Of a stretch of 64,000 bases of DNA, positions 1-64,000 are shown in pieces. Origin of the DNA: Acidobacteriota bacterium (GTDB lineage Bacteria; Acidobacteriota; Terriglobia; Acidiferrales; UBA7541); NCBI GenBank assembly GCA_013289955.1, contig JABCYZ010000025.1:1-64000 (forward strand), in the 5' to 3' direction. The first letter of the stretch is position 1. Every line of letters starts with the position of its first letter. The notes under the pieces were generated by a model, which was not told where the DNA came from, made no database searches, and saw nothing but the letters and a program-made list of their open reading frames with translations. The translations under genes were made by a program, and so were the position numbers.

Positions 1-19
1 CTAACACTACGGAACCCCG

Positions 20-1189
20 ATGAAGATTCATGAGTATCAGGCCAAGGCCATTCTCGCGCGCTACGGTGTCACCACTCCACGCGGCGAAGTCGCCTTTTCC
101 AAGGAAGAAGCCCGCGAAGGAGCGGCACGGCTGAAATCCAATGTAGTCGTCGTCAAAGCCCAGATTCACGCCGGCGGCCGCGGCAAAGCCGGTGGCGTCA
201 AGCTCGCGCACTCTCCCGACGAGGCCGCCGACATCGCTTCGCACATGCTCGGTGTGAATCTTGTCACCGCGCAGACCGGCCCCGGCGGGCGCACCGTCAA
301 GCGTGTTCTCATCGAAGAAGGCCTGGACATCAAGCGCGAGCTTTATCTCAGCATTCTCGTCGATCGCAGCGTGGGCAAAGTCGTTTTCATGGCCAGCGCC
401 TCCGGCGGCATGGACATCGAGGAAGTTGCGAAGACACATCCCGAAGCCATCATGCGCGAAACCATTCATCCCGCGGTCGGCTTGCAGGCCTATCAGGCAC
501 GCAAGCTTGTCTTTGGACTTGGCCTGTCCGGCGATGTCGCCACGAAAGCCGGCCCCTTTCTCCAGGCCTTGCACCGCGCCTTTGTCGACACGGATTCCTC
601 CATGCTCGAAATCAACCCCGCCGTTGTCACCGCCGACGGCCGCCTGGTCGCCCTCGACGCCAAGATGACCTTCGACGACAACGGCCTCTTCCGCCACAAA
701 GAACTGCGCGAATTGCGCGACCTCGACGAGGAAGATCCCCTCGAAGTAGAAGCCTCCAAGTACGGCCTCAATTACATCAAACTCGACGGCACGGTCGCCT
801 GCATGGTCAACGGCGCCGGCCTGGCCATGGCCACCATGGACATCATCAAATACGCCGGCGGATCGCCCGCGAATTTCCTCGACGTTGGCGGCGGCGCATC
901 CTCCGATCAAGTCAAAAACGCTTTTCGCATCCTGATTGGCGATCCGGGAGTGAAAGCCGTGTTCATCAACATTTTCGGCGGAATTCTGCGCTGCGACGTT
1001 CTAGCCACCGGTGTAGTGGCCGCCGCCAAAGATTTGCAAGTCAAAGTCCCGGTAGTTGTTCGCATGGAAGGCACCAACGTCGAATTAGGTCAGCAAATCC
1101 TCCGCGAGAGTGGCCTTAACTTCACCATCGCCAACGGCATGAAGGACGGCGCGCAAAAGGTCGTGCAACTCGCAGGAGGCGCGCGATGA
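20..1189 (+). CDS. sucC: Succinyl-CoA ligase [ADP-forming] subunit beta
   Basis: Beta subunit of the TCA-cycle enzyme that interconverts succinyl-CoA and succinate with substrate-level ATP/GTP formation. The 389-residue protein has the usual family length. It opens with the family start MKIHEYQAK, has an ATP-grasp nucleotide-binding segment (about residues 46-62, [16 protein letters not shown]) and a C-terminal ligase domain containing [12 protein letters not shown], typical of SucC. The last codons overlap the next gene by an ATGA junction, so translation of the two subunits is probably coupled. Only 19 bases lie upstream in the window, so the promoter is not visible. Confidence 0.97.
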
Positions 1190-2055
1190 GCGTCCTGGTC
1201 AACGAAAAAACGCGCCTGATCGTCCAAGGCTTCACTGGACGCGAAGGCACGTTCCATGCTCAGCAGATGATCGAGTATGGCACCAACGTAGTCGGCGGAG
1301 TCACGCCCGGCAAAGGCGGCACAAAGCATCTCGAACGCCCTGTCTTCGACACCGTTCAAGAAGCGGTGAAGGGAACCAGCGCCAATGCAAGCGTGATCTT
1401 CGTTCCTCCACCCTATGCGGCCGACGCGATCCTCGAAGCGGCCGATGCCGAAATTCCCCTGGTCATCTGCATAACCGAAGGCATCCCCGTGATCGACATG
1501 GTCCGCGCCGCCGCGACAGTCGACTTCAACAAAACGCGCCTCATCGGCCCCAACTGCCCCGGCGTCATCTCTCCGGGCAAATGCAAAATCGGCATCATGC
1601 CCGGCCGCATCCATAAACAAGGCCATGTCGGCGTTGTCAGCCGTAGCGGCACGCTCACCTACGAAGCCGTCGACCAGCTCACGCGCCTGGGCATCGGCCA
1701 ATCCACCTGCATCGGCATCGGAGGCGATCCCATCATCGGCACTTCTTTCCTCGATGCCATGCGCCTCTTCAACGACGACCCGGACACGCATGCCGTGATC
1801 CTCATCGGGGAAATCGGCGGCAACGCCGAAGAAACCGCCGCCGAATGGATTAGAGCCAACGTGAAGAAACCGGTCGTCGGCTTCATCGCCGGCCAGACCG
1901 CGCCCCCAGGACGCCGCATGGGCCACGCTGGCGCAATCATCAGCGGAGGCCAGGGCACCGCTAAAGACAAATACACCGCGATGGCCGCCGCCGGAATCCG
2001 CACCGTAGAAACGCCCGCGGACCTGGGTTCAACGATAGCTGCCGCGCTGAAGTGA
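1186..2055 (+). CDS. sucD: Succinyl-CoA ligase subunit alpha
   Basis: Alpha subunit that binds CoA and carries the phosphohistidine intermediate of succinyl-CoA synthetase. The 289-residue length is standard. The N-terminal CoA-binding Rossmann region ([17 protein letters not shown]) and the active-site segment [14 protein letters not shown] (His about 247) are both present. Its ATG overlaps the sucC stop by four bases. No clear intrinsic terminator follows; about 250 bases separate it from ndk. Confidence 0.97.
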
Positions 2056-2311
2056 TCGCGGATTCTGGATGGCGCATCGGCTTGCCTCGGGCATTTTCGA
2101 CGCCGGTCGACTCCCGGAGCAAGACCGCCGACCGGTATCAGGGGATTCCGAGCGGCTTGGCTTTGGTGACAGCTGCCGTTGTGTCCGTGCCCGGCCAGAT
2201 GGGTGGAATTTCGGCGGTGTTGCCGGAATTCATGATGAGCGAGTCGCGATGCTCTCGGCCAATGGCCCTAGCGCTGGATAAAAATTGTCACTAAACCTTG
2301 GAGGAATGCAC

Positions 2312-2731
2312 TTGTCTATCGAACGCACATTCGCAATCATCAAGCCAGACGCCGTTGCCCGCGGCCAACAAGGGGAGATACTTTCTCGCGTTCACAAAGC
2401 CGGCTTCAGGATCGTCGCCGTCAAATCCATGCGCCTAACGAAAGAAGAAGCCGGCGGTTTCTACGCCGTCCACAAGACCCGCCCCTTCTTCGGCGAACTC
2501 ACCGACTTCATGAGTTCCGGAAAAATCTTCGCTATGGTCCTCGAAGCCGACGGCGCCATCCTGAAATGGCGGGACACCATGGGCGCCACCGACCCCCAAA
2601 AAGCCGCCCCAGGCACCATACGCCATGACCTCGGCACCAGCATCGGCAACAACTGCACGCACGGCTCCGACGCTCCCGAAACCGCCGCCTTCGAAATCAA
2701 CTATTTCTTCGCGGGCCTGGAACTGATTTGA
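2312..2731 (+). CDS. ndk: Nucleoside diphosphate kinase, TTG start
   Basis: Transfers the gamma phosphate of ATP to NDPs through a phosphohistidine. The protein has [10 protein letters not shown] near its start and the active-site motif NCTHGSD with His at residue 117 when counted from the chosen start, the same position as in E. coli Ndk. The ORF track opens at a TTG at 2285. The ribosome site GGAGG (2300-2304) lies only 1 nt from the ATG at 2306 but 7 nt from a TTG at 2312. Starting at 2312 gives (M)[14 protein letters not shown], 139 aa, which matches the family N-terminus. The TTG choice is inference; the kinase call is firm. Confidence 0.93.
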
Positions 2732-2840
2732 GTGGCACAGAGTTAGGTCTCGGGATGGTCCGCCAGCAGTCCGCACGCGGAACGGAGAGCTGTCTCAGGG
2801 CGGCTCGCGGCAGGAAGACTCTCTCTTCTATACTACTTCT

Positions 2841-3074
2841 GTGGATCCGCTCCGAGATCTCGGCCGCACCCTGCTTCTGCTCGGTGCTGCTCTAGCCCTT
2901 GCCGGGGCTCTACTTTACTTCGGCGCCAAACTCCCCTTCCGGCTAGGCAGACTCCCCGGCGACGTCGTCCATCGCGGCGAACACACGACTTTCTATTTCC
3001 CCATTGCGACTTGTCTCGTTCTAAGCGCCGCGCTTTCCTTCCTCTTCTGGCTCTTCTCCCGCTTCCGCCGCTAG
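2841..3074 (+). CDS. DUF2905-type small membrane protein
   Basis: A 77-residue protein with two predicted transmembrane segments (about 8-28 and 52-71) and the central block GRLPGDVVHRGEHTTFYFP, which matches the small DUF2905 membrane family (consensus GRLPGDI...FYFPL). It starts at GTG (2841). Function is unknown for the family. It lies alone between ndk and a secreted protein gene, on the same strand. Confidence 0.8.
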   Translation: MDPLRDLGRTLLLLGAALALAGALLYFGAKLPFRLGRLPGDVVHRGEHTTFYFPIATCLVLSAALSFLFWLFSRFRR

Positions 3075-3181
3075 AAGAACCGCGGTTTTTCCCCGCCCCG
3101 CCGCTCTCCTGATATATAGTTTCCGCGTCCAAAAACGAAGAAACGTAGCGCAGACGACCAGACCAGACAGGAGAACCTCTC

Positions 3182-3772
3182 ATGAAATTTGCCGTTCTGA
3201 CTCTCCTCGCAGCGCTCGCCGTTTCACACTCTACCCCCGCGCAGTCCTCCTCCGAGAAGTTGTCGCAGCAAAGCGCCGCTCCTACGCAGGCCGCCTCGGA
3301 TCCATTCGCCAGCGTCCCCGCTCCAAAGCCCGAAGATGTGAAGTCCATCGACAACATCATGGCTGCGGTCTACGACGTCATCTCCGGCCCTCCTGGCGAG
3401 CGCGACTGGAGCCGTTTCCGCTCGCTCTTCCTTCCGACGGCCCGCCTCACCGCCGCCACCAAGGGCCCCGACGGTACGGTCCGCCTTCGTCCCATGACCG
3501 CCGACGAATACGCTACGCGCGCCGGCGGCTACTTCCTCAAGAACGGCTTCTTCGAACATCCGATCGTTAGTCGCGTCCAAGCCTTCGGCAACGTCGCCCA
3601 GGTCTTCAGCAGCTACGAATCCCGCCACGCCGCTGGCGAAGCCCCTTTTGCGCGCGGCATCAACAGTTTTCAGCTCCTCAACGACGGCAAGCGCTGGTGG
3701 GTCGTCAGCATCCTCTGGGATGAAGAGCGCCCCGACAATCCTCTTCCCCGGGATTTCGCCGCAAAACCGTAG
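3182..3772 (+). CDS. Exported NTF2-like (SnoaL/DUF4440-type) protein
   Basis: A 196-residue protein with a cleavable signal peptide (MKFAVLTLLAALAVSHSTPAQ). The rest (about 55-190) resembles a single NTF2-like cone domain: an N-terminal helix with VYDVISGPPGERDWSRFRSLFLPTARL, followed by strands ending in FQLLNDGKRWWVVSILWDEE. Such domains act as small-molecule pockets or enzymes, but no catalytic set can be assigned. An AGGAG ribosome site sits about 9 bases before the ATG. Probably periplasmic. Family call is from pattern only. Confidence 0.65.
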   Translation: MKFAVLTLLAALAVSHSTPAQSSSEKLSQQSAAPTQAASDPFASVPAPKPEDVKSIDNIMAAVYDVISGPPGERDWSRFRSLFLPTARLTAATKGPDGTVRLRPMTADEYATRAGGYFLKNGFFEHPIVSRVQAFGNVAQVFSSYESRHAAGEAPFARGINSFQLLNDGKRWWVVSILWDEERPDNPLPRDFAAKP

Positions 3773-3837
3773 CCCTTTGCAATCATGTCTGCCAATCGCT
3801 TTACAGACTCAACTGCTCCACCTATAGTCCTAACTGC

Positions 3838-4659
3838 ATGCCGTTGGCCTCTTTTAAACGTCTGCTCCTGACCCCGCGACTTTTCCTTCCGCCGTTTGCT
3901 TTCTTTTTGCTTTTTCTCGCACTCGCCGCAAACGCCGAAAACATCAAAGACATTCATCCCACCAGCTATGTCACCGACCTCGCGCACATCCTCTCTCCCG
4001 ACTCCAAAGCCCGCCTCGAGAATCTCTGTCTCGAGCTCGAGCAAAAAACCGGCGCCCAGATGGCCATCGTCACGGTCCGCTCGCTCGATGGCCAGGACGT
4101 CGATCAATATGGCAACGACCTGTTCAAGCAGCTGGCGGTCGGCCAGAAGAAGGACAATCGCGGCGTGCTCCTGCTCGTCGCGCCTACCGAACGCACCTAT
4201 CGCGTCGAAGTGAGCTATGGTCTCGAGCCCGTCATCAACGACGCTCGTGCCGGTGACGCTGGCCGCCTGATGCGCTCCTATTTTCTTCAGGGAAATTACA
4301 GCGTCGGCATCGAAGCCGCCGCCTGGCAGCTCGCCAAATTCATCGCCGACGATCGCGGCGTAACGTTAACCGCAACGCCTCCCGCCCGGCCGGTCCGATC
4401 GCGCCAAAATGACTCCCGGTCCTTTCCCATCTGGCCGCTTTTTATTTTCATTTTTATCGTGATTCAAGTCATCCGGGCTGCCTCAGGAGGCGGGTCCGGC
4501 CGCGGCGGAAGAGGCAGCGGCTGGTGGATCGGCCCTATGATCGGCGGCATGCTCGGCGGAGGCGGCTTTGGCGGCAGTTCGAGCGGCGGCGGCGGCGGGG
4601 GCTTCGGAGGTTTTGGCGGTGGCAGCAGTGGCGGCGGCGGCGCCAGCGGCAGCTGGTAA
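3838..4659 (+). CDS. TPM-domain (YgcG-like) membrane-anchored protein
   Basis: A 273-residue protein with an N-terminal signal/anchor (about 8-34), a TPM_phosphatase domain (about 40-165: PTSYVTDLAHILSPDSKARLENLCLELEQKTGAQMAIVTV...YRVEVSYGLEPVINDARAG), a transmembrane helix (about 195-216) and a glycine/serine-rich tail ending in GGGASGSW. This is the standard architecture of TPM proteins often coded beside LemA, as here with one gene between. Known TPM domains include phosphatase-like and photosystem-repair proteins; the substrate here is unknown. The Gly-rich tail creates a spurious proline-rich ORF on the other strand. Confidence 0.87.
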   Translation: MPLASFKRLLLTPRLFLPPFAFFLLFLALAANAENIKDIHPTSYVTDLAHILSPDSKARLENLCLELEQKTGAQMAIVTVRSLDGQDVDQYGNDLFKQLAVGQKKDNRGVLLLVAPTERTYRVEVSYGLEPVINDARAGDAGRLMRSYFLQGNYSVGIEAAAWQLAKFIADDRGVTLTATPPARPVRSRQNDSRSFPIWPLFIFIFIVIQVIRAASGGGSGRGGRGSGWWIGPMIGGMLGGGGFGGSSSGGGGGGFGGFGGGSSGGGGASGSW

Positions 4660-4736
4660 ACGAAGCTTAGTAGCCGGAGTTTGCGTATACAGTTTGTGGG
4701 TGCGGTCCCCGAGCGTGGACAAGGAGCGGTAGCAAA

Positions 4737-5489
4737 ATGCTGTCGACGGAAGCAAAACTGACGGATCTCGTAAGCCGCATGAAGGAACAAGCGGCAGACA
4801 ATCTCGAATCCATGATTCTTTATGGCTCCGCCGCGCGTGGCGACTACAAGGAAGGCCATTCTGACCTGAACGTCCTCTGCGTTCTCTCCAGCGTCTCCGC
4901 CCGCGAACTAACGCGAGTCACTCCCGTCGTCCACTGGTGGTGCAAAAATCAAAGCGAGCCTGCGCCTCTGTTTTTCACCGCCGAAGAGCTGCGCCGCTCC
5001 GCCGACGTTTTTGCCATCGAGCTTCTCGACATGCAGGAGAACCGCCGCGTTCTCTACGGCGCCGACATCGTCGCCGGAATCGCCGTGCCCATGAATCTCC
5101 ACCGCGTCCAGGTTGAGCGCGATCTCAGCACGCTGCTCCTCAAGCTCCGCCAGCATTTCCTCCTCAATGGCCATAAAGAGAACGAATTGCGCACCGCCGC
5201 GGCTAAATCGGCTTCCAGTGTTCTCGCCTTACTGCGCCATGCGCTGATCGCCTTTGACGAAAAACCGCCCGCTGCCGCTGCCGAAGTTTTCGCGCGCATC
5301 GCGGCTCTTACCGGCGCCGATGCGGAAGCATTCACAGCCGCGTTCAAGCTTCGCGACCCTCACGCTCATGCAGACGATATCGTGCGCACCTACGGACAGT
5401 ACGTAAACGCCCTGACTGTGGTAATTTCCGTTTTAGACAAGATTGTTCCCAAGCGCGAGTGGCAGCGAGCTGGCAAAGCCGGTTCCTGA
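4737..5489 (+). CDS. Nucleotidyltransferase-fold protein with altered metal motif
   Basis: A 250-residue protein. Residues 25-50 (MILYGSAARGDYKEGHSDLNVLCVL) form the GS...DxD signature of the DNA polymerase beta/MNT nucleotidyltransferase fold, but the second metal-binding aspartate is replaced by asparagine (SDLN). The C-terminal part (about 115-245) is helical and resembles the four-helix partner domain seen in such proteins. Substrate is unknown, and activity may be weakened or lost. It sits between the TPM and LemA genes on the same strand with 77- and 20-base gaps, so it probably shares their transcript. Confidence 0.72.
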   Translation: MLSTEAKLTDLVSRMKEQAADNLESMILYGSAARGDYKEGHSDLNVLCVLSSVSARELTRVTPVVHWWCKNQSEPAPLFFTAEELRRSADVFAIELLDMQENRRVLYGADIVAGIAVPMNLHRVQVERDLSTLLLKLRQHFLLNGHKENELRTAAAKSASSVLALLRHALIAFDEKPPAAAAEVFARIAALTGADAEAFTAAFKLRDPHAHADDIVRTYGQYVNALTVVISVLDKIVPKREWQRAGKAGS

Positions 5490-5509
5490 TTTTTGCGGAG
5501 GAAAGCACA

Positions 5510-6127
5510 ATGAAAGCAGCTCTGGTTGTTCTGGTCGTTCTCGTCATCATCGCGTTGTTGCTAGGCAGCTCGTTTATCTCGCACCGCAACCAAATGGCCA
5601 TCAAACGCGAGGCCGTGAACGCATCTTGGGCCCAGGTGGATGTAGTTCTCCAGCGCCGCGCCGATCTGATTCCCAACCTTGTTGAAACGGTAAAAGGGTT
5701 CGCCCAGCACGAAGAACAGGTCTTCAGCGAAATCGCCAAAGCCCGCGAAGGCTACATGAACGCCACCACTCCCGCCGATAAAATCGCCGCCAACAGCCAG
5801 TTGGAAGCCTCTCTTGCGAAAGTTCTTGTCCTCACTGAAAATTATCCCCAGCTCAAATCCAATGAAAATTTTCTCCGACTCCAGGACGAGCTTGCCGGCA
5901 CGGAAAACCGCATCGCCGTCGAGCGCCGCCGCTACAACGAGACCGTTCAGGACTACAACACCTACATCGCTCTCTTCCCCAACAGCTTCATCGCCAGCAT
6001 GAGCGGCTTCACCCGCAACGACGCCTACTTCAAAACCGAACCCGGCGCCCGCCAGGCCCCCAAAGTCAATTTCAGCACCAGCCCAGCTCCCTCAGCCGCG
6101 CCGGCCCCGGCTCCCGCGAAGCCATAG
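5510..6127 (+). CDS. lemA: LemA family membrane protein
   Basis: A 205-residue protein with one N-terminal transmembrane helix (3-22) and a helical LemA domain: VNASWAQVDVVLQRRADLIPNLVETVKGFAQHE is the family signature, followed by TENYPQLKSNENFLRLQDELAGTENRIAVERRRYN. The ORF track begins at a GTG at 5459, but a GCGGAG site lies 8-13 bases before the ATG at 5510 and the family starts directly with the transmembrane helix. LemA proteins are envelope proteins of unknown biochemical role, often paired with TPM or HtpX genes. The tail is rich in Pro and Ala. Confidence 0.93.
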   Translation: MKAALVVLVVLVIIALLLGSSFISHRNQMAIKREAVNASWAQVDVVLQRRADLIPNLVETVKGFAQHEEQVFSEIAKAREGYMNATTPADKIAANSQLEASLAKVLVLTENYPQLKSNENFLRLQDELAGTENRIAVERRRYNETVQDYNTYIALFPNSFIASMSGFTRNDAYFKTEPGARQAPKVNFSTSPAPSAAPAPAPAKP

Positions 6128-6177
6128 CGCGGGGATGTCAGTCTGATCATCATAGAACCCATTCCCGGGACGCCTCG

Positions 6178-7539
6178 ATGAGCCAGCTCACCTTCAATCT
6201 CCAGCCCACCCGCCGCGCCCTCACCGTCAGTGAGCTGACCGCCCGCATCCGGGATCTCCTCGCCAAGAGTTTCCAGGACCTCCTGGTCGAAGGCGAAATA
6301 TCCAACTGCCGCGAAGCCCAATCCGGCCACATCTACTTCACCCTGAAAGACGACCGCTCCCAGGTCCGATGCGTCTTCTTCAAGCAGCAACAACGCGGCA
6401 TCAGGTTCCGTCCCGAGGACGGCTTGCATGTCACCGTTCGCGGCTCGATCAGCATTTACGAAGCGCGCGGTGAATATCAAATCTACGTCGAGAACATCGA
6501 CCCCATCGGGCTCGGCGCGCTGCAGCTGGCCTTTGAGCAACTGAAAAAACGCCTCGAAGCCGAAGGTCTGTTCGCCGCCGGACGCAAAAAGCCGCTCCCC
6601 CTGCTTCCCAGCCGGATCGGCTTAATCACTTCGCCGCGCGGGGCCGCCGTCCGCGACGTCGTGCGCATCCTGCGCCGCCGCTTCCCCAATGTTCACCTGA
6701 CGGTTTTTCCCGTCCGCGTTCAGGGCGAAGGCGCCGCTGCCGAGATTGTCAAAGCGCTGAAATTTTTCAATCAAAAGAAACTAGTCGACGTATTAATCCT
6801 CGCGCGCGGCGGCGGCTCCATGGAAGATCTCTGGGCCTTCAATGAGGAGCCCCTCGCCCGCGCCGTCGCCTCATCTGAAATCCCAGTAATCTCCGGCGTC
6901 GGCCACGAAACCGATTTCACGATCGCCGATTTTGTCGCCGACGTTCGCGCTTCCACTCCGTCCGCTGCCGCCGAACTCGTCGTCCAAACGCGCCGCGAAT
7001 TCGACAAGCACATCGCCGACCTCCGCGAGACGCTCGCCAGCCTGGTCCGCTACCGCCTGCTCGACCTCAGCAGGCGCGTCCACGAACTTTCTGCGCGCCG
7101 CGGCTTCCGCCGGCCGCTCGATCTCCTGCGCCAGCAACGCCAGCGCGCCGATGAAATGACATCACGCCTGGCAGCAGGCCTCCGCGCGCGCCTCGATCAG
7201 TCGCGCAAGCGCTTCACTGGGCTGCACCTGCGCATCGCCACTTTCGATTTTCGCGTGAAAATTTCGGCGTTCCGCCTGCGCCTCGAGAAACACAGCGCCG
7301 ACCTGGGCGTCCGCGCCGAACGCCTCTTGCGTACCAAACGCGAACGCCTCGAGCGTCTGACTCTCCAACTCGAGGAACGCAGCCCCTTGAAAGTCCTCGA
7401 ACGCGGCTACGCCATCGCCACCGATGCCGCCGGCAACCTCCTCCGCGACGCCGCCCAGGTAAACGTCGGCGACGCGGTAGCCATCCAACTCCACCGCGGC
7501 CGCCTCACGACGAACGTCCGGACAAAAGATCCGCGATGA
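6178..7539 (+). CDS. xseA: Exodeoxyribonuclease VII large subunit
   Basis: A 453-residue protein with the N-terminal OB-fold (about 12-110, LTVSELTARIRDLLAKSF...VEGEISNCREAQSGHIYFTLKD) and the catalytic region (about 130-330) with the family motifs GLITSPRGAAVRDV, ILARGGGSMEDLWAFNEEPLARA and VISGVGHETDFTIADFVAD. The end is coiled-coil and closes with VLERGYAI. ExoVII degrades single-stranded DNA from both ends and is built from XseA plus XseB. No xseB lies next to it, so the small subunit must be coded elsewhere. Confidence 0.96.
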   Translation: MSQLTFNLQPTRRALTVSELTARIRDLLAKSFQDLLVEGEISNCREAQSGHIYFTLKDDRSQVRCVFFKQQQRGIRFRPEDGLHVTVRGSISIYEARGEYQIYVENIDPIGLGALQLAFEQLKKRLEAEGLFAAGRKKPLPLLPSRIGLITSPRGAAVRDVVRILRRRFPNVHLTVFPVRVQGEGAAAEIVKALKFFNQKKLVDVLILARGGGSMEDLWAFNEEPLARAVASSEIPVISGVGHETDFTIADFVADVRASTPSAAAELVVQTRREFDKHIADLRETLASLVRYRLLDLSRRVHELSARRGFRRPLDLLRQQRQRADEMTSRLAAGLRARLDQSRKRFTGLHLRIATFDFRVKISAFRLRLEKHSADLGVRAERLLRTKRERLERLTLQLEERSPLKVLERGYAIATDAAGNLLRDAAQVNVGDAVAIQLHRGRLTTNVRTKDPR

Positions 7540-7546
7540 GCGAAAG

Positions 7547-8620
7547 TCAGTTGTCGCCGTAAAAGCGCGTCTTCGGCGGCGGCGGCGGACCGGGCTGCAT
7601 GTAGGCAGGCGCCTTATCGGGGGTGAGCCAGCGTGTCCAGAACGTGTCGGAAAGTTGGTCGAGATATTTCTTGCCTTGCGGGTCCTGACTGAGAATGCGA
7701 ACCAGCACTTCGAGGGAGTCGCTGCTGCGGCGCAGCGCGTCGAGGCTCAGCGTATATCCGTCAATGAACGTCGGACTCTTGTAGCGTACGCCTAGTTCGC
7801 CGTCTTTCTGGACCCCCGGCGCGGTCGCAGCGCCGTTCGCCTGCTGCCAGTTCTGGAATCCGAGCCGGAAGTCGTACGGCGGCTGCAGATAGTAGGGACG
7901 GTAAGCGCCCGCCAGGAATTTTTCCATGGCTCGCTTCGCGGCTGCTTCGATTCGCTTGGCTGCTTCGCCTTCGGGCAAGGTTTCCGCGAGCGCGCGGCTC
8001 TTCGCAGTTTTCACAACCGCGTACTCCAATTCTGGAAAATCCGGCTTCAACTCTTCGCCGAGCACCTGGTCGCCGGAAACCATGATGACCGGAATGCCCC
8101 AGCGTGCCGCGGAAAGCGCCACGATGTGCGTTTCCGTAAAATCCACTCCGTTGATGCGGTAGCTGATGCGATCCGTCACCGTATGCGCCATGAAACCGTT
8201 TGTATTTGCGTGCGCATGCATGGCGATGCAGACAATGGCGTCGACGGAACCGTCGATGCCGGTGTTGTAGGGATCGAAGTCGTAATTGCGAAAGTCGAAT
8301 TTGGCGTGCGGATCCATCCTGTCGACGAGCAGATCCGGTTCATTCACATTTCCTGAGCCGTGGCCGTCCTGTATCCAGACGGGCCCAGCGCCGCCGGCCA
8401 CCAGCCCGCGGATCGCCGCATTGACATCCGAGGTCAGGGACTCGCGCCCCTTTGCGTACTCGTCAGGGCGCTGGAACCAGAGCATTTCGTAGTGTGTCAC
8501 GCCCGAAACGCCTTCCATGTCGTAGATGATGAGAACTTTCGGATGATTTGCGGCGGACGCAAGCGACGCGCAGCCGAAAACGAAAGTTGCCAGAAAAGAG
8601 AGAAATCGAAATGTGCCCAT
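7547..8620 (-). CDS. Exported M55 family D-aminopeptidase (DppA-like)
   Basis: A 357-residue protein with a signal peptide (cleavage near ASA-A at about 24), then the M55 fold. Putative zinc/active-site residues are in place by comparison with DppA: Asp34 and Glu36 (IIYDMEGVSG), His87 (QDGHGSG), His135 (AMHAHA) and Glu163 (FTETH). M55 enzymes cleave D-amino acid peptides. Export suggests a role in peptidoglycan peptide turnover or scavenging, which is inference. It faces xseA tail to tail with 7 bases between stops. Confidence 0.9.
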   Translation of the reverse strand: MGTFRFLSFLATFVFGCASLASAANHPKVLIIYDMEGVSGVTHYEMLWFQRPDEYAKGRESLTSDVNAAIRGLVAGGAGPVWIQDGHGSGNVNEPDLLVDRMDPHAKFDFRNYDFDPYNTGIDGSVDAIVCIAMHAHANTNGFMAHTVTDRISYRINGVDFTETHIVALSAARWGIPVIMVSGDQVLGEELKPDFPELEYAVVKTAKSRALAETLPEGEAAKRIEAAAKRAMEKFLAGAYRPYYLQPPYDFRLGFQNWQQANGAATAPGVQKDGELGVRYKSPTFIDGYTLSLDALRRSSDSLEVLVRILSQDPQGKKYLDQLSDTFWTRWLTPDKAPAYMQPGPPPPPKTRFYGDN

Positions 8621-8712
8621 CGAATTGCCTCCGCGTACAAGATGCGCGCGAAGCTACTGGTTCCCGGACGCTGCGTCAAGAGTGCATCGGAATCCACGGT
8701 GCCCTTTCTTAC

Positions 8713-10524
<1,812 letters not shown>

Positions 10525-10986
10525 GTATGTCGGTTATCGCTTCCGCTCTACGACTGCTTGTTTTTTCAGTTCCCGGCAGGAGCCGCATGCTTCGAGGAGC
10601 CAACACACCAGGCTGCGCAAAACCGTGCCGTATGACAGTTCAGTTTGCCACAAATCGGCATTCCCCGCAGCCAGCCGTTGCGCGCGGCTCCGGGGGCGCG
10701 GCGAGACAGGAGAGTGACCGGGAATCGAATTTATCCTCCTGCCGAGTCGTTTCCACTGGCGTCTCCCTTCGGGCAGACAAAAGTGCTCTTCGGGGCGGGA
10801 CTACAGCTGCTTTCATTCAAAAGGAGAGCCACTTTGGACAGCGACAGAGGAGGTAAAGGCCACCGGAGCCCTTCGAGGCTCGGGCCGGAATGGGAGACCG
10901 GAGCATTTTCGCCCGGTTGATCTATACTGCTCGCCAATTCGGGACACAAGAGTCTAAAGGCGATAAATGCTGTGGAGGGTAGGAAG
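10525..10986. other. Intergenic stretch without a supported gene
   Basis: These 462 bases separate the divergent lepA and DinB-like genes. Several short plus-strand ORFs cross it (starts at 10527 and 10645), but none has family features or a good ribosome site at a sensible start. A TATACT box at 10923-10928 could serve the DinB-like gene, but no matching -35 element is seen. The stretch should also hold the lepA promoter. Confidence 0.4.
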
Positions 10987-11520
10987 ATGAAACGACTATT
11001 CCTGATGTTCCTGCTGGTAACGATAGCGATTCCCGCGCTCGGGCAGGAGCAAAAGACGCCGACGCTCAAGAGCATCCTGCTCGATCAGTTACGCAGCACC
11101 CATAACACAAGCGATTGGTTTGTGTGCGCGGACGTGGCCGTTGCGGGACTGACGGCGGAACAGGCGAGCTGGACGGATGGCAAAGGGAATCACTCTGTGG
11201 GACAGCTTGTGAATCACCTGGCGTTCTGGAACGAGCGGCAGCTGGAGAAGCTGACGGGCCAGAAACAGGCTCAATACAGCGGCAACAACGACGAAACCTT
11301 CAACAGCTTTGACAGCAAGAGCTGGGGCGAGACGGTGAAGCGTCTGGACGCCGTTCTGGCGGAGCTGGAAAAGCTCGTCGAAAACGCCGACGAGGCCAAG
11401 TTGAAGGCGATCGCCCCCGGAATCGCGCACGTCAGCGCGCACAACGCCTACCACATCGGACAAATCGTGTTCGTACGCAAAGAGCAAGGCTCCTGGGATG
11501 CGACGAAGGGAGTGAAGTAG
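10987..11520 (+). CDS. Exported DinB-like protein
   Basis: A 177-residue protein with a signal peptide (MKRLFLMFLLVTIAIPALGQ) and a DinB four-helix domain. The metal-site histidines of the family appear in QLVNHLAFWNERQLE and in HVSAHNAYHIGQIVFVRKEQG. DinB-fold proteins include metal-dependent thiol transferases and stress-induced proteins. An exported version suggests an envelope role, substrate unknown. The ORF track starts at GTG 10972; ATG 10987 is chosen because GGAGG lies 8 bases upstream and the signal peptide begins there. Confidence 0.82.
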   Translation: MKRLFLMFLLVTIAIPALGQEQKTPTLKSILLDQLRSTHNTSDWFVCADVAVAGLTAEQASWTDGKGNHSVGQLVNHLAFWNERQLEKLTGQKQAQYSGNNDETFNSFDSKSWGETVKRLDAVLAELEKLVENADEAKLKAIAPGIAHVSAHNAYHIGQIVFVRKEQGSWDATKGVK

Positions 11521-11542
11521 GGCACAAACAACATCCCCGGCG

Positions 11543-13990
11543 TCACTCGTCGCGGAGGGTGCGGAGGGGCTCGACGCGCGTGGCGCGGTAGGCCGGAACG
11601 ACCGTGGCGAGAACGCCGACCGCGATGAGCAGCGATGCAACCGCCGCGAACGTGAGCGGATCGGTGGGACGCACCCCGTAGATAAGAGACGAGACAACGC
11701 GACCCAGTGCCAGCGCCACCGCGAGGCCGAGGCCGACGCCGACTAGAATCGGTTTCATGCCATCCGCTACCACCATTTTCAGGACGTCAGAGTGCGAGGC
11801 GCCCAGTGCCATGCGAATGCCAATCTCGCGCACGCGGCGGCGAACGGCATAAGAAAGTACGCTGTAAATGCCCACTGCGGTGAGCATCAGCGCGAGCCCT
11901 GCGAACGCGGCCAGCAAAAGCATGTTAGAGCGCTGAGGCGTCAAGGTACTGGAAATCAATTCGTTCATGCTCATGACCTCCGTGACGGGGGTTTCCGGGT
12001 CGACCTCACGCACGGCGCTGGTTACCGCGGTCGCGACGCTCATGGGATCTGCGGCGGTACGCACCGCAAGGCTCATGGGGAACGAGCGCCAGGCTTCAGA
12101 AGGCGGCGCAAAGATCTGATCCAGAGGCCAATAGACCGTCGCGACCGGCCGGGTCTCGTCGAGAGAGTCCAATTTCACGTCGCCAACGATTCCGACGACC
12201 TCCCGAGACACACCAGGGTAAAAGGTAAGCGTGAGATGTTTGCCGAGCGGGTTTTCATTGGGCCAAAAACGTTTGGCCATGGATTCGCTGATAATCACAG
12301 CGGGATTTCTGCCGGCCAGGTCGTCACCGGTGAGGTCGCGGCCGCTCAAAAGCGGTATGCGCATCGTGGGAAGATAGCCTGGACTAATCAGGCGCACATC
12401 CAGTTCCGGCTGGTCAGCCATGGGCACAACAGGCTGGCCTTCGATCGCGACGGGCTGGTGCGAACCGCCGTCGCCCATCGGCAGGTCATCGATGACGCCG
12501 GCCGACGCCACACCCGGAGTGGCTCGAACCTGCTGGAGTACGCGTTCGAAAAAGGCGATATACATGGCCGGCGTGTTGAACTTGTGAGCCGGAATCGAAA
12601 TGGTCATGGTGAGCAGGCCGTTAGGGTCGAACCCTGGCTTGACGTTGCTGAGCTGCCACAAGGTGCGGACCATGAGGCCTGCGCCAACCAGCAGAACCAG
12701 AGAGAGCGCAACTTCGGCAACAACCAGAAGACCGCGAGTCCTGCCGCCACCGGAATCGGAGCTGCCTCGGCCCTGGCCTTGTTTGAGAGCTTCATTGACA
12801 TCCGATTTCGTAAACCGCAAGGCCGGAAGAAGTCCCGCGAGGACGCCAGCGAATAAGCCGAGGAATGCCGTGAAAGCCAGGACGGGAGCGTTCAGGGTGA
12901 TCTCTGCGAAACGAGGGAGCTGGCCCGCGAGGAATTTGACAATCAAAGCGGTACCGAAGCGGGCTAGAAAGAGACCCAACGCGCCCCCGGCCACGGAGAG
13001 AAGCAGGGTCTCTAGAAGGACGAGGCGAATGATGGCGCCGCGGGTAGCTCCGAGAGCGGAGCGAATTGCGATTTCTTTTTTTCGGGCGAGGATTTTGCCG
13101 AGCACGAGATTGGCGACATTGGCGCAAGCGATCAGCAAGACGAAAGCGACGGCGCCCAACAAGACCAGGAGAGCGGGGCGCACATCTCCAACGAGTTGTT
13201 CGCGGAGAGGAAGGATGGTCGCGCCCCAGCCTTTGTCGTCCTCGGGATAGAGCTGCTCGAGACGGGTGGAAATGGCGCTGAGTTCGGCCTGCGCCGCGCG
13301 GATATCCACGCCCGGTTTGAGGCGGCCGATGACCTGATAATTGTGATTGCCGCGGACGGCCCGCCTTTCGTCGGTCCAGGCCAGAGGGATCCAAAGCTGG
13401 GCCCAACTGGGGAATTTGAACTTCGGTGGCATCACTCCGACGATCGTGTAAGGCTCGCCGTCCAGAAGGATGTTCCGGCCAATGACACCAGGGTCAGCGC
13501 CATAGCGTTCTCGCCAAAAGGTGTTGGCGAGGACCACGACGTGGCCGTGGCCGGAGCGGTCTTCGTCGGGGGTAAAGCCTCGGCCGAGTACAGGTTGCAC
13601 GCGAAGGATAGAAAAGAAGCCTGGAGCGATGGAGGCGGCTTCAATGGCTTCCGGGCGTTCCTTGCCGCCGACGTTGAAGCGCGCGCCCCCCAAAGCAGCC
13701 ATGTCTTCAAACGAGTGGTTCATGCTCCGCCAGTCGAGGTAGTTCGCCGGTGAGACAGAGAACCGAGTCATCCCGGGAAAGCTCTTGGCGGGAGGGACGT
13801 GCCAAATTTGCATGATACGGGACGAGTCCTGGTAGGGCAGCGGGCGGAGGAGAACGGCGTTGACTACCGTGAAAATCGCGGTGTTGGCGCCAATTCCGAG
13901 AGCGAGCAGGAGAATAGCCATGACGGTGAAGCCCGGGTTGCGAAGGAGAATGCGAAGGCCGAGTTGAAGGTCGGAAAAGAGGTTACGCAT
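11543..13990 (-). CDS. ADOP-type ABC transporter permease (MacB/FtsX)
   Basis: An 815-residue permease with two MacB periplasmic-domain/FtsX units: N-terminal transmembrane helix (NPGFTVMAILLLALGIGANTAIFTVVNAVLLRPLPY), a periplasmic domain, FtsX helices, a second periplasmic domain with QPVAIEGQP, and terminal FtsX helices (ALMLTAVGIYSVLSYAVRRRVREIGIRMALGA). This duplicated layout is that of acidobacterial ADOP permeases. The ORF runs to 14197, but MRNLFSDLQLGLRILLRNPGF is the usual family start. No ATPase gene is adjacent, as is normal for orphan permeases. Substrate unknown. Confidence 0.92.
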   Translation of the reverse strand: MRNLFSDLQLGLRILLRNPGFTVMAILLLALGIGANTAIFTVVNAVLLRPLPYQDSSRIMQIWHVPPAKSFPGMTRFSVSPANYLDWRSMNHSFEDMAALGGARFNVGGKERPEAIEAASIAPGFFSILRVQPVLGRGFTPDEDRSGHGHVVVLANTFWRERYGADPGVIGRNILLDGEPYTIVGVMPPKFKFPSWAQLWIPLAWTDERRAVRGNHNYQVIGRLKPGVDIRAAQAELSAISTRLEQLYPEDDKGWGATILPLREQLVGDVRPALLVLLGAVAFVLLIACANVANLVLGKILARKKEIAIRSALGATRGAIIRLVLLETLLLSVAGGALGLFLARFGTALIVKFLAGQLPRFAEITLNAPVLAFTAFLGLFAGVLAGLLPALRFTKSDVNEALKQGQGRGSSDSGGGRTRGLLVVAEVALSLVLLVGAGLMVRTLWQLSNVKPGFDPNGLLTMTISIPAHKFNTPAMYIAFFERVLQQVRATPGVASAGVIDDLPMGDGGSHQPVAIEGQPVVPMADQPELDVRLISPGYLPTMRIPLLSGRDLTGDDLAGRNPAVIISESMAKRFWPNENPLGKHLTLTFYPGVSREVVGIVGDVKLDSLDETRPVATVYWPLDQIFAPPSEAWRSFPMSLAVRTAADPMSVATAVTSAVREVDPETPVTEVMSMNELISSTLTPQRSNMLLLAAFAGLALMLTAVGIYSVLSYAVRRRVREIGIRMALGASHSDVLKMVVADGMKPILVGVGLGLAVALALGRVVSSLIYGVRPTDPLTFAAVASLLIAVGVLATVVPAYRATRVEPLRTLRDE

Positions 13991-14125
13991 AAGAAGGCGC
14001 TCCTGGCCGCCGATGAAAGGCAGGCCGGCGGCGGCCTGCTTAGAAGACGAGCGGAACGGCAAAAGGTTCCACGGAATGGGCGAGGCTAGGCGTGCCGGAT
14101 ACCACAAGGCGCGATTGCGCTTTTT

Positions 14126-14154
14126 TTGCGGCTCTTGCCACCGCGGTATATAGT
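14126..14154 (+). promoter_or_regulatory. Sigma70-type promoter candidate for the TPR protein
   Basis: TTGCGG (14126-14131) and TATAGT (14149-14154) are separated by 17 bases. They lie about 90 bases before the chosen ATG at 14243, in the divergent region with the ADOP permease gene. Match is good at -10 and partial at -35; strength is untested. Confidence 0.45.
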
Positions 14155-14242
14155 GGGACAAGGGCGCGCGCCTCTCGCTTCGCGTGCAGCCCCACACGAT
14201 TTTCTAGTCAGCCGACAGGCAAAGCAAAGGCAACCCGGACGG

Positions 14243-16840
14243 ATGGCCGCAGACGTCAGCAAGCATTTGGACCGCGCCAAGCGATTCCTTGAAAAGAACC
14301 GCGTCGAGGACGCTATCGAAGCCTACCTGGCCGTGCTGGACGAGGCGCCGCAGCACCAGGAAGCGACGCAGGCGCTGGGCGATCTTTACGCGCGGATGGA
14401 TCAGCCGGAGCGCGCCGCTGTTTATTACGGCTTGCTCTTTGATTTGCTGATCGAGCCACGCGATGAAACCAAAGCGCTGGCTATCTATAATCGGTTTCTA
14501 AGAAGCGGCTCCACGGCACAACCTCCGGAACGCATCGCCCGATATGCATTCTTGCAGCAAAAACAAAATCATCCCGAAGAAGCCATCGATCAGTACACCA
14601 AGGCGGGAGAACTCTTCACGAGCGCGGGACGGCATGAAGATGCGCTGTTTTGCTGGGAGCGCATCGCGCAACTGGATCCGGAAAATCTCGGCCGGCAACT
14701 GCGGCTGGCGGAGGGAGCGGAGCAGATCGGGAAGAACGCGCTCGCGGCTCGGACCTTTCTCCGTGCGGGACAGCTGGCGTCCGCGGGCGGCGCCGAAGTC
14801 GATGCGCTGAAGCTGCTCGGCCGGGCTCACAAACTGGCGCCGCAAGAACGCAGCGTTGCGCTGCTCTACGCGCAGGCCAAGCTGCGCAGCGACGAAGCGG
14901 CGGAGGCGGCCACGCTTCTCGAACCATTTGCGGGAACGGAGAGCGACACCGTCTTTCTCGAGACCTTCGGCGATGCGCTCATTCGCGGCGGAAATCTCGA
15001 CCGGGCGCGCGAAATTCTCGAAAAACTCTTGCGCGAGAAAAACGCGGGTACCGAGCGGCTTTTCGAACTTGCCGACGCTTATGCGGCTTCCGCGCAGACG
15101 ACCAAAGGTGTGGACGTGCTCCAGACGCTCAAACGCCGCATGTTCGCGGACAAGCGGCAGAATGATTTCGCCACGCAATTGGATGCCGTGGCCTCGAAGC
15201 ACCCGCATTCGCAAGGCATGATGGAGTTCTGGGCGACGGTGTACAACGAGCTGAATCGCGAATCACAATATTTCGAAATTCTCGTAAAACTATTCGATGT
15301 TTATTTCAATGCGGGCGACTTCCGGAAGGCCTGCGATTCGCTCGAGCGGCTTGTGGACATCGACGCCTACGACTACCGCAATCAGGAGCGCATGGAAAAG
15401 CTTCGCGGGCATGTCGACGAAGCATTCCTGAAGCGCGTAGGCGGAAGACTTGCCAAGTCCATGAGTACGGCGCCCCCGCCGCCGACCCACGCTGGAACGG
15501 GAGCAGGGGTCTCGCAAGGAGCTCCCAGCACGGAAGAAGGGCGTCATGCGCAAGCCCTCGAAGACCTGATCGTTCAGACCGAGATTTTTCTGCAATATTC
15601 CTTGCAGGCCAAGGCGCTCGAGCGGTTGCAGAAAATTGCTGCGATGTTTCCCGGAGAAGAAGCGCGCAACGCCCGTTTACAGAATCTGTATCAGATGGCG
15701 AATTGGTGGCCCCCCGGTGCAGCGAAACCCAGGCAGGAACCCGCTGCGCCGGCCCCGCCACAGCCGGCGGCGCCGGTCGTCGAGGCGCAGCCCGTGCAAG
15801 TCACCACGCGGACCGGCGTTTATAGCGCGGAGACGTTGCGCGATTTGTCGAAGATTTCCGAAATCAATCAGAAGATTTTCCGCCAACAGACGCCGCGTGC
15901 AATGCTGAACACCGCGGTGAGCGAGGTGGGTTCTCACCTGCGGACCTTGCGCTGCATCGCGGTCGTCGGTGCCCCGGGCCGGCCTCCGGAGATGTCCGCG
16001 GAGTTTTGCGGCCCGACGAGCAAGCCTGCGCCGGGAGCACAGGTAGTTCTGCTGCTGGCGCAGATGGAGAAAGCGGAGCCGGATGAGCTCGGTGGATTGG
16101 TGGTCGATGCTACCGAGGGATCCATTGTGGCCGAGATGGGGCTTGCCACCGCTCTAGGCGTGATGATTACCGACAAGGAAACGCAAGCGCCAGCTGGAAT
16201 GCTGATCGTGGGCCACGCAGAGCCCCACAAGTGGAAGCCCAACGAGGCTTATTTTTTGCAAGCTATCGGCGATCAGATGCTGATGAGCGTGAGCCATACG
16301 AGGCTGCGTTCGCTGGTGCGGCGCATGGGCGTTTCCGATGAACGAACCGGTTTGCTGAGCCGCAGTTCGTACCAGAGTTGCTTGCTGACGGAAGCGGACC
16401 GGGCGCGCAGCCAGGGCACGCCGCTGGCGCTGGCGATTTTGCAGATCGACCGCGGAGCGGAGATTTTGCGGCAGCAGGGAGAATCGCCGCTGGAGAGGTT
16501 TTTGGAACAACTGGCGAGGTCGCTGCAGCCGATCGTGCGGCAGAATGACGTGGCGGTGAAGTATACGTCGTGGTCGCTGGCGTTTATCTTGCCGGATACG
16601 ACCCTGGCGGGCGCGCAGAATCTTGCGGACAAGTTGCGGCGCGCGGCTTCCGGTTTGCGGCCGCCATGGGATACGACGCAGATCACGCTGAGCGCGGGAA
16701 TCGTCGAAGCGGTGGCGAAGCATGAGTACGACAGCGAGGATATCGTTACGGACCTGATTAATCGCGCCGAGTTTTCTGTCGAAGAGGCGCGAAAAAAGGG
16801 TGGCGATACCGTGGTCACGCTGGATACGCCGAAGGGTTGA
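14243..16840 (+). CDS. TPR protein with GAF-like and degenerate GGDEF domains
   Basis: An 865-residue protein. Residues about 1-480 are TPR-like helices (HLDRAKRFLEKNRVEDAIEAYLAVLDEAPQ, ALGDLYARMDQPERAAVYY and later repeats). A Pro/Ala linker follows near 500. A GAF-like region lies at about 530-690. The C-terminal 165 residues have the GGDEF fold pattern (DERTGLLSRSSYQ, ALAILQIDR, VKYTSWSLAFILPDT, ADKLRRAA, TLSAGI, LINRAEFSVEEARKKGGDTVV), but the GGDEF loop reads TSWSL, so cyclase activity is unlikely. It may bind c-di-GMP partners or serve as a scaffold. Start 14243 is chosen because the translation upstream (from 14126) is not family-like. Confidence 0.75.
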   Translation: MAADVSKHLDRAKRFLEKNRVEDAIEAYLAVLDEAPQHQEATQALGDLYARMDQPERAAVYYGLLFDLLIEPRDETKALAIYNRFLRSGSTAQPPERIARYAFLQQKQNHPEEAIDQYTKAGELFTSAGRHEDALFCWERIAQLDPENLGRQLRLAEGAEQIGKNALAARTFLRAGQLASAGGAEVDALKLLGRAHKLAPQERSVALLYAQAKLRSDEAAEAATLLEPFAGTESDTVFLETFGDALIRGGNLDRAREILEKLLREKNAGTERLFELADAYAASAQTTKGVDVLQTLKRRMFADKRQNDFATQLDAVASKHPHSQGMMEFWATVYNELNRESQYFEILVKLFDVYFNAGDFRKACDSLERLVDIDAYDYRNQERMEKLRGHVDEAFLKRVGGRLAKSMSTAPPPPTHAGTGAGVSQGAPSTEEGRHAQALEDLIVQTEIFLQYSLQAKALERLQKIAAMFPGEEARNARLQNLYQMANWWPPGAAKPRQEPAAPAPPQPAAPVVEAQPVQVTTRTGVYSAETLRDLSKISEINQKIFRQQTPRAMLNTAVSEVGSHLRTLRCIAVVGAPGRPPEMSAEFCGPTSKPAPGAQVVLLLAQMEKAEPDELGGLVVDATEGSIVAEMGLATALGVMITDKETQAPAGMLIVGHAEPHKWKPNEAYFLQAIGDQMLMSVSHTRLRSLVRRMGVSDERTGLLSRSSYQSCLLTEADRARSQGTPLALAILQIDRGAEILRQQGESPLERFLEQLARSLQPIVRQNDVAVKYTSWSLAFILPDTTLAGAQNLADKLRRAASGLRPPWDTTQITLSAGIVEAVAKHEYDSEDIVTDLINRAEFSVEEARKKGGDTVVTLDTPKG

Positions 16841-17247
16841 GTTCCAGGCTAGGCTGCGCGGAGCGATTACCGGCCATCTCGAAAAGTGCCCCATAGAAGC
16901 TGAAATTTCGGGCGAGTCCGAAACTAGGCTGGCTCTGATGGATGGGGATGGGAACGGCCGGCAACGAGAGCTTCCGGTAGCCTGTTTGTACAAGAATCGC
17001 CTGAATCTAAGACACTCCTAGAGGGTCCGAAGCAAGAACTCTCACCATTTGCTAAGAGCAAGGCCCTGAAACCCGCCCAAGAATGGGATGGCGGGCGAAT
17101 GGGCATTCTGGCGGAGGAAGAAGTGCTTTTTTTTGGGTTTGAGGAATGCGAAGCGAGGTGAATTCACGAATGTGCAAGCCATCGGGTGGGCCTCGGCTGG
17201 CTGCTGAGCTAAGATAACAAGCGACCATTTTGGAGAAAGAGGGAACC
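16841..17247. other. Intergenic stretch without a supported gene
   Basis: These 407 bases lie between the TPR protein and the thiolase gene. Short ORFs cross it on both strands, but none has a family pattern. A 6-bp stem (CCCGCC/GGCGGG, around 17072-17096) followed later by a run of eight or more T (about 17125-17134) is the only structural hint; the distance is too long for a standard terminator. Confidence 0.35.
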
Positions 17248-18435
17248 ATGTTTCCAACGGATGTGGTGATTGTGGCGGGGGCGCGGACGCCGATGGCGCG
17301 GTATACGGGGGCGTTTTCGGAGGTGAGCGCGATTGAGCTGGCGGCGCATGCTTCGCGGGAGGCGATCCGGAGGTCGGGAGTGGATCCGGCAGAGTTTGAT
17401 CATGCGATTTTTGGGAACGTGATGCAGACCAGCGCGGACGCGCTTTATGGCGCGCGGCACGTGGGGTTGAAGGCCGGATTGAAGGTGGAGACGCCGGCGG
17501 TGACGGTAAACCGGCTGTGCGGGTCGGGGATTGAGGCGGTGTCCCAGGCGGCGCAGCGGCTTTTGCTGGGGGAAGCGACGATGGTGCTGGCGGGCGGGAT
17601 GGAGAATATGACGCAGGCGCCGTTTGTGGTGCGCGGCGCGCGGACGGGATTGAAGTTGGGCGGCGGGGCGCTGGAGGATTCGTTGTTTGTGGGATTGACG
17701 GATAGTTATTGCGGATTGCCGATGGCCATGACAGCGGAAAAATTGGCGGAGCAGCATGGCATTACGAGGAAAGATGCCGACGCGTATGCTTTGCGCAGCC
17801 AGCAAGCGGCCGATGCGGCGTACAAAGCCTGCCGGATCCGGGAAGAACTTGTGCCCGTCGAGGTGAAGCAAGGCAGGAAGACGATTGTGTTCAGCGAAGA
17901 TGATCACCGGCGGCCGGAAACGACGATGGAGACTCTGGAGAAATTGCCGCCGTCTTTCAAGAAAGACGGGATTGTGACGGCGGGGAATGCCAGCGGGATT
18001 GTGGATGGCGCGGCGGCGGTGGTGGTGACGCGAGAGCCTGCGGCGAAAGAGCGCGGGCTGAAGCCGCTCGGAAGAATTGTGGCGTGGGCTACCGCCGGAG
18101 TCGATCCGAGCATTATGGGGATTGGGCCGGTGCCTTCGTCCGAAAAAGCGTTGAAGCTGGCGGGGCTCACTTTGGAGCAGATGGACCGCGTTGAGGTGAA
18201 TGAGGCTTTTGCGGCGCAGTATCTGGCGGTGGAGAAGGCACTGGGGCTGAATCGAGACAAGACGAATGTGAACGGCGGGGCGATTGCGTTGGGGCATCCG
18301 CTGGGAGCGAGCGGGACGCGGCTCTTGATTACGATTTTGAATGAGTTACGGCGGAATAATTTGCGGTATGGGCTGACAACGGCTTGCATCGGCGGCGGGC
18401 AGGGGATTGCGATGATTGTGGAGAGCTTGCACTGA
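17248..18435 (+). CDS. Acetyl-CoA C-acyltransferase (thiolase)
   Basis: A 395-residue thiolase. The nucleophilic cysteine is in VNRLCGSGIEAV (about residue 91), the second active-site region is VNEAFAAQYLAVEKAL, and the C-terminal catalytic motifs are NVNGGAIALGHPLGASGTR and GLTTACIGGGQGIA. It either condenses two acetyl-CoA or cleaves 3-ketoacyl-CoA. Its neighbours code for the dehydrogenase and hydratase of the same short-chain pathway. A GAGAAAGAGGGA site precedes the ATG at 17248, which is preferred over the TTG at 17230. Codons end mostly in G, unlike sucCD. Confidence 0.95.
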   Translation: MFPTDVVIVAGARTPMARYTGAFSEVSAIELAAHASREAIRRSGVDPAEFDHAIFGNVMQTSADALYGARHVGLKAGLKVETPAVTVNRLCGSGIEAVSQAAQRLLLGEATMVLAGGMENMTQAPFVVRGARTGLKLGGGALEDSLFVGLTDSYCGLPMAMTAEKLAEQHGITRKDADAYALRSQQAADAAYKACRIREELVPVEVKQGRKTIVFSEDDHRRPETTMETLEKLPPSFKKDGIVTAGNASGIVDGAAAVVVTREPAAKERGLKPLGRIVAWATAGVDPSIMGIGPVPSSEKALKLAGLTLEQMDRVEVNEAFAAQYLAVEKALGLNRDKTNVNGGAIALGHPLGASGTRLLITILNELRRNNLRYGLTTACIGGGQGIAMIVESLH

Positions 18436-18585
18436 AGATCGTGTCCGACCGAGACACGTCCTGGCTCGCGCTGGCGTGTCAACTTTCCCACGGGCCGGGG
18501 ACAGGCCACACGTCAAAAGGGATTCTGGTAAACTTTCCGGGCCCGCGAAGGGGTTCGGCCGCGGTATCTACGAGGAAAATCAATT

Positions 18586-19467
18586 ATGGCAATTCGGAAG
18601 GTGGGCGTGGTTGGGTGTGGTTTGATGGGGTCGGGGATCGCGCAGGTGAGCGCGGCTGCGGGGTTTGCGACCGTGGTGCGGGAGGTGAGTCCCGCGATTG
18701 TTGAGAAGGGGATTGCGGGTATTGAGAAAAATCTGGCGCGGCTCGTGGAGAAAGGGACGATTACGGCGGGGGCCCAGGCGGAGACTCGGGGCCGATTGCG
18801 CGGTACGACGGCGCTCGAGGATTTGAAGGATTGCGATTTGATTGTTGAGGCGATCATCGAACAGTTGCCGGCGAAGCGCGAACTTTTTACAGCGCTGGAC
18901 GCGCTGTGCCCGCCATCGACCATTTTTGCGAGCAATACTTCGTCGCTGACCATCACGGAAATTTCCGCAGCCACCAAGCGGCCGCAACGGTTTGTGGGCT
19001 TGCATTTCTTTAATCCGGTGCCTGTGATGAAGTTGGTGGAAGTGGTGCGGACGATTGCAACGGACGCGGATGTGTATGAAGAGATGGTGGTGTTTGGGAC
19101 CAGGCTCGGAAAGACGGCGGTGCGGGCACACGATTCTACCGGATTCATTGTGAACCGGCTTTTGGTGCCGTATTTGCTCGATGCGATTCGGGCGCTCGAA
19201 GAGGGCGTGGGTTCCATCGAGGATATCGACAATTCCATGAAACTCGGCTGCGGGCACCCCATGGGCCCGCTGACTTTGCTGGATTTTGTGGGGTTGGATA
19301 CGACGTATTACATTTCGCAGATCATGTTTGAGGAGTTTCACGAGAAGCGATTCGCTTCGCCGCCGCTTTTGAAACGGATGGTATTGGCGGGGTGGAATGG
19401 GCGGAAGGCCGGGCGCGGATTTTATGATTACGCCGATGCGGCCAAGCCTAAGGCCATGAAATTCTAA
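18586..19467 (+). CDS. 3-hydroxybutyryl-CoA dehydrogenase
   Basis: A 293-residue NAD(P)-dependent 3-hydroxyacyl-CoA dehydrogenase. The Rossmann motif GVVGCGLMGSGIAQVSAAAG is at the N-terminus. The catalytic His is in GLHFFNPVPVMKLVEVV, followed by DSTGFIVNRLLVPYLLDAIRALEEG and the C-terminal helical domain with GCGHPMGPLTLLDFVGLDT. The length fits the single-domain Hbd/PaaH type, not a FadB fusion. It works between the hydratase and the thiolase on either side. About 150 bases separate it from the thiolase gene. Confidence 0.96.
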   Translation: MAIRKVGVVGCGLMGSGIAQVSAAAGFATVVREVSPAIVEKGIAGIEKNLARLVEKGTITAGAQAETRGRLRGTTALEDLKDCDLIVEAIIEQLPAKRELFTALDALCPPSTIFASNTSSLTITEISAATKRPQRFVGLHFFNPVPVMKLVEVVRTIATDADVYEEMVVFGTRLGKTAVRAHDSTGFIVNRLLVPYLLDAIRALEEGVGSIEDIDNSMKLGCGHPMGPLTLLDFVGLDTTYYISQIMFEEFHEKRFASPPLLKRMVLAGWNGRKAGRGFYDYADAAKPKAMKF

Positions 19468-19470
19468 AGA

Positions 19471-19510
19471 GGAAAGAAAAGGATCTTACAGAGAGGCCAC
19501 GGAGAGAGGG
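19471..19510 (+). repeat. Purine-rich intergenic repeat, copy A
   Basis: GGAAAGAAAAGGATCTTACAGAGAG followed by a CACGGAGAGAGGG tail lies in the gap after the dehydrogenase gene. A related sequence occurs in the next gap but one (20309-20369). The shared core AAAAGRATYTTACAGAGAG matches at 17 of 19 positions. It may double as a ribosome-site-rich leader. Confidence 0.55.
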
Positions 19511-19523
19511 CACCGGGAAGAAA

Positions 19524-20306
19524 ATGGATTACGAGAATCTGATTTACGAGAAGAGAGACGGCATTGCGTTTCTTACCTTCAACCGGCCGAAAGTCTTGAA
19601 TGCGCTGAACCGTCGGACGGTGGAGGAGTTAGAGGCGGCGCTGCTCGATGCGCGCGGGGACGAAACTGTGCGGGTCTTGATTTTGACAGGCGCGGGGGAG
19701 AAATCGTTCGTTGCGGGCGCGGATATTGGCGAGCTTTGCTTGCAAACGCCGGTCGGCGGAAAAGAGTTCTCGCTGTTTGGGCAGAGTGTGATTCATTTGC
19801 TGGAGACGATAGGAAAGCCGTCGATTTGCGCGATCAACGGGTTTGCGCTGGGCGGCGGGTGCGAGATCGCGCTTGCCTGCACGATTCGAATTGCTGGCAA
19901 GTCGGCGAAGCTTGGGCAGCCGGAAGTGAAATTGGGAATTATTCCCGGATATGGCGGCTCGCAGCGCCTGGCGCGGTTGTGCGGCAAGGGTGTGGCGCAT
20001 GAACTTTGCCTCTCTGGGGAAATGATTGGTGCCGAAGAAGCTCTGCGCATCGGACTTGTGAATCATATTTATGAACCGGCAGAACTTTTGCCGGCGGCCG
20101 AGACACTGGCGAAGAAAATTATTGCGAATGCGCCGGTCGCGGTGAAGTACACGATGGAAGCGATCGAGCGGGGCGTTGAAATGCCGCAGGAAGAGGGATT
20201 GTTTTTGGAGGCGACGCTTTTTGGTTTGGCTTGCGCGACCGAAGATATGCGCGAGGGGACGAAGGCGTTTTTGGAGAAGAGGCCGGCGAAGTTTGTGGGA
20301 AAGTAG
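19524..20306 (+). CDS. Enoyl-CoA hydratase (crotonase family)
   Basis: A 260-residue crotonase-fold protein: [24 protein letters not shown], the oxyanion-hole segment [13 protein letters not shown], and the catalytic region [22 protein letters not shown], with [20 protein letters not shown] carrying the second catalytic glutamate region. It hydrates short trans-2-enoyl-CoAs, supplying the substrate of the preceding dehydrogenase. The 57-base gap holds a purine-rich repeat copy. Together with the thiolase and dehydrogenase it makes a short-chain beta-oxidation or C4 synthesis module. Confidence 0.95.
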
Positions 20307-20308
20307 CG

Positions 20309-20369
20309 GGAAAGGAAAAGAATTTTACAGAGAGAGCGCTGAGGATACGAAGAGCACGGAGAAGAGGGA
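20309..20369 (+). repeat. Purine-rich intergenic repeat, copy B
   Basis: GGAAAGGAAAAGAATTTTAC then AGAGAGAGC, an extra GCTGAGGATACGAAGA segment and CACGGAGAAGAGGGA. It is a longer relative of copy A at 19471-19510 and lies just before ribH. Confidence 0.55.
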
Positions 20370-20382
20370 GTCAGGCGGAGAG

Positions 20383-20898
20383 ATGCAGACAGGAAAGGTT
20401 GAGGGCGGGTTGAACGCGGCGGGATTGCGGTTTGGAATTGTAGTGAGCCGGTTCAATAGCTTTATTACGGAGCGGCTCCTGGCGGCCGCTGTCGATGCGC
20501 TGGAGCGCGCGGGCGCGGCTGGCAAAGATGTCGACGTGGTGCGGGTGCCGGGGTCGTTCGAATTGCCGCTGACGGCGAAGAAGCTTGCCGCAACCGGCAA
20601 GTACGACGCCTTGGTCGCGATCGGATGCGTGATTCGCGGCGAGACTTCGCACTACGATTATGTCTGCTCGGAGACGGCGCGCGGGTTGCAGCTTGCGCAG
20701 ATGGATTCGGGCGTGCCCATTATGTTTTGTGTGCTGACTTGCGACACGGTGGAGCAGGCCATTGACCGCGCAGGGCTGAAGGGCGGCAACAAGGGATTCG
20801 AAGCGGGTCTCGCCGCGATTGAGTTGGCGCAATTGTCGCGTAAATTGCGCGGCGCGCAGGCGAAACCGTCGGCCAGCAGAAAGCCCCGGCGGAACTAA
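20383..20898 (+). CDS. ribH: 6,7-dimethyl-8-ribityllumazine synthase
   Basis: Penultimate enzyme of riboflavin synthesis. The 171-residue protein has the family blocks [49 protein letters not shown] (with the catalytic His) and [20 protein letters not shown]. The ORF track begins at 20176 inside the hydratase gene. The ATG at 20383 follows a GGCGGAG site and gives the normal length. The stop lies one base before the nusB GTG, the common ribH-nusB pairing. Confidence 0.96.
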
Positions 20899-20899
20899 C

Positions 20900-21307
20900 G
20901 TGTCCCTGCGCACGAAATCACGCGAGTTTGCGATGCAGATGCTGTTCCAGTGGGACATGAGCGAGCAGGAGCCAGCGAAGCTGGAAGCTAAATTCTGGCG
21001 CGCGGCGAAGGCGACGGATTCGACAAGGGCCTTTGCGAACAAACTTTTCGAAGGAGCCGTGAAAGACACCGCAGTGATCGATGAGCTCATCGTCAGGCAA
21101 GCGGAGAATTGGCGGCTCGAGCGGCTCGCAGTGATCGACCGCGCGATTCTTCGGCTGGCGATTTATGAACTGCGGACCACGGACACGCCGCCGAAAGTCA
21201 TCCTGAATGAGGCAGTCGACTTGGCGAAGAAATTCTCCTCAGAAGATGCGGGGTCGTTCGTGAACGGAATTCTCGACGCCGTCCACAAGAGTATCGCGGA
21301 AAAATAA
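20900..21307 (+). CDS. nusB: Transcription antitermination protein NusB
   Basis: A 135-residue NusB: SLRTKSREFAMQMLFQWDMSEQEP at the start, ERLAVIDRAILRLAIYELR in the middle and VILNEAVDLAKKFSSEDAGSFVNGILDAV at the end are family signatures. NusB binds boxA RNA with NusE for rRNA antitermination. The GTG at 20900 is one base after the ribH stop and is preferred to the upstream start at 20819 inside ribH, since it gives the canonical N-terminus. The gene meets phzF tail to tail across 75 bases. Confidence 0.95.
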   Translation: MSLRTKSREFAMQMLFQWDMSEQEPAKLEAKFWRAAKATDSTRAFANKLFEGAVKDTAVIDELIVRQAENWRLERLAVIDRAILRLAIYELRTTDTPPKVILNEAVDLAKKFSSEDAGSFVNGILDAVHKSIAEK

Positions 21308-21382
21308 ATCAAAATGGGTGCCATCCGGCGTGCATCGGTGCGCCCACCGGAAGCTATTGCTGAGGGCCGCGCGACGCGCGTG

Positions 21383-22264
21383 TCAGACGGTGATCGTGCC
21401 TTCGAAGACTTTGACCGCTGCGCCGCTGACGCGCGGGACCAGCTTCTTGCCTCTTTGCGTGACTTCCACTTCGATGTGGCTGGGACGGCCCATTTCTTCG
21501 CCTTGAAGAATGCTGAGCGTGTGGCCTGCCGCGAGCTTGCCGTGCTTCACGAGATAGGCGCCGAGCGAGCCGGCGGCGGAGCCCGTCGCGGGATCTTCGT
21601 AAATTTCCCAAGGCAGCATGCCGCGCGAGAAGACTTTGCTGTTGCCGCCCAGCGCAAAACAGTATGCCATCGTCGCGTTCTTGCCGAGCAGCTTGCGCAG
21701 CTCAAACATGTTCATGCCGATCTTGCCGAGTGCGGCGCGACTCCGGAGCGGCACCATGAGATTAAAAATTCCGGTTGAAACGCATTCGGGCTCAAGATGA
21801 GGATCGAGATCTTTTAGTGACAGCCCCAGCGATTTGGCCAGAGCAGCCTTCTTGAATTTGATGGGGCGAAACGCCGCCTCGGTTTGCGTCATAGTGACGC
21901 GTTGCGGCCGGCCATCTTTAAAGCGAATCTCTACGGGAAGAATGCCAGCGCCCGTTTCCTGCATGACGTGCACGCCGCCTTCCTGCGCGGGAACAACCCC
22001 AAGCTCCGCCAGGAGAAACCAGGTGCCAACAACAGGGTGGCCGGCGAGCTTCAGCTCTTCGCGCGTGGTGAAGATGCGCAAGCGAGCCAGAGCGCGCTCA
22101 TCGGTCGGTTTTTGTACGAAGACCGTTTCGGCCAGATTCATTTCGCGTGCGATGGCCTGCATCTGGTCGTTCGAGAGGCTGTCGCCGTCGGTGAAGACCG
22201 CCAGCGGATTGCCTTCGAATCGCGAATTCGTGAAAACGTCGAGAGTGTAGAAGCGATGTTCCAT
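21383..22264 (-). CDS. PhzF family isomerase/epimerase
   Basis: A 293-residue protein with two PhzF/diaminopimelate-epimerase-like halves. The N-terminal block YTLDVFTNSRFEGNPLAVF and the catalytic glutamate region REMNLAETVFV are diagnostic, as is the C-terminal EDPATGSAAGSLGAYLVKHG. Members isomerise small acids, as in phenazine synthesis, but no phenazine genes are near, so the substrate is unknown. It is the last gene of the minus-strand series starting at coaD, with a 33-base gap from the cupin gene. Confidence 0.93.
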   Translation of the reverse strand: MEHRFYTLDVFTNSRFEGNPLAVFTDGDSLSNDQMQAIAREMNLAETVFVQKPTDERALARLRIFTTREELKLAGHPVVGTWFLLAELGVVPAQEGGVHVMQETGAGILPVEIRFKDGRPQRVTMTQTEAAFRPIKFKKAALAKSLGLSLKDLDPHLEPECVSTGIFNLMVPLRSRAALGKIGMNMFELRKLLGKNATMAYCFALGGNSKVFSRGMLPWEIYEDPATGSAAGSLGAYLVKHGKLAAGHTLSILQGEEMGRPSHIEVEVTQRGKKLVPRVSGAAVKVFEGTITV

Positions 22265-22297
22265 GGGGTCTTGGCCGGGCAGGAGCGGGTGCCGAAA

Positions 22298-22657
22298 TCA
22301 GATATGCTCGAGCTGCGCGACGGTCCTTTCGTTGGTGATGTTTCCCGTATTGAGTGTGGATTTGGGTTCCATCAAGATCAGGTGGACTTCCTCGTCTGCG
22401 ACCGGGCAATGCTCGGTCCCGCGGGGTACGATAATGAATTCACCTTCGCGCACGAGTGCTTCGCGGTCGCGAAACTTCATGCGCAAGGTTCCTTTGGCGA
22501 CAAAGAAGAGCTCGTCTTCGTTGTCGTGATGATGCCAGACGAACTCGCCCTTAAGCTTGACCGCCTTGATGTGGCAGTCGTTCAGCTCGCCGAGGATGCG
22601 GGGATTCCAGTAGTCCGAGAAGTGGCTGAATTTGTCCTTCAGGTTGATCGCTTTCAT
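22298..22657 (-). CDS. Small cupin domain protein
   Basis: A 119-residue single-domain cupin: FVWHHHDNEDELFFVAKGTLRMKF is cupin motif 1 (HxH, then E) and GEFIIVPRGTEHCPVADEEVHLILMEP is motif 2. The metal ligands His-His-Glu-His appear present. The ORF extends to 22738, but MKAINLKDKFSHFSDYW at 22657 is the natural start because the longer form would overlap the mutase gene. Substrate unknown; it may be a sugar- or carboxylate-binding enzyme given its position after GDP-mannose genes. Confidence 0.85.
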   Translation of the reverse strand: MKAINLKDKFSHFSDYWNPRILGELNDCHIKAVKLKGEFVWHHHDNEDELFFVAKGTLRMKFRDREALVREGEFIIVPRGTEHCPVADEEVHLILMEPKSTLNTGNITNERTVAQLEHI

Positions 22658-22665
22658 GTGTGCAC

Positions 22666-24075
22666 CTACAGTGCCCGAACAAGTTTGGCTACCGCATCGA
22701 GAGCGCGCTCGGTCGTTTCCTGTTTCGAAGTCTCGCAATAAACCCGGAGCAGATTCTCCGTACCGGAAGCGCGTACCAGGAGCCAGCCAATTTCACCGAG
22801 ATAGATCTTGATGCCGTCCATATTTTCGCGGCGCGCAATCGGCCAATCCAGCAGGGTGGTTGTCTTCTCGCTGGAAAAGTACGCGATGGCTTTCTGTTTC
22901 TGCGCCGGCGTGACGTTGAGATCGTCGCGGCCGTAATGATATTCCCCGAATTCGGCGTAGAGCGCGCGCAGCATGTCGCCGAGAGATCTGCCGTGCCAGG
23001 CCATCAGCTCGGCAAGAAAAAGCGCGCAAACGGAAGCGTCACGCTCGGGCAGGTAGAGGCTCATGCCGATGCCTCCGCTCTCTTCCCCGCCTATCAGGAT
23101 GTTTTGCTCGAGCATCAGCTCGCAGATGTATTTGAAACCGATCGGAACCTCGTGGAGCTTGCGGCCGAACTTGGCGGCGAGTTTGTCGATCAGTTTGGTG
23201 ACGCTAAAAGTTTTAGCGATGTCGCCGGGCAAATTGCGGGTACCCGCAAGATGCCAGACAAGAAGCGCGAAAATTTGATGGGGGTTGACGAAGGTGCCGT
23301 CGCGGTCGACCGCGCCGATGCGGTCGCCATCGCCGTCCGCACAGAGGCCGGCGTCATATTTTCCGGCGAGCACGGCTTCTTGAAGAGGCGCGATATGCGG
23401 CGGAATGGGTTCCGGGTGAACGCCGCCGAAGTGCGGGTCGCGCTTGGCGCGAATTTCGTCGCAGCTGATTCCGTTGCGCGCGAAAAGCGCGGGCAGCAGG
23501 CCGGTCGCGGACCCGTGCATTGGATCGGAAACAAAACGCAGCTTCGCGTCGCGCAATCGCTGCCAGTCGATCAGTTTCTCAACGGTGTCGAGATAAGGAG
23601 CGCGCGGCTCGAGCGACTGGATCAGCTCTTTCCGGGGAGGAAGCGGGGGCACGACACTCTTCTGCACTTCGGCGAGTTCGATTTCGATTTGCGCGACGAT
23701 GGATGGCAGAGCGCTGCTGCCGTAGCTGGCTTTGTACTTGATGCCGTTCCATGGATAAGGATTGTGGCTTGCGGTGACGAGGATGCCGCCTGCGGCCCGA
23801 CGCTGGCGAACGAGCAGCGAGATGGCGGGTGTGGGACAGGGTTTGTCGGCAAGCCAAACGGGCGTGCCGGTCGCGGCAATCACTTCAGCGACGGCCGCGG
23901 CCACACTGTCGGACGCAAAGCGATGGTCGTAGCCGATCAGCACGCCCTTCTGTGCATCCTCGCAGCGCACTACGTAGCGCGCGATAGCTTTGGCCACAAT
24001 GCGCGCATTCGCAAAAGTGAAGTCTTCGGCGATAATGTCGCGCCAGCCATCCGTTCCAAATTTGATCGCAGTCAT
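22666..24075 (-). CDS. Phosphomannomutase/phosphoglucomutase
   Basis: A 469-residue alpha-D-phosphohexomutase. The phosphoserine loop is ILVTASHNPYPWNGIKYK, the metal loop is CADGDGDRIGAVD, the sugar-recognition loop is GGEESGGIGM, and the phosphate-binding end is VRASGTENLLRVYCE. It interconverts hexose-6- and hexose-1-phosphates. Neighbours manA and manC suggest mannose-6-P to mannose-1-P as its main job. ATG 24075 (MTAIKFGTDGWRD) is preferred to 24117 because it fits the family N-terminus. Confidence 0.93.
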   Translation of the reverse strand: MTAIKFGTDGWRDIIAEDFTFANARIVAKAIARYVVRCEDAQKGVLIGYDHRFASDSVAAAVAEVIAATGTPVWLADKPCPTPAISLLVRQRRAAGGILVTASHNPYPWNGIKYKASYGSSALPSIVAQIEIELAEVQKSVVPPLPPRKELIQSLEPRAPYLDTVEKLIDWQRLRDAKLRFVSDPMHGSATGLLPALFARNGISCDEIRAKRDPHFGGVHPEPIPPHIAPLQEAVLAGKYDAGLCADGDGDRIGAVDRDGTFVNPHQIFALLVWHLAGTRNLPGDIAKTFSVTKLIDKLAAKFGRKLHEVPIGFKYICELMLEQNILIGGEESGGIGMSLYLPERDASVCALFLAELMAWHGRSLGDMLRALYAEFGEYHYGRDDLNVTPAQKQKAIAYFSSEKTTTLLDWPIARRENMDGIKIYLGEIGWLLVRASGTENLLRVYCETSKQETTERALDAVAKLVRAL

Positions 24076-24151
24076 AAGGGACAGAGGGAAGTATACGCGA
24101 AGCGATATATCCGCCAAACAGCCGCATTGGACTGAGACTGCCGGGAATCCG

Positions 24152-25264
24152 CTACAGCAGTTTGGCGAGCTTTCGCTCTTCGAGCGACTTTACGATTTTG
24201 GCGACGTCCTGCGCGCGGTCGCGGGGGACGATCAGAAGCGCGTCGGGAGTTTCTACGACAATGAGGTTGCGGATGCCGATGGCGGCGACGAATTTCGTCG
24301 GGCTGTAGAGAAAATTGCCGGTGGCATCGAGAGCCAGGCCGTGACCGGCCATGACGTTGTCGCCGGAGTGTTTTGCGAGGAGTTCGTAGACCGCGGCCCA
24401 GGAGCCGATGTCGCTCCAGCCGACGTCGGCGGGGATGACGTATACCTGCGGCGCGCGTTCCTGGCGCGTCGCGTTTTCGAGGATTGCATAGTCGACGGAA
24501 ATGTTTTCCAGTTTCGGATATATGGCGCGCAGGCGGCGCTCGTAGGTTTTCTTGCCGATGGTTTCAGCCAGCGATTCGAGAGCTTCATGCGTTTTGGGAA
24601 GAAAGCGCTTCAGGTTGTCGAGAAGCGTCGAGACGCGCCAGAAAAACATGCCTGCGTTCCATTGATAGTCGCCCGAAGCGACGTATTGTTTCGCAAGATC
24701 GAGCGCGGGCTTCTCCGTGAAGCGCCGCACAGCGAATGCGGGAAAGTCGCCAGAGCCCAGAGCGTCGCCCATGCGCTCGACGTAGCCGAAGCCGGTGTCA
24801 GGCCGAGTCGGCGGAATGCCGAGAACAATCATGCGCCCCGCCTCGCGCGCCCGTTCGAGTGCCGCGCTGACGATTTTGCGATATTTGTCAGGTTGCGCGA
24901 TGAAGTGGTCGGCAGGCACCACGGCCATCAACGCATCGCCTTTTGCGGCGTGCCTCACGTGGAGCGCGGCCAGCGCGATGGCAGCGGCCGTGTTGCGGCC
25001 AATGGGTTCGGTCAGAACGCGTTTGCGGGCCGCGACGGGGAGCTGCTTTCTTACGGCGGCGGCTTGCTCGGCGTTCGTGACGCTCCAGATGCGGTCAGCA
25101 GGAATTAAGGGGAGCAAGCGCGCGACCGTTTGCTCGAGCATCGTGTCTTGGCCGACGATATTGAGGAGTTGCTTCGGCGTGCGCGTGCGGCTGCGGGGCC
25201 AAAAGCGCGTGCCGCGGCCTCCGGCCAGAATCACTGCGTGCGTCGTCAGCTTTTCCATCGCCAT
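24152..25264 (-). CDS. manC: Mannose-1-phosphate guanylyltransferase
   Basis: A 370-residue nucleotidyltransferase that makes GDP-mannose. The signature HAVILAGGRGTRFWPRSRTRTPKQLLNIVG is at the N-terminus, and FTEKPALDLAKQYVASGDYQWNAGMFFW and VDYAILENATR follow. The C-terminal isomerase domain of bifunctional enzymes is absent, which agrees with a separate manA directly upstream. Starts at 25264 (MAMEKL) or 25258 (MEKL) are both possible; the longer ORF to 25339 overlaps manA and is unlikely. No strong ribosome site is seen. Confidence 0.93.
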   Translation of the reverse strand: MAMEKLTTHAVILAGGRGTRFWPRSRTRTPKQLLNIVGQDTMLEQTVARLLPLIPADRIWSVTNAEQAAAVRKQLPVAARKRVLTEPIGRNTAAAIALAALHVRHAAKGDALMAVVPADHFIAQPDKYRKIVSAALERAREAGRMIVLGIPPTRPDTGFGYVERMGDALGSGDFPAFAVRRFTEKPALDLAKQYVASGDYQWNAGMFFWRVSTLLDNLKRFLPKTHEALESLAETIGKKTYERRLRAIYPKLENISVDYAILENATRQERAPQVYVIPADVGWSDIGSWAAVYELLAKHSGDNVMAGHGLALDATGNFLYSPTKFVAAIGIRNLIVVETPDALLIVPRDRAQDVAKIVKSLEERKLAKLL

Positions 25265-25277
25265 GGGTATCCCGAGT

Positions 25278-26342
25278 CTAATCGAAAACCGTTTTTTCGA
25301 GCTCTTGACGGGAATGACCGGCCTCTTCCAATCCAGCACGCAGCTGGGGCAGATCCGGGACGTATGTTCTGAGAATCTTCGTAGCTTCTTTCGGGTTTAA
25401 TCTAAACTTTCCCAAACCCGCGGGAACAAGCCAGCATTCACCGCTTTGATACGCCGCCCGGCCAGAGTCCCAGGTCAAATCCCCGCCGCCAGCCAGAATG
25501 ATCAGCAGATCAAAGTGTACGTCACTGGAACGAGACTCAACCGGCGTCGAAGCCTTCCATTGTTCCGTAGCAAAGTAAGGGCAGGCAGCGAGAAGGTACT
25601 CCTCTGGCCCTTGCCCGGGCAGACGTATTCTCGAGGTTTTGCCGCGAATCGGCAGGCCAGTTTCGATTACATCGAGGGCTTTTTTGACGTGCAGTTCGCG
25701 CGGTTTGCCGGATGCATCCACTCGGCCGTAGTCGTATACGCGATAGGTGATGTCTGAATACTCCTGTACTTCGCACAAGATCATTCCCGGACAAATTGTG
25801 TGAGGCGTGCCGGCGGGAACAAAAAAAGCATCACCGGGTTCGACGGGCCAGCGAACGAAAAGATCTTCCAGGGTTTGGGTTTCGATGGCCCTCAGGAGTT
25901 CTTTCGCATCCGCTTGGGGCACCAATCCAATCATGACGCTTGCCCCCGGCTCGGCGGAAACCGCGTACCACATCTCGGTCTTGCCTCGGCCGCCGGCAGC
26001 TTGCTCGTGCTTTGAAGCATAGGCGTCGTCCGGATGCACCTGTATGGACAGCTTGTCTGTCGGAAAAATAAATTTTACGAGCAAAGGGAAGTCGGACGTC
26101 GACACGAGACTCCTCCCGCGCCATTCGGCCGGCATTTCCCGCCACGCCTCGCCAAGCGATTTCCCGGCGAACCGTCCATTGGCCACTTTGCAGTCGACAC
26201 CAGTGAGCCAAGCCTCACCGAGTGGCTCGGTGAGATCCGTTTTTTCGGGGAACAGCGGCGCCAGAGACCGCGCGCCCCAGATGCGCGGACTGAAAATGGG
26301 TTCGATGCGAAAGGGTTCGGGCCTTGTCTGAAAAGCACTCAC
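25278..26342 (-). CDS. manA: Mannose-6-phosphate isomerase, class I
   Basis: A 354-residue zinc-dependent isomerase that links fructose-6-P to mannose-6-P. The N-terminal IWGARSLAPLF, the zinc ligands in LSIQVHPDDAYASKHE and the block GDAFFVPAGTPHTICPGMILCEVQEYSDITYRVYDY are typical of the short bacterial class I family. It lies 3 bases after the aminotransferase stop and 13 bases before manC, so it belongs to one transcript with them. Confidence 0.94.
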   Translation of the reverse strand: MSAFQTRPEPFRIEPIFSPRIWGARSLAPLFPEKTDLTEPLGEAWLTGVDCKVANGRFAGKSLGEAWREMPAEWRGRSLVSTSDFPLLVKFIFPTDKLSIQVHPDDAYASKHEQAAGGRGKTEMWYAVSAEPGASVMIGLVPQADAKELLRAIETQTLEDLFVRWPVEPGDAFFVPAGTPHTICPGMILCEVQEYSDITYRVYDYGRVDASGKPRELHVKKALDVIETGLPIRGKTSRIRLPGQGPEEYLLAACPYFATEQWKASTPVESRSSDVHFDLLIILAGGGDLTWDSGRAAYQSGECWLVPAGLGKFRLNPKEATKILRTYVPDLPQLRAGLEEAGHSRQELEKTVFD

Positions 26343-26345
26343 GTT

Positions 26346-27548
26346 TTACGCTGCGGCTTCGACGCGAGTGAAGAAACGATCGAGGCGGCGGAGCCCTTCG
26401 TCGATGCGTTCAATGGACGTCGCGTAGGAAAGACGGAGATAACCCGGCGCGCCGAAACCCTCGCCGGCAACCAGCGCGACGCGCGCCTTGTCGAGCAGCA
26501 GCTTCGCAAGCTCGGCCGTGTCCATCGCGATGGCGTGGCCGCTTTCGCCGCCAGAGAGATGCGCGGCGACATTCGGGAAGGCATAGAACGCGCCGCCCGG
26601 CATTTCGCATTTCACTCCGGGAATGGCGTTCAAGCCTTCCACGATGCGTTTCCGGCGCCGGTCGTACTCGGCGAGCATTACAGGGATCGAGTCCATCGGG
26701 CCGGTCATGGCAGCGACCGCGGCGTATTGCGCGATGGAAGTGGGGTTGGACGTGGACTGGCTTTGCAGTTTCGTCAGCGCCTGGACAAGTTCCGCGGGCC
26801 CGAGCGTGTAGCCGATGCGCCAGCCGGTCATCGCAAACGTCTTCGAGACCGAGCCGATAATGATGACGTTGTTCTTCGAATCGGGTGCGCTGGCAATGGA
26901 GAACGGTTTGTGCGGCGCATACGTGAAGTGCGAATAGCACTCGTCGCCCATCAACCAGACGTTGTGTTTTTTGCACACGGCCAGGATGCGCGCGTACTCG
27001 TCCGGCGGAACAACGCCGCCCGTCGGATTGCTCGGCGAATTCAGAATCAAGAGCTTTGTCTTCGGAGTGATAGCTTTTTCAATCGCGGCAGCTTTCACGC
27101 TGAAACCCTCTTCAGGCCGCGTCTGGACGTACACCGGCGTGCCACCTGCGTACTTAACGATGTCCGGAAAACTGACCCAGTACGGCCCGGGAATAATCAC
27201 TTCGTCGCCCGCCTGCACCAGCACGCTGATTACGTTGAAAATTCCATGTTTGCCGCCGACGGTAACGATGCATTCTTTCGGCGCGTAGTCCGAGCCAAGC
27301 TCGCGCTTGTGCCACGCGCAAATCGCTTCGCGCAACGGCATGATACCGCCCGTTGGCGTGTACTTGGTCTTGTTCCCCTCAATCGCCAGAATGGCTGCTT
27401 TCTTGATGTGGTCGGGAGTCGGAAAGTCCGGCTCGCCCGGCCCGAAGTCGGCGATGTCCACGCCCAGCGATTTCAGCCTGTCAGCTTCGGCAATGACCGC
27501 CGCCGTCGGCGAGATTTGTATGCGATTGATGCGTTCGGTAAGTTGCAC
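26346..27548 (-). CDS. Class I aminotransferase (aspartate aminotransferase type)
   Basis: A 400-residue PLP enzyme. Motifs: FGPGEPDFPTPDHIKKAA, the PLP-contact segment LILNSPSNPTGGVVP, GDECYSHFTY, and the PLP lysine in IGSVSKTFAMTGWRIGYTLG. The N-terminal sequence LTERINRIQISPTAAVIAEADRLKS fits the Ib aspartate (or aspartate/prephenate) aminotransferases. Exact substrate is not decided by sequence alone. A short hairpin lies just upstream in its leader (27564-27581). Confidence 0.92.
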   Translation of the reverse strand: MQLTERINRIQISPTAAVIAEADRLKSLGVDIADFGPGEPDFPTPDHIKKAAILAIEGNKTKYTPTGGIMPLREAICAWHKRELGSDYAPKECIVTVGGKHGIFNVISVLVQAGDEVIIPGPYWVSFPDIVKYAGGTPVYVQTRPEEGFSVKAAAIEKAITPKTKLLILNSPSNPTGGVVPPDEYARILAVCKKHNVWLMGDECYSHFTYAPHKPFSIASAPDSKNNVIIIGSVSKTFAMTGWRIGYTLGPAELVQALTKLQSQSTSNPTSIAQYAAVAAMTGPMDSIPVMLAEYDRRRKRIVEGLNAIPGVKCEMPGGAFYAFPNVAAHLSGGESGHAIAMDTAELAKLLLDKARVALVAGEGFGAPGYLRLSYATSIERIDEGLRRLDRFFTRVEAAA

Positions 27549-27563
27549 TGCTTTCTCCTGTGG

Positions 27564-27581
27564 GACAGGCTCCCGCCTGTC
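27564..27581. repeat. Short perfect hairpin in aminotransferase leader
   Basis: GACAGGC-TCCC-GCCTGTC: a 7-bp perfect stem with a 4-base loop, 16 bases upstream of the aminotransferase ATG on the minus strand. It might affect translation, or be a small dispersed palindrome. Confidence 0.5.
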
Positions 27582-27620
27582 GCGTTCACTCTATTTGCGC
27601 CGAGCCCGCCAGCGCATAAC

Positions 27621-28103
27621 CTACAAAACCTTCGCCCGCAGCCGCTGCTCCACTTCCGGGGGCACGAGGTCCTTCAAAGGCCCGCCAAGCTGAGCGATCT
27701 CCCGCACCAGCTTCGAGCTCAAATAGCTGTACGATTCTCCCGGCAGCATAAACACAGTTTCGAGCCGCGGCTCCAGTTTTCTGTTCATCAAAGCCATCTG
27801 CAACTCGTATTCGTAGTCGGAAATCGCGCGAATCCCGCGCAGGATCACTCCCGCGCCGCGCTTGCGCGCATAATCCACGAGCAGCCCGTGAAAAACGTCC
27901 ACTTCGACGCCCGGCCACTTCTGCGTCACCTCGCGTAGCATCTCGACGCGCTCCGGCACCGAAAACAGCGGCCGCTTTTCCACGTTGCTCAACACGGCCA
28001 CAATCACCAAATCAAACATTTTCTCGCCGCGTTCGATCAAATCGAGATGGCCGTTCGTAACCGGGTCAAACGAGCCGGGATAGATAGCGATGGACGTTTT
28101 CAT
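27621..28103 (-). CDS. coaD: Phosphopantetheine adenylyltransferase
   Basis: A 160-residue CoaD, fourth step of CoA synthesis. The nucleotidyltransferase motif IYPGSFDPVTNGHLDLIERG, then VLSNVEKRPLFSVPERVEML, ISDYEYELQMALMNRKLEP and the ATP-binding SYSYLSSKLVREIAQLGG are all present. It is the first gene of the minus-strand series and diverges from the hexosaminidase gene. Confidence 0.97.
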   Translation of the reverse strand: MKTSIAIYPGSFDPVTNGHLDLIERGEKMFDLVIVAVLSNVEKRPLFSVPERVEMLREVTQKWPGVEVDVFHGLLVDYARKRGAGVILRGIRAISDYEYELQMALMNRKLEPRLETVFMLPGESYSYLSSKLVREIAQLGGPLKDLVPPEVEQRLRAKVL

Positions 28104-28307
28104 GGCCGCACAGAATTCCTTATTCTAACCCATGCCGCGAATCGGATGCGCCGAAAGTTTCGGGAACGGGAGGCACGCCGCGGTCTGAAGCCGTGGATTT
28201 TCTCTTCGCACCGGGCAGCGACTGTGACAGTATCCTCCATGCCGCTCCGATGGACGAGGCGGCCACGGATTCTTCCGGATGGCAGTTTTAAAAGGAGCCC
28301 TGAAAAC

Positions 28308-30398
28308 ATGGCGGGAGGCCCCTCGAAGCGAGGTCTCGGTTTGTTGGTGCTTGGCGTTTGGATGATGTCACCTTTTACCGGAGCGCAGGAGCAGCGGCCG
28401 CTCAACCTGATGCCCGTCCCTTCCAGCGTCCAAATTGGCGCTGGCCGGCTTCTCGTGGATTCTTCTTTTTCTGTGGGGCTCACCGGTTATACCGAGCCGC
28501 GCCTGGATCGTGCGGCCGAACGTTTTCTTCGTCAACTTTCCAGGCAAACGGCAATTCCCTTGGCGACGAAACCAGGCGCTTCGGCAAAACCCGTCCTTCT
28601 GATTCATACCGACCACGCCAGTAAGGAAATCCAGGAGCTTGGCGAGGATGAGTCCTACGTCCTCGAAGTGAGCGCCACCGGCGCAAAGCTGAGCGCCCCG
28701 ACTCCGCTCGGGGCCATGCACGGTCTCCAGACTTTTCTCCAACTGGTCAACGTCTCGCCCGATGGCTTCGCCTCTCCCGCCGTCACCATTCACGACAAGC
28801 CGCGCTTTCCGTGGCGCGGGCTGATGATCGATTCGGCGCGCCATTTCGTCCCGCTGGATGTGCTGCGAAGAAACATCGACGGCCTCGAAGCCGTGAAGAT
28901 GAACGTCTTCCACTGGCACCTTTCCGAAAATCAGGGCTTCCGCGTCGAGAGCAAGAAATTTCCGAAGCTCCACGAGATGGGCTCCGATGGTCTTTACTAT
29001 ACGCAGGATGAAATCCACGATCTGATCGAATATGCGCGCGACCGCGGCATTCGCGTCGTTCCCGAATTTGACGTTCCTGGCCACAGTACGGCTTGGTTTG
29101 TCGGGTATCCGGAGCTCGCCAGCGGTCCAGGTCCTTACGAAATCGAAAGAAAATGGGGCGTTTTCGATCCTGCATTTGATCCCACCAATGAGCGCACCTA
29201 CAAATTTCTCGATCAATTCATCGGCGAAATGGCGAAACTCTTTCCCGATCATTTTTTTCACGTCGGCGGCGACGAAGTGAACGGCAAACAGTGGGACGCC
29301 AATCCCAAAATCCAGGAATTCATCAAGGAACACAGTCTGAAGAACAATGAGGGACTGCAGTCCTATTTCAACAAACGGCTCGAGCCCATCGTGAGCAAAC
29401 ATGGCAAGAGCATGGTCGGCTGGGATGAAGTTCTCGATCCATCGCTGCCAAAGGACATCCTCATCCAGTCTTGGCGCGGCCCGGATGCTCTCGCCGCAGC
29501 AGCCAAGCAGGGCTTCCGCGGGATTCTTTCAAACGGCTACTATCTCGATCTCGGGTGGGCTGCGGCCCGTCACTACGCCGTGGACCCCCTGAGCGGCGCC
29601 GCGGCCAATCTCTCTCCCGAAGAAAAAGCCCGAATTCTCGGCGGCGAGTCCTGCATGTGGGCGGAGTACATCAATCCGGAAAACATTGATTCGCGCGTCT
29701 GGCCGCGCAACGCCGTCATCGCGGAGCGCTTGTGGTCTCCGGAAGAGACCAAGGACGCCGCTTCCATGCATGCGCGCATGGAAATTCTCAGCACCCGCCT
29801 TGAGTGGCTTGGCCTCACGCACAAGACCTATCATCACCAGATGCTTCAGCGCATCGCCGGCCCAAGCACTCCCGAGGAATTTGCCGCGCTCACCACGCTC
29901 GCCAGCGCCGTCGAACCGGTGAAAGACTATACGCGCGAGGAAACCGCAACCGCCGAGCCCACCAGCGCCACGCCCCTGAACCGCCTCGTGGATGCAATCC
30001 CACTCGAGAGCGCGACCGCCCGCCATTTCGGCGAATCCGTCGACAAATTTATCTCCGCCTCTTGCCAGGATGCCGCCACGGACGCACGTTTGCGCGCCCA
30101 GCTAACCGCCTGGCGCGATAACGACCGAGATCTCCGGTCTTTGGCCCGGCGGTCTTACCTCGTAAAAGAAGTCTCGGCGACTTCGGGAGATCTTTCGACG
30201 CTTGGAGCGATCGGTCTCGCCGCTCTGGATTTTATTGCCAAGAAACAACGAGCCCCGGACGATTGGAAGGCGCAACAGCTTGCGGTCCTCGAGCAAGTAC
30301 AGAAACCAAAAGGGCAACTCTTGCTGATGCCGGCGCCGGCCGTTCAAAAGCTTGTGGAGGCCGCCGCAGCTGGCGGCGCTTGTTCTTCGCCGAACTAA
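28308..30398 (+). CDS. Exported beta-N-acetylhexosaminidase (GH20)
   Basis: A 696-residue glycoside hydrolase with a signal peptide (GLGLLVLGVWMMSPFTGAQ). A GH20b N-terminal domain (about 30-150) is followed by the catalytic barrel: FPWRGLMIDSARHFVPLDVLRRNIDGLEAVKMNVFHWHLSENQGFRVE and the catalytic Asp-Glu pair in FFHVGGDEVNGKQWD. A helical C-terminal region (about 540-690) follows. It removes terminal GlcNAc/GalNAc from chitin-like or glycan substrates in the periplasm or outside. The ATG at 28308 follows AAAGGAG; the ORF start at 28047 is too early. Confidence 0.95.
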   Translation: MAGGPSKRGLGLLVLGVWMMSPFTGAQEQRPLNLMPVPSSVQIGAGRLLVDSSFSVGLTGYTEPRLDRAAERFLRQLSRQTAIPLATKPGASAKPVLLIHTDHASKEIQELGEDESYVLEVSATGAKLSAPTPLGAMHGLQTFLQLVNVSPDGFASPAVTIHDKPRFPWRGLMIDSARHFVPLDVLRRNIDGLEAVKMNVFHWHLSENQGFRVESKKFPKLHEMGSDGLYYTQDEIHDLIEYARDRGIRVVPEFDVPGHSTAWFVGYPELASGPGPYEIERKWGVFDPAFDPTNERTYKFLDQFIGEMAKLFPDHFFHVGGDEVNGKQWDANPKIQEFIKEHSLKNNEGLQSYFNKRLEPIVSKHGKSMVGWDEVLDPSLPKDILIQSWRGPDALAAAAKQGFRGILSNGYYLDLGWAAARHYAVDPLSGAAANLSPEEKARILGGESCMWAEYINPENIDSRVWPRNAVIAERLWSPEETKDAASMHARMEILSTRLEWLGLTHKTYHHQMLQRIAGPSTPEEFAALTTLASAVEPVKDYTREETATAEPTSATPLNRLVDAIPLESATARHFGESVDKFISASCQDAATDARLRAQLTAWRDNDRDLRSLARRSYLVKEVSATSGDLSTLGAIGLAALDFIAKKQRAPDDWKAQQLAVLEQVQKPKGQLLLMPAPAVQKLVEAAAAGGACSSPN

Positions 30399-30465
30399 TT
30401 TCCGTCGACGAAAAGCTGTGTAATGGCGGGGCCTGTTTGCCCTCTCCGGGGTTCGCCCGGGTAGG

Positions 30466-31452
30466 CTAGCTCCTGGGGACGGCGTGCTGCGGGCACTCGC
30501 CGGAGCCGGAGTCGGTGAATGTCTCCCCTTCTACCGGAATGAATTGCCAGGTGTAATGCCCGGGCGTCAGCGTCAGCTTGATAACGCCATACGTATCCGT
30601 GTTTCGAACCTCGCTATTTGCAGTCGCAAACCCCAGCGGATCGTGGCTCCGTCCGCCGGTACCTACAACAATTTCGCGAATCCCATTCACCGGATCGGCG
30701 TGCCCGTCCGGATCCTGCGGCGCGAATCGCTCGTAGGAATGCTCATGCCCCACTACGACCAGCGCGGCATGAGCCGCGTAAAGGTCCTTCCAGAGTTCCT
30801 TCAATTCCGGATGAATCGCATGACTCTTGAACACGCCGCTGCTGAAAAGCGCATGATGACCGTAAGCCAGGACGCAGGCATCCGGATGCTCCGCGAGGTC
30901 CTTCCTGAGCCACGTCTCCTGCGGTGATCCTCTGGCGCAACCGCCCAGATCCCTTGCGCCACAATTCGTGTTCAACGCCACGATATGCCACGACCCGAGC
31001 TCGTAGCTGTAATAGCCCTTGCCCGGAGGTCCCGCCTGCGCTCCCCAATATTGAAAATATCCAGAAGCCGTGGGTTCGGCATATTCATGATTGCCCAAAG
31101 TCGGCTTCGTGCGAGCCTTGAATTCTCCCCAAGTCGTCCCGTAACAATTCTGGAATTCGGCCACACTGCCTCTCTCGTAGGCAAGGTCCCCGGCGGCAAA
31201 GACGGTGCCGGGTATTTGTTCGATCAGCTTGGCCGTCGCGCGAGCCCCATCAGGCTGCCGGCAGCTGGCGATATCGCCCGCACCGACGAGAACGAAAGTC
31301 TTCCCGTCCTCGGAAGCCTCGGAAGGCGACGGGTCCCTACGAGCCTCGACCGCCGCTGGCTGGGCCGACTGCGAGCACCCCGCCGGATAAAGCGGAGCAA
31401 AGAAAAGGGCGATAGCTGACAGTCCTCGGACCCGCTTCGTGTTCGAGCGCAT
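30466..31452 (-). CDS. Lipoprotein metallophosphoesterase
   Basis: A 328-residue calcineurin-like phosphoesterase. Metal motifs: LVGAGDIASC, FAAGDLAYERGS, TLGNHEYAE, LAYGHHALFSS and VVVGHEHSYERFAP. The N-terminus from MRSNTKRV carries a lipobox-like LYPAGC, so it is probably a lipid-anchored periplasmic enzyme. Layout resembles purple-acid-phosphatase-like alkaline phosphatases. ATG 31452 is preferred to 31503 because it puts the hydrophobic stretch near the start. It diverges from iscR. Confidence 0.9.
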   Translation of the reverse strand: MRSNTKRVRGLSAIALFFAPLYPAGCSQSAQPAAVEARRDPSPSEASEDGKTFVLVGAGDIASCRQPDGARATAKLIEQIPGTVFAAGDLAYERGSVAEFQNCYGTTWGEFKARTKPTLGNHEYAEPTASGYFQYWGAQAGPPGKGYYSYELGSWHIVALNTNCGARDLGGCARGSPQETWLRKDLAEHPDACVLAYGHHALFSSGVFKSHAIHPELKELWKDLYAAHAALVVVGHEHSYERFAPQDPDGHADPVNGIREIVVGTGGRSHDPLGFATANSEVRNTDTYGVIKLTLTPGHYTWQFIPVEGETFTDSGSGECPQHAVPRS

Positions 31453-31615
31453 CTGGCGCGTACGGCTATCAAAAACCCATGCTTCGCTGATCATTTTCGT
31501 CATCTCTCCGGCTAGCCTACCACGAGGCGCAAGAATCTGATCCGGGCTGCCGTTTACCTCTTAAATTATGCCGTCCGCTGCCTGATACGACCATTCGCAG
31601 CAATTCGCTGGCAAG

Positions 31616-31634
31616 TCCGACCAATTCAGTCTTA
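31616..31634. promoter_or_regulatory. Upstream IscR type 1-like site
   Basis: TCCGACCAATTCAGTCTTA contains GACCAATTCAGTC, which matches the E. coli IscR type 1 core GACTRWWWYAGTC at 12 of 13 positions. It shares 14 of 19 positions with the perfect site at 31721-31739. The centres are 105 bases apart, close to ten helical turns. Binding is inference. Confidence 0.6.
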
Positions 31635-31686
31635 TTATAAGCCGCACGAAATAAAGGGTTTGGAAGGGAATACAAGGCCCCTACGT

Positions 31687-31715
31687 TTGACTTGGAAGGC
31701 AAAACAGAGTATCCT
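31687..31715 (+). promoter_or_regulatory. Sigma70-type promoter of the isc operon
   Basis: TTGACT (31687-31692) and TATCCT (31710-31715) are separated by exactly 17 bases. The predicted start site (about 31722) falls inside the downstream palindromic operator, 50 bases before the iscR ATG. This is among the best promoter matches in the window. Confidence 0.75.
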
Positions 31716-31720
31716 CTGAT

Positions 31721-31739
31721 TGCGACTGATTCAGTCGCA
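31721..31739. promoter_or_regulatory. IscR type 1 operator overlapping the iscR start site
   Basis: TGCGACTGA-T-TCAGTCGCA is a perfect inverted repeat with 9-bp arms around one base. Its core GACTGATTCAGTC fully matches the known IscR type 1 consensus GACTRWWWYAGTC. The position just after the -10 box predicts repression of the isc operon by cluster-loaded IscR. Confidence 0.8.
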
Positions 31740-31772
31740 TATCCTGCGGGGGCAGGAAAACCAGAGTGAGCA

Positions 31773-32243
31773 ATGTTTAAGCTATCCAAGAAAGCTGATT
31801 ACGGCCTGATTGCCGTCAAGCATTTGGCGATGCACCGTCAAGAACACGCGTGCAGCGCAAACGAAATCGCCGAGGAATACGGCATCTCGGTCACTCTGAT
31901 GGCCAAAGTGCTGCAAAGACTGGCGCGAGAAGGCGTAGTAGTTGCGAAACACGGTTCCACCGGGGGATATCAACTGGCGAAAGACCCCGGACAAGTCAGC
32001 GCGCTTGATGTGATCTCGGCCATCGATGGCCCCGTGCTTATCACGTCGTGCGTCACGAGCCACGGAAATTGCGAAACCACCGAGAGATGCTCGGTTCGCG
32101 AGCCGCTTCGCAAGGTGAACGAAAGTATTTTGGGAGTTTTGAGCACAGTAACGATTGCCCAGATGAGCGAGGACCCCAACGAGCCCGCGCTTGTCGCGTT
32201 GTCCGGCCCGATGCGTTCGGGTTCGCACATGAGTTCGAGTTAG
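31773..32243 (+). CDS. iscR: Rrf2 family iron-sulfur regulator IscR
   Basis: A 156-residue Rrf2 protein: [20 protein letters not shown], the winged helix with [46 protein letters not shown], then three cysteines Cys93, Cys100 and Cys106 ([15 protein letters not shown]) that should hold a 2Fe-2S cluster. The spacing is C-x6-C-x5-C rather than the E. coli C-x5-C-x5-C, and the residue three after the last Cys is Arg109, where E. coli has the His ligand. It is the first gene of the isc operon and probably represses itself through the palindromic sites upstream. Confidence 0.92.
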
Positions 32244-32254
32244 GAGACCAGGAA

Positions 32255-33475
32255 ATGGCCGTAAAACTGCCGATTTACATGGATAATCATGCAACCACGC
32301 CTGTCGATCCGCGGGTGGTCGATGCGATGCTGCCGTATTTCACGGAAAAATTTGGCAACGCGGCAAGCCGCAACCACAGCTTCGGCTGGGCCGGCGAGGA
32401 AGCCGTCGAAACGGCTCGCCAGCAGATTGCTTCGCTGATCAACGCCACGCCCAAAGAAATTATCTTCACCAGCGGCGCGACCGAATCCGACAACCTGATG
32501 ATCAAGGGCATCGCGGAAATGTTCCGCGAAAAGGGCAATCACATCATCACGCAGGCCATCGAGCACAAGGCTGTGCTGGACACCTGCAAGCGCCTGGAAA
32601 AAGACGGTTTTGAAGTCACCTATTTGCCGGTGCAAAAAGATGGCCGGGTCAACCTGGATGAGCTGAAAGCCGCCATCCGCCCGACGACCATTCTGATCAC
32701 CATTATGTATGCCAACAACGAGATTGGGATCATCAACCCCATCGCTGAAATTGGCAAAATTGCCAAGGAACACGGCATTTTTTTCGCTTCGGATGGCGTG
32801 CAAGCCGTTGGAAAAATCCCGGTCGACGTGCAGAAAGACAACATCGACCTGCTGGCCATCAGCGGCCACAAGATTTACGGCCCGAAGGGTGTTGGCGCGC
32901 TCTACGTTCGCCGGCGGAACCCGCGCGTTCAGCTCTCGGCCATCATCGATGGCGGCGGCCACGAGCGCGGCATGCGTTCGGGCACCCTCAACGTGACGGG
33001 GATTGTCGGCCTCGGCAAAGCCTGCGAGCTGTGTCAACAGGAGATGAAGGAAGAGGCAGTTCGGCTGAGCGGACTCCGCGATCGCCTCAAGAAGGGCCTC
33101 GAAGCCAAGCTAGATGAAGTTTTCATCAACGGCTCGCTCGAGCATCGCTTGCCGAATAATCTGAACATGAGCTTCGCCTACGTCGAAGGCGAGTCGCTCC
33201 TTATGGGCATCAACGACATTGCCGTATCTAGCGGTTCAGCATGCACTTCGGCCACTCTCGAACCCAGCTACGTCCTCAAGGCGCTGGGGGTCGGAGAAGA
33301 CCTGGCGCACACCTCGATCCGCTTCGGCCTCGGTCGCTTTAACACCGAGGAGGAAGTCGACTACGTCATCGACAAGATGGTCCAGGTCGTCACCAAACTG
33401 CGCGAGCTTTCGCCCCTTTATGAGATGGCTAAGGAAGGGATCGACATCTCCAAGATGAAGTGGCAAACCGCCTGA
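32255..33475 (+). CDS. iscS: Cysteine desulfurase IscS
   Basis: A 406-residue PLP enzyme that takes sulfur from cysteine. Signatures: [25 protein letters not shown], the PLP lysine in [20 protein letters not shown], and the mobile active-site loop [22 protein letters not shown] with the catalytic cysteine, which is group I IscS type. The ATG at 32255 lies 11 bases after the iscR stop; the upstream in-frame extension overlaps iscR and is not real. Confidence 0.97.
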
Positions 33476-33536
33476 ATCCCGCATCTAAGGGGTTAGGCAG
33501 GACGAGATCTCAAGAAGAGTAAGAAAAGGAACAGCG

Positions 33537-33845
33537 ATGGCAAACGAAGGCACAATCCGAATTCACCGCTCGATCGGCGGCACAGGAGCCGCTTTTCGAG
33601 TAACGTTCGTACCCTATGAAGAGGGCGAAGAGGCCCCCGCCGCAGGCGAGCGCTCTTTCCATGAACTCCAGCAAGTACGCGCCTTTTTGAAGATGCTCGG
33701 CGTTGGCGCCGAATTCATCAAGGACGCTCTCCGTCAGCTCACTGCGGGCCGGTCGGCATCCGTGCCGAACGTCTCGCTTTCCGAGAAGGCCGTAAAGAGC
33801 GCAGGCTTTGGAAATCTCGTCAATTTGGCAAGGAGCAACAGCTAA
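33537..33845 (+). CDS. Small unknown protein inside the isc operon
   Basis: A 102-residue soluble protein, not recognised. The sequence starts MANEGTIRIHRSIGGTGAAFRVTFVPYEEGEEAP and continues with a helical part (FHELQQVRAFLKMLGVGAEFIKDALRQL). It has no cysteine, so it does not look like a cluster carrier. Its stop overlaps the iscU start (TAATG), so it is tightly built into the operon and translationally coupled to the scaffold. The position suggests an accessory role in IscS-IscU work, which is inference. Confidence 0.7.
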   Translation: MANEGTIRIHRSIGGTGAAFRVTFVPYEEGEEAPAAGERSFHELQQVRAFLKMLGVGAEFIKDALRQLTAGRSASVPNVSLSEKAVKSAGFGNLVNLARSNS

Positions 33846-34261
33846 TGGCATATAGCGATAAAGTGGTTGAGCACTACAACAATCCGCGCAACGTCGGAAG
33901 CTTGCCGAAGGAAGACCCCAATGTGGGAACGGGTCTGGTCGGCGCTCCCGAGTGCGGCGACGTGATGAAGCTGCAGATGAAGATCAATCCAGAGACGCAG
34001 GTCATTGAAGAGGCCAAGTTCAAGACCTTTGGTTGCGGCTCGGCGATTGCCAGCTCATCGCTCGCGACGGAGTGGGTCAAGGGCAAGACGGTCGAAGAAG
34101 CTCTCTCGATCAAGAACACGGACATCGTGCGCGAGCTTTCGCTGCCGCCGGTGAAGATTCACTGCTCCGTGCTTGCCGAAGATGCCATCAAAGCCGCCAT
34201 CGGCGACTGGAAGAAAAAGCACGGCATCGAAGTCCCGGTTGCAGAAAAGGTCGCGCACTAA
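33845..34261 (+). CDS. iscU: Iron-sulfur scaffold IscU
   Basis: A 138-residue scaffold on which clusters are built. Three conserved cysteines are present: GAPECGDVMKLQ, FKTFGCGSAIASSSLATEWVKGK and KIHCSVLAEDAIKAAI. The HscA recognition motif LPPVK (SLPPVKIHCS) is intact, in line with hscA and hscB downstream. The start overlaps the previous stop. Confidence 0.97.
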   Translation: MAYSDKVVEHYNNPRNVGSLPKEDPNVGTGLVGAPECGDVMKLQMKINPETQVIEEAKFKTFGCGSAIASSSLATEWVKGKTVEEALSIKNTDIVRELSLPPVKIHCSVLAEDAIKAAIGDWKKKHGIEVPVAEKVAH

Positions 34262-34374
34262 TTCTGCCGGAGGTTGGCTGCGGCGTCGCGCGCCTCCTTT
34301 TCGAGCCGGGCACGGTCCGCCGTGGCTGGCCGTGGCCAGGCTAGATTCGTACAGGACCTCTGGAGTATCTGAAA

Positions 34375-34737
34375 ATGGCAACAGAAGTCGCCAATCCGAC
34401 AATCGCGAAAATCTCCCTGAGCGAGCGAGCCGCGAAAAAAATACGCGAACTCCTTGAAAAAGAAGGCGTCCCGCTTGAACAGGGTGGTCTGCGCGTCGGC
34501 GTACAAGGCGGCGGCTGCTCGGGCCTGTCGTATGCCATGCGCCTGGACACGCAAGCCCGCGACCGCGACAAAATTTTCGAAGAATTCGGCGCGCGGCTCT
34601 TTGTAGACCCGAAGAGTTTTCTGTATCTGAACGGCACAACGCTTGAATACGAAGAGACGCTGATGCGCCAGGGATTCGTGTTTCAAAATCCCAACGCCGC
34701 TAGAAACTGCGGCTGCGGCAGCTCATTCACGGCGTAG
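34375..34737 (+). CDS. iscA: A-type iron-sulfur carrier IscA
   Basis: A 120-residue HesB/IscA family protein. The three cysteines are in GGGCSGLSYAM and RNCGCGSSF. ISLSERAAKKIRELLEKEG at the start is typical. It carries iron-sulfur clusters to client proteins. The 113-base gap from iscU has no clear hairpin. Confidence 0.95.
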   Translation: MATEVANPTIAKISLSERAAKKIRELLEKEGVPLEQGGLRVGVQGGGCSGLSYAMRLDTQARDRDKIFEEFGARLFVDPKSFLYLNGTTLEYEETLMRQGFVFQNPNAARNCGCGSSFTA

Positions 34738-34898
34738 AGCCAGCACGGGGAGTCTTGGCTGTCGTCTTCGGTTTTGGTTTTTCTGTCGTTTGTTGTTAGT
34801 TTCCAGCGGGGGAATTCCAAGGCGAGTCAGACCAGTGGTTGGCAGCCGCACCCGCCAGCCACTTTTTTTGTGCCCGGTTAGAAATGATCGATCCCTAA

Positions 34899-35513
34899 AT
34901 GAGCATGCCAGCCACATCCAAGACGAACGCCCCGGCGCAGGACTACTTCGCCATTTTCGGCCTTCCGCGCAAGCTCTGGATGGAAAGGGACGCGCTCGAG
35001 CAGAAATACCTGCAACTGAGCTGGAAGCTTCATCCGGACAATTTCGTCAACGCCACGGAAGAAGAACGCGAACGATCCCTTCGCCGCAGTTCGGAGCTGA
35101 ACGACGCCTATCGCACGCTCGAAGATCCCGTGGCCCGCGTCGAATACCTCCTCAGCCTCGAGAACATGCGCAAAGAAGGCGAACACAAGCAACAGGCCCC
35201 GCCCGAGTTGCTCGAAGAAGTCTTCGAGCTGAACGAATCGCTCGACGAACTACGCGAAGCAAAATCCGCCGGCAGCGATCTGGCTTCGTTGAAGTCGCGC
35301 CTCGAATCGGCCGAAAAAAACTTCGGCGAAAAGCTCGGCGAAGTGGATGCTCAGCTTCAGGTAACGGCCCGCGAATGGGATGACGCCCTCGATCGAAACG
35401 CGGATGACGTCGCGCGCAGGAAAATTATGGGACGTTTGAACGAATTGCTAAACCGCCGCTCGTATGTCCGGAATTTGGTCGTCAACGTCGCCAAGGAATT
35501 GGGAGAGGCATAG
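34899..35513 (+). CDS. hscB: Co-chaperone HscB (J-domain)
   Basis: A 204-residue J-protein that delivers IscU to HscA. The J-domain contains the HPD motif (LQLSWKLHPDNFVNATEEERERSLRRSSELNDAYRTLEDPVARVEYLL), followed by the C-terminal three-helix domain (LEEVFELNESLDELREAK). A 161-base gap after iscA precedes it. It ends 9 bases before hscA. Confidence 0.94.
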   Translation: MSMPATSKTNAPAQDYFAIFGLPRKLWMERDALEQKYLQLSWKLHPDNFVNATEEERERSLRRSSELNDAYRTLEDPVARVEYLLSLENMRKEGEHKQQAPPELLEEVFELNESLDELREAKSAGSDLASLKSRLESAEKNFGEKLGEVDAQLQVTAREWDDALDRNADDVARRKIMGRLNELLNRRSYVRNLVVNVAKELGEA

Positions 35514-35522
35514 ACAATCGGA

Positions 35523-37364
35523 ATGGGACGCATCGTTGGCATCGATCTTGGGACAACGAACAGCTTGGTGGGCTATACGGACAGCCAGACGGGTCAGCCG
35601 AAGTGTATCCCCGGCCCCTACGGCAGCACGCTATGCCCGTCGGTCGTAAGTCTTGACGCCGATGGCAGCATTATTGTCGGCGAAGCTGCGCGTAACCGCC
35701 TGCTGACGCAGCCCGAGCGCACGATCTATTCGGTCAAGCGCCTCATGGGCCGCGGCCCGGCGGACGTACAAAAGGAACTGAAGCTGTTCCCGTTCCGCAT
35801 CGATCCAGCAAGCAAAAACGTAATCCGCGTCATGCTCGGCGACAAGGTTTTCACTCCCCCCGAAATTTCCGCCTTCATCCTGCGCGAGCTGAAGAGCTGG
35901 GCCGAAGCGTTTTTCGGCGAGCCCGTCGACCGCGCCGTCATCACCGTCCCCGCTTATTTCAACGACGCGCAGCGCCAAGCCACCAAAGACGCCGGCAAAA
36001 TCGCCGGCCTCGAAGTTCTGCGCTTGGTCAACGAGCCCACCGCCGCCGCCCTTGCGTATGGCCTGCACGAAAAGCAACGTGGTCGCGTCGCCGTCTACGA
36101 TCTTGGCGGCGGCACATTCGATATTTCCGTCCTCAAGCTCATCTCCACGGCCGAGGGGGACATCTATCAAGTCCTTTCCACCAACGGCGACACGCACCTC
36201 GGCGGCGACGACATCGACAATCTGTTGCAAGCCTTTGTCCACGAGCAAGTTCTTCAGTCCCGCGAAATTGACTTTTCACCTCACGGCGAACTTGCGCAGG
36301 AACTGCGCAAGGCTTTGATCGGCATTAAACATCAGCTCTCGGAAGCCGACTCGGCAACCCTCCGTTTCCCGTTGCCGGATGGCGCAGTCTACGTCCACGA
36401 ATTCACTCGCGGCGCTCTGGATGCCCTGATCTACCCTGTTGTTGACCGCACCATGGGCCCAGTGAAGCAAGCGCTCTCTGATGCGAAGCTCAAGCCAGCC
36501 GAGATCGAGGAAGTAGTGCTCGTCGGCGGCGCCACACGCACACCGCTGATTCGCCGCACCGTCCAGGAATTTTTCGACCGCAAGCCGCACACCGAGTTGA
36601 ATCCCGACGAAGTCGTCGCGCTCGGTGCGGCCGTCCAGGCTAATATTCTCGACCGCGGCGTCACCAACATGCTGCTTCTCGATGTAACGCCGCTTTCGCT
36701 CGGTATAGAAACCTACGGCGGCGCCGTCGCAAAAATCATCCCGCGCAATTCCACGATCCCTGCAAGCGCACAAGAGCTTTACACGACCGGCGTCGACAGC
36801 CAGACCGGCATCGACATTCACGTCCTGCAAGGCGAGCGCGAACTGGCAAAAGACTGCCGTTCGCTCGCGCGTTTCACACTAAAAGTTCCGCCAGCGCCAG
36901 CCGGCCTGCCGCGCATCGAAGTAAAATTCCTGATCGACGCCAACGGCATCCTGCAAGTCGCCGCCAAGGATCTGCGCACCGGCGAGCAGCGCAGGATCGA
37001 AGTCCAACCCAGCTACGGCATCAGCGACAGCGAAATCGAGCGCATGCTCGAAGAATCCATCGAATACGCCGAACAGGATTTCGCCGAGCGCCAGCTCATC
37101 GAAGCCCGCACCGAATCCGAATCCATCCTTCTGGCCACGGCAAAAGCGCTGGCCAATCAGCAATCGACCAATCTGCCGTCCGAAGAGCGCGCAAAAATAG
37201 AAACCGCGACCGCCGCGCTGAAGGAAGCCGCCAGAAGCACGGATTACAAACTAATCCGCAAACGCATCGACGATCTGAACCACGCAACGGAGCACCTGGC
37301 GGAATTACTCATGAACAGCGCCGTAAGCAGCGCGCTGGAAGGCCGCAACCTGGCCGAGGTTTGA
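35523..37364 (+). CDS. hscA: Hsp70-type chaperone HscA
   Basis: A 613-residue specialised Hsp70. The nucleotide-binding domain has [58 protein letters not shown] and [16 protein letters not shown]. The substrate domain has [16 protein letters not shown], and a helical lid follows. Length and position after hscB identify HscA rather than DnaK. It releases clusters from IscU by recognising LPPVK. It is followed by two hairpins before fdx. Confidence 0.96.
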
Positions 37365-37370
37365 GATTCT

Positions 37371-37396
37371 GACGGGCACGGCACGCCGTGCCCGTC
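37371..37396. terminator. Strong hairpin after hscA (attenuator or processing site)
   Basis: GACGGGCACGGC-AC-GCCGTGCCCGTC: arms of 12 bases complement perfectly (in RNA, about a 10-bp stem with a 6-base loop), 6 bases after the hscA stop. It is followed by TTATGGTTTTCTTT, a weak U-rich tail. It may partly end transcription or stabilise the upstream mRNA. It may also be a dispersed palindrome. Confidence 0.6.
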
Positions 37397-37410
37397 TTAT
37401 GGTTTTCTTT

Positions 37411-37438
37411 GTAGCGGCGCCGCATGCTGCGCCACTAC
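37411..37438. repeat. Second, imperfect palindrome before fdx
   Basis: GTAGCGGCGCCGCATG followed by CTGCGCCACTAC is a 28-base palindrome with four mismatched positions (two pairs, wobble-like), 14 bases after the first hairpin and about 60 bases before the fdx ATG. Confidence 0.5.
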
Positions 37439-37497
37439 CGGCAACATCGACAAAGCGCGAACGCCTCAAAGCAATCGCCGAAATGGAGTAAACAAAA

Positions 37498-37908
37498 ATG
37501 GGCGGCAGCAATCCCTACATCGAAGAAGTCAAATACACGCCCGCCACGAAGAAATTCAAAGTGACATTTCTTCCCAGCGGCAAAACCATCGAGGTCGATC
37601 CGGCGAAAATTCCCTACGGCCACAACGGTCTTCCCGGCAGCATTCTCGACATCTCCGAAGGCATCAAAGCGGGCCTGGACCATGCTTGCGGCGGTGTGTG
37701 CGCCTGCTCCACGTGCCACGTCTTCGTGAAACAAGGCCTGGAATCCTGCAACGAGGCCACCGACGCCGAACTCGACGAACTCGACATGGCCCCCGGCATC
37801 ACCCAAAAATCCCGTCTCGGCTGCCAGACCGTGCCCGACGGCACCACGGATATCGTCGTGGAAATTCCGGAGTGGAACAAAAACTACGCCAAAGAAGCCG
37901 ATCACTGA
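37498..37908 (+). CDS. fdx: Adrenodoxin-type [2Fe-2S] ferredoxin
   Basis: A 136-residue ferredoxin of the isc operon. Cluster cysteines are in ACGGVCACSTCHVFV (C-x5-C-x2-C with an extra cysteine in between) and RLGCQTV. It supplies electrons for cluster assembly on IscU. It has an extended N-terminal part (GGSNPYIEEVKYTPATKKFKVTFLPSGKTIEVDP). Confidence 0.94.
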   Translation: MGGSNPYIEEVKYTPATKKFKVTFLPSGKTIEVDPAKIPYGHNGLPGSILDISEGIKAGLDHACGGVCACSTCHVFVKQGLESCNEATDAELDELDMAPGITQKSRLGCQTVPDGTTDIVVEIPEWNKNYAKEADH

Positions 37909-37993
37909 GTTCCGCGGGCTCAGACTCCAGTCCGGAGCTCTTTGACTGCTGATCACTCACGCGTAATATCGCACCCTTATCCAGGAGCCCTAC

Positions 37994-38212
37994 ATGCCGC
38001 CCACATTCGGCTGGGACCAAATCGAAGACATCGCCATCGGACTAACGGACAAATTCCCGGACACCGATCCGCTCACCGTCCGCTTCACGGACATGCACAA
38101 ATGGATCACCGAACTCCCCGGTTTTTCCGGCGACCCGGCGGCCTCGAACGAAAGCAAACTCGAAGCCATCCAAATGGCCTGGCACGAAGAATTCCTGGAC
38201 CGCCAGACGTAG
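37994..38212 (+). CDS. iscX: IscX (YfhJ) accessory protein
   Basis: A 72-residue acidic protein with the family pattern WDQIEDIAIGLTDKFPDTDPLTVRFTDMHKWITELPGF...ESKLEAIQMAWHEE. IscX binds IscS and may regulate iron or sulfur delivery. It is the last gene of the isc operon. Confidence 0.93.
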   Translation: MPPTFGWDQIEDIAIGLTDKFPDTDPLTVRFTDMHKWITELPGFSGDPAASNESKLEAIQMAWHEEFLDRQT

Positions 38213-38289
38213 CGAAACGAACGACAAAACAGCTGTGAAAATCGAGTAGTGATGGCATAATAGCGATCTATTCCGGGAGTGAGTTAGTT

Positions 38290-39075
38290 ATGAAGACAAT
38301 CACTCTTCCGCTGCTTGTGGCAGCTTTTTTCTCATTAAGTTCTCCTCTTTTCGCCCAAGCCCCACCGGCCTCGCAACACGCGCCCGACGGGGGCACCCGA
38401 GAAACGTTTGCCAGTATCACGATTCCCTCCATGCCTAAGGCGCCCTTCGCCGCGACCGTCAATACGGAATGGATCCGCCAACTGCCAGACGGTAACAGCA
38501 TCACTCTCATAAATCACAGAACCGTAGCCCGCGATTCCCTGGGCCGCATCTTCCAGGAACGCGCGTGGTTCGTTGCGAACGACGGCAAGCACGAGTCAAC
38601 CCCGTATCAGATTGAGATCAGCGATCCCGTATCCCACGAACGTTACGTTTGCAGAACTGCCGACCACGTCTGCCGCCTGGAACAGTTTTTCGCTCCTAAT
38701 TTTTCTGTCTCGCGCACAGCCGCTCCTTCCCCGGGCCCGTCTGGCGCTCCGACCATCGAGAATCTCGGTACACAAAACGTCTCCGGTCTTGAAACGATTG
38801 GCACCCGCGAGACAACTCTCGTCGAAACACAAACCATCGGCAACGAAGCCCCAATTCTGGAGAGGAAAGAATTCTGGTATTCCCCGCAGCTGGGCGTCAA
38901 TCTCATAACCAAGCGGCAGGACGCGCGGTTCGCCGCACAACAGAATTTTGAGGTCACCAACATCGCGTTGGGCGAGCCTGACGCGCAGCTCTTTGAAGTT
39001 CCAGCCGGCTACAAGGTGATCGACCTGCGAAAGCCACCGGAGATTTCTCCCAGGCAGGACACCTCTCAAAACTAA
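38290..39075 (+). CDS. Exported protein of unknown function
   Basis: A 261-residue protein with a signal peptide (MKTITLPLLVAAFFSLSSPLFAQA). The mature part has LPDGNSITLINHRTVARDSLGRIFQERAW, two cysteines in RYVCRTADHVCRLEQF that could form a disulfide, and a C-terminal part with WYSPQLGVNLITKRQDARFAAQQNFEVTNIALGEPDAQLFEVPAGYKVID. Similar exported proteins occur in Acidobacteriota, but no function is known to me. Confidence 0.75.
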   Translation: MKTITLPLLVAAFFSLSSPLFAQAPPASQHAPDGGTRETFASITIPSMPKAPFAATVNTEWIRQLPDGNSITLINHRTVARDSLGRIFQERAWFVANDGKHESTPYQIEISDPVSHERYVCRTADHVCRLEQFFAPNFSVSRTAAPSPGPSGAPTIENLGTQNVSGLETIGTRETTLVETQTIGNEAPILERKEFWYSPQLGVNLITKRQDARFAAQQNFEVTNIALGEPDAQLFEVPAGYKVIDLRKPPEISPRQDTSQN

Positions 39076-39139
39076 TCTTCTGCTTTGAGCGATTCCGCGG
39101 GGCGAAGGCTCGAGCAACCTTCGCCAGTCCCGCGCGCGC

Positions 39140-39168
39140 TTGTTCATTCTCCCGATTTCTCTTATTCT
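39140..39168 (+). promoter_or_regulatory. Sigma70-type promoter of tRNA-Glu
   Basis: TTGTTC (39140-39145) and TATTCT (39163-39168) with a 17-base spacer lie 27 bases before the tRNA 5' end, the right distance for a tRNA promoter. Confidence 0.6.
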
Positions 39169-39195
39169 AGATAGGTTCCACACTCCGCAAAATGT

Positions 39196-39270
39196 GGCGC
39201 TATGGTGCAACGGTTAGCACGCGGCCCTTTCAAGGCCGAAATACGGGTTCGATTCCCGTTAGCGCTACCA
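39196..39270 (+). tRNA. tRNA-Glu (anticodon UUC)
   Basis: The 75-base sequence folds into a full cloverleaf: acceptor GGCGCTA/TAGCGCT (first pair G-U), D-stem GTGC/GCAC, anticodon stem CGGCC/GGCCG with loop CTTTCAA (anticodon TTC), T-arm ACGGG-TTCGATT-CCCGT, discriminator A and an encoded CCA end. Confidence 0.97.
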
Positions 39271-39385
39271 GATCATCTTTCTCTCATGGATTGTCCGGGC
39301 TGTGCTATACGAGTCATCGATCCCGGCTATAATCGTGCAACTATTCCTAGGATCGAATAACGCCTCACGTCCATGAGGAGCCGCT

Positions 39386-39892
39386 TTGAGCTTCGCTGAA
39401 AAACATCTCATTCAGGGTGAAACGATCCAATATCAGACCAGGCTGCACTGGATCGTCATGCTTGGCCACGCCGGCCTCACGGCGTTTTTCGTCCTGGCGG
39501 GTGCCGCTCTTCTCGTATTTTCCTGGAACACTGGATACAGCGCCGATTGGAATTCCCATATTCTGGTTTGGCTGGCTCTCGCCGCGTTCCTTGTCGCCGT
39601 TATTCTTCTTGGAGTCGGCCTTATCAAGCGAAGCGCCACCGTAATGGTGCTCACCAACAAGAGAGTGATCGTAAAGACGGGCCTTGCGAGCCGCCGCACC
39701 ATCGAGCTGCTCCTATCGAGAATTGAAAGCATTGCCGTGGAAGAGCCCGCGATGGGCCGAGTCCTCGGCTACGGAACGGTCGTGATTCGCGGCACCGGCG
39801 GTACTCCTGAAATCTTCGAGAAAATTTCCCACCCGCTCGAATTCCGCGAACAGGTCCAGAGCCAGATCGCAAGCGGCCAAAAACAGACTTGA
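39386..39892 (+). CDS. PH-domain (bPH2) membrane protein, TTG start
   Basis: A 168-residue protein with two N-terminal transmembrane helices (about 24-46 and 58-80) followed by a bacterial PH-like domain (VMVLTNKRVIVKTGLASRRTIELLLSRIESIAVEEPAMGRVLGYGTVVIRGTGGTPEIFEKI). Function is unknown for this type. TTG at 39386 follows GAGGAG by 5 bases, which supports this start. Confidence 0.88.
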   Translation: MSFAEKHLIQGETIQYQTRLHWIVMLGHAGLTAFFVLAGAALLVFSWNTGYSADWNSHILVWLALAAFLVAVILLGVGLIKRSATVMVLTNKRVIVKTGLASRRTIELLLSRIESIAVEEPAMGRVLGYGTVVIRGTGGTPEIFEKISHPLEFREQVQSQIASGQKQT

Positions 39893-39978
39893 TCCGAATC
39901 CTCTCGTAGGACCAACCCGTTTGGATTTGTTCGTCGGGGCAGAGTAAACTGAACTCTGTACCCTCTCGGAGGCCAGCC

Positions 39979-40725
39979 ATGGCGGGTCTATTGCGTACGT
40001 CCAATCCAGCTCTAAACGAAAGAGCGTTCAAAGGCCAAGTGGCCGTCGGCGATCTGATGACCTTGCAAGGCACCGTCAATAAGACGGGTTTGCTTTTGCT
40101 CTGCGTTGTCGCGACCGCTGCCTGGACCTGGGGCCTTTCACACTCGAACACGCCGGAGGCCGTCTACCCGTGGATGATCGGTGGCTTCCTCGGCGGCTTC
40201 GTCGTCGCGCTTGTGACCATTTTCAGGAAAACCTGGTCCCCGTTCACCGCCCCCATGTACGCCCTCCTCGAAGGACTCGCCCTCGGCGGCATCTCCGCCT
40301 TCTTCGAGAAAATGTATCCCGGTGTCGCCATCCAGGCCGTAGGCCTCACGCTCGGCACGCTCTTCGTAATGCTTCTCGCCTACAAGACCGGCATGATCCG
40401 CGCCACCCAAGGTTTCAAGATTGGCGTGATCGCAGCCACTGGCGGCATCGCCGTTTTTTACTTGGTTGAGATGGTTCTTGGCTTCTTCTTTCACATCCAG
40501 GTTCCCGCCATAAACGGCAGCGGCCCGTGGGGCATCGCTTTCAGCCTCTTCGTCGTCGTCATCGCCGCTCTGAACCTCGTACTCGATTTCAACATGATCG
40601 AAACCGGCGTTAGCGGCGGCGCACCCAAGTACATGGAGTGGTACGGCGCCTTCGGCCTTATGGTCACGCTGATTTGGCTTTATCTGGAAATCTTGCGACT
40701 GCTCGGCAAAGCGCGGCGACGGTAG
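39979..40725 (+). CDS. Bax inhibitor-1/YccA-like membrane protein
   Basis: A 248-residue protein with about seven transmembrane helices, beginning MAGLLRTSNPALNERAFKGQ, a typical opening of the BaxI_1-type bacterial branch. APMYALLEGLALGGISAFFEKMYPGVAIQAVGLTLGT and DFNMIETGVSGGAPKYMEWYGAFGLMVTLIWLYLEILRLL also match. Bacterial members may be ion channels or membrane stress proteins; the role here is unknown. Confidence 0.92.
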   Translation: MAGLLRTSNPALNERAFKGQVAVGDLMTLQGTVNKTGLLLLCVVATAAWTWGLSHSNTPEAVYPWMIGGFLGGFVVALVTIFRKTWSPFTAPMYALLEGLALGGISAFFEKMYPGVAIQAVGLTLGTLFVMLLAYKTGMIRATQGFKIGVIAATGGIAVFYLVEMVLGFFFHIQVPAINGSGPWGIAFSLFVVVIAALNLVLDFNMIETGVSGGAPKYMEWYGAFGLMVTLIWLYLEILRLLGKARRR

Positions 40726-40790
40726 CGGACCACAGGCCCCAGCAAGACCCGCCAGCAAAGCGAATCGTCGGGGACCACGGCTAGTCCCGG

Positions 40791-43139
40791 CTAGAAATTT
40801 GTCTGTAAGCGAACAGCGTAACTTCGCGGCGGCCCAATCGCGTTTCCCGAAAAAAGGCCTGCGAAATCAATCACATTGAGCCGGTTGTTCAGATTCGCCG
40901 CATCGAACTGCATCCTCACGGCCAGTCTTTCTGTCTTCCAAAGCTCCGCGCCGAGCGACGCGTCCATCGAAAACGACGGCCGCACCCGCCCCTTATCGAA
41001 GTTCACGCGGCTCACGACGGCCGGCCCATACTGGGCAAGCGCCAGCGCCCGATCGCCGGAAAATTCAAAGGGCAATCCGGATCCGTACTCTCCGCCGATG
41101 CCTCCCCACAAGCGCTTTGTGAATTCGTAGCGCACGCGGGTCCGAACGGTATTCCGTTGGTCCTGCGAATCCCAAAAACGGCCGGTCCGCTGGCTCAAGG
41201 CGTTGCTTGCGTCGTCGCCCAGAAAAAGGCCGCCGGTCACCGGCAGGTAGGCCGATCCCACAATGTAGGAATAACTCAGAAAGCCGCTGAAGCGATTCCA
41301 GTGAGGGAGTTCCAGCTTTCCCTCCGCTCCGTAGATGTATGCCTTCAGGAACGCGATCGGAAAGCTTACTGCCGTGCTCAGCAGTTGATCGTCGTCCGCG
41401 TAGTTGTTCACGCGGCGATCGAAAACATTTGCGTCAAATCTCAGCTGGCCAAAGAAGTCCTTGGTCAGTCCGGCCTCATAATAATTTCCATGAGAGGGCT
41501 CGACCGGCAGCCGCAGCACCAGTGGATCGAGAGATGTCACGGCGGGCGAGCTGGATACCAGGATATTTTCGAACGAGGGCGTTTGGAAAATCCTGTCATA
41601 GGATGCATGTAAAACGATGCCAAGGCCTGGAATGTAGCGCCCCACGCTCAGTCGCGGGCTCACGGCGTTCTGATTCACCAGCAATTGATAGTGATCCCAG
41701 CGCAGTCCGGCGTTGACCGTCCAGTTCCCCAGGCGAATCTGGTCCTCGAGAAACGCAGCTTGCTCGAGGTCCGGCTTACTGCCGATAAAACTGAACGCAG
41801 GGGGCGTGCCAGGATCGAATTGCGTGAAGTCCGTAATCACGTCGCTGAAATTCTCATGCAAGAACGTCGAATCGGATTCGACGCCGGCTTTCCACTCTTG
41901 CCTGCCGTGATGCACCGAAACCGTTCCCTTGAAATATCCTTCGCGAAAATAGTTGTGCTGGAAGGCGATGACAGGCGTGGAATACGGGTTGGAATAAAGA
42001 TCGTTCGAGTTTTCGCGAACCATCCCGCGGAAATCAGCGACGACATTTGGCGAAAAAATGTGCTCATAGGAAACGATTCCCATCGTTTCGAAATTGTCCG
42101 CGTTCTGAAGCTGTGCCCCGAGTGGCTGTGTCGGATCCAGGGGATCCGCGTGAGGAGTCTGCTGCACCTGTTCGTTAGGGATTTCATACCGTGAGAGTTC
42201 GCGGCGAACTGAAAGCGTCAGCCGGTCCCGGCTGCTCAAATCTCTTTCGTATCGGACAAAAAAATCACCCGTGGTGCCCGTGTTCGTGAAGTTCTCCGGC
42301 ACCACCGGATTCAGGTAATGACTGGTCATGTCTCCGCTGCCGCTGACGCTCAGCGTATTCTTTCCCCAGACGTACTGGCCCATCAGATAGGAGCCAGCCG
42401 TGTCAAAGCTTCCTCCGGACAGGACGGCTTCGCCGTGAAAGCCGTCCCGCGTGTCTCTCGCTGTATTCACTTCCACTACCCCGCCCATCTTCCGCCCGTA
42501 TTCCGCGGGAAATGTTGCGGTGTAAATGCTCATGGACGCGAGGTCATCCGCCTCGATTTCCGGCCCAAAGCTCGGTGATCGATTGTCGGTCAGCGGAATT
42601 CCATCCACGACAAATTGCGTTTGATATTCCGACCCGCGCGGATGCAGTACGGCATTCCCCTCATACAGCCAGCCGGGCTGAGAATTCACCAAATCCTGCA
42701 ACGACCGTCCAGGAAGCGAGCCCACGCGGTTTTCAATCGTGTCTGTGCCTATGCGATGAATCGTTCCGGTGCGGTAGGGATCGATGAGCGTATCTGAATC
42801 CTTGACCACCACGGTGTCGCTCGCTGTGGCGAGGCTGAGCCTGGCCGTGAACGCCAATGGAATCGCGGAACGAATCTCGAGGGAATCCGTGAACGCTCTG
42901 AACCCGGAATGCTCGACCCGCAGCCGGTAGACTCCAAATGGCAATCGCTTTGCCACAAGATTTCCGGCGTCATCGGTCTCGAACCTTTCTTCGAACTGGT
43001 TCGCCTCGCACACCAGCTCGACCGAGCTTCTCGTCCCGAGGCCGGAGGGATCCGTCACACTCAGGCGCAGTTCACCTGTATTGCTCTGCCCAAAGAGCGG
43101 AGAGACGCATGCCAAAAACAGCAATAGAAATCGCTTCAT
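40791..43139 (-). CDS. TonB-dependent receptor with carboxypeptidase-regulatory domain
   Basis: A 782-residue outer membrane receptor: signal peptide (MKRFLLLFLACVSPLFGQ), CarboxypepD_reg-like domain (about 23-105, TGELRLSVTDPSGLGTRSSVELVCE), plug (about 130-235, LPGRSLQDLVNSQPGWLYEGNAVLHPRGSEYQTQFVVDGIPLTDNRSPSF) and beta-barrel ending in YAVRLQTNF with a C-terminal Phe. The ORF reaches 43262, but the signal peptide starts at 43139. Substrate unknown. Confidence 0.93.
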   Translation of the reverse strand: MKRFLLLFLACVSPLFGQSNTGELRLSVTDPSGLGTRSSVELVCEANQFEERFETDDAGNLVAKRLPFGVYRLRVEHSGFRAFTDSLEIRSAIPLAFTARLSLATASDTVVVKDSDTLIDPYRTGTIHRIGTDTIENRVGSLPGRSLQDLVNSQPGWLYEGNAVLHPRGSEYQTQFVVDGIPLTDNRSPSFGPEIEADDLASMSIYTATFPAEYGRKMGGVVEVNTARDTRDGFHGEAVLSGGSFDTAGSYLMGQYVWGKNTLSVSGSGDMTSHYLNPVVPENFTNTGTTGDFFVRYERDLSSRDRLTLSVRRELSRYEIPNEQVQQTPHADPLDPTQPLGAQLQNADNFETMGIVSYEHIFSPNVVADFRGMVRENSNDLYSNPYSTPVIAFQHNYFREGYFKGTVSVHHGRQEWKAGVESDSTFLHENFSDVITDFTQFDPGTPPAFSFIGSKPDLEQAAFLEDQIRLGNWTVNAGLRWDHYQLLVNQNAVSPRLSVGRYIPGLGIVLHASYDRIFQTPSFENILVSSSPAVTSLDPLVLRLPVEPSHGNYYEAGLTKDFFGQLRFDANVFDRRVNNYADDDQLLSTAVSFPIAFLKAYIYGAEGKLELPHWNRFSGFLSYSYIVGSAYLPVTGGLFLGDDASNALSQRTGRFWDSQDQRNTVRTRVRYEFTKRLWGGIGGEYGSGLPFEFSGDRALALAQYGPAVVSRVNFDKGRVRPSFSMDASLGAELWKTERLAVRMQFDAANLNNRLNVIDFAGLFSGNAIGPPRSYAVRLQTNF

Positions 43140-43448
43140 TGGCGATTGGCCCCGATGAAAAAGTTGTAGTCGCGCTGCGCCAGATGCTTGGGCAATCGAA
43201 GTCCCTATCAGCCCTATCAGGATGTTACTTCCCCGGTCGACGGGCGACGAAGATAAATCCAATGGAGGCGCTCAGGGACGAGTAGTCTCTGGTGGTTTCT
43301 CCCCGATCCGCCACGAATGGGACGATTATCGGAGACTACGCCACCAGATCAACCTGGGTCTCTACCGAAGCTCTCGCGGGCCCTCCCGTCGCTTGCCGCT
43401 TCCGCCCACTTTCGGCAGAATACCAGCCTGCCATCCAGGGAATGCAAA
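43140..43448. other. Divergent intergenic region, TonB receptor / DUF488 operon
   Basis: These 309 bases should hold promoters for both directions. Upstream in-frame extensions of both genes cross it but lack family similarity. No clear promoter pair or operator was identified. Confidence 0.35.
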
Positions 43449-44084
43449 GTGCCGCCTCCACATACCACTCCGGGCGCGATCTTCACCATCGGCCACTCAA
43501 ATCTCGACTTGGAGGATTTCGTTGCCGTCCTTGCCGGCCGCGGCGTCCATACCGTCTGCGACGTGCGCAGCCGCCCCGGCAGCTACCGCTTTCCCCAGTT
43601 CAATCGCGAATCGCTGGAGGCCTGTCTCGCTGCCTCAAAAATTCAATATGAATTTCTCGGCGAGGCTCTCGGCGGACGCCCTTCCGACCCGCGCGCCTAC
43701 CACTCGGACGGCATTGTAAATTACGAAGAGCGCCGCAAGGCCGCGGATTTTAGGGCCGGGGTGGATCGTGCGTTAGAGTTGGCCCGCGCCTCCAATATCG
43801 TTCTGATGTGCGCCGAGGAAGATCCCCTCGAATGTCATCGCTTCCTGATGGTCTGCCCCGCGCTGCTCGATCGCGGCGTTACGCCCGTGCACATTCGCCG
43901 TGGAGGTGCGCTGGAATCGCAGCGCGAAGCCGAAGACCTCCTTCTCAAATTGCATGACCTTACTGCTTTCGACAGCGGCTCTCTGTTCGTCTCGGAGCGC
44001 GATGCGGCCATCAGGGATGCGCTCCGCCTCCAGGCCAAGGAGTTTGCCTTCCGCGCGTCTCCGGAAGCCATTGAGTACTTCTGA
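43449..44084 (+). CDS. DUF488 protein, first copy
   Basis: A 211-residue DUF488 protein: FTIGHSNLDLEDFVAVLAGRGVHTVCDVRSRPGSYRFPQFNRESLEACLAASKIQYEFLGEALGGRP at the start and the conserved LMCAEEDPLECHRFLMVCPALLDRG motif (C-x-E...CHR). The tail from about 155 is extra. Biochemistry of DUF488 is not established; the invariant Cys-Glu-Cys-His-Arg set suggests an enzyme or metal site. The GTG at 43449 follows AGGGAA by 6 bases. It leads a four-gene overlapping operon. Confidence 0.85.
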   Translation: MPPPHTTPGAIFTIGHSNLDLEDFVAVLAGRGVHTVCDVRSRPGSYRFPQFNRESLEACLAASKIQYEFLGEALGGRPSDPRAYHSDGIVNYEERRKAADFRAGVDRALELARASNIVLMCAEEDPLECHRFLMVCPALLDRGVTPVHIRRGGALESQREAEDLLLKLHDLTAFDSGSLFVSERDAAIRDALRLQAKEFAFRASPEAIEYF

Positions 44085-44087
44085 TCT

Positions 44088-44597
44088 ATGGAATTTCTCC
44101 TTTGCACGATCGGATTCGCGGGAAAAACTGCCGAAGAGTTTTTCCGCCTCCTCAAGCAAGCCCAGGTGGAAAAGCTCATCGATATTCGGCTCAACCGGGG
44201 CGGCCAGCTTTCTGGTTTCGCCAAGCATCCGGACCTTGCATTTTTTCTGCAGAAGGTCGCCGGCATCGATTATTCCCACGAGCCGCAGCTTGCTCCGACC
44301 TCCGGCCTGCTCGACGCCTATCGCGACTCGCGGGATTGGGCTGCTTACGAAACTGGATTTCTGGGCTTAATGCGAGATCGCGGGGTCCCAGAAGCTTTCG
44401 ATGCGGGCATGTGGCCCGAACGAGCGGCGCTCCTTTGTTCCGAACCCGGTCCCGAGAAATGTCATCGTCGCCTCGCCGCCGATCTCCTTGCCGCGCATTG
44501 GCGGGAGCAAGGCCACAGCGTCGAGATTCGCCATCTCATCGGCGCCCGCGTGAAGCCTTCCAGACCGCCCCGCGCCAAGCCGAAATCCGCGCCATGA
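44088..44597 (+). CDS. DUF488 protein, second copy
   Basis: A 169-residue DUF488 protein with its own family start (FLLCTIGFAGKTAEEFFRLLKQAQVEKLIDIRLNRGGQLSGFAKHPDLAFFLQKVAGIDYSHEPQLAPT) and motif LLCSEPGPEKCHRRLAADLLAAHW. It differs greatly from the first copy, so the pair may form a heterodimer or handle two substrates (inference). It starts 3 bases after the first copy stops and ends in an ATGA overlap with the next gene. Confidence 0.87.
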   Translation: MEFLLCTIGFAGKTAEEFFRLLKQAQVEKLIDIRLNRGGQLSGFAKHPDLAFFLQKVAGIDYSHEPQLAPTSGLLDAYRDSRDWAAYETGFLGLMRDRGVPEAFDAGMWPERAALLCSEPGPEKCHRRLAADLLAAHWREQGHSVEIRHLIGARVKPSRPPRAKPKSAP

Positions 44598-45307
44598 CCC
44601 GGCTGCTCATCACCGAAATCACCCGCATGGGGCCGGCCTTCTGCGTCATAGGACTACAGCGTGAAAGCGGCAGAATTCGTTCCGTTCGTCCCGTTACCTC
44701 GACCGCCAACAGCTGGCTGCATTTCCCCTATCGCCGAGGGGACGTGCTGCGATGCGATCTCTCCCCTTTCTCCGGTGCCAAGCCGCACATCGAAGATCGT
44801 GTTACGGCGCATGGCTTTCAGAAAGAATTGGCTGTTCCCGAACCGGGGGTCGTTGCTTTTCTGCGCAGGGCGGAAATCGCGGGCTCTCTGGCCGATCTTT
44901 TCGGCTGCGCCATTCATGAAAACAGGAACGGCGGCGGACTGCATGCCAAGCCTCTCGAGCCGGTGCGTTCGATTTGCGGAACCGAGACCAAAAATCTTCG
45001 CTTCGAGCTTTGCGCAAACGAACCTCGCGCTACTCTGGTTCTTTCTTCGGGCGAGGTCTTGCGCGATCTTCCCGTCGTCGACCGCGATTGGCGCGGCTTT
45101 ATCGATGCCGCCCTGGCTGAGGCGAGAGGCGCGAATCGCGTTCATCGCCTCGAGCGCTTCCTGAACTCCCAATTCCATGACAAGGTCCTCTCTTGCCCGC
45201 ACCACTTCCTCCGTCTCGGACTTACTCGGCCTTATCATGATCTCTGCTGGCTTATGCTGGACACCTTGTTCCCGCTGCCTAAACAGGAATGGCTCGAGGA
45301 GTTTTGA
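44594..45307 (+). CDS. Dual-OB-fold-like protein paired with DUF488
   Basis: A 237-residue protein: TRLLITEITRMGPAFCVIGLQRESGRIRSVRPVT...WLHFPYRRGDVLRCDLSPFSGAKPHIEDRV, then a middle region and a C-terminal part SQFHDKVLSCPHHFLRLGLTRPYHDLCWLMLDTLFP with histidines and cysteines. The pattern resembles the dual-OB (DuOB) family seen beside DUF488 genes, recognised here from memory only. OB folds suggest nucleic acid binding. The ATG overlaps the upstream stop (ATGA) and the stop overlaps the next start (TGATG). The upstream ORF extension to 44102 is a shadow. Confidence 0.65.
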   Translation: MTRLLITEITRMGPAFCVIGLQRESGRIRSVRPVTSTANSWLHFPYRRGDVLRCDLSPFSGAKPHIEDRVTAHGFQKELAVPEPGVVAFLRRAEIAGSLADLFGCAIHENRNGGGLHAKPLEPVRSICGTETKNLRFELCANEPRATLVLSSGEVLRDLPVVDRDWRGFIDAALAEARGANRVHRLERFLNSQFHDKVLSCPHHFLRLGLTRPYHDLCWLMLDTLFPLPKQEWLEEF

Positions 45308-46593
45308 TGGCCCCCATCACGGATGAAAATGGCTGGCTGCGCCTGGTCCTGGAGTGCTTCCGCCGGGAAGCTGGCTCCGAAGCTCCCCTTCCCGATTCCT
45401 CGCTGGACCTTATCGAAACCGGCGCGCTGGACTCCATGGGCTGGGTCAGCTTTCTGCGGGCGCTGGAATCCGCCAGCGGCGTCAGCGATTTGGGGGCATT
45501 GCTCAGGGAGCAAACTCCGTCTTTGGAGAACACGTTTCTGGCCTTAAAAAACGCTCGATCCGGAAGCCCCTCTTCCGGGGCTGGTCCTTCCTCCAAACAC
45601 CAGCCCTTAACGCAATCCTCGGCCATTATTGCAAGCTCGGGCGCGGCCCTCGGCTCCCGCAAAATCCCTTCCGAGGAGGTTGACCGGGCCTTCGGCATGC
45701 CCGCCGGTAAACTTCGCCTTCGTGCCGGCATCGAATCGCTTGCTTATGCAGCGGAGGACGAAAATGAACTCACGCTCGGCGCGCGTGCCGCACAGCGGGC
45801 GCTTCGCGCTGCCGCTTGCGGCCCTCAAGAACTCGATTGGATTATCGCCACCACGGAAACCCATCGCAGTTACCCTTCGCTCGCCGCGCAGCTTCACTCT
45901 CAACTGCTCGCTCGCGAAACCTGCGGCGCCCTGGATGTCGGCGGCGCTTGTCTCGGTTTTGTGAATGCGCTCGCCGTCGCTCAAGGACTTATCGCGTCGG
46001 GACACGCCCGCACCATCGCCATAATCACCTCCGACGTCCATAGCCGCACTTTCAAGCCTGGCCGCGTGGCTGGAGAATTCGGCGGCTTGTTCGGCGATGG
46101 CGCCAGCGCATTTCTCTTGCGCGCAAAAAACGGCACCCGGCCACGGCCAGCGTACGGCCTCGGTGAATTTTTCTTTGGCTGTGCAGGGCAATACGCAGGG
46201 GCGATCCGCGTGGCGGACGCCCCCAACGGAAACATCGATGCGCACTTTGATGGAGAAGCTCTCTCGCGAGCGGCCATTACGAGGTTGGAAAAAGTGGTAG
46301 GAGACATCGAACTGCGCAGTGGCATCGCCCGGTCTTCGCTTCAAGGCTTGGCCACTCACCAGCCCAATCCGCGTCTTGTCACCCTGCTCGCGAAGCAGTG
46401 CGGTCTTCCGCTCGAGAAATTTCCAGTCGTCGCTCGCCACTTCGGCAACCTCGGCTCTTCCACTTGCGGAGTCGCCCTTGACGCGATTCTCGAGTCGGCG
46501 TCGAGTCTGCCGGCAGATAAGTGGGGTGCCATATTCACGGCATCCCTGGGTCCAGGCCTTCTTTTCGGCGGTGGATGGCTTGTTCCCGCTTAG
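45307..46593 (+). CDS. Acyl carrier protein - ketoacyl synthase III fusion
   Basis: A 428-residue fusion. Residues about 1-85 resemble a carrier protein with the phosphopantetheine serine in SSLDLIETGALDSMGWVSFLRALE, close to DltC- or PCP-type LLDSMG. A Ser/Gly-rich linker follows. From about 100 it is a KAS III (FabH-like) domain with an intact triad by motif: Cys in LDVGGACLGFVNAL, His in LATHQPNPRLV and Asn in RHFGNLGSSTCGVAL. It should condense an acyl chain on a carrier protein. GAGGAG precedes the ATG, which overlaps the upstream stop. A KAS III in a DUF488 operon is unusual. Confidence 0.85.
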   Translation: MAPITDENGWLRLVLECFRREAGSEAPLPDSSLDLIETGALDSMGWVSFLRALESASGVSDLGALLREQTPSLENTFLALKNARSGSPSSGAGPSSKHQPLTQSSAIIASSGAALGSRKIPSEEVDRAFGMPAGKLRLRAGIESLAYAAEDENELTLGARAAQRALRAAACGPQELDWIIATTETHRSYPSLAAQLHSQLLARETCGALDVGGACLGFVNALAVAQGLIASGHARTIAIITSDVHSRTFKPGRVAGEFGGLFGDGASAFLLRAKNGTRPRPAYGLGEFFFGCAGQYAGAIRVADAPNGNIDAHFDGEALSRAAITRLEKVVGDIELRSGIARSSLQGLATHQPNPRLVTLLAKQCGLPLEKFPVVARHFGNLGSSTCGVALDAILESASSLPADKWGAIFTASLGPGLLFGGGWLVPA

Positions 46594-46622
46594 CTGCGCA
46601 CCGTGTTTCAAGGGTAGCGACC

Positions 46623-46639
46623 TGTAACGTTTTGTTACA
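46623..46639. promoter_or_regulatory. TGTAAC-N5-GTTACA palindrome
   Basis: A perfect inverted repeat with 6-bp arms and a 5-base spacer, about 30 bases after the KAS III stop and about 98 bases before the sigma54-like promoter. It has the form of a regulator binding site; the partner is unknown. Confidence 0.4.
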
Positions 46640-46720
46640 TTCCCTGGGCTCACTCCTCAAGCTAAATTCCAAACATGCTCATAAATTAAAGAAAATAAAC
46701 ATGTTAGTCGGATGCTTCGC

Positions 46721-46737
46721 TTGGCTGCCTTCGTGCA
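46721..46737 (+). promoter_or_regulatory. Sigma54-like promoter of pseudopilin operon
   Basis: TTGGCTGCCTTCGTGCA has TTGGC and GTGCA with the GG and GC pairs exactly 10 bases apart, as in the sigma54 consensus TTGGCACG-N4-TTGCA. The predicted start site is about 40 bases before the FimT-like ATG. Pilin genes often use sigma54 in other bacteria. Confidence 0.5.
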
Positions 46738-46786
46738 CATCTCTGGGCGACTAAGACGGGATTTATCCCGGGGCAGAGGTGTAGGA

Positions 46787-47440
46787 ATGCAGCGAAGAAG
46801 CAAGAGAGCGCAGCAAGGATTCTCACTGGTCGAGTTGGTTACCGTCGTCGGGATTACCTTTGTCCTGGCGAGTATGGCCGTCATGTCGACAAGAAGTTCG
46901 ACATACGCCTCACGGGCCAATGATGCCATGTTCCAAGTCATCTCCCAACTGCGGACCGCGCGCGAAATTGCAGTGACCAAGCGCCGCAACGTGCTGATCA
47001 CGTTTGGCGCCCCAAACCAGATCCAGATTGCGGTCCAGACGCTCCCGGGCGAGACGGCGCCGGCCGCCATGGCACCGGTTTTCCTGAACGACGGAGTGCC
47101 CGGTGGCTGCACTTTTTACGTTTATCCGGGACTGCCCGACACACCCATGGGATTCGGCAATTCGAGCGCACTTACCTTCGCTCCCGCGAGCGGCGGGACC
47201 TCAGGCCTTGCCATCATGTTCAGCACCTCAGGTAGCCTGGTCGGAACCACAGGCGGCTCCGGTTACAGCACAGTTGGGAATAACAATCCGGTCAACGCAT
47301 CGATCTTTACCGGCATTGCCGGCCAGCCCAATACCGCGCGCGCTGTCACTGTCATGGGAGCCACCGGGCGCGTCCGCTCGTATTCCTGGACTGCGGGAGC
47401 GACGGGCGGCACGGTCCTGAATTGGCAAGAAGAGCAGTAG
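46787..47440 (+). CDS. FimT/GspH-like minor pseudopilin
   Basis: A 217-residue prepilin. The leader MQRRSKRAQQG and processed end FSLVELVTVVGITFVLASMAVM have the PilD cleavage site (G/F) and Glu at +5. The region ANDAMFQVISQLRTAREIAVTKRRNVLITFG is typical of FimT/GspH. The C-terminal part is a Gly/Ser/Thr-rich globular domain. The ORF begins at 46712, but 46787 gives a normal leader. It heads the pseudopilin operon. Confidence 0.88.
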   Translation: MQRRSKRAQQGFSLVELVTVVGITFVLASMAVMSTRSSTYASRANDAMFQVISQLRTAREIAVTKRRNVLITFGAPNQIQIAVQTLPGETAPAAMAPVFLNDGVPGGCTFYVYPGLPDTPMGFGNSSALTFAPASGGTSGLAIMFSTSGSLVGTTGGSGYSTVGNNNPVNASIFTGIAGQPNTARAVTVMGATGRVRSYSWTAGATGGTVLNWQEEQ

Positions 47441-47455
47441 GAGAGAAGCCCATTT

Positions 47456-48007
47456 ATGAAAACACAGCGCAAACGTTCGCGACACCTGGCCGGCTTCACG
47501 CTTCTTGAAGCCATGATCTCAATCTTCGTACTGACCTTCGGCGTCTTATCGCTGGCCGCGGTCTACGCCCAAGGCATCTTTTTCGCCAGCCTCTCTCAAT
47601 ACGACTACGTAGCCGAGAAGAAGGCCGAACAGGCTGTGGAAGCTATCTTCACGGCCCGCGACATCAAGCAGCTGACCTGGGCTTCCATTCAAAACGTCAG
47701 TAACAACGGCGTTTTCCTCGATCCCCCGCAGCCCATCCTGGTTCCCGGCACGGACGGCCTCGTGGGGACGGTGACGGATCAGGGCTCCGCGGATGAAGTC
47801 ATCACCATCGGCCCCGGCCCTGACGGAATTCTCGGTACGGCCGACGACCAGGTCGTCGACCTGAATCCCTGGATGAAACGCACCATCGCGATTTCCGCTG
47901 TGACCGGCGAGACGAACCTTCGCATGATCACCGTCACCATCACCTATCAGGTTGGCAAGATGAGTCGCAACTACACGCTGATCAGCTACATCTCAGCGTT
48001 CGCCTAG
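47456..48007 (+). CDS. PilV/GspI-like minor pseudopilin
   Basis: A 183-residue prepilin with leader MKTQRKRSRHLAG and helix FTLLEAMISIFVLTFGVLSLAAVYAQG (Glu at +5). The helix continues as YDYVAEKKAEQAVEAIFTARD, the PilV/GspI style. It contains PGPDGILGTADDQVVDLNPWMKR, a D-rich loop that may bind calcium (inference). The stop is 8 bases before the next start. Confidence 0.88.
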   Translation: MKTQRKRSRHLAGFTLLEAMISIFVLTFGVLSLAAVYAQGIFFASLSQYDYVAEKKAEQAVEAIFTARDIKQLTWASIQNVSNNGVFLDPPQPILVPGTDGLVGTVTDQGSADEVITIGPGPDGILGTADDQVVDLNPWMKRTIAISAVTGETNLRMITVTITYQVGKMSRNYTLISYISAFA

Positions 48008-48014
48008 AGAGCTT

Positions 48015-49161
48015 ATGAGGACTTTGGACATGAAGAAACAATCTGGGTTCACGCTAGTCGAATTCTCAGTGGCCATGGCCATCACCTTGGTCTCCCTGCT
48101 GGCTACCGTCATGGCCTTGAATGGCCACGTATTCAAACCAGAACGTCACCCAGCGCGAAGATATGGCCGACAACATCCGCGCCGGCCTGAACCTTCTCGA
48201 GCAGGACGTCATTATGACCGGCATGGGCGTTCCAACTGGCGGCATTACGATCCCGAGTTTCACCGCCACGACGGCTTGCCCGGGCGGCACTTCCAATCTG
48301 GCTCGTCCGCTCCCGACCGGAACAGGTACCTTTCCTATCTGCAACACGACCTTGCCGGCCATCGAACCTGGCAATGCCCTGGGGCCCTTCATCACCGCCC
48401 CGGACGCCACCTCGAGCGTGAACACCGACATTCTTACGGTCGTCTACGCGGACAACACTTCCAGCTCCACTTCCACCATCATCGGCATGAACGCCCAGCC
48501 CATCAACGGCACAAGCTGCCCCCTTGGCACCATCTCGGCTACCGGGAATTCCGTTACCTTTGACTCCAGCTGCTTCAACCTCACGAGCCTCGCTGCAAGC
48601 GGCGTACAGATCAATCCCGGCGATCTGATCATGTTCAGCAATACGAATGGCAAGGCTCTTCAGCTGGTCACGAGCGTGTCCGGCCAAACGCTGGGTTTCG
48701 CTTCCGGCGACGCTTTCCATCTGAACGGGATCACCAGCGCCGTGGGCGGCACGATTAAACAGCTCCAGAATTCCACCGTCAATGGCACGACCGGCGTTGT
48801 CACCTATCTTGGCACTTATCCGCAAACATCGGCCACGCGCATTTGGATGGTTTCCTACTGGCTTGATAACGTGACCGACCCCATCCACATCCGCCTCGAT
48901 CGCGCAGTGAATTTCAACGCGCCGCAGCCGGTGGGAGAGACTCTCGAGAATCTGCAATTCACTTTCAATTTCAATGACGGCATCGCTGTGAACCAACTCA
49001 CCGTTCCCACGGGCTACTCCGAAAGCCAGATTCGCTCCGTGAATCTCTTTATGAGCACGCGCTCGACCAGCATGCTCGGCCAGACGAAACAGTACGCCCG
49101 TGAAAATTTCCAGACGCAGCTCAGCCTTCGCAGCATGGCCTACGTCAACCGGTATCAATAA
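48015..49161 (+). pseudogene. PilW-like pseudopilin gene with a one-base frameshift
   Basis: The gene begins in one frame (48015 or 48030: leader MKKQSG, then FTLVEFSVAMAITLVSLLATVMAL, Glu at +5) and continues in another from 48121 (ATYSNQNVTQREDMADNIRAGLNLLEQDVIMTG). Removing one A from TTGAATGG near 48120 joins the two into ...VMALMATYSNQNVTQRED..., the usual PilW layout. So either one extra base is present (mutation or sequencing error) or translation shifts. Frame one otherwise runs into unlike sequence up to 48563. Neighbouring pseudopilins are intact, so an error in the assembly is plausible. Confidence 0.8.
48121..49161 (+). CDS. PilW-like pseudopilin body, lacking its helix in this frame
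   Basis: The 346-residue ORF holds the PilW globular part (MADNIRAGLNLLEQDVIMTGMGVP...FNFNDGIAVNQLTVPTGYSESQIRSVNLFMSTRS). As read it lacks the leader and hydrophobic N-helix coded just upstream in a different frame, so it could not be assembled into a pilus unless the frames are joined. An in-frame TGA lies directly before the ATG at 48121. The stop overlaps the PilX-like start (TAATG). Confidence 0.75.
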   Translation: MATYSNQNVTQREDMADNIRAGLNLLEQDVIMTGMGVPTGGITIPSFTATTACPGGTSNLARPLPTGTGTFPICNTTLPAIEPGNALGPFITAPDATSSVNTDILTVVYADNTSSSTSTIIGMNAQPINGTSCPLGTISATGNSVTFDSSCFNLTSLAASGVQINPGDLIMFSNTNGKALQLVTSVSGQTLGFASGDAFHLNGITSAVGGTIKQLQNSTVNGTTGVVTYLGTYPQTSATRIWMVSYWLDNVTDPIHIRLDRAVNFNAPQPVGETLENLQFTFNFNDGIAVNQLTVPTGYSESQIRSVNLFMSTRSTSMLGQTKQYARENFQTQLSLRSMAYVNRYQ

Positions 49162-52100
49162 TGAGGAGCCTTATCATGAATGCCCCGAATAGACAGATGC
49201 GACGCGATTCCGGCATCGCCCTGCTTACCACCCTGTTGCTTATGCTTCTCATGTCCAGCCTGCTGGTTGGCTTCGTCCTGCTCATCAGTTCCGGACAGAA
49301 GCTGAGCGGCTACAACAACGACTACAGCAAGGCTTTTTATGCAGCCGAAGCCGGCATGGAGAAGTTGACGGCGGACATTGGCACGCTCTTCGACACGAAC
49401 TATTCGCCTACTGGCACCCAGATCAACGCCCTCACAACTACTCCTCCGGGTCTCGCCGGCATCAACTACGTCCAATACAACGGGGCCAGCGGCTACAATA
49501 TTTCTTTTCCGGCGGACTCCAACGGCAACCCTCTCGCCACCACCAATGTGATTGATTCGGGTGCGTATGAAGGTATGACGGCGCTCCAGACCCTCTACAC
49601 TCTCAATGTGACGGCACGCACGACCTCCGGCTCCGAGGTGAAGCTGCAGCGCACCACCCAGACCGTCGGCATCCCGATGTTCCAGTTCGGCGTCTTTTCC
49701 AGCACGGACCTCAGTTTCTTTCCGGGCCCATCCTTTAGTTTTGGCGGCCGCACCGCTACCAACGGCAACCTGTTCCTCGCTACGAGCGGCGGCCCTCTAT
49801 CCCTTACCGAGCCCGTCAGCGCCTATCTGAACGTTATCCGCACCAACCTTTCCAATGGCTTTCCCACCGCCAGCTCGTATAACGGCCCCGTCAACGTTTT
49901 CAACGGCAGCGGCACACGGCCCCTGGCTTTGACCGAGGGCAGCCTGGTAGGCACAATCGGGTCCGCCACTAACTCCAACTGGCCTACTATCTCTCTGGGC
50001 AGTGCCGACTATGCCGGCAACTTGCGGAATGGCGCCACCGGCGCGAACCAGCTGAATCTTGGCATTGTGCTGCTAGGGAACGGCACCACGCAGCCTGTCG
50101 ACATGATCCGCCGTCCCTTTGGCACCACGGAGAGCGCGTCCGTCACCAACCTGCGCTATTTCGCGCAAGCCAGTCTTCAGATTCTGTTGTCGGATAACCC
50201 GACCGACATTATGTCGCTCCCTTGCGTTGATACGGGCACGCAGCCGGTTAACCTGGCTCAACTTGCTTCTCCCGTTTCCACCTGGACGGGACTGGGAGGT
50301 AATCCAGCGGCTCTTTACACGAAAATGAACTCCAACAACACGGCGGGGTACAGCACGCTTCCCGTGCCGCTGGCAGCATCGGGAGCGGTAATGAGTGCCA
50401 CGGCTTACAGCCCGGGTGGTACCGCCACACTCAATGGAAACGGCTACTGGTTGCCGAATCCCGGCGGCACCGGCTTCACCACCGCATCCGGTCTGCCCGT
50501 CATAAAGGGCTACATCAAAATCGAAGTGCAGACTGCTTACGGCAATCCCTGCGGCACTTGGAAGGACGTGACGATCGAGGTCTTGGGCTACGGCTATGCA
50601 GGCCGCAATATCTTCCCTCAGGGGGGCCTCGTAGGGTCACAGTACGGCACTTCTGAACCACTGTTGCCGCCGCCAACGAGCCAAGTAGCGTCTCCCTACA
50701 GCGCAGGCTTCACCTGCCCGACAGACGTACATCCAAACGCGATCATCCGCCTGGAGCGTGTTCGTGATAACCCGTCTAACTATGGGACGCAAGGTCCATG
50801 CGGCATAACCATCACCGCCGGCAAAGTTACTGCTGCCCCGGCGAACCCCGCCGATTATTGGCCGAACGCCCTCTTTGACACTCGCGAGGGCAACTCACGC
50901 GACATCATCCCTGCCGGCAGTATTGGCGGCGGCGCTAATGTCATTAACTATTCGCAGATGGTTACCCTCGGCGGGGTCATGCAATACATCGAACTCGATG
51001 CCAAGAACCTGGCAGCTTATTTCGCCGGCACGGGCGTCTACACGGGCGGGTCTGGCCACCTGGCCTATGACGGCGTTACCGCCCCTAACGATTACACCGT
51101 ATACATCTCCGACCGCCGCGGCAACTATACAGCGTCCGCACTCACGAACGTCTGGCCTCCGCTCTCGCCGAGCGGTCATGAGACGGGCGAGTACGGCTGG
51201 AATGACTTCGTAAACCCCCTCAGCGCCTACGGGTGCCCCAACAATACCCAAGATACCGGAGAAGACCTCGACGGCTTGGGCACGACAGGTTTCTACAACT
51301 ATGGAGCGAACCCGACCTACATCATGGACGCTGGCGCAGTAACCACGGGTATGACCCTGGCCACTGTGAACACAACCCTGGGCTTCGGACAATACGGAAT
51401 GTTTGGTCTGGCCAGCCCCGGCAATCTTTACGGCGCAAGCACCACCGCCAATGCTATAACAGCCAATCCGAACTGCACGGTTACCGTGCCTTCCACCATC
51501 TGGCCTTGGGCTGAGGTTATCCACGCGAATGAAGCGCGCGAAAATCCCAACCCCTTCTTCCGCAGGGCCGTAAAAGTGGTGGACGGCAATCTCTTGAGTG
51601 CCCTTGGCACTTGCCCGGGAGGGGTTCCTTGCGGCTTAGCGATTGCCACGGAGAACCCGGCGTATATTCAGGGCGACTTCAACGCCAACGCCGCCGGCGA
51701 AGGTTTCGACGACGCCACAAACGTAGCGGTTTCTGTGAACGCCGACGCGTTGACGCTGCTCTCGAACAACTTCAACGACGTGAACAGCTTCGCCTTTCCC
51801 TACGTGACGTCGAACACCCAGCGCAATGCCGTAACCACTTATTTCCGGACCGCCGTGATGGCTGGCAAAGGAGTCTCTTTTCCGCAACCCACGACCTGCG
51901 GAACGGTGGCTTGCTACGCGGACTTCGGCACCGATGGCGGCGTCCACAACTTCCTGCGCTTTCTCGAGGACTGGGGTGCCAATGGCGGTCAGACCCTGTT
52001 CTACCGCGGCTCGATCATCAGCATGTATTACAACCGCCAGGCCGTCGGCACGTACAAGGACGGCCTATCCAACACCGTCTACCAACCGCCAACACGCGGC

Positions 52101-52211
52101 TACAACTTTGATACGGAGTTCCTGACTCCTTCTCTTTTGCCGCCGCGCACGCCGCTCTTCCGCGACGTGAACACCACGGGCTTTACGCAGCTTCTTCTGC
52201 CTAGTCAGTAG
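49161..52211 (+). CDS. Very large PilX-like minor pseudopilin
   Basis: A 1016-residue protein with a PilX N-terminal segment: leader ending in RRDSG, helix IALLTTLLLMLLMSSLLVGFVLLIS (no Glu at +5, as in PilX/GspK tip proteins) and NDYSKAFYAAEAGMEKLTADI. The remaining 900 residues are Gly/Asn/Thr/Pro-rich with few cysteines and no family I recognise. Usual PilX proteins are about 150-400 residues. The large domain could be an adhesin or replace PilY1 at the pilus tip (inference; no pilY1 is near). A terminator hairpin follows. Confidence 0.82.
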   Translation: MRSLIMNAPNRQMRRDSGIALLTTLLLMLLMSSLLVGFVLLISSGQKLSGYNNDYSKAFYAAEAGMEKLTADIGTLFDTNYSPTGTQINALTTTPPGLAGINYVQYNGASGYNISFPADSNGNPLATTNVIDSGAYEGMTALQTLYTLNVTARTTSGSEVKLQRTTQTVGIPMFQFGVFSSTDLSFFPGPSFSFGGRTATNGNLFLATSGGPLSLTEPVSAYLNVIRTNLSNGFPTASSYNGPVNVFNGSGTRPLALTEGSLVGTIGSATNSNWPTISLGSADYAGNLRNGATGANQLNLGIVLLGNGTTQPVDMIRRPFGTTESASVTNLRYFAQASLQILLSDNPTDIMSLPCVDTGTQPVNLAQLASPVSTWTGLGGNPAALYTKMNSNNTAGYSTLPVPLAASGAVMSATAYSPGGTATLNGNGYWLPNPGGTGFTTASGLPVIKGYIKIEVQTAYGNPCGTWKDVTIEVLGYGYAGRNIFPQGGLVGSQYGTSEPLLPPPTSQVASPYSAGFTCPTDVHPNAIIRLERVRDNPSNYGTQGPCGITITAGKVTAAPANPADYWPNALFDTREGNSRDIIPAGSIGGGANVINYSQMVTLGGVMQYIELDAKNLAAYFAGTGVYTGGSGHLAYDGVTAPNDYTVYISDRRGNYTASALTNVWPPLSPSGHETGEYGWNDFVNPLSAYGCPNNTQDTGEDLDGLGTTGFYNYGANPTYIMDAGAVTTGMTLATVNTTLGFGQYGMFGLASPGNLYGASTTANAITANPNCTVTVPSTIWPWAEVIHANEARENPNPFFRRAVKVVDGNLLSALGTCPGGVPCGLAIATENPAYIQGDFNANAAGEGFDDATNVAVSVNADALTLLSNNFNDVNSFAFPYVTSNTQRNAVTTYFRTAVMAGKGVSFPQPTTCGTVACYADFGTDGGVHNFLRFLEDWGANGGQTLFYRGSIISMYYNRQAVGTYKDGLSNTVYQPPTRGYNFDTEFLTPSLLPPRTPLFRDVNTTGFTQLLLPSQ

Positions 52212-52237
52212 AACGCAGCCCCACAGCTGCACCCTCG

Positions 52238-52267
52238 ACCGGCCCCGGCTACCCCTCCGGGGCCGGT
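52238..52267 (+). terminator. Hairpin terminator after pseudopilin operon
   Basis: ACCGGCCCCGG-CTACCCCT-CCGGGGCCGGT: an 11-bp perfect GC-rich stem with an 8-base loop, 27 bases after the PilX-like stop, followed by TGCATTTTGCAT. The T-rich tail is weak, but stem quality and position support termination. Confidence 0.75.
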
Positions 52268-52456
52268 TGCATTTTGCATGGGCCCATCCGTAGAGCGAAA
52301 TCTGAATAATTTCTTCCGTTTGGTAGCGGATCCCTCCGCGGTTAGCTCGTTTAACAGAGTCATGCGGATTATTTCAGAGTGTTCCAGGAGGAAACTCCGG
52401 CGCTATCGAGCGCTGCATTTACTTGCATTAACAACCTGTCTTAAGTATGGTTAATC

Positions 52457-55400
52457 ATGCGAACGCTAGGGATAAGCGGAACCTGGACGGGAACCACTCT
52501 GCGTTCGGCACTTTCGATATTCGCTCTTGTCTTGTCGTTTCATTTCCTCTTGCCTGAACTGACCTTCTCCCAGGGTGAAACCACCAGCGCCATCGTCGGC
52601 CAAGTGAGCGATGCCAGCGGTGCGGCTGTGCCTCATGCGACGGTTACGGTCACGAATAAAGACACCGGACTGAAGCGCAGCGCGAAAACCGATGACTCCG
52701 GCCGGTTCAACTTTCCGCAGCTGAAGCCCGGTCCGTACTCCGTCAAGGTGGAAGCGGAAGGTTTCGCACCGCAGCAGAATGATGCGGTGACTTCTGCGCT
52801 CGACCAGAAGCAAACTGTTGATTTCACGCTTAAGATTGCGCGGTCAAACCAGAGCGTGGAAATCAGCGGCGAGGATCCCATCCTAAACCCGGAAAATGCC
52901 AATACTTCCACGACTCTTAATGCCCACACGCTCGAAGACCTTCCCAATCCAGGAGGCGACTTAACCTACCCGCTGCAGTTTGCGGCAGGAGCGCTGGTCA
53001 ATACCGGGGGCAGCAGCAATGATTTCGTCGGCGGCACGAATGGTTATGGGAACGTGGAGTTCAACGGCCTCCCCGCTCTCTCGAACGGTTACATCGTCGA
53101 TGGCCTGGAAACGAATGATCCGCTGACGAACTTGAACAGCGGTCTGTCGACAAACCTGGTCCTCGGATTGAACTCGATTTCCGAAGTGACGGTCAATACT
53201 TTGTCCTATACCGTTGACGAGGGGCGCTATGGAGCGTCGCAGACCAACTACGTTACAAAGTCCGGTACGAAGCAGTTTCACGGAAACCTATATGAGTTGT
53301 GGAATGGTTCGAGGTTCAACGCCGACGACTATTTCACGAATGCTACTCCGGGAAATTACAAACCGCGATCGACGGTAAACCACTTCGGGGGCAGTGCGGG
53401 TGGGCCGATTGTCCGCGACAAGCTGTTTTTCTTTTTCGACAGCGAATGGGTTCGGATTGCACTGCCGATCGTTACGGCCACTACCGTCCCAACCGCGGCG
53501 TTCCAGAACTACGTTTTAGAGCAACTCCCTCTGGGAGGCACCGATTCCGTCACGGGGTCGGTCTATCAGCCGTCACCGCTTTCGGTGCCGTTTTATCAAA
53601 AGATGTTTCGGCTGTATGGAAATACCAGCGGAACGCCGCTTGCGGTACTGGGCTGTCCGTTCGATGCCGGTGGAGCTCGACCCGCCGTGGCCGATGACGG
53701 GAACGGTTGCGCCAATCGCCAGAGTGTTTCGCATTCGAGCGATGACCATGAACAGGTCCAAACGGCTCGGATCGATTACAACATCAACGAAAAAAACAGC
53801 ACCTGGTATCGCTTTCAAGCGGATACCGGGCTGCAAGCCGCCTTCACCGATCCCATTAACCCCTTGTTTGACGCTCTCTCCCCTCAACCGCTCTACTCTT
53901 TCGCCGCGGGCTATACGCATGTTTTTTCGCAAAATGTGGTGAACTACTTCAACCCGGCATTTTCCTGGTACGAAAGCCTGTTCGGGCCGTCGGATTTTCA
54001 GAAGACTCTTTCTGCTTTCCCCATCGTCTTGCAAGGCAGCGGAGCAAATGCCCCGTTCACTACGCTCGGTGGGCTCGACAACACCTGGGTTCAGGGAAGA
54101 CGCGCTTCGCGATTCTTCATCAATGACAATCTGGCTTGGAGCCACGGCGGGCACGAGCTGCGGTTTGGTACCAACATACGGATCCTCCGCCTGAATGACT
54201 ATGACTTCGGCGAAGGTTCGATCCCGACGGTAACTTACTCCACCTTGCCGCAATTCATTTATGGAGTGGCGTCCACGGCGTCGGAAACATTTCCGGCTTC
54301 AGCCAACCAGCCTTTCCATTTCCTGAATCTCGACCTCTACGCGCAGGACACGTGGAAATTGACCAAGAAGCTGACGTGGACCTTCGGCATTCGCGACACT
54401 CTCAATTCCAACCCATTGAATCCGCATGACGAAATTGCCCGGCTTCGTGGTTCTTTCAACTCCATCTCGCACGATGTGAATCAGCCGCTGACCGCGGCCA
54501 TTCAGACCGGTCTCGGCAACGTGTTTTCCTCGACGCCTCTGGCGATCCTGCAACCAAGAACCGCCCTCGCCTGGCAGTTTAGACCCAAGACCGTGCTGCG
54601 CGCGGGCTTCGGGCTCTTCAGTGATCTTTTGCCGGGCAGTATTGCCGATATAGTGGGTGTCAATCCGCCCTATGTGAAAACCTTTCAGGGTGGACTTCTT
54701 GGAACAGTGGGAGGCGCAACCATCGCGCCGGGAGTCCCAAACAGTGCGATTGATGCTGCGGTGGCTGCCAACCAGACCTTCCGTTCAGGATTTGCATCGG
54801 GCCAGCTTTCCTGCGCCTCCGCTCAAGCAGGCCCTGCAACTTGTCTTCCTCCGGTGGCCATCACGGCGGTCCCCGAAGGGGAACTTCACGCGCCCTACTT
54901 TATGGAGTGGAGTCTCGGCCTCGAACACCAGTTGGGATCTACGGGAAGCGTTCGTGCCCAGTACGTTGGCACTCGCGCGGTGAACCAGCCTTATCTCACC
55001 CAAGCGAACGGCTATCAGACCGTTTGCGCGGGGTGCTTTGCGCCGTTTCCCTATGAACAACCTACCGATCCTCGATTCGGGACAGTCACACAATTGTCTA
55101 CCGGCGCGAACAGTCACTATGACGGATTGCAAATAACCGCGATGAAGCGATTTGCCCATGGGCTGATGGGACAAATCAATTACACCTGGAGCCGCTGCAT
55201 GGACACCGTCTCAAACGGCGGATTCCTGCAATTCTCGGCGGGAGGAATCTTGTCGCCGCTTCCCGGAGATTTGGCTCGCGACTACGGCCCGTGCGACTAC
55301 GACATCCGCAACAATCTCAACGCCCAATATGTCTATCAGCTTCCGGTCAAAATCGGAAACCGGCCGCTGGGATTCGCGCTAAACGGCTGGCAGATGTCGG

Positions 55401-55993
55401 GAACCTTTTTTTGGCACAGTGGCATTCCATTCTCCGTGCTGAGCACGCCCTATTCAGCGAATGGGAATGGCATCGTGAATGGCAGTGGACCGCAATTCGC
55501 GAGCATCGTTCCCGGCGTACCCCTCTATGAACGTCATCCGATTCCCGGGGTTACACAGCCAGGTACGCTGCAGTGGCTCAACCCCGCCGCGTTTGTCTCG
55601 ACCGTGAACCCGAGCACCGGTAAATGCTATGACCCGAGCGACCCTAACAATCCGAATCCCGACATTCCCGAGAATTGCCAGTTCGGGAACCTCGGCCGCA
55701 ACGCACTGCGTGGCCCCCATTTCGCCTGGAGTGACTCCTATCTCACAAAGTGGTTTCGGCTGACCGAGCGTCTGAAGATGCGCTTTGACACACAATTCTT
55801 CAATGTCTTCAACCACCCGAATTTCGCGCTTCCGAGCATGGTGCTGGCGGGAATTCCAGGAAAGCCTTCTACCCAGACTGGTTTTGGAGCGCTGACTTCC
55901 ACGACCTCTCCGCCTACCGGCTTGCTCGGGGCCGGTTTGGGCGGTGACAGCACGCCCCGTATGATTGCGTTTCAACTGCGCCTGGAGTTCTAG
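52457..55993 (+). CDS. Oar-like TonB-dependent receptor
   Basis: A 1178-residue outer membrane protein: signal peptide (about 1-39), CarboxypepD_reg domain (about 45-125: TSAIVGQVSDASGAAVPHATVTVTNKDTGLKRSAKTDDSGRFNFPQLKPGPYSVKVEAEGF), plug (about 140-270) and a long beta-barrel with VNHFGGSAGGPIVRDKLFFFFDSEWVR and NVFNHPNFALPS, typical of acidobacterial Oar-like receptors, ending in a C-terminal Phe (FQLRLEF). Substrates are probably large oligomers such as glycans; none is shown by context. Confidence 0.94.
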   Translation: MRTLGISGTWTGTTLRSALSIFALVLSFHFLLPELTFSQGETTSAIVGQVSDASGAAVPHATVTVTNKDTGLKRSAKTDDSGRFNFPQLKPGPYSVKVEAEGFAPQQNDAVTSALDQKQTVDFTLKIARSNQSVEISGEDPILNPENANTSTTLNAHTLEDLPNPGGDLTYPLQFAAGALVNTGGSSNDFVGGTNGYGNVEFNGLPALSNGYIVDGLETNDPLTNLNSGLSTNLVLGLNSISEVTVNTLSYTVDEGRYGASQTNYVTKSGTKQFHGNLYELWNGSRFNADDYFTNATPGNYKPRSTVNHFGGSAGGPIVRDKLFFFFDSEWVRIALPIVTATTVPTAAFQNYVLEQLPLGGTDSVTGSVYQPSPLSVPFYQKMFRLYGNTSGTPLAVLGCPFDAGGARPAVADDGNGCANRQSVSHSSDDHEQVQTARIDYNINEKNSTWYRFQADTGLQAAFTDPINPLFDALSPQPLYSFAAGYTHVFSQNVVNYFNPAFSWYESLFGPSDFQKTLSAFPIVLQGSGANAPFTTLGGLDNTWVQGRRASRFFINDNLAWSHGGHELRFGTNIRILRLNDYDFGEGSIPTVTYSTLPQFIYGVASTASETFPASANQPFHFLNLDLYAQDTWKLTKKLTWTFGIRDTLNSNPLNPHDEIARLRGSFNSISHDVNQPLTAAIQTGLGNVFSSTPLAILQPRTALAWQFRPKTVLRAGFGLFSDLLPGSIADIVGVNPPYVKTFQGGLLGTVGGATIAPGVPNSAIDAAVAANQTFRSGFASGQLSCASAQAGPATCLPPVAITAVPEGELHAPYFMEWSLGLEHQLGSTGSVRAQYVGTRAVNQPYLTQANGYQTVCAGCFAPFPYEQPTDPRFGTVTQLSTGANSHYDGLQITAMKRFAHGLMGQINYTWSRCMDTVSNGGFLQFSAGGILSPLPGDLARDYGPCDYDIRNNLNAQYVYQLPVKIGNRPLGFALNGWQMSGTFFWHSGIPFSVLSTPYSANGNGIVNGSGPQFASIVPGVPLYERHPIPGVTQPGTLQWLNPAAFVSTVNPSTGKCYDPSDPNNPNPDIPENCQFGNLGRNALRGPHFAWSDSYLTKWFRLTERLKMRFDTQFFNVFNHPNFALPSMVLAGIPGKPSTQTGFGALTSTTSPPTGLLGAGLGGDSTPRMIAFQLRLEF

Positions 55994-56267
55994 GCCGTCC
56001 CGGCATGTTCCAAATCCGGCAAACACAGGAAGGATTTGGTGTCGCTGCGTCTTCTTCTGGCACGATGCTTCTGCTTCCTGACCGGTGGCCTTTGTGCCAC
56101 CCATCCATGATCTGAGAGTGAAGCACAAGGAGGTCAGCGTCCTGCGCCTGTCGTCGAGGGTGCTGCCCCTCAGCCCTCTTGCCTCCTGGCTCCTATTACA
56201 GGTTGAAACCGAGCCGGCAAGCCAGCACGGTTTCCACTCCCCGGTCGGCTTCTCTAGGACGAACAGC

Positions 56268-57323
56268 TCACGGACGAGCTTCGTAGACGACGTTAAAAGG
56301 TGTCTCCGCGGCTCGCCGGAAACGACTGAAGCCGGCCGCGGTGACCACCTCGCGAATACGCTTTTCGCCGGACTGCGCGCCCAAGCACAGCGCAACTTCC
56401 TGTGAACGCGAACAGGGAGTGCACAATAAAGTTGAAAAAGAGTAGTACACGCGACCGACTGGATTGAGATTGTCTTTTAGTTCGTCGTGAGCAAACGGTT
56501 CGACGATCATCCATGTGCCGTCCTTGCTGAGTGAATTCCGAACGTGGGTTGCGGCGCCGATTGGATCACCCATATCGTGCAGACAATCGAACACGGTGAC
56601 CAAGTCGTAGTCTTTGCCAGGAAATGCCTTGGCTTTCGCGACGCCAAAGTTGAGGCGAACCTCGAGGCCCTCTTTGGCGGCGGTTAGGCGGGCGCCCTCG
56701 ATGGATTTGTCGTGATAGTCAAAGCCAAAGAATCGCGATTTCGGGAAGGCTTTGGCCATCAGCACGGTGGACGCACCCTTGCCGCACCCAACATCGGCAA
56801 CGCGCGCGCCGGCCTCGAGCTTAGCCTGGACGCCGTCGAGGGAAGGAATCCAGGAACTGATAAGGTTTGCCGCATAGCTCGGCCGGAAGAATTTCTCGCA
56901 GCCATGAAACACATCTTCATCATGCTCATTCCATCCCATGCCTGCGCCGGATCGGAAGGCCTCGGTAATCCTGGGAACTGCGGCCAGGGAACCGAGGGCC
57001 AACTGGAAGGCGCCGGGAAGATAAGCGGGACTGTCTTCGTTCGCCAGCGTAAATGCTTGCTCTTCGCTCAGACTGAACTTGCGAGTCTGCTCGTTATAGG
57101 TGACGTAACCGCCGGCAGCTTGCGAGCTCAGCCATTCGCGCACATAACGTTCATCTGTTCCGGTTTTAACGGCCAGTTCGGCGGAACTCAGCGGGCCTTC
57201 GGCGAGAGCCTTGTACAACCCCAGCTTTTCGCCAATCACTACCATGCCAGAGTGAACTGCCGCGCCCAGATCTCCAACGAATTGCCCTACAAACGCATTC
57301 AGTTTGTCCATATCGAGTGCCAT
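56268..57323 (-). CDS. SAM-dependent methyltransferase with winged-helix N-terminus
   Basis: A 351-residue protein. The N-terminal half (about 1-100: GLYKALAEGPLSSAELAVKTGTDERYVREWLSSQAAGGYVTYNEQTRKFSLSEEQ) is a winged-helix dimerisation-like domain. The C-terminal Rossmann domain has the SAM motif GARVADVGCGKGASTVLMAKAFP, FFGFDYHDKSIEGAR and DLVTVFDCLHDMGDP. It resembles the Rv2258c-type methyltransferases; substrate unknown. It is a single gene, 156 bases from the exported cupin gene. Confidence 0.9.
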   Translation of the reverse strand: MALDMDKLNAFVGQFVGDLGAAVHSGMVVIGEKLGLYKALAEGPLSSAELAVKTGTDERYVREWLSSQAAGGYVTYNEQTRKFSLSEEQAFTLANEDSPAYLPGAFQLALGSLAAVPRITEAFRSGAGMGWNEHDEDVFHGCEKFFRPSYAANLISSWIPSLDGVQAKLEAGARVADVGCGKGASTVLMAKAFPKSRFFGFDYHDKSIEGARLTAAKEGLEVRLNFGVAKAKAFPGKDYDLVTVFDCLHDMGDPIGAATHVRNSLSKDGTWMIVEPFAHDELKDNLNPVGRVYYSFSTLLCTPCSRSQEVALCLGAQSGEKRIREVVTAAGFSRFRRAAETPFNVVYEARP

Positions 57324-57479
57324 TCTGATTCTCCTTGGTAAATGATTTTTTGACTTTTCAACCAGTGAAGCTCGATCGCGGGTTTCTCACGATGCTGTCG
57401 TCTTCGATCAGACCCAGGAAGCGACGGGAACCGCTCCCCGGGCTCTCTAGCGTGCTCGCCTTTTGTCGGCGGGCATCGA

Positions 57480-57971
57480 CTACCTGCTCTTGCTAGGGTC
57501 GTCTTCGGGATGGACGTAGTTGAACTGAAGCGGAGACTGTCCGTGGACCTGCACCACGGTTTCTCCGGAGGCCACGGCGTAGTGGTGCATGCTCGGATCG
57601 AGGAAGGCGAAGCTTCCGGCAGTGAATGCGTTCATCTTGTGGGGGTCAAATAGATCGCCCATGCCGACCTTAAACGTCCCGGAAATGATGGTGACGTTTT
57701 CCCTTTTCGGGTGCCAATGGGGCGCGATGCGGAACCCATCAGGCATTTTCAGGCGAACCGTGTAGTCCCCCGTGGATGCAGTTGGGTCGCCTTCGAGCAC
57801 GGCAAACTGCGCGCCCGGACGCACAACGGTCGGTGCTGCTCCCCAGGAAATGGAATCCGGAGTAAATGCATTTTTTTCGTGGGAATCATCGTAGGCGGTA
57901 CGGGTGGAAGCCGGCCGCGCCAGAGCGAATATTCCAGCCGCTGCAAGGGTAAGAAACAGGTATCGCTTCAT
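57480..57971 (-). CDS. Exported cupin protein
   Basis: A 163-residue protein with a signal peptide (MKRYLFLTLAAAGIFALARPASTR) and a cupin domain: FRIAPHWHPKRENVTIISGTFKVGMGD (HxH motif) and SFAFLDPSMHHYAVASGETVVQVHGQSPLQFNYV. It probably binds a metal. ATG 57971 is preferred to 58052 since it gives the signal peptide. It is divergent from the winged-helix/TPR regulator, which may control it (inference). Confidence 0.87.
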   Translation of the reverse strand: MKRYLFLTLAAAGIFALARPASTRTAYDDSHEKNAFTPDSISWGAAPTVVRPGAQFAVLEGDPTASTGDYTVRLKMPDGFRIAPHWHPKRENVTIISGTFKVGMGDLFDPHKMNAFTAGSFAFLDPSMHHYAVASGETVVQVHGQSPLQFNYVHPEDDPSKSR

Positions 57972-58101
57972 TGTCGAACCTCCATTGTTCGGTATCAAAC
58001 TGTTGGAATGATGTCCTGAGCGGATGACTATTCCAATCAAGCGTTTATACAATTTGCCTAACTTTTCTATATCGTCGCAAATTACTCATTCTTTGTGGAT
58101 A

Positions 58102-59928
58102 ATGCCCAGTAAGAACCTTATGCGACGCGCACGATCGGCAACGGACGAGATGGAGCTGGACCTGGGGCGTTACGAGCTTCGCCGCCACGGCCGGCGAATC
58201 AAACTCGAAAAGAAGCCCATGGAGCTTCTGATTTTTCTGGTCGGCCGCCGGGAACAGCTGGTTTCGCGCCAAGAGATCATAAGCAAGTTGTGGGGCTCCG
58301 ATCTGTTCATAGATACCGAACCCAACATCAACAACATTGTGAGAAAAATCCGCGCCGCTCTGGGTGACGACTCCGCTAAGCCTCGTTTTCTCGAAACCGT
58401 GGTGGGCAAAGGCTACAGGTTTGTCGGGCCACTGAGAGTGCGCGACGCGCGTTACCCGCAATCCGATTTTGGATCGCGTGTTGCGCGCGCGGCCGTCCCG
58501 GAAAAGACGGGCGTGTGGAGCGAGCGCACTTCTCTGGCCGTCTTGCCCTTGATGCTTCTCGGCAGGGCCACGGATGATTATGGCGTGTGCCTTGGATTTG
58601 CCGATGCACTGGTCGCGCGCCTCGGGAATTTGCCGGGCGTGGACGTCCTTCCAACTTCAGCAGTGCTGAGTGTGCCGGCGGGGGTGACGCCAGCGGAAGC
58701 CGCTTCGCGACTTGGCGTGCGTTTTGCCATTCACGGCGCTATCCAGATGTCCAAGGGCCTTTGGCGTCTCTCCCTGGAAATGTTCGACACGCATCTGCAA
58801 ACCATTTGCTTCACAAGGAAGCGTGATCTTGACCTCAACCACCTATCCGACCTCGAGGACGAGTTCGCCAAGCAAATCGCCATGGCACTGAACCGGCCGC
58901 TGGGTCCAGCCATGGTTCAACGCTCCCTGCGCTATAGCAAGGACCCTGTGGCTTATGCGGAGTTCATGCGGGGCTACAAGCTCAGCTCGTCTGGCGATCC
59001 GGCGATGCTGGACGAGGCTGCCCGGCACCTGAGCAATGCGGTTGCCAGGGATCCTGCATTTTCTCTGGCCCATGCCACACTTTCCGTGGTCTGCGCGACT
59101 CGTCACTTTGAACTTGATCCATCGAGCGCGTGGTGGGAGAAGGCCGAGTTTCACTGTAGCCGCGCGCTCGATCTGGATCCGGATCTGCCCGAGGGGCACG
59201 TCGCCCGCGCGTTTCTCTTTTGGGGGCCGTCCAGGAACTTCCAGCACCTGGAAGCGATTGACGAACTCAAGCGAGCCTTGGCGCTGCAGAACAATCAGCC
59301 CCAAGCGTACAACCGCCTGGGCACGATCCTGGCTCACATCGGGCTACTCGAGCACGCCCGCGAAATGTACGAGCGGGCACGGCCGTTTCATCCCAGAAAA
59401 GCTGTCAGTCACAGCATCGTGCAGGTCTATGTCTGGAACCAGGAATACGACTTGGCACGCGAGGAGATCGAAGCTTGGCGCGCTGAGACTCCAAAGAACA
59501 AGTATCCTGTCTACTTTGCCGTTCAGCTGGCCTTGCTGACAGCCGATTTGAAAGAAGCAAGAGCCCTGCTGGATGAAGCGGTTCAGCTAGTGCCGGAGGA
59601 ACCGCTCATTGTCAGTCTGGAGGGCGTCTATTACGCGTCGACTGGATTGGCGGGAAAAGCGCTGGATTGCCTGACGACGGCTTGTGCGAGCCCAAAATCC
59701 TTTGGGCATGCGCACCACAGCTACTATCAAATCGCATGCATACTTGCGATGTTGGAGCGGCGTCAAGCGGCGTTTGAGTGGTTGGAGCGAAGTGTCTCGA
59801 GTGGCTTCGCGTGCTGGCCTTTTTTCCTCAAGGACCCTCACCTAAAAAACTTACGCGAGCTGCCAGAGTTTGAGGTTCTGGTGTGCTCGCTGCAAGCCAA
59901 GTATCCCGAACATCTCGGATTGCTCTAG
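58102..59928 (+). CDS. Winged-helix (CadC/OmpR type) regulator with TPR domain
   Basis: A 608-residue protein. Residues about 14-110 form an OmpR/PhoB-type winged helix (LDLGRYELRRHGRRIKLEKKPMELLIFLVGRREQLVSRQEIISKLWG...NNIVRKIRAALGDDSAKPRFLETVVGKGYRFVGP). A middle region resembles the adenylate-cyclase-like helper domain of such regulators (SLAVLPLMLLG...GVRFAIHGAIQMS), then TPRs from about 260 to the end. No transmembrane helix or receiver domain was seen, so it is probably cytosolic with a ligand sensed by TPRs. Start at 58102 (MPSKNL) is favoured over 58024 but not certain. Confidence 0.87.
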   Translation: MPSKNLMRRARSATDEMELDLGRYELRRHGRRIKLEKKPMELLIFLVGRREQLVSRQEIISKLWGSDLFIDTEPNINNIVRKIRAALGDDSAKPRFLETVVGKGYRFVGPLRVRDARYPQSDFGSRVARAAVPEKTGVWSERTSLAVLPLMLLGRATDDYGVCLGFADALVARLGNLPGVDVLPTSAVLSVPAGVTPAEAASRLGVRFAIHGAIQMSKGLWRLSLEMFDTHLQTICFTRKRDLDLNHLSDLEDEFAKQIAMALNRPLGPAMVQRSLRYSKDPVAYAEFMRGYKLSSSGDPAMLDEAARHLSNAVARDPAFSLAHATLSVVCATRHFELDPSSAWWEKAEFHCSRALDLDPDLPEGHVARAFLFWGPSRNFQHLEAIDELKRALALQNNQPQAYNRLGTILAHIGLLEHAREMYERARPFHPRKAVSHSIVQVYVWNQEYDLAREEIEAWRAETPKNKYPVYFAVQLALLTADLKEARALLDEAVQLVPEEPLIVSLEGVYYASTGLAGKALDCLTTACASPKSFGHAHHSYYQIACILAMLERRQAAFEWLERSVSSGFACWPFFLKDPHLKNLRELPEFEVLVCSLQAKYPEHLGLL

Positions 59929-60088
59929 CTAACCATATGAAAATACAATGGTTATGGGCTTAATCAGAGAATCTAAAAACCCGGCTGAATAGAATGGATC
60001 TTCAGAATTCCGTGAACCAAAGGGCTGGCGGTGCCGTCTGGCAGTTGTACGGGGAGGGCGAGCGTTTTCGGCTCGCACAAGAGACCTA

Positions 60089-60670
60089 ATGCAGGAGCTG
60101 GTTCTGATCCAGCCAGGCCGTACCGCCGAGAAAGAGTTCGCGCCGGAAGCGGCTGCGGCTACCCGCCGTGAGTTCGAGGAGCGGCTTCTGGAGTGCGGGC
60201 CGCTGGCGTTTCGCGTCGCGCGCGGCGTGCTGCGCAACAGCGCGGATGCGGAAGACGTCGCGCAGGAAGCGCTGCTTCGGGCCTACCGCCGCTTTGAGCG
60301 TTTGCGAGATCGCACGCGGTTTCGCGCCTGGCTCGTGCGCATCGCGTTTCGACTGGCGATTGATCGAGCGCGCTCCTCGAAGCGCCGCGAAGTGCGCGAG
60401 ACGCTTTGGTCAGAATCAGCCCCGCGGCCTTCGACAGAAGACCTGGCGGCCACAAGCGAATTTCAGGCTCATCTCAACCGCGCCATGGACGAACTCCCGG
60501 AGAAGCACCGGCTTGTGCTTCTGCTGGCGGCGATAGAGGGCCACTCGGTCGAAGAGGTGGCGGAGATGCTCGGCCTGCCGATGGGAACGGTGAAATCGAG
60601 ATTGTTTTTTGCACGAAAGCAACTTGCGGAGAAATTGCGATGCCATGCCAAGAATATAGAGAAGCGCTGA
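60089..60670 (+). CDS. ECF-type RNA polymerase sigma factor
   Basis: A 193-residue sigma factor: region 2 (about 30-100: FRVARGVLRNSADAEDVAQEALLRAYRRFERLRDRTRFRAWLVRIAFRLAIDRAR) and region 4 (about 130-185: ELPEKHRLVLLLAAIEGHSVEEVAEMLGLPMGTVKSRLFFARKQLAEKL). It directs stress-type transcription and is coded with an overlapping anti-sigma gene. A short inverted repeat TAACCAT-N11-ATGGTTA (59930-59954) lies in the 160-base upstream gap. Confidence 0.94.
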   Translation: MQELVLIQPGRTAEKEFAPEAAAATRREFEERLLECGPLAFRVARGVLRNSADAEDVAQEALLRAYRRFERLRDRTRFRAWLVRIAFRLAIDRARSSKRREVRETLWSESAPRPSTEDLAATSEFQAHLNRAMDELPEKHRLVLLLAAIEGHSVEEVAEMLGLPMGTVKSRLFFARKQLAEKLRCHAKNIEKR

Positions 60671-61350
60671 CGGAAGCGGCCGCCACCGGTTCTGCGCCGT
60701 CACGCGAATTGCGTTCACACTTCGACGTTTGCGAATCATGCCGCGCGGCGTTTAGCGAAGAGCTGCAACTTTTCGCCGCTATCGACACTGGTCTGCGCGC
60801 CGCCGCCAACGCCGAACTACCGCCTTCTTATCTTCCGCGCGTCCGCGCCAGCCTCGAAAACGATTCGGCCTCACCGGGCCGTTGGATGCCTTTTCTGATC
60901 TTTGCCGCCAGCGCCGCGATTGTGTTGATTGTTTTTATCGCTGCTCGCCCGGGCCACAGGAGGAGCAATGAGCTTGCCCGGCAAGCTCTTCCGGCACCCA
61001 GCCGCCAAAAGCCCGAAACAAGCGCCCAGAGCGAAGCGCCCGGGGCGCCTCGGGTCGCTGCTTCCTCCCGTTCCTACCACGCCGAGGCCCGGAGGAATTC
61101 CGCTCCAGCGAATTTCGCGTCGCCCGCCCAGCCGGAGGTCCTCGTGCCGCCGGAGGAACGCGAAGCGTTCGCCCGGTTTATCGGCTCGCAGTCTGAACGA
61201 AACGAGGTTCTGGTCGCTGTCGTGGCACCGGCCCCGGACAACGCGGCTGCGCTACTGAGCGTTAAGCCGCTGGAGATTTTAGAGCTTGAAGTTAAGCCGC
61301 TCGAAGCAACTGCGGGCGAAGATCCGGATGGAGCGGAGGAAAAGCAGTAG
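60640..61350 (+). CDS. Zinc-type anti-sigma factor, membrane-bound
   Basis: A 236-residue protein. The N-terminus carries a zinc anti-sigma pattern (Cys3 and His27-x3-Cys31-x2-Cys34: CQEYRE...HFDVCESC). One transmembrane helix (about 83-101, WMPFLIFAASAAIVLIVFIAA) is followed by a Pro/Ala-rich periplasmic part. It should hold the sigma factor at the membrane until a signal arrives. The start lies inside the sigma gene (31-base overlap), indicating coupling. The ORF track start at 60406 is too early. Confidence 0.87.
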   Translation: MPCQEYREALTEAAATGSAPSRELRSHFDVCESCRAAFSEELQLFAAIDTGLRAAANAELPPSYLPRVRASLENDSASPGRWMPFLIFAASAAIVLIVFIAARPGHRRSNELARQALPAPSRQKPETSAQSEAPGAPRVAASSRSYHAEARRNSAPANFASPAQPEVLVPPEEREAFARFIGSQSERNEVLVAVVAPAPDNAAALLSVKPLEILELEVKPLEATAGEDPDGAEEKQ

Positions 61351-61390
61351 CGAACGGTCGATCAAAAATCACGTCTAAACGGAGGATGAA

Positions 61391-61984
61391 ATGAGAACCA
61401 GTTCAGTACAAGTGGCGTCGCTTCTGCTGCTCGGTATGCTTTCGCCGATCGTTCTGGCGCAAGACAAACCCAAGGCGGATGAGAAGGCAAGGGTCGAAGC
61501 ACCATCAACACCGATAAAAGCGCAGATCGTTTTCGCGGAATTTGAGGGCGACAAGAAGACCAAGAGTTTGCCATACGCGATCTACATGAACGCTCCCGAC
61601 TCGACGGAGCTTCGAGCCGGCTGGACTAGATTCCGCATCGGGAGCCGACTGCCCGTTTATACGGGCAAGGGTGAAATGCAGTATATAGATGTGGGCACGA
61701 ATGTCGATGCCCGGGCCGCCTACACGGGCGACGGGCACATACTGCTTCAGTTGATTCTTGAACGTTCCTGGGTCGAGGGCGAGGTTTCTGTTCCAGTGAC
61801 GAAAACCGACGGCTCTCCCTCGGACCCTTCTGGCGGCCACTTTCAGGAGCCGATCATTCGTGGTTTCAAATCGGAGCTGGACATGAAATTGCGCGAAGGA
61901 CAGCCCGTCGAGAGCACGGTGGCGACGGATCCTATAAGCGGCAAAGTGGTGAAAGTTGAAATCAGTTTTACCGTCGTGAAATAG
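61391..61984 (+). CDS. Exported protein of unknown function
   Basis: A 197-residue protein with a signal peptide (MRTSSVQVASLLLLGMLSPIVLAQ). The mature part is beta-rich (YAIYMNAPDSTELRAGWTRFRIGSRLPVYTGKGEMQYIDVGTNVDARAAYTGDGHILLQLILERS), and I know no family. It follows the anti-sigma gene by 40 bases on the same strand, so it may be co-transcribed and be part of the sensed envelope process. Confidence 0.72.
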   Translation: MRTSSVQVASLLLLGMLSPIVLAQDKPKADEKARVEAPSTPIKAQIVFAEFEGDKKTKSLPYAIYMNAPDSTELRAGWTRFRIGSRLPVYTGKGEMQYIDVGTNVDARAAYTGDGHILLQLILERSWVEGEVSVPVTKTDGSPSDPSGGHFQEPIIRGFKSELDMKLREGQPVESTVATDPISGKVVKVEISFTVVK

Positions 61985-61988
61985 TTTT

Positions 61989-62912
61989 CTACTCTTCCGA
62001 GTTCTGTTTCAGAACATTTTTCAGTGCCGCGGACAGGTCCGCATGCCGGAAGTCGTAGCCGAGCTTTTGCAGACGTTGCGGCAGGACGCGCTGGCTGGAT
62101 AGGAGCAGCGCGTCGGCCATTTCGCCAAGGGCCAGGCGCAGCGCGAAGGCCGGAGCAGAGAAGAGTGCGGGGCGATGCATCGCGCTGGCCAGGGTTTTCG
62201 TGAACCCGGCGTTTTGCACGGGTTGCGGGGAGACCACGTTGATTGGGCCGCGGACGTTTCCGTTCTCGATCGCCAAGCGCAATATTTCAACAACATCTTC
62301 CATCGCAATCCAGGACATCCATTGCTGGCCGGAGCCAATCTTTCCGCCTGCGAAAAAACGGAAAGGAAGCATCATGGCGGGGAGTGCGCCTCCGTTTCGC
62401 GCGAGGACGATTCCGAAGCGGGCGAGGACCACACGAATGCCAATCGCCTCAGCCTTGAGCGCTTCGGTTTCCCAGTCCTTCGTCGTCTTCGATAGAAAAT
62501 CATTTCCCGGGGGGCTCTCTTCCGTCAGCAGTTCATCGCCGCGATTGCCGTAGAAGCCCGTCGCGGACGCGGAAACAAGCACCCTGGGACGGGCGTTCAT
62601 TTTCTGAAGTGCAACGACCAGCGCGCGTGTGGTATCGATGCGGCTGGCTTGCAAGACGGCTTTGCGCCCGGCGCTCCAGCGCCCATCGGCGATCGATGCT
62701 CCGGCGAGATTCACGACGGCTTCCGCGCCAACGGCGGCGCCCCCCAGTTCTCCTGTCGCTGGATTCCAGCCGACTTCGAACCCGTCGTGCGCGGCATCTT
62801 TCCTGACAGTGTCTGGCCTCACGAGTCTGCAGACTGTGTGGCCCGCCTCGACCAGCGCGGGCACCAGCGCGCTCCCCACCAGGCCACTCGATCCCGTTAC
62901 GAGAATCTTCAT
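61989..62912 (-). CDS. TIGR01777 family NAD-dependent epimerase-like protein
   Basis: A 307-residue short-chain-dehydrogenase-fold protein: MKILVTGSSGLVGSALVPALVEAGHTVCRLVR, AVVNLAGASIADGRWSAGRKAVLQASRIDTTRAL, VSASATGFYGNRGDELLTEESPPG and the C-terminal domain of the YfcH/TIGR01777 group (VLPQRLQKLGYDFRHADLSAAL). Function is unknown in the group. The start at 62912 is chosen for the Rossmann motif; the ORF runs to 62954. Confidence 0.92.
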   Translation of the reverse strand: MKILVTGSSGLVGSALVPALVEAGHTVCRLVRPDTVRKDAAHDGFEVGWNPATGELGGAAVGAEAVVNLAGASIADGRWSAGRKAVLQASRIDTTRALVVALQKMNARPRVLVSASATGFYGNRGDELLTEESPPGNDFLSKTTKDWETEALKAEAIGIRVVLARFGIVLARNGGALPAMMLPFRFFAGGKIGSGQQWMSWIAMEDVVEILRLAIENGNVRGPINVVSPQPVQNAGFTKTLASAMHRPALFSAPAFALRLALGEMADALLLSSQRVLPQRLQKLGYDFRHADLSAALKNVLKQNSEE

Positions 62913-63128
62913 CGCGATTTCGCTCGATCCGCTCCCACAAAAAGGAGAAACCAATCTATTCGAGAACGCTACTGAAGCAGCCGCGCCTGGTCAAGCGATA
63001 GAAAAGTTCAAAGCGATTTTTCCGTTCAAAAATGTCGAAGCCGTCCTAGGCCATCCCAACCCTCTGGTCTGTTGGCGCTAAGCGCGCAGGCTATAGCCCG
63101 GCACACTTCTGCAGGTTACAATTCCTTT

Positions 63129-63395
63129 GTGAGCCCCTCTCTACAGACCGCGCGCGTGAAAGTCCTGTTTTTCGGGCGAGTCAAGGAAATTGTCGGCCAT
63201 GCGGAAGACTCGGTGGAGCTGCCAGACGGCGCGCCGATCGAAGCGCTTTTCTCTCACTATGGTGCGAATCATCCCGAGCTTAGGCGATTCCGCGCTTCGC
63301 TGGCCGCTTCGCGCAATCAGGAATTTGCCGCGTGGAGCACGCCGCTGCATTCCGGCGATGAGGTTGCGTTTTTGCCTCCGGTGAGCGGAGGCTAG
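63129..63395 (+). CDS. moaD: Molybdopterin synthase sulfur carrier subunit
   Basis: An 88-residue ubiquitin-like protein: VKVLFFGRVKEIVGHAEDSVELPDGAPIEALFSHY and the C-terminal thiocarboxylate end VAFLPPVSGG. It donates sulfur to precursor Z with MoaE, coded directly after. GTG at 63129 is the likely start; a second GTG (63156) just before KVLFFG is possible. Confidence 0.93.
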   Translation: MSPSLQTARVKVLFFGRVKEIVGHAEDSVELPDGAPIEALFSHYGANHPELRRFRASLAASRNQEFAAWSTPLHSGDEVAFLPPVSGG

Positions 63396-63406
63396 CGCGA
63401 TTCTCC

Positions 63407-63883
63407 ATGAACAAGTCTCTACAGCCCGATCTGCTTCTGCTCGTGCGCGACCCCATCGATCACGCCGCTCTCATCCAACACGTCCGCGCGGCCGAAGATG
63501 GCGCCATCGTCACGTTCGATGGCTGCGTGCGCAATCATTCTCACGGGCGGCGCACGCTGTACCTGGATTACGAAGCTTATGAATCCATGGCACTTGGAAA
63601 AATCCGGGAAATCGCGGCACAAATTCACGAAAAATTCCCCATCCACCTCATGTCGATGGCACACCGGCTCGGCCGGCTGGAAATCGGGGAGACCAGCGTG
63701 TTCATTGCCGTGAGTTCCGCGCACCGGCCGGCGGCTTTTGAGGCTTGCCGCTTTGCGATTGACACTCTCAAGCGCACGGTTCCCATCTGGAAGAAGGAAT
63801 ATTTCGTGGACGGCGCCGTGTGGGCCGAAGGCGAGATGCCTCCAGCGCCTCTGGAGACATGTGCGGCAAAACCTGCATCTTAG
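63407..63883 (+). CDS. moaE: Molybdopterin synthase catalytic subunit
   Basis: A 158-residue MoaE: ALIQHVRAAEDGAIVTFDGCVRNHSHGRRTLYLDYEAYESMALGKIREIA, HRLGRLEIGETSVFIAVSSAHRPAAFEACRFAIDTLKRTVPIWKKEYFVDGAVW, with the catalytic lysine and arginine regions. It lies 11 bases after moaD. Molybdopterin cofactor is then used by molybdoenzymes elsewhere in the genome. Confidence 0.96.
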   Translation: MNKSLQPDLLLLVRDPIDHAALIQHVRAAEDGAIVTFDGCVRNHSHGRRTLYLDYEAYESMALGKIREIAAQIHEKFPIHLMSMAHRLGRLEIGETSVFIAVSSAHRPAAFEACRFAIDTLKRTVPIWKKEYFVDGAVWAEGEMPPAPLETCAAKPAS

Positions 63884-63890
63884 TGATTCA

Positions 63891-64000
63891 ATGATCTCTA
63901 GAACCGCTCGCCCCTTCGCCGCAGCCGCAGCTCTCTTTGCGGCAATTTTTGCGACGGGGATGACCTTCGCTCAGGACAAACCGGACCGGCCGCCGTGGGC
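63891..64000 (+). CDS. Start of an exported protein, cut by window edge
   Basis: From ATG 63891 an open frame runs to the window end with a clear signal peptide (RTARPFAAAAALFAAIFATGMTFAQ), followed by DKPDRPPWA. It begins 7 bases after the moaE stop. The mature protein is not visible, so no function can be given. Confidence 0.6.
   Translation, partial: MISRTARPFAAAAALFAAIFATGMTFAQDKPDRPPW

What the first reader, a model, noticed from the sequence alone, without database searches (positions are those of the whole stretch)
43449..46593. Four-gene overlapping operon: two DUF488, a dual-OB-like protein and an ACP-KAS III fusion
Seen: gene junctions of 3 bases, ATGA and TGATG, so the four proteins are made as one unit. 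Both DUF488 copies keep the C-x-E...CHR motif yet are otherwise very different. The third protein looks like an OB-fold (nucleic acid) protein. The fourth is a complete carbon-carbon condensing enzyme with its own carrier domain. A fatty-acid-type synthase joined to DUF488/OB proteins is unexpected and could be a nucleic-acid or nucleotide modification or defence-like system that uses an acyl group. The function is inference.
Basis: partly seen in the sequence, partly recalled or inferred. Interest (0 to 1): 0.78.

Follow-up and report, generated by a model that had tools for sequence, protein, structure and literature searches.

The report
DUF488-DUF488-DuOB operon with ACP-KASIII fusion
In soil Acidobacteria, a known three-gene cassette of predicted nucleic-acid proteins is joined in one operon to a fatty-acid-type condensing enzyme that carries its own acyl carrier; the carrier part comes and goes with the cassette, which suggests, but does not prove, that the two work together.

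Summary
Window 43449-46593 holds four tightly coupled genes: two DUF488 proteins, a divergent dual-OB (DuOB) protein, and ACP fused to KASIII. The first three are a divergent form of a module already catalogued in PADLOC as phage-defence candidate PDC-M45. On plasmids and in other Acidobacteriota that module lacks KASIII. In the window's own lineage (Gp2 Acidobacteria), 13 genomes in three genera with a DuOB gene also carry ACP-KASIII; junctions are direct wherever contigs allow. A decayed 14th has lost the ACP core. KASIII also persists alone in about 20 relatives, under purifying selection, but then without the ACP (one exception keeps it). On the KASIII tree the ACP and the cassette change state together at least five times. 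The ACP therefore belongs to the cassette, and the KAS domain is a resident gene. KASIII is a FabH paralogue with an intact Cys-His-Asn triad; a normal fabH lies elsewhere. The locus is a stable chromosomal place next to the isc genes, with no defence genes found nearby. The best reading is a domesticated PDC-M45-like cassette functionally coupled to a condensing enzyme. Acylation of nucleic acid is possible but unsupported. New variant of a known kind.

The parts
43375..43424 (+). Conserved promoter-like block (GCTTGCC...TTTCGGCAGAATACC) just upstream of the first DUF488 gene; shared by cassette-bearing relatives
   Evidence: blastn similarity to the same place in L051, L052, L054, L055; not found by the simple sigma-70 scan
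43449..44084 (+). DUF488 protein 1 (PDC-M45B type), 211 aa, GTG start, C-x-E-x5-C-H-R
   Evidence: Pfam PF04343 E 3e-22; PADLOC PDC-M45B E 1e-53; motif kept in all 14 aligned rows
44088..44597 (+). DUF488 protein 2 (PDC-M45C type, DUF488-N3a 'active' subclade), 169 aa
   Evidence: Pfam PF04343 8e-15 and PF22751 3e-7 over cut-off; PADLOC PDC-M45C 6e-49
44594..45307 (+). Divergent dual-OB (DuOB-like) protein, 237 aa
   Evidence: Intermediate-sequence link to PF22557; AF2 pLDDT 81 and Foldseek top hits HIN-200 tandem OB
45307..45600 (+). N-terminal ACP-like domain of gene 4 (residues 1-85 plus linker), Ser43 in DSM
   Evidence: D-S-[ML] kept in all long forms; four helices predicted; PF00550 only 13.4 bits against cut-off 20.8
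45607..46593 (+). KASIII (FabH-paralogue) domain of gene 4; Cys215, His351, Asn381
   Evidence: PF08545/PF08541 over cut-off; triad invariant; Foldseek E. coli FabH E 3e-26

Best explanation
This is a lineage-specific, chromosomally fixed variant of the DUF488-DUF488-DuOB module (PADLOC PDC-M45). Its 3' end is translationally coupled to a resident KASIII gene and, in practice, includes an ACP domain fused to that KASIII. Shown by sequence: operon structure, domain content, intact active-site motifs, conservation across three genera, and joint presence or absence of cassette and ACP while the KAS domain persists. Inferred mechanism: the DuOB protein binds a nucleic acid or nucleotide target and the two Cys-based DUF488 enzymes (rhodanese/phosphatase superfamily) process it. 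The fused ACP, once phosphopantetheinylated, feeds malonyl or acyl groups to the KASIII in cis, so that its condensation product stays on this protein and is tied to the cassette. Without the cassette the KAS domain works as an ordinary KASIII with the free cell ACP. What the acyl product does for the cassette is not known; the least demanding idea is a dedicated small acyl metabolite or a supply switch, not acylation of DNA.
For: Same gene order in G029, G038, G026, G017, G027, G013, G018, G033, G035, G094. All 13 genomes with a good DuOB match also have ACP-KASIII; in G019 and G051 the genes are split between contigs. About 20 genomes with KASIII but no DuOB have no ACP; the one exception is G049. 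On the KAS tree the short form needs 7 changes, at least 5 on strongly supported branches, and the cassette goes the same way in 4.7 of 5 independent pairs and never the other way. G014 is decaying: gene 1 frame-broken, gene 2 gone, ACP core with DSM deleted, KAS intact. Pairwise protein distances of the four genes correlate, r 0.72-0.80. dN/dS 0.07-0.22 for all four genes. The gene-3 fold matches tandem-OB DNA-binding domains.
Against: ACP and cassette are contiguous, so one deletion or exchange removes both and the co-variation may be physical, not functional; the sign test reaches only p = 0.0625 on supported branches. KASIII survives without the cassette under purifying selection. The same cassette elsewhere has no KASIII. 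No known chemistry links a beta-ketoacyl product to DUF488. G037, G010 and G040 keep one DUF488 gene with a short KAS. The ACP domain falls below the Pfam cut-off.
Confidence: 0.5

Rival explanations
1. Neighbours only: a resident FabH-paralogue gene of lipid or secondary metabolism, into whose upstream region a PDC-M45-type cassette settled. They share a transcript but not a function, and the ACP is just the KASIII's own carrier, lost whenever a deletion or exchange took the 5' part of the locus.
For: KASIII occurs alone in about 20 relatives, with its own conserved upstream segment; it is under purifying selection there. The cassette occurs without KASIII on plasmids and in other Acidobacteriota. 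In G026 versus G007 a single contiguous 2.46-kb block (cassette plus ACP) is replaced by 0.42 kb. An M20 peptidase follows KASIII with or without the cassette.
Against: No genome was found with an intact DuOB of this clade and a KASIII without ACP, across several independent changes. The TGATG overlap between DuOB and ACP-KAS is kept in most intact operons over 57-77% protein identity.
Confidence: 0.33
2. One reading: an acyl-dependent nucleic-acid or nucleotide modification or defence system in which ACP-KASIII makes the group that DUF488/DuOB place on a nucleic acid.
For: DuOB resembles DNA-binding tandem OB folds; related cassettes sit on mobile plasmids near CRISPR accessory, restriction and TcmP/DUF5131 genes; PADLOC lists the DUF488 pair as a defence candidate; the operon is coupled.
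Against: None of 10 flanking genes hits PADLOC; the locus is a stable syntenic place by the isc genes; no transferase that would attach an acyl group to nucleic acid is present; KASIII is dispensable to the module elsewhere.
Confidence: 0.1
3. The KASIII is an acyltransferase of the CerJ/ChlB3 kind, moving an acyl group from its ACP onto an OH or NH group, rather than a condensing enzyme.
For: ACP fusion; the Trp of FabH's DEWI motif, which I take as the CoA adenine-stacking Trp32, is absent; such acyltransferases share the fold (PMC9573744).
Against: CerJ and ChlB3 use Cys-His-Asp (PMC9573744), whereas here Cys-His-Asn of condensing enzymes is invariant; the best structural matches are FabH.
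Confidence: 0.05

Closest known systems
PADLOC phage-defence candidate PDC-M45 (DuOB + two DUF488; the kind of system I recall from Burroughs & Aravind 2023, NAR Genom Bioinform lqad029, rhodanese-phosphatase superfamily; that paper could not be read here, but its existence and title are confirmed in the reference list of PMC12419801)
   Same: Both DUF488 subtypes match PDC-M45B and C strongly; a DuOB-type third gene; tight operon; active-site motif in both DUF488 proteins
   Different: Third protein too divergent for PDC-M45A or PF22557; gene order B-C-DuOB instead of the usual A-B-C; fourth gene ACP-KASIII; stable chromosomal place rather than plasmid or defence context
FabH / beta-ketoacyl-ACP synthase III (TIGR00747)
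   Same: Fold, Cys-His-Asn triad, full length
   Different: 126.9 bits against a cut-off of 292.1; N-terminal ACP; no DEWI Trp; a separate canonical fabH is in the genome
CerJ/ChlB3 KSIII-like acyltransferases
   Same: KSIII fold, use of an ACP-bound acyl group
   Different: Cys-His-Asp triad there, Cys-His-Asn here
HIN-200 tandem OB domains (IFI16, p204, MNDA)
   Same: Best structural match of gene 3, about 239 aligned columns, probability up to 0.99
   Different: TM-score only about 0.36, E 3e-3, sequence identity about 10%: a fold resemblance, not membership

Membership tests
PDC-M45 (DuOB-DUF488-DUF488 module) | Adjacent DUF488 proteins of types B and C | tested here: met
   PADLOC E 1.1e-53 and 6.3e-49
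PDC-M45 (DuOB-DUF488-DUF488 module) | DuOB protein matching PF22557 / PDC-M45A | tested here: inconclusive
   No direct hit for P0003. G094 homologue DuOB E 0.038 and L141 intermediate E 7e-11, linked to the P0003 profile at 7e-5; tandem-OB fold predicted
PDC-M45 (DuOB-DUF488-DUF488 module) | Context of mobile elements or defence genes | tested here: not met
   No PADLOC hit in 10 flanking genes; conserved synteny by the isc genes across the genus
PDC-M45 (DuOB-DUF488-DUF488 module) | Protection against phage | not testable with these tools
   Needs an experiment
DUF488 | C-x-E...C-H-R active-site motif | tested here: met
   Kept in all aligned homologues of both genes, one C-T-E variant in G037 still fitting C-x-E
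KASIII superfamily (ACP_syn_III and C-terminal domain) | Both Pfam domains over cut-off; Cys-His-Asn triad | tested here: met
FabH (TIGR00747) | Score over the curated cut-off | tested here: not met
   126.9 bits against 292.1; canonical fabH at G000:C12 scores 384
Acyl carrier protein | PP-binding domain over cut-off; D-S-[LM] attachment site at helix II; four helices | tested here: inconclusive
   PF00550 13.4 bits, below 20.8; DSM/DSL invariant in the aligned long forms; four helices predicted with Ser43 at the start of helix 43-57
CerJ/ChlB3 acyltransferases | Cys-His-Asp triad | tested here: not met
   Asn381 invariant; triad of CerJ/ChlB3 from PMC9573744

The most novel reading that the evidence does not exclude
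The ACP-KASIII is a true fourth component: its ACP-bound beta-ketoacyl product is used by the DUF488/DuOB complex to modify nucleic-acid ends or a nucleotide signal, which would be the first carbon-carbon condensing enzyme wired into a nucleic-acid-processing or defence module.
Probability: 0.1. Interest if true: 0.88.

Novelty: new variant of a known kind. Interest (0 to 1): 0.5.

Why it matters
DUF488/DuOB modules are widespread on plasmids and in genomes and have no proven chemistry that I know of. A lineage in which such a module is welded to an enzyme of known chemistry, and in which the carrier domain switches with the module while the catalytic domain stays, gives a natural experiment and a biochemical handle (acyl-CoA and malonyl-ACP use) for asking what these modules do.

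Tried and rejected
Housekeeping fabH: rejected, because a canonical fabH is elsewhere in the genome and in nearly all relatives. Defence island: no PADLOC hits around. Chance adjacency: rejected by conservation in three genera. Structured RNA or riboswitch: no Rfam match. Simple sigma-70 promoter scan: nothing above shuffles. Profile comparison of P0003 with PDC-M45A proteins by hhalign: no significant match (0.2% probability); homology rests on the L141 intermediate and the fold. KASIII of this subfamily outside the family-level lineage: only generic KASIII at 33% identity or less. Plasmid searches with P0003 and the L141 DuOB: no match; phage search with P0002: no match. Fresh simple deletions as the origin of all short forms: not sufficient, because short forms of one clade share a homologous upstream segment while the cassette genes of G024 and G026 are as diverged as their flanks; old alleles, tandem-copy resolution or recombination remain open. 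The first ORF call missed gene 3 (antisense artefact); later counts used tblastn. The reference paper on the DUF488 clade is not in the library.

Full report
Observation. The four ORFs and the junctions (3 bp, ATGA, TGATG) are exactly as described. Genes 1 and 2 are DUF488, 25% identical to each other, both with C-x-E-x5-C-H-R. They are the only DUF488 genes found in this genome. Gene 3 has no direct family match. Gene 4 has an N-terminal ACP-like domain with D-S-M and a full KASIII domain.

What the first three genes are. PADLOC's PDC-M45B and PDC-M45C models match genes 1 and 2 at 1e-53 and 6e-49. In other Acidobacteriota (L133, L135, L137, L129, L147) and on plasmids of Allochromatium, Rhodovastum and Agrobacterium, two DUF488 genes sit with a DuOB (PF22557) gene; Klebsiella and Acinetobacter plasmids have DuOB, one DUF488 and a DUF4326 gene. 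The window's gene 3 is a remote DuOB. A profile of its eleven relatives finds the DuOB-like protein of L141 (E 7e-5), which itself matches PF22557 at 7e-11; the G094 relative touches PF22557 at 0.038. The AF2 model (pLDDT 81) has HIN-200 tandem-OB DNA-binding domains as its six best PDB matches, at modest scores (E 3e-3, TM about 0.36).

What gene 4 is. It is a divergent FabH paralogue: both Pfam KASIII domains are over cut-off, but it scores far under the NCBIfam FabH cut-off. A canonical fabH is elsewhere in the genome (384 bits). Cys215, His351 and Asn381 are invariant in forms with and without ACP, which is the condensing-enzyme triad and not the Cys-His-Asp of CerJ/ChlB3 (PMC9573744). The Trp of the FabH DEWI motif is missing. 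Structural matches are FabH enzymes. Matches with at least 45% identity were found only in the window's own family-level lineage; record titles call several of these subdivision-2 (gp2) Acidobacteria.

Neighbourhood in relatives. The locus is a stable chromosomal place near the Fe-S cluster genes (IscA, HscB, HscA, Fdx, IscX, named by me from the translations, with HSP70 and Fer2 confirmed), then a bacterial PH-domain protein, a Bax-inhibitor-like protein, an HD_4 protein and usually an inverted TonB-type receptor. The four-gene order is intact in the window and ten other genomes. In two more (G019, G051) contig ends split it.

Presence and absence. KASIII is present in most genomes of the genus. 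Where the DuOB gene is present and intact, KASIII begins with the ACP domain. Where it is absent, KASIII lacks it, except G049 of another genus, which has ACP-KASIII without the cassette. G014 is an intermediate: broken gene 1, no gene 2, complete gene 3, an in-frame deletion of the ACP core including the DSM motif, KAS intact. G024 keeps both DUF488 genes but has lost most of gene 3 and all of KASIII. G010 and G040 keep only gene 1, and G037 only gene 2 in the stretch held, each with a short KASIII.

Tree. On the tree of the KAS domain, cassette-bearing and cassette-free genomes are interleaved: the short form needs seven changes, at least five on strongly supported branches. Independent pairs agree in direction (4.7 of 5 on average, none opposite), with a sign test of 0.0625. 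G026 (full) and G007 (short) are close relatives: flanking genes are about 94% identical in protein, and one block of 2.46 kb carrying cassette and ACP is replaced by 0.42 kb. Short forms of that clade share a homologous upstream segment, and full forms share a different conserved block before gene 1. The 5' half of the locus therefore behaves as a block that is lost or exchanged, with the ACP inside the block and the KAS domain outside it. Which of loss, recombination or old alleles is at work is not settled.

Selection. dN/dS is 0.07-0.22 for all four genes and 0.12-0.15 for short-form KASIII. The one close pair that straddles a change (G026-G007) has 0.34. Distances of the four proteins correlate at r 0.72-0.80.

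How it most likely works. Shown: one coupled operon with intact catalytic motifs, preserved by selection, with ACP and cassette varying together. Inferred: DuOB binds nucleic acid or nucleotide, the DUF488 pair processes it with its cysteine sites (my recollection of the RapZ-C-DUF488 clade paper, whose title is confirmed), and ACP in cis lets the KASIII make and hold a beta-ketoacyl group for the cassette. The last step is the weakest. The main rival is mere neighbourhood, because one contiguous block explains the joint changes and both halves exist separately elsewhere.

Verdict. Real, conserved and unusual, but built from known parts: a new variant of the PDC-M45 type joined to an ACP-KASIII. 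Acyl modification of nucleic acid is open and unsupported.

Noticed in passing
L058:8522-9718, L059:4936-6132, L060:2163-3362, L061:5204-6361, L074:8278-9468: An M20-family peptidase/deacylase gene follows KASIII in five genomes of three genera, overlapping it by ATGA in three; it goes with KASIII whether or not the cassette is present, so it may be a further partner of KASIII.
   Followed up: partly
G026 (L053) against G007 (L067), G008 (L066), and upstream segments of short-form KASIII: Cassette plus ACP is replaced as a block at near-identical borders, and short forms share their own homologous upstream segment, which hints at repeated allelic exchange rather than fresh deletions.
   Followed up: partly
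L180, L182, L183: DuOB-DUF488 cassettes on plasmids lie beside csx16/csm6, TcmP and DUF5131, or a NotI-type restriction system; Klebsiella and Acinetobacter plasmids carry a DUF4326 gene after a single DUF488 gene.
   Followed up: no
L129:5652-8091: One acidobacterial genome (G473) carries a classical DuOB, two DUF488 genes and then a second, frame-broken DuOB of the window-like L141 type.
   Followed up: partly
L086 (CAJCHZ010000050.1): Record titled Betaproteobacteria holds the acidobacterial locus with 72% identity and the same synteny; the organism label is probably wrong.
   Followed up: no
window 46712-52211: Downstream minor-pilin-like genes (N_methyl, PilX_N) are in only six of the examined loci at this place; others carry a different gene set there, so this is a variable cargo site.
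   Followed up: no
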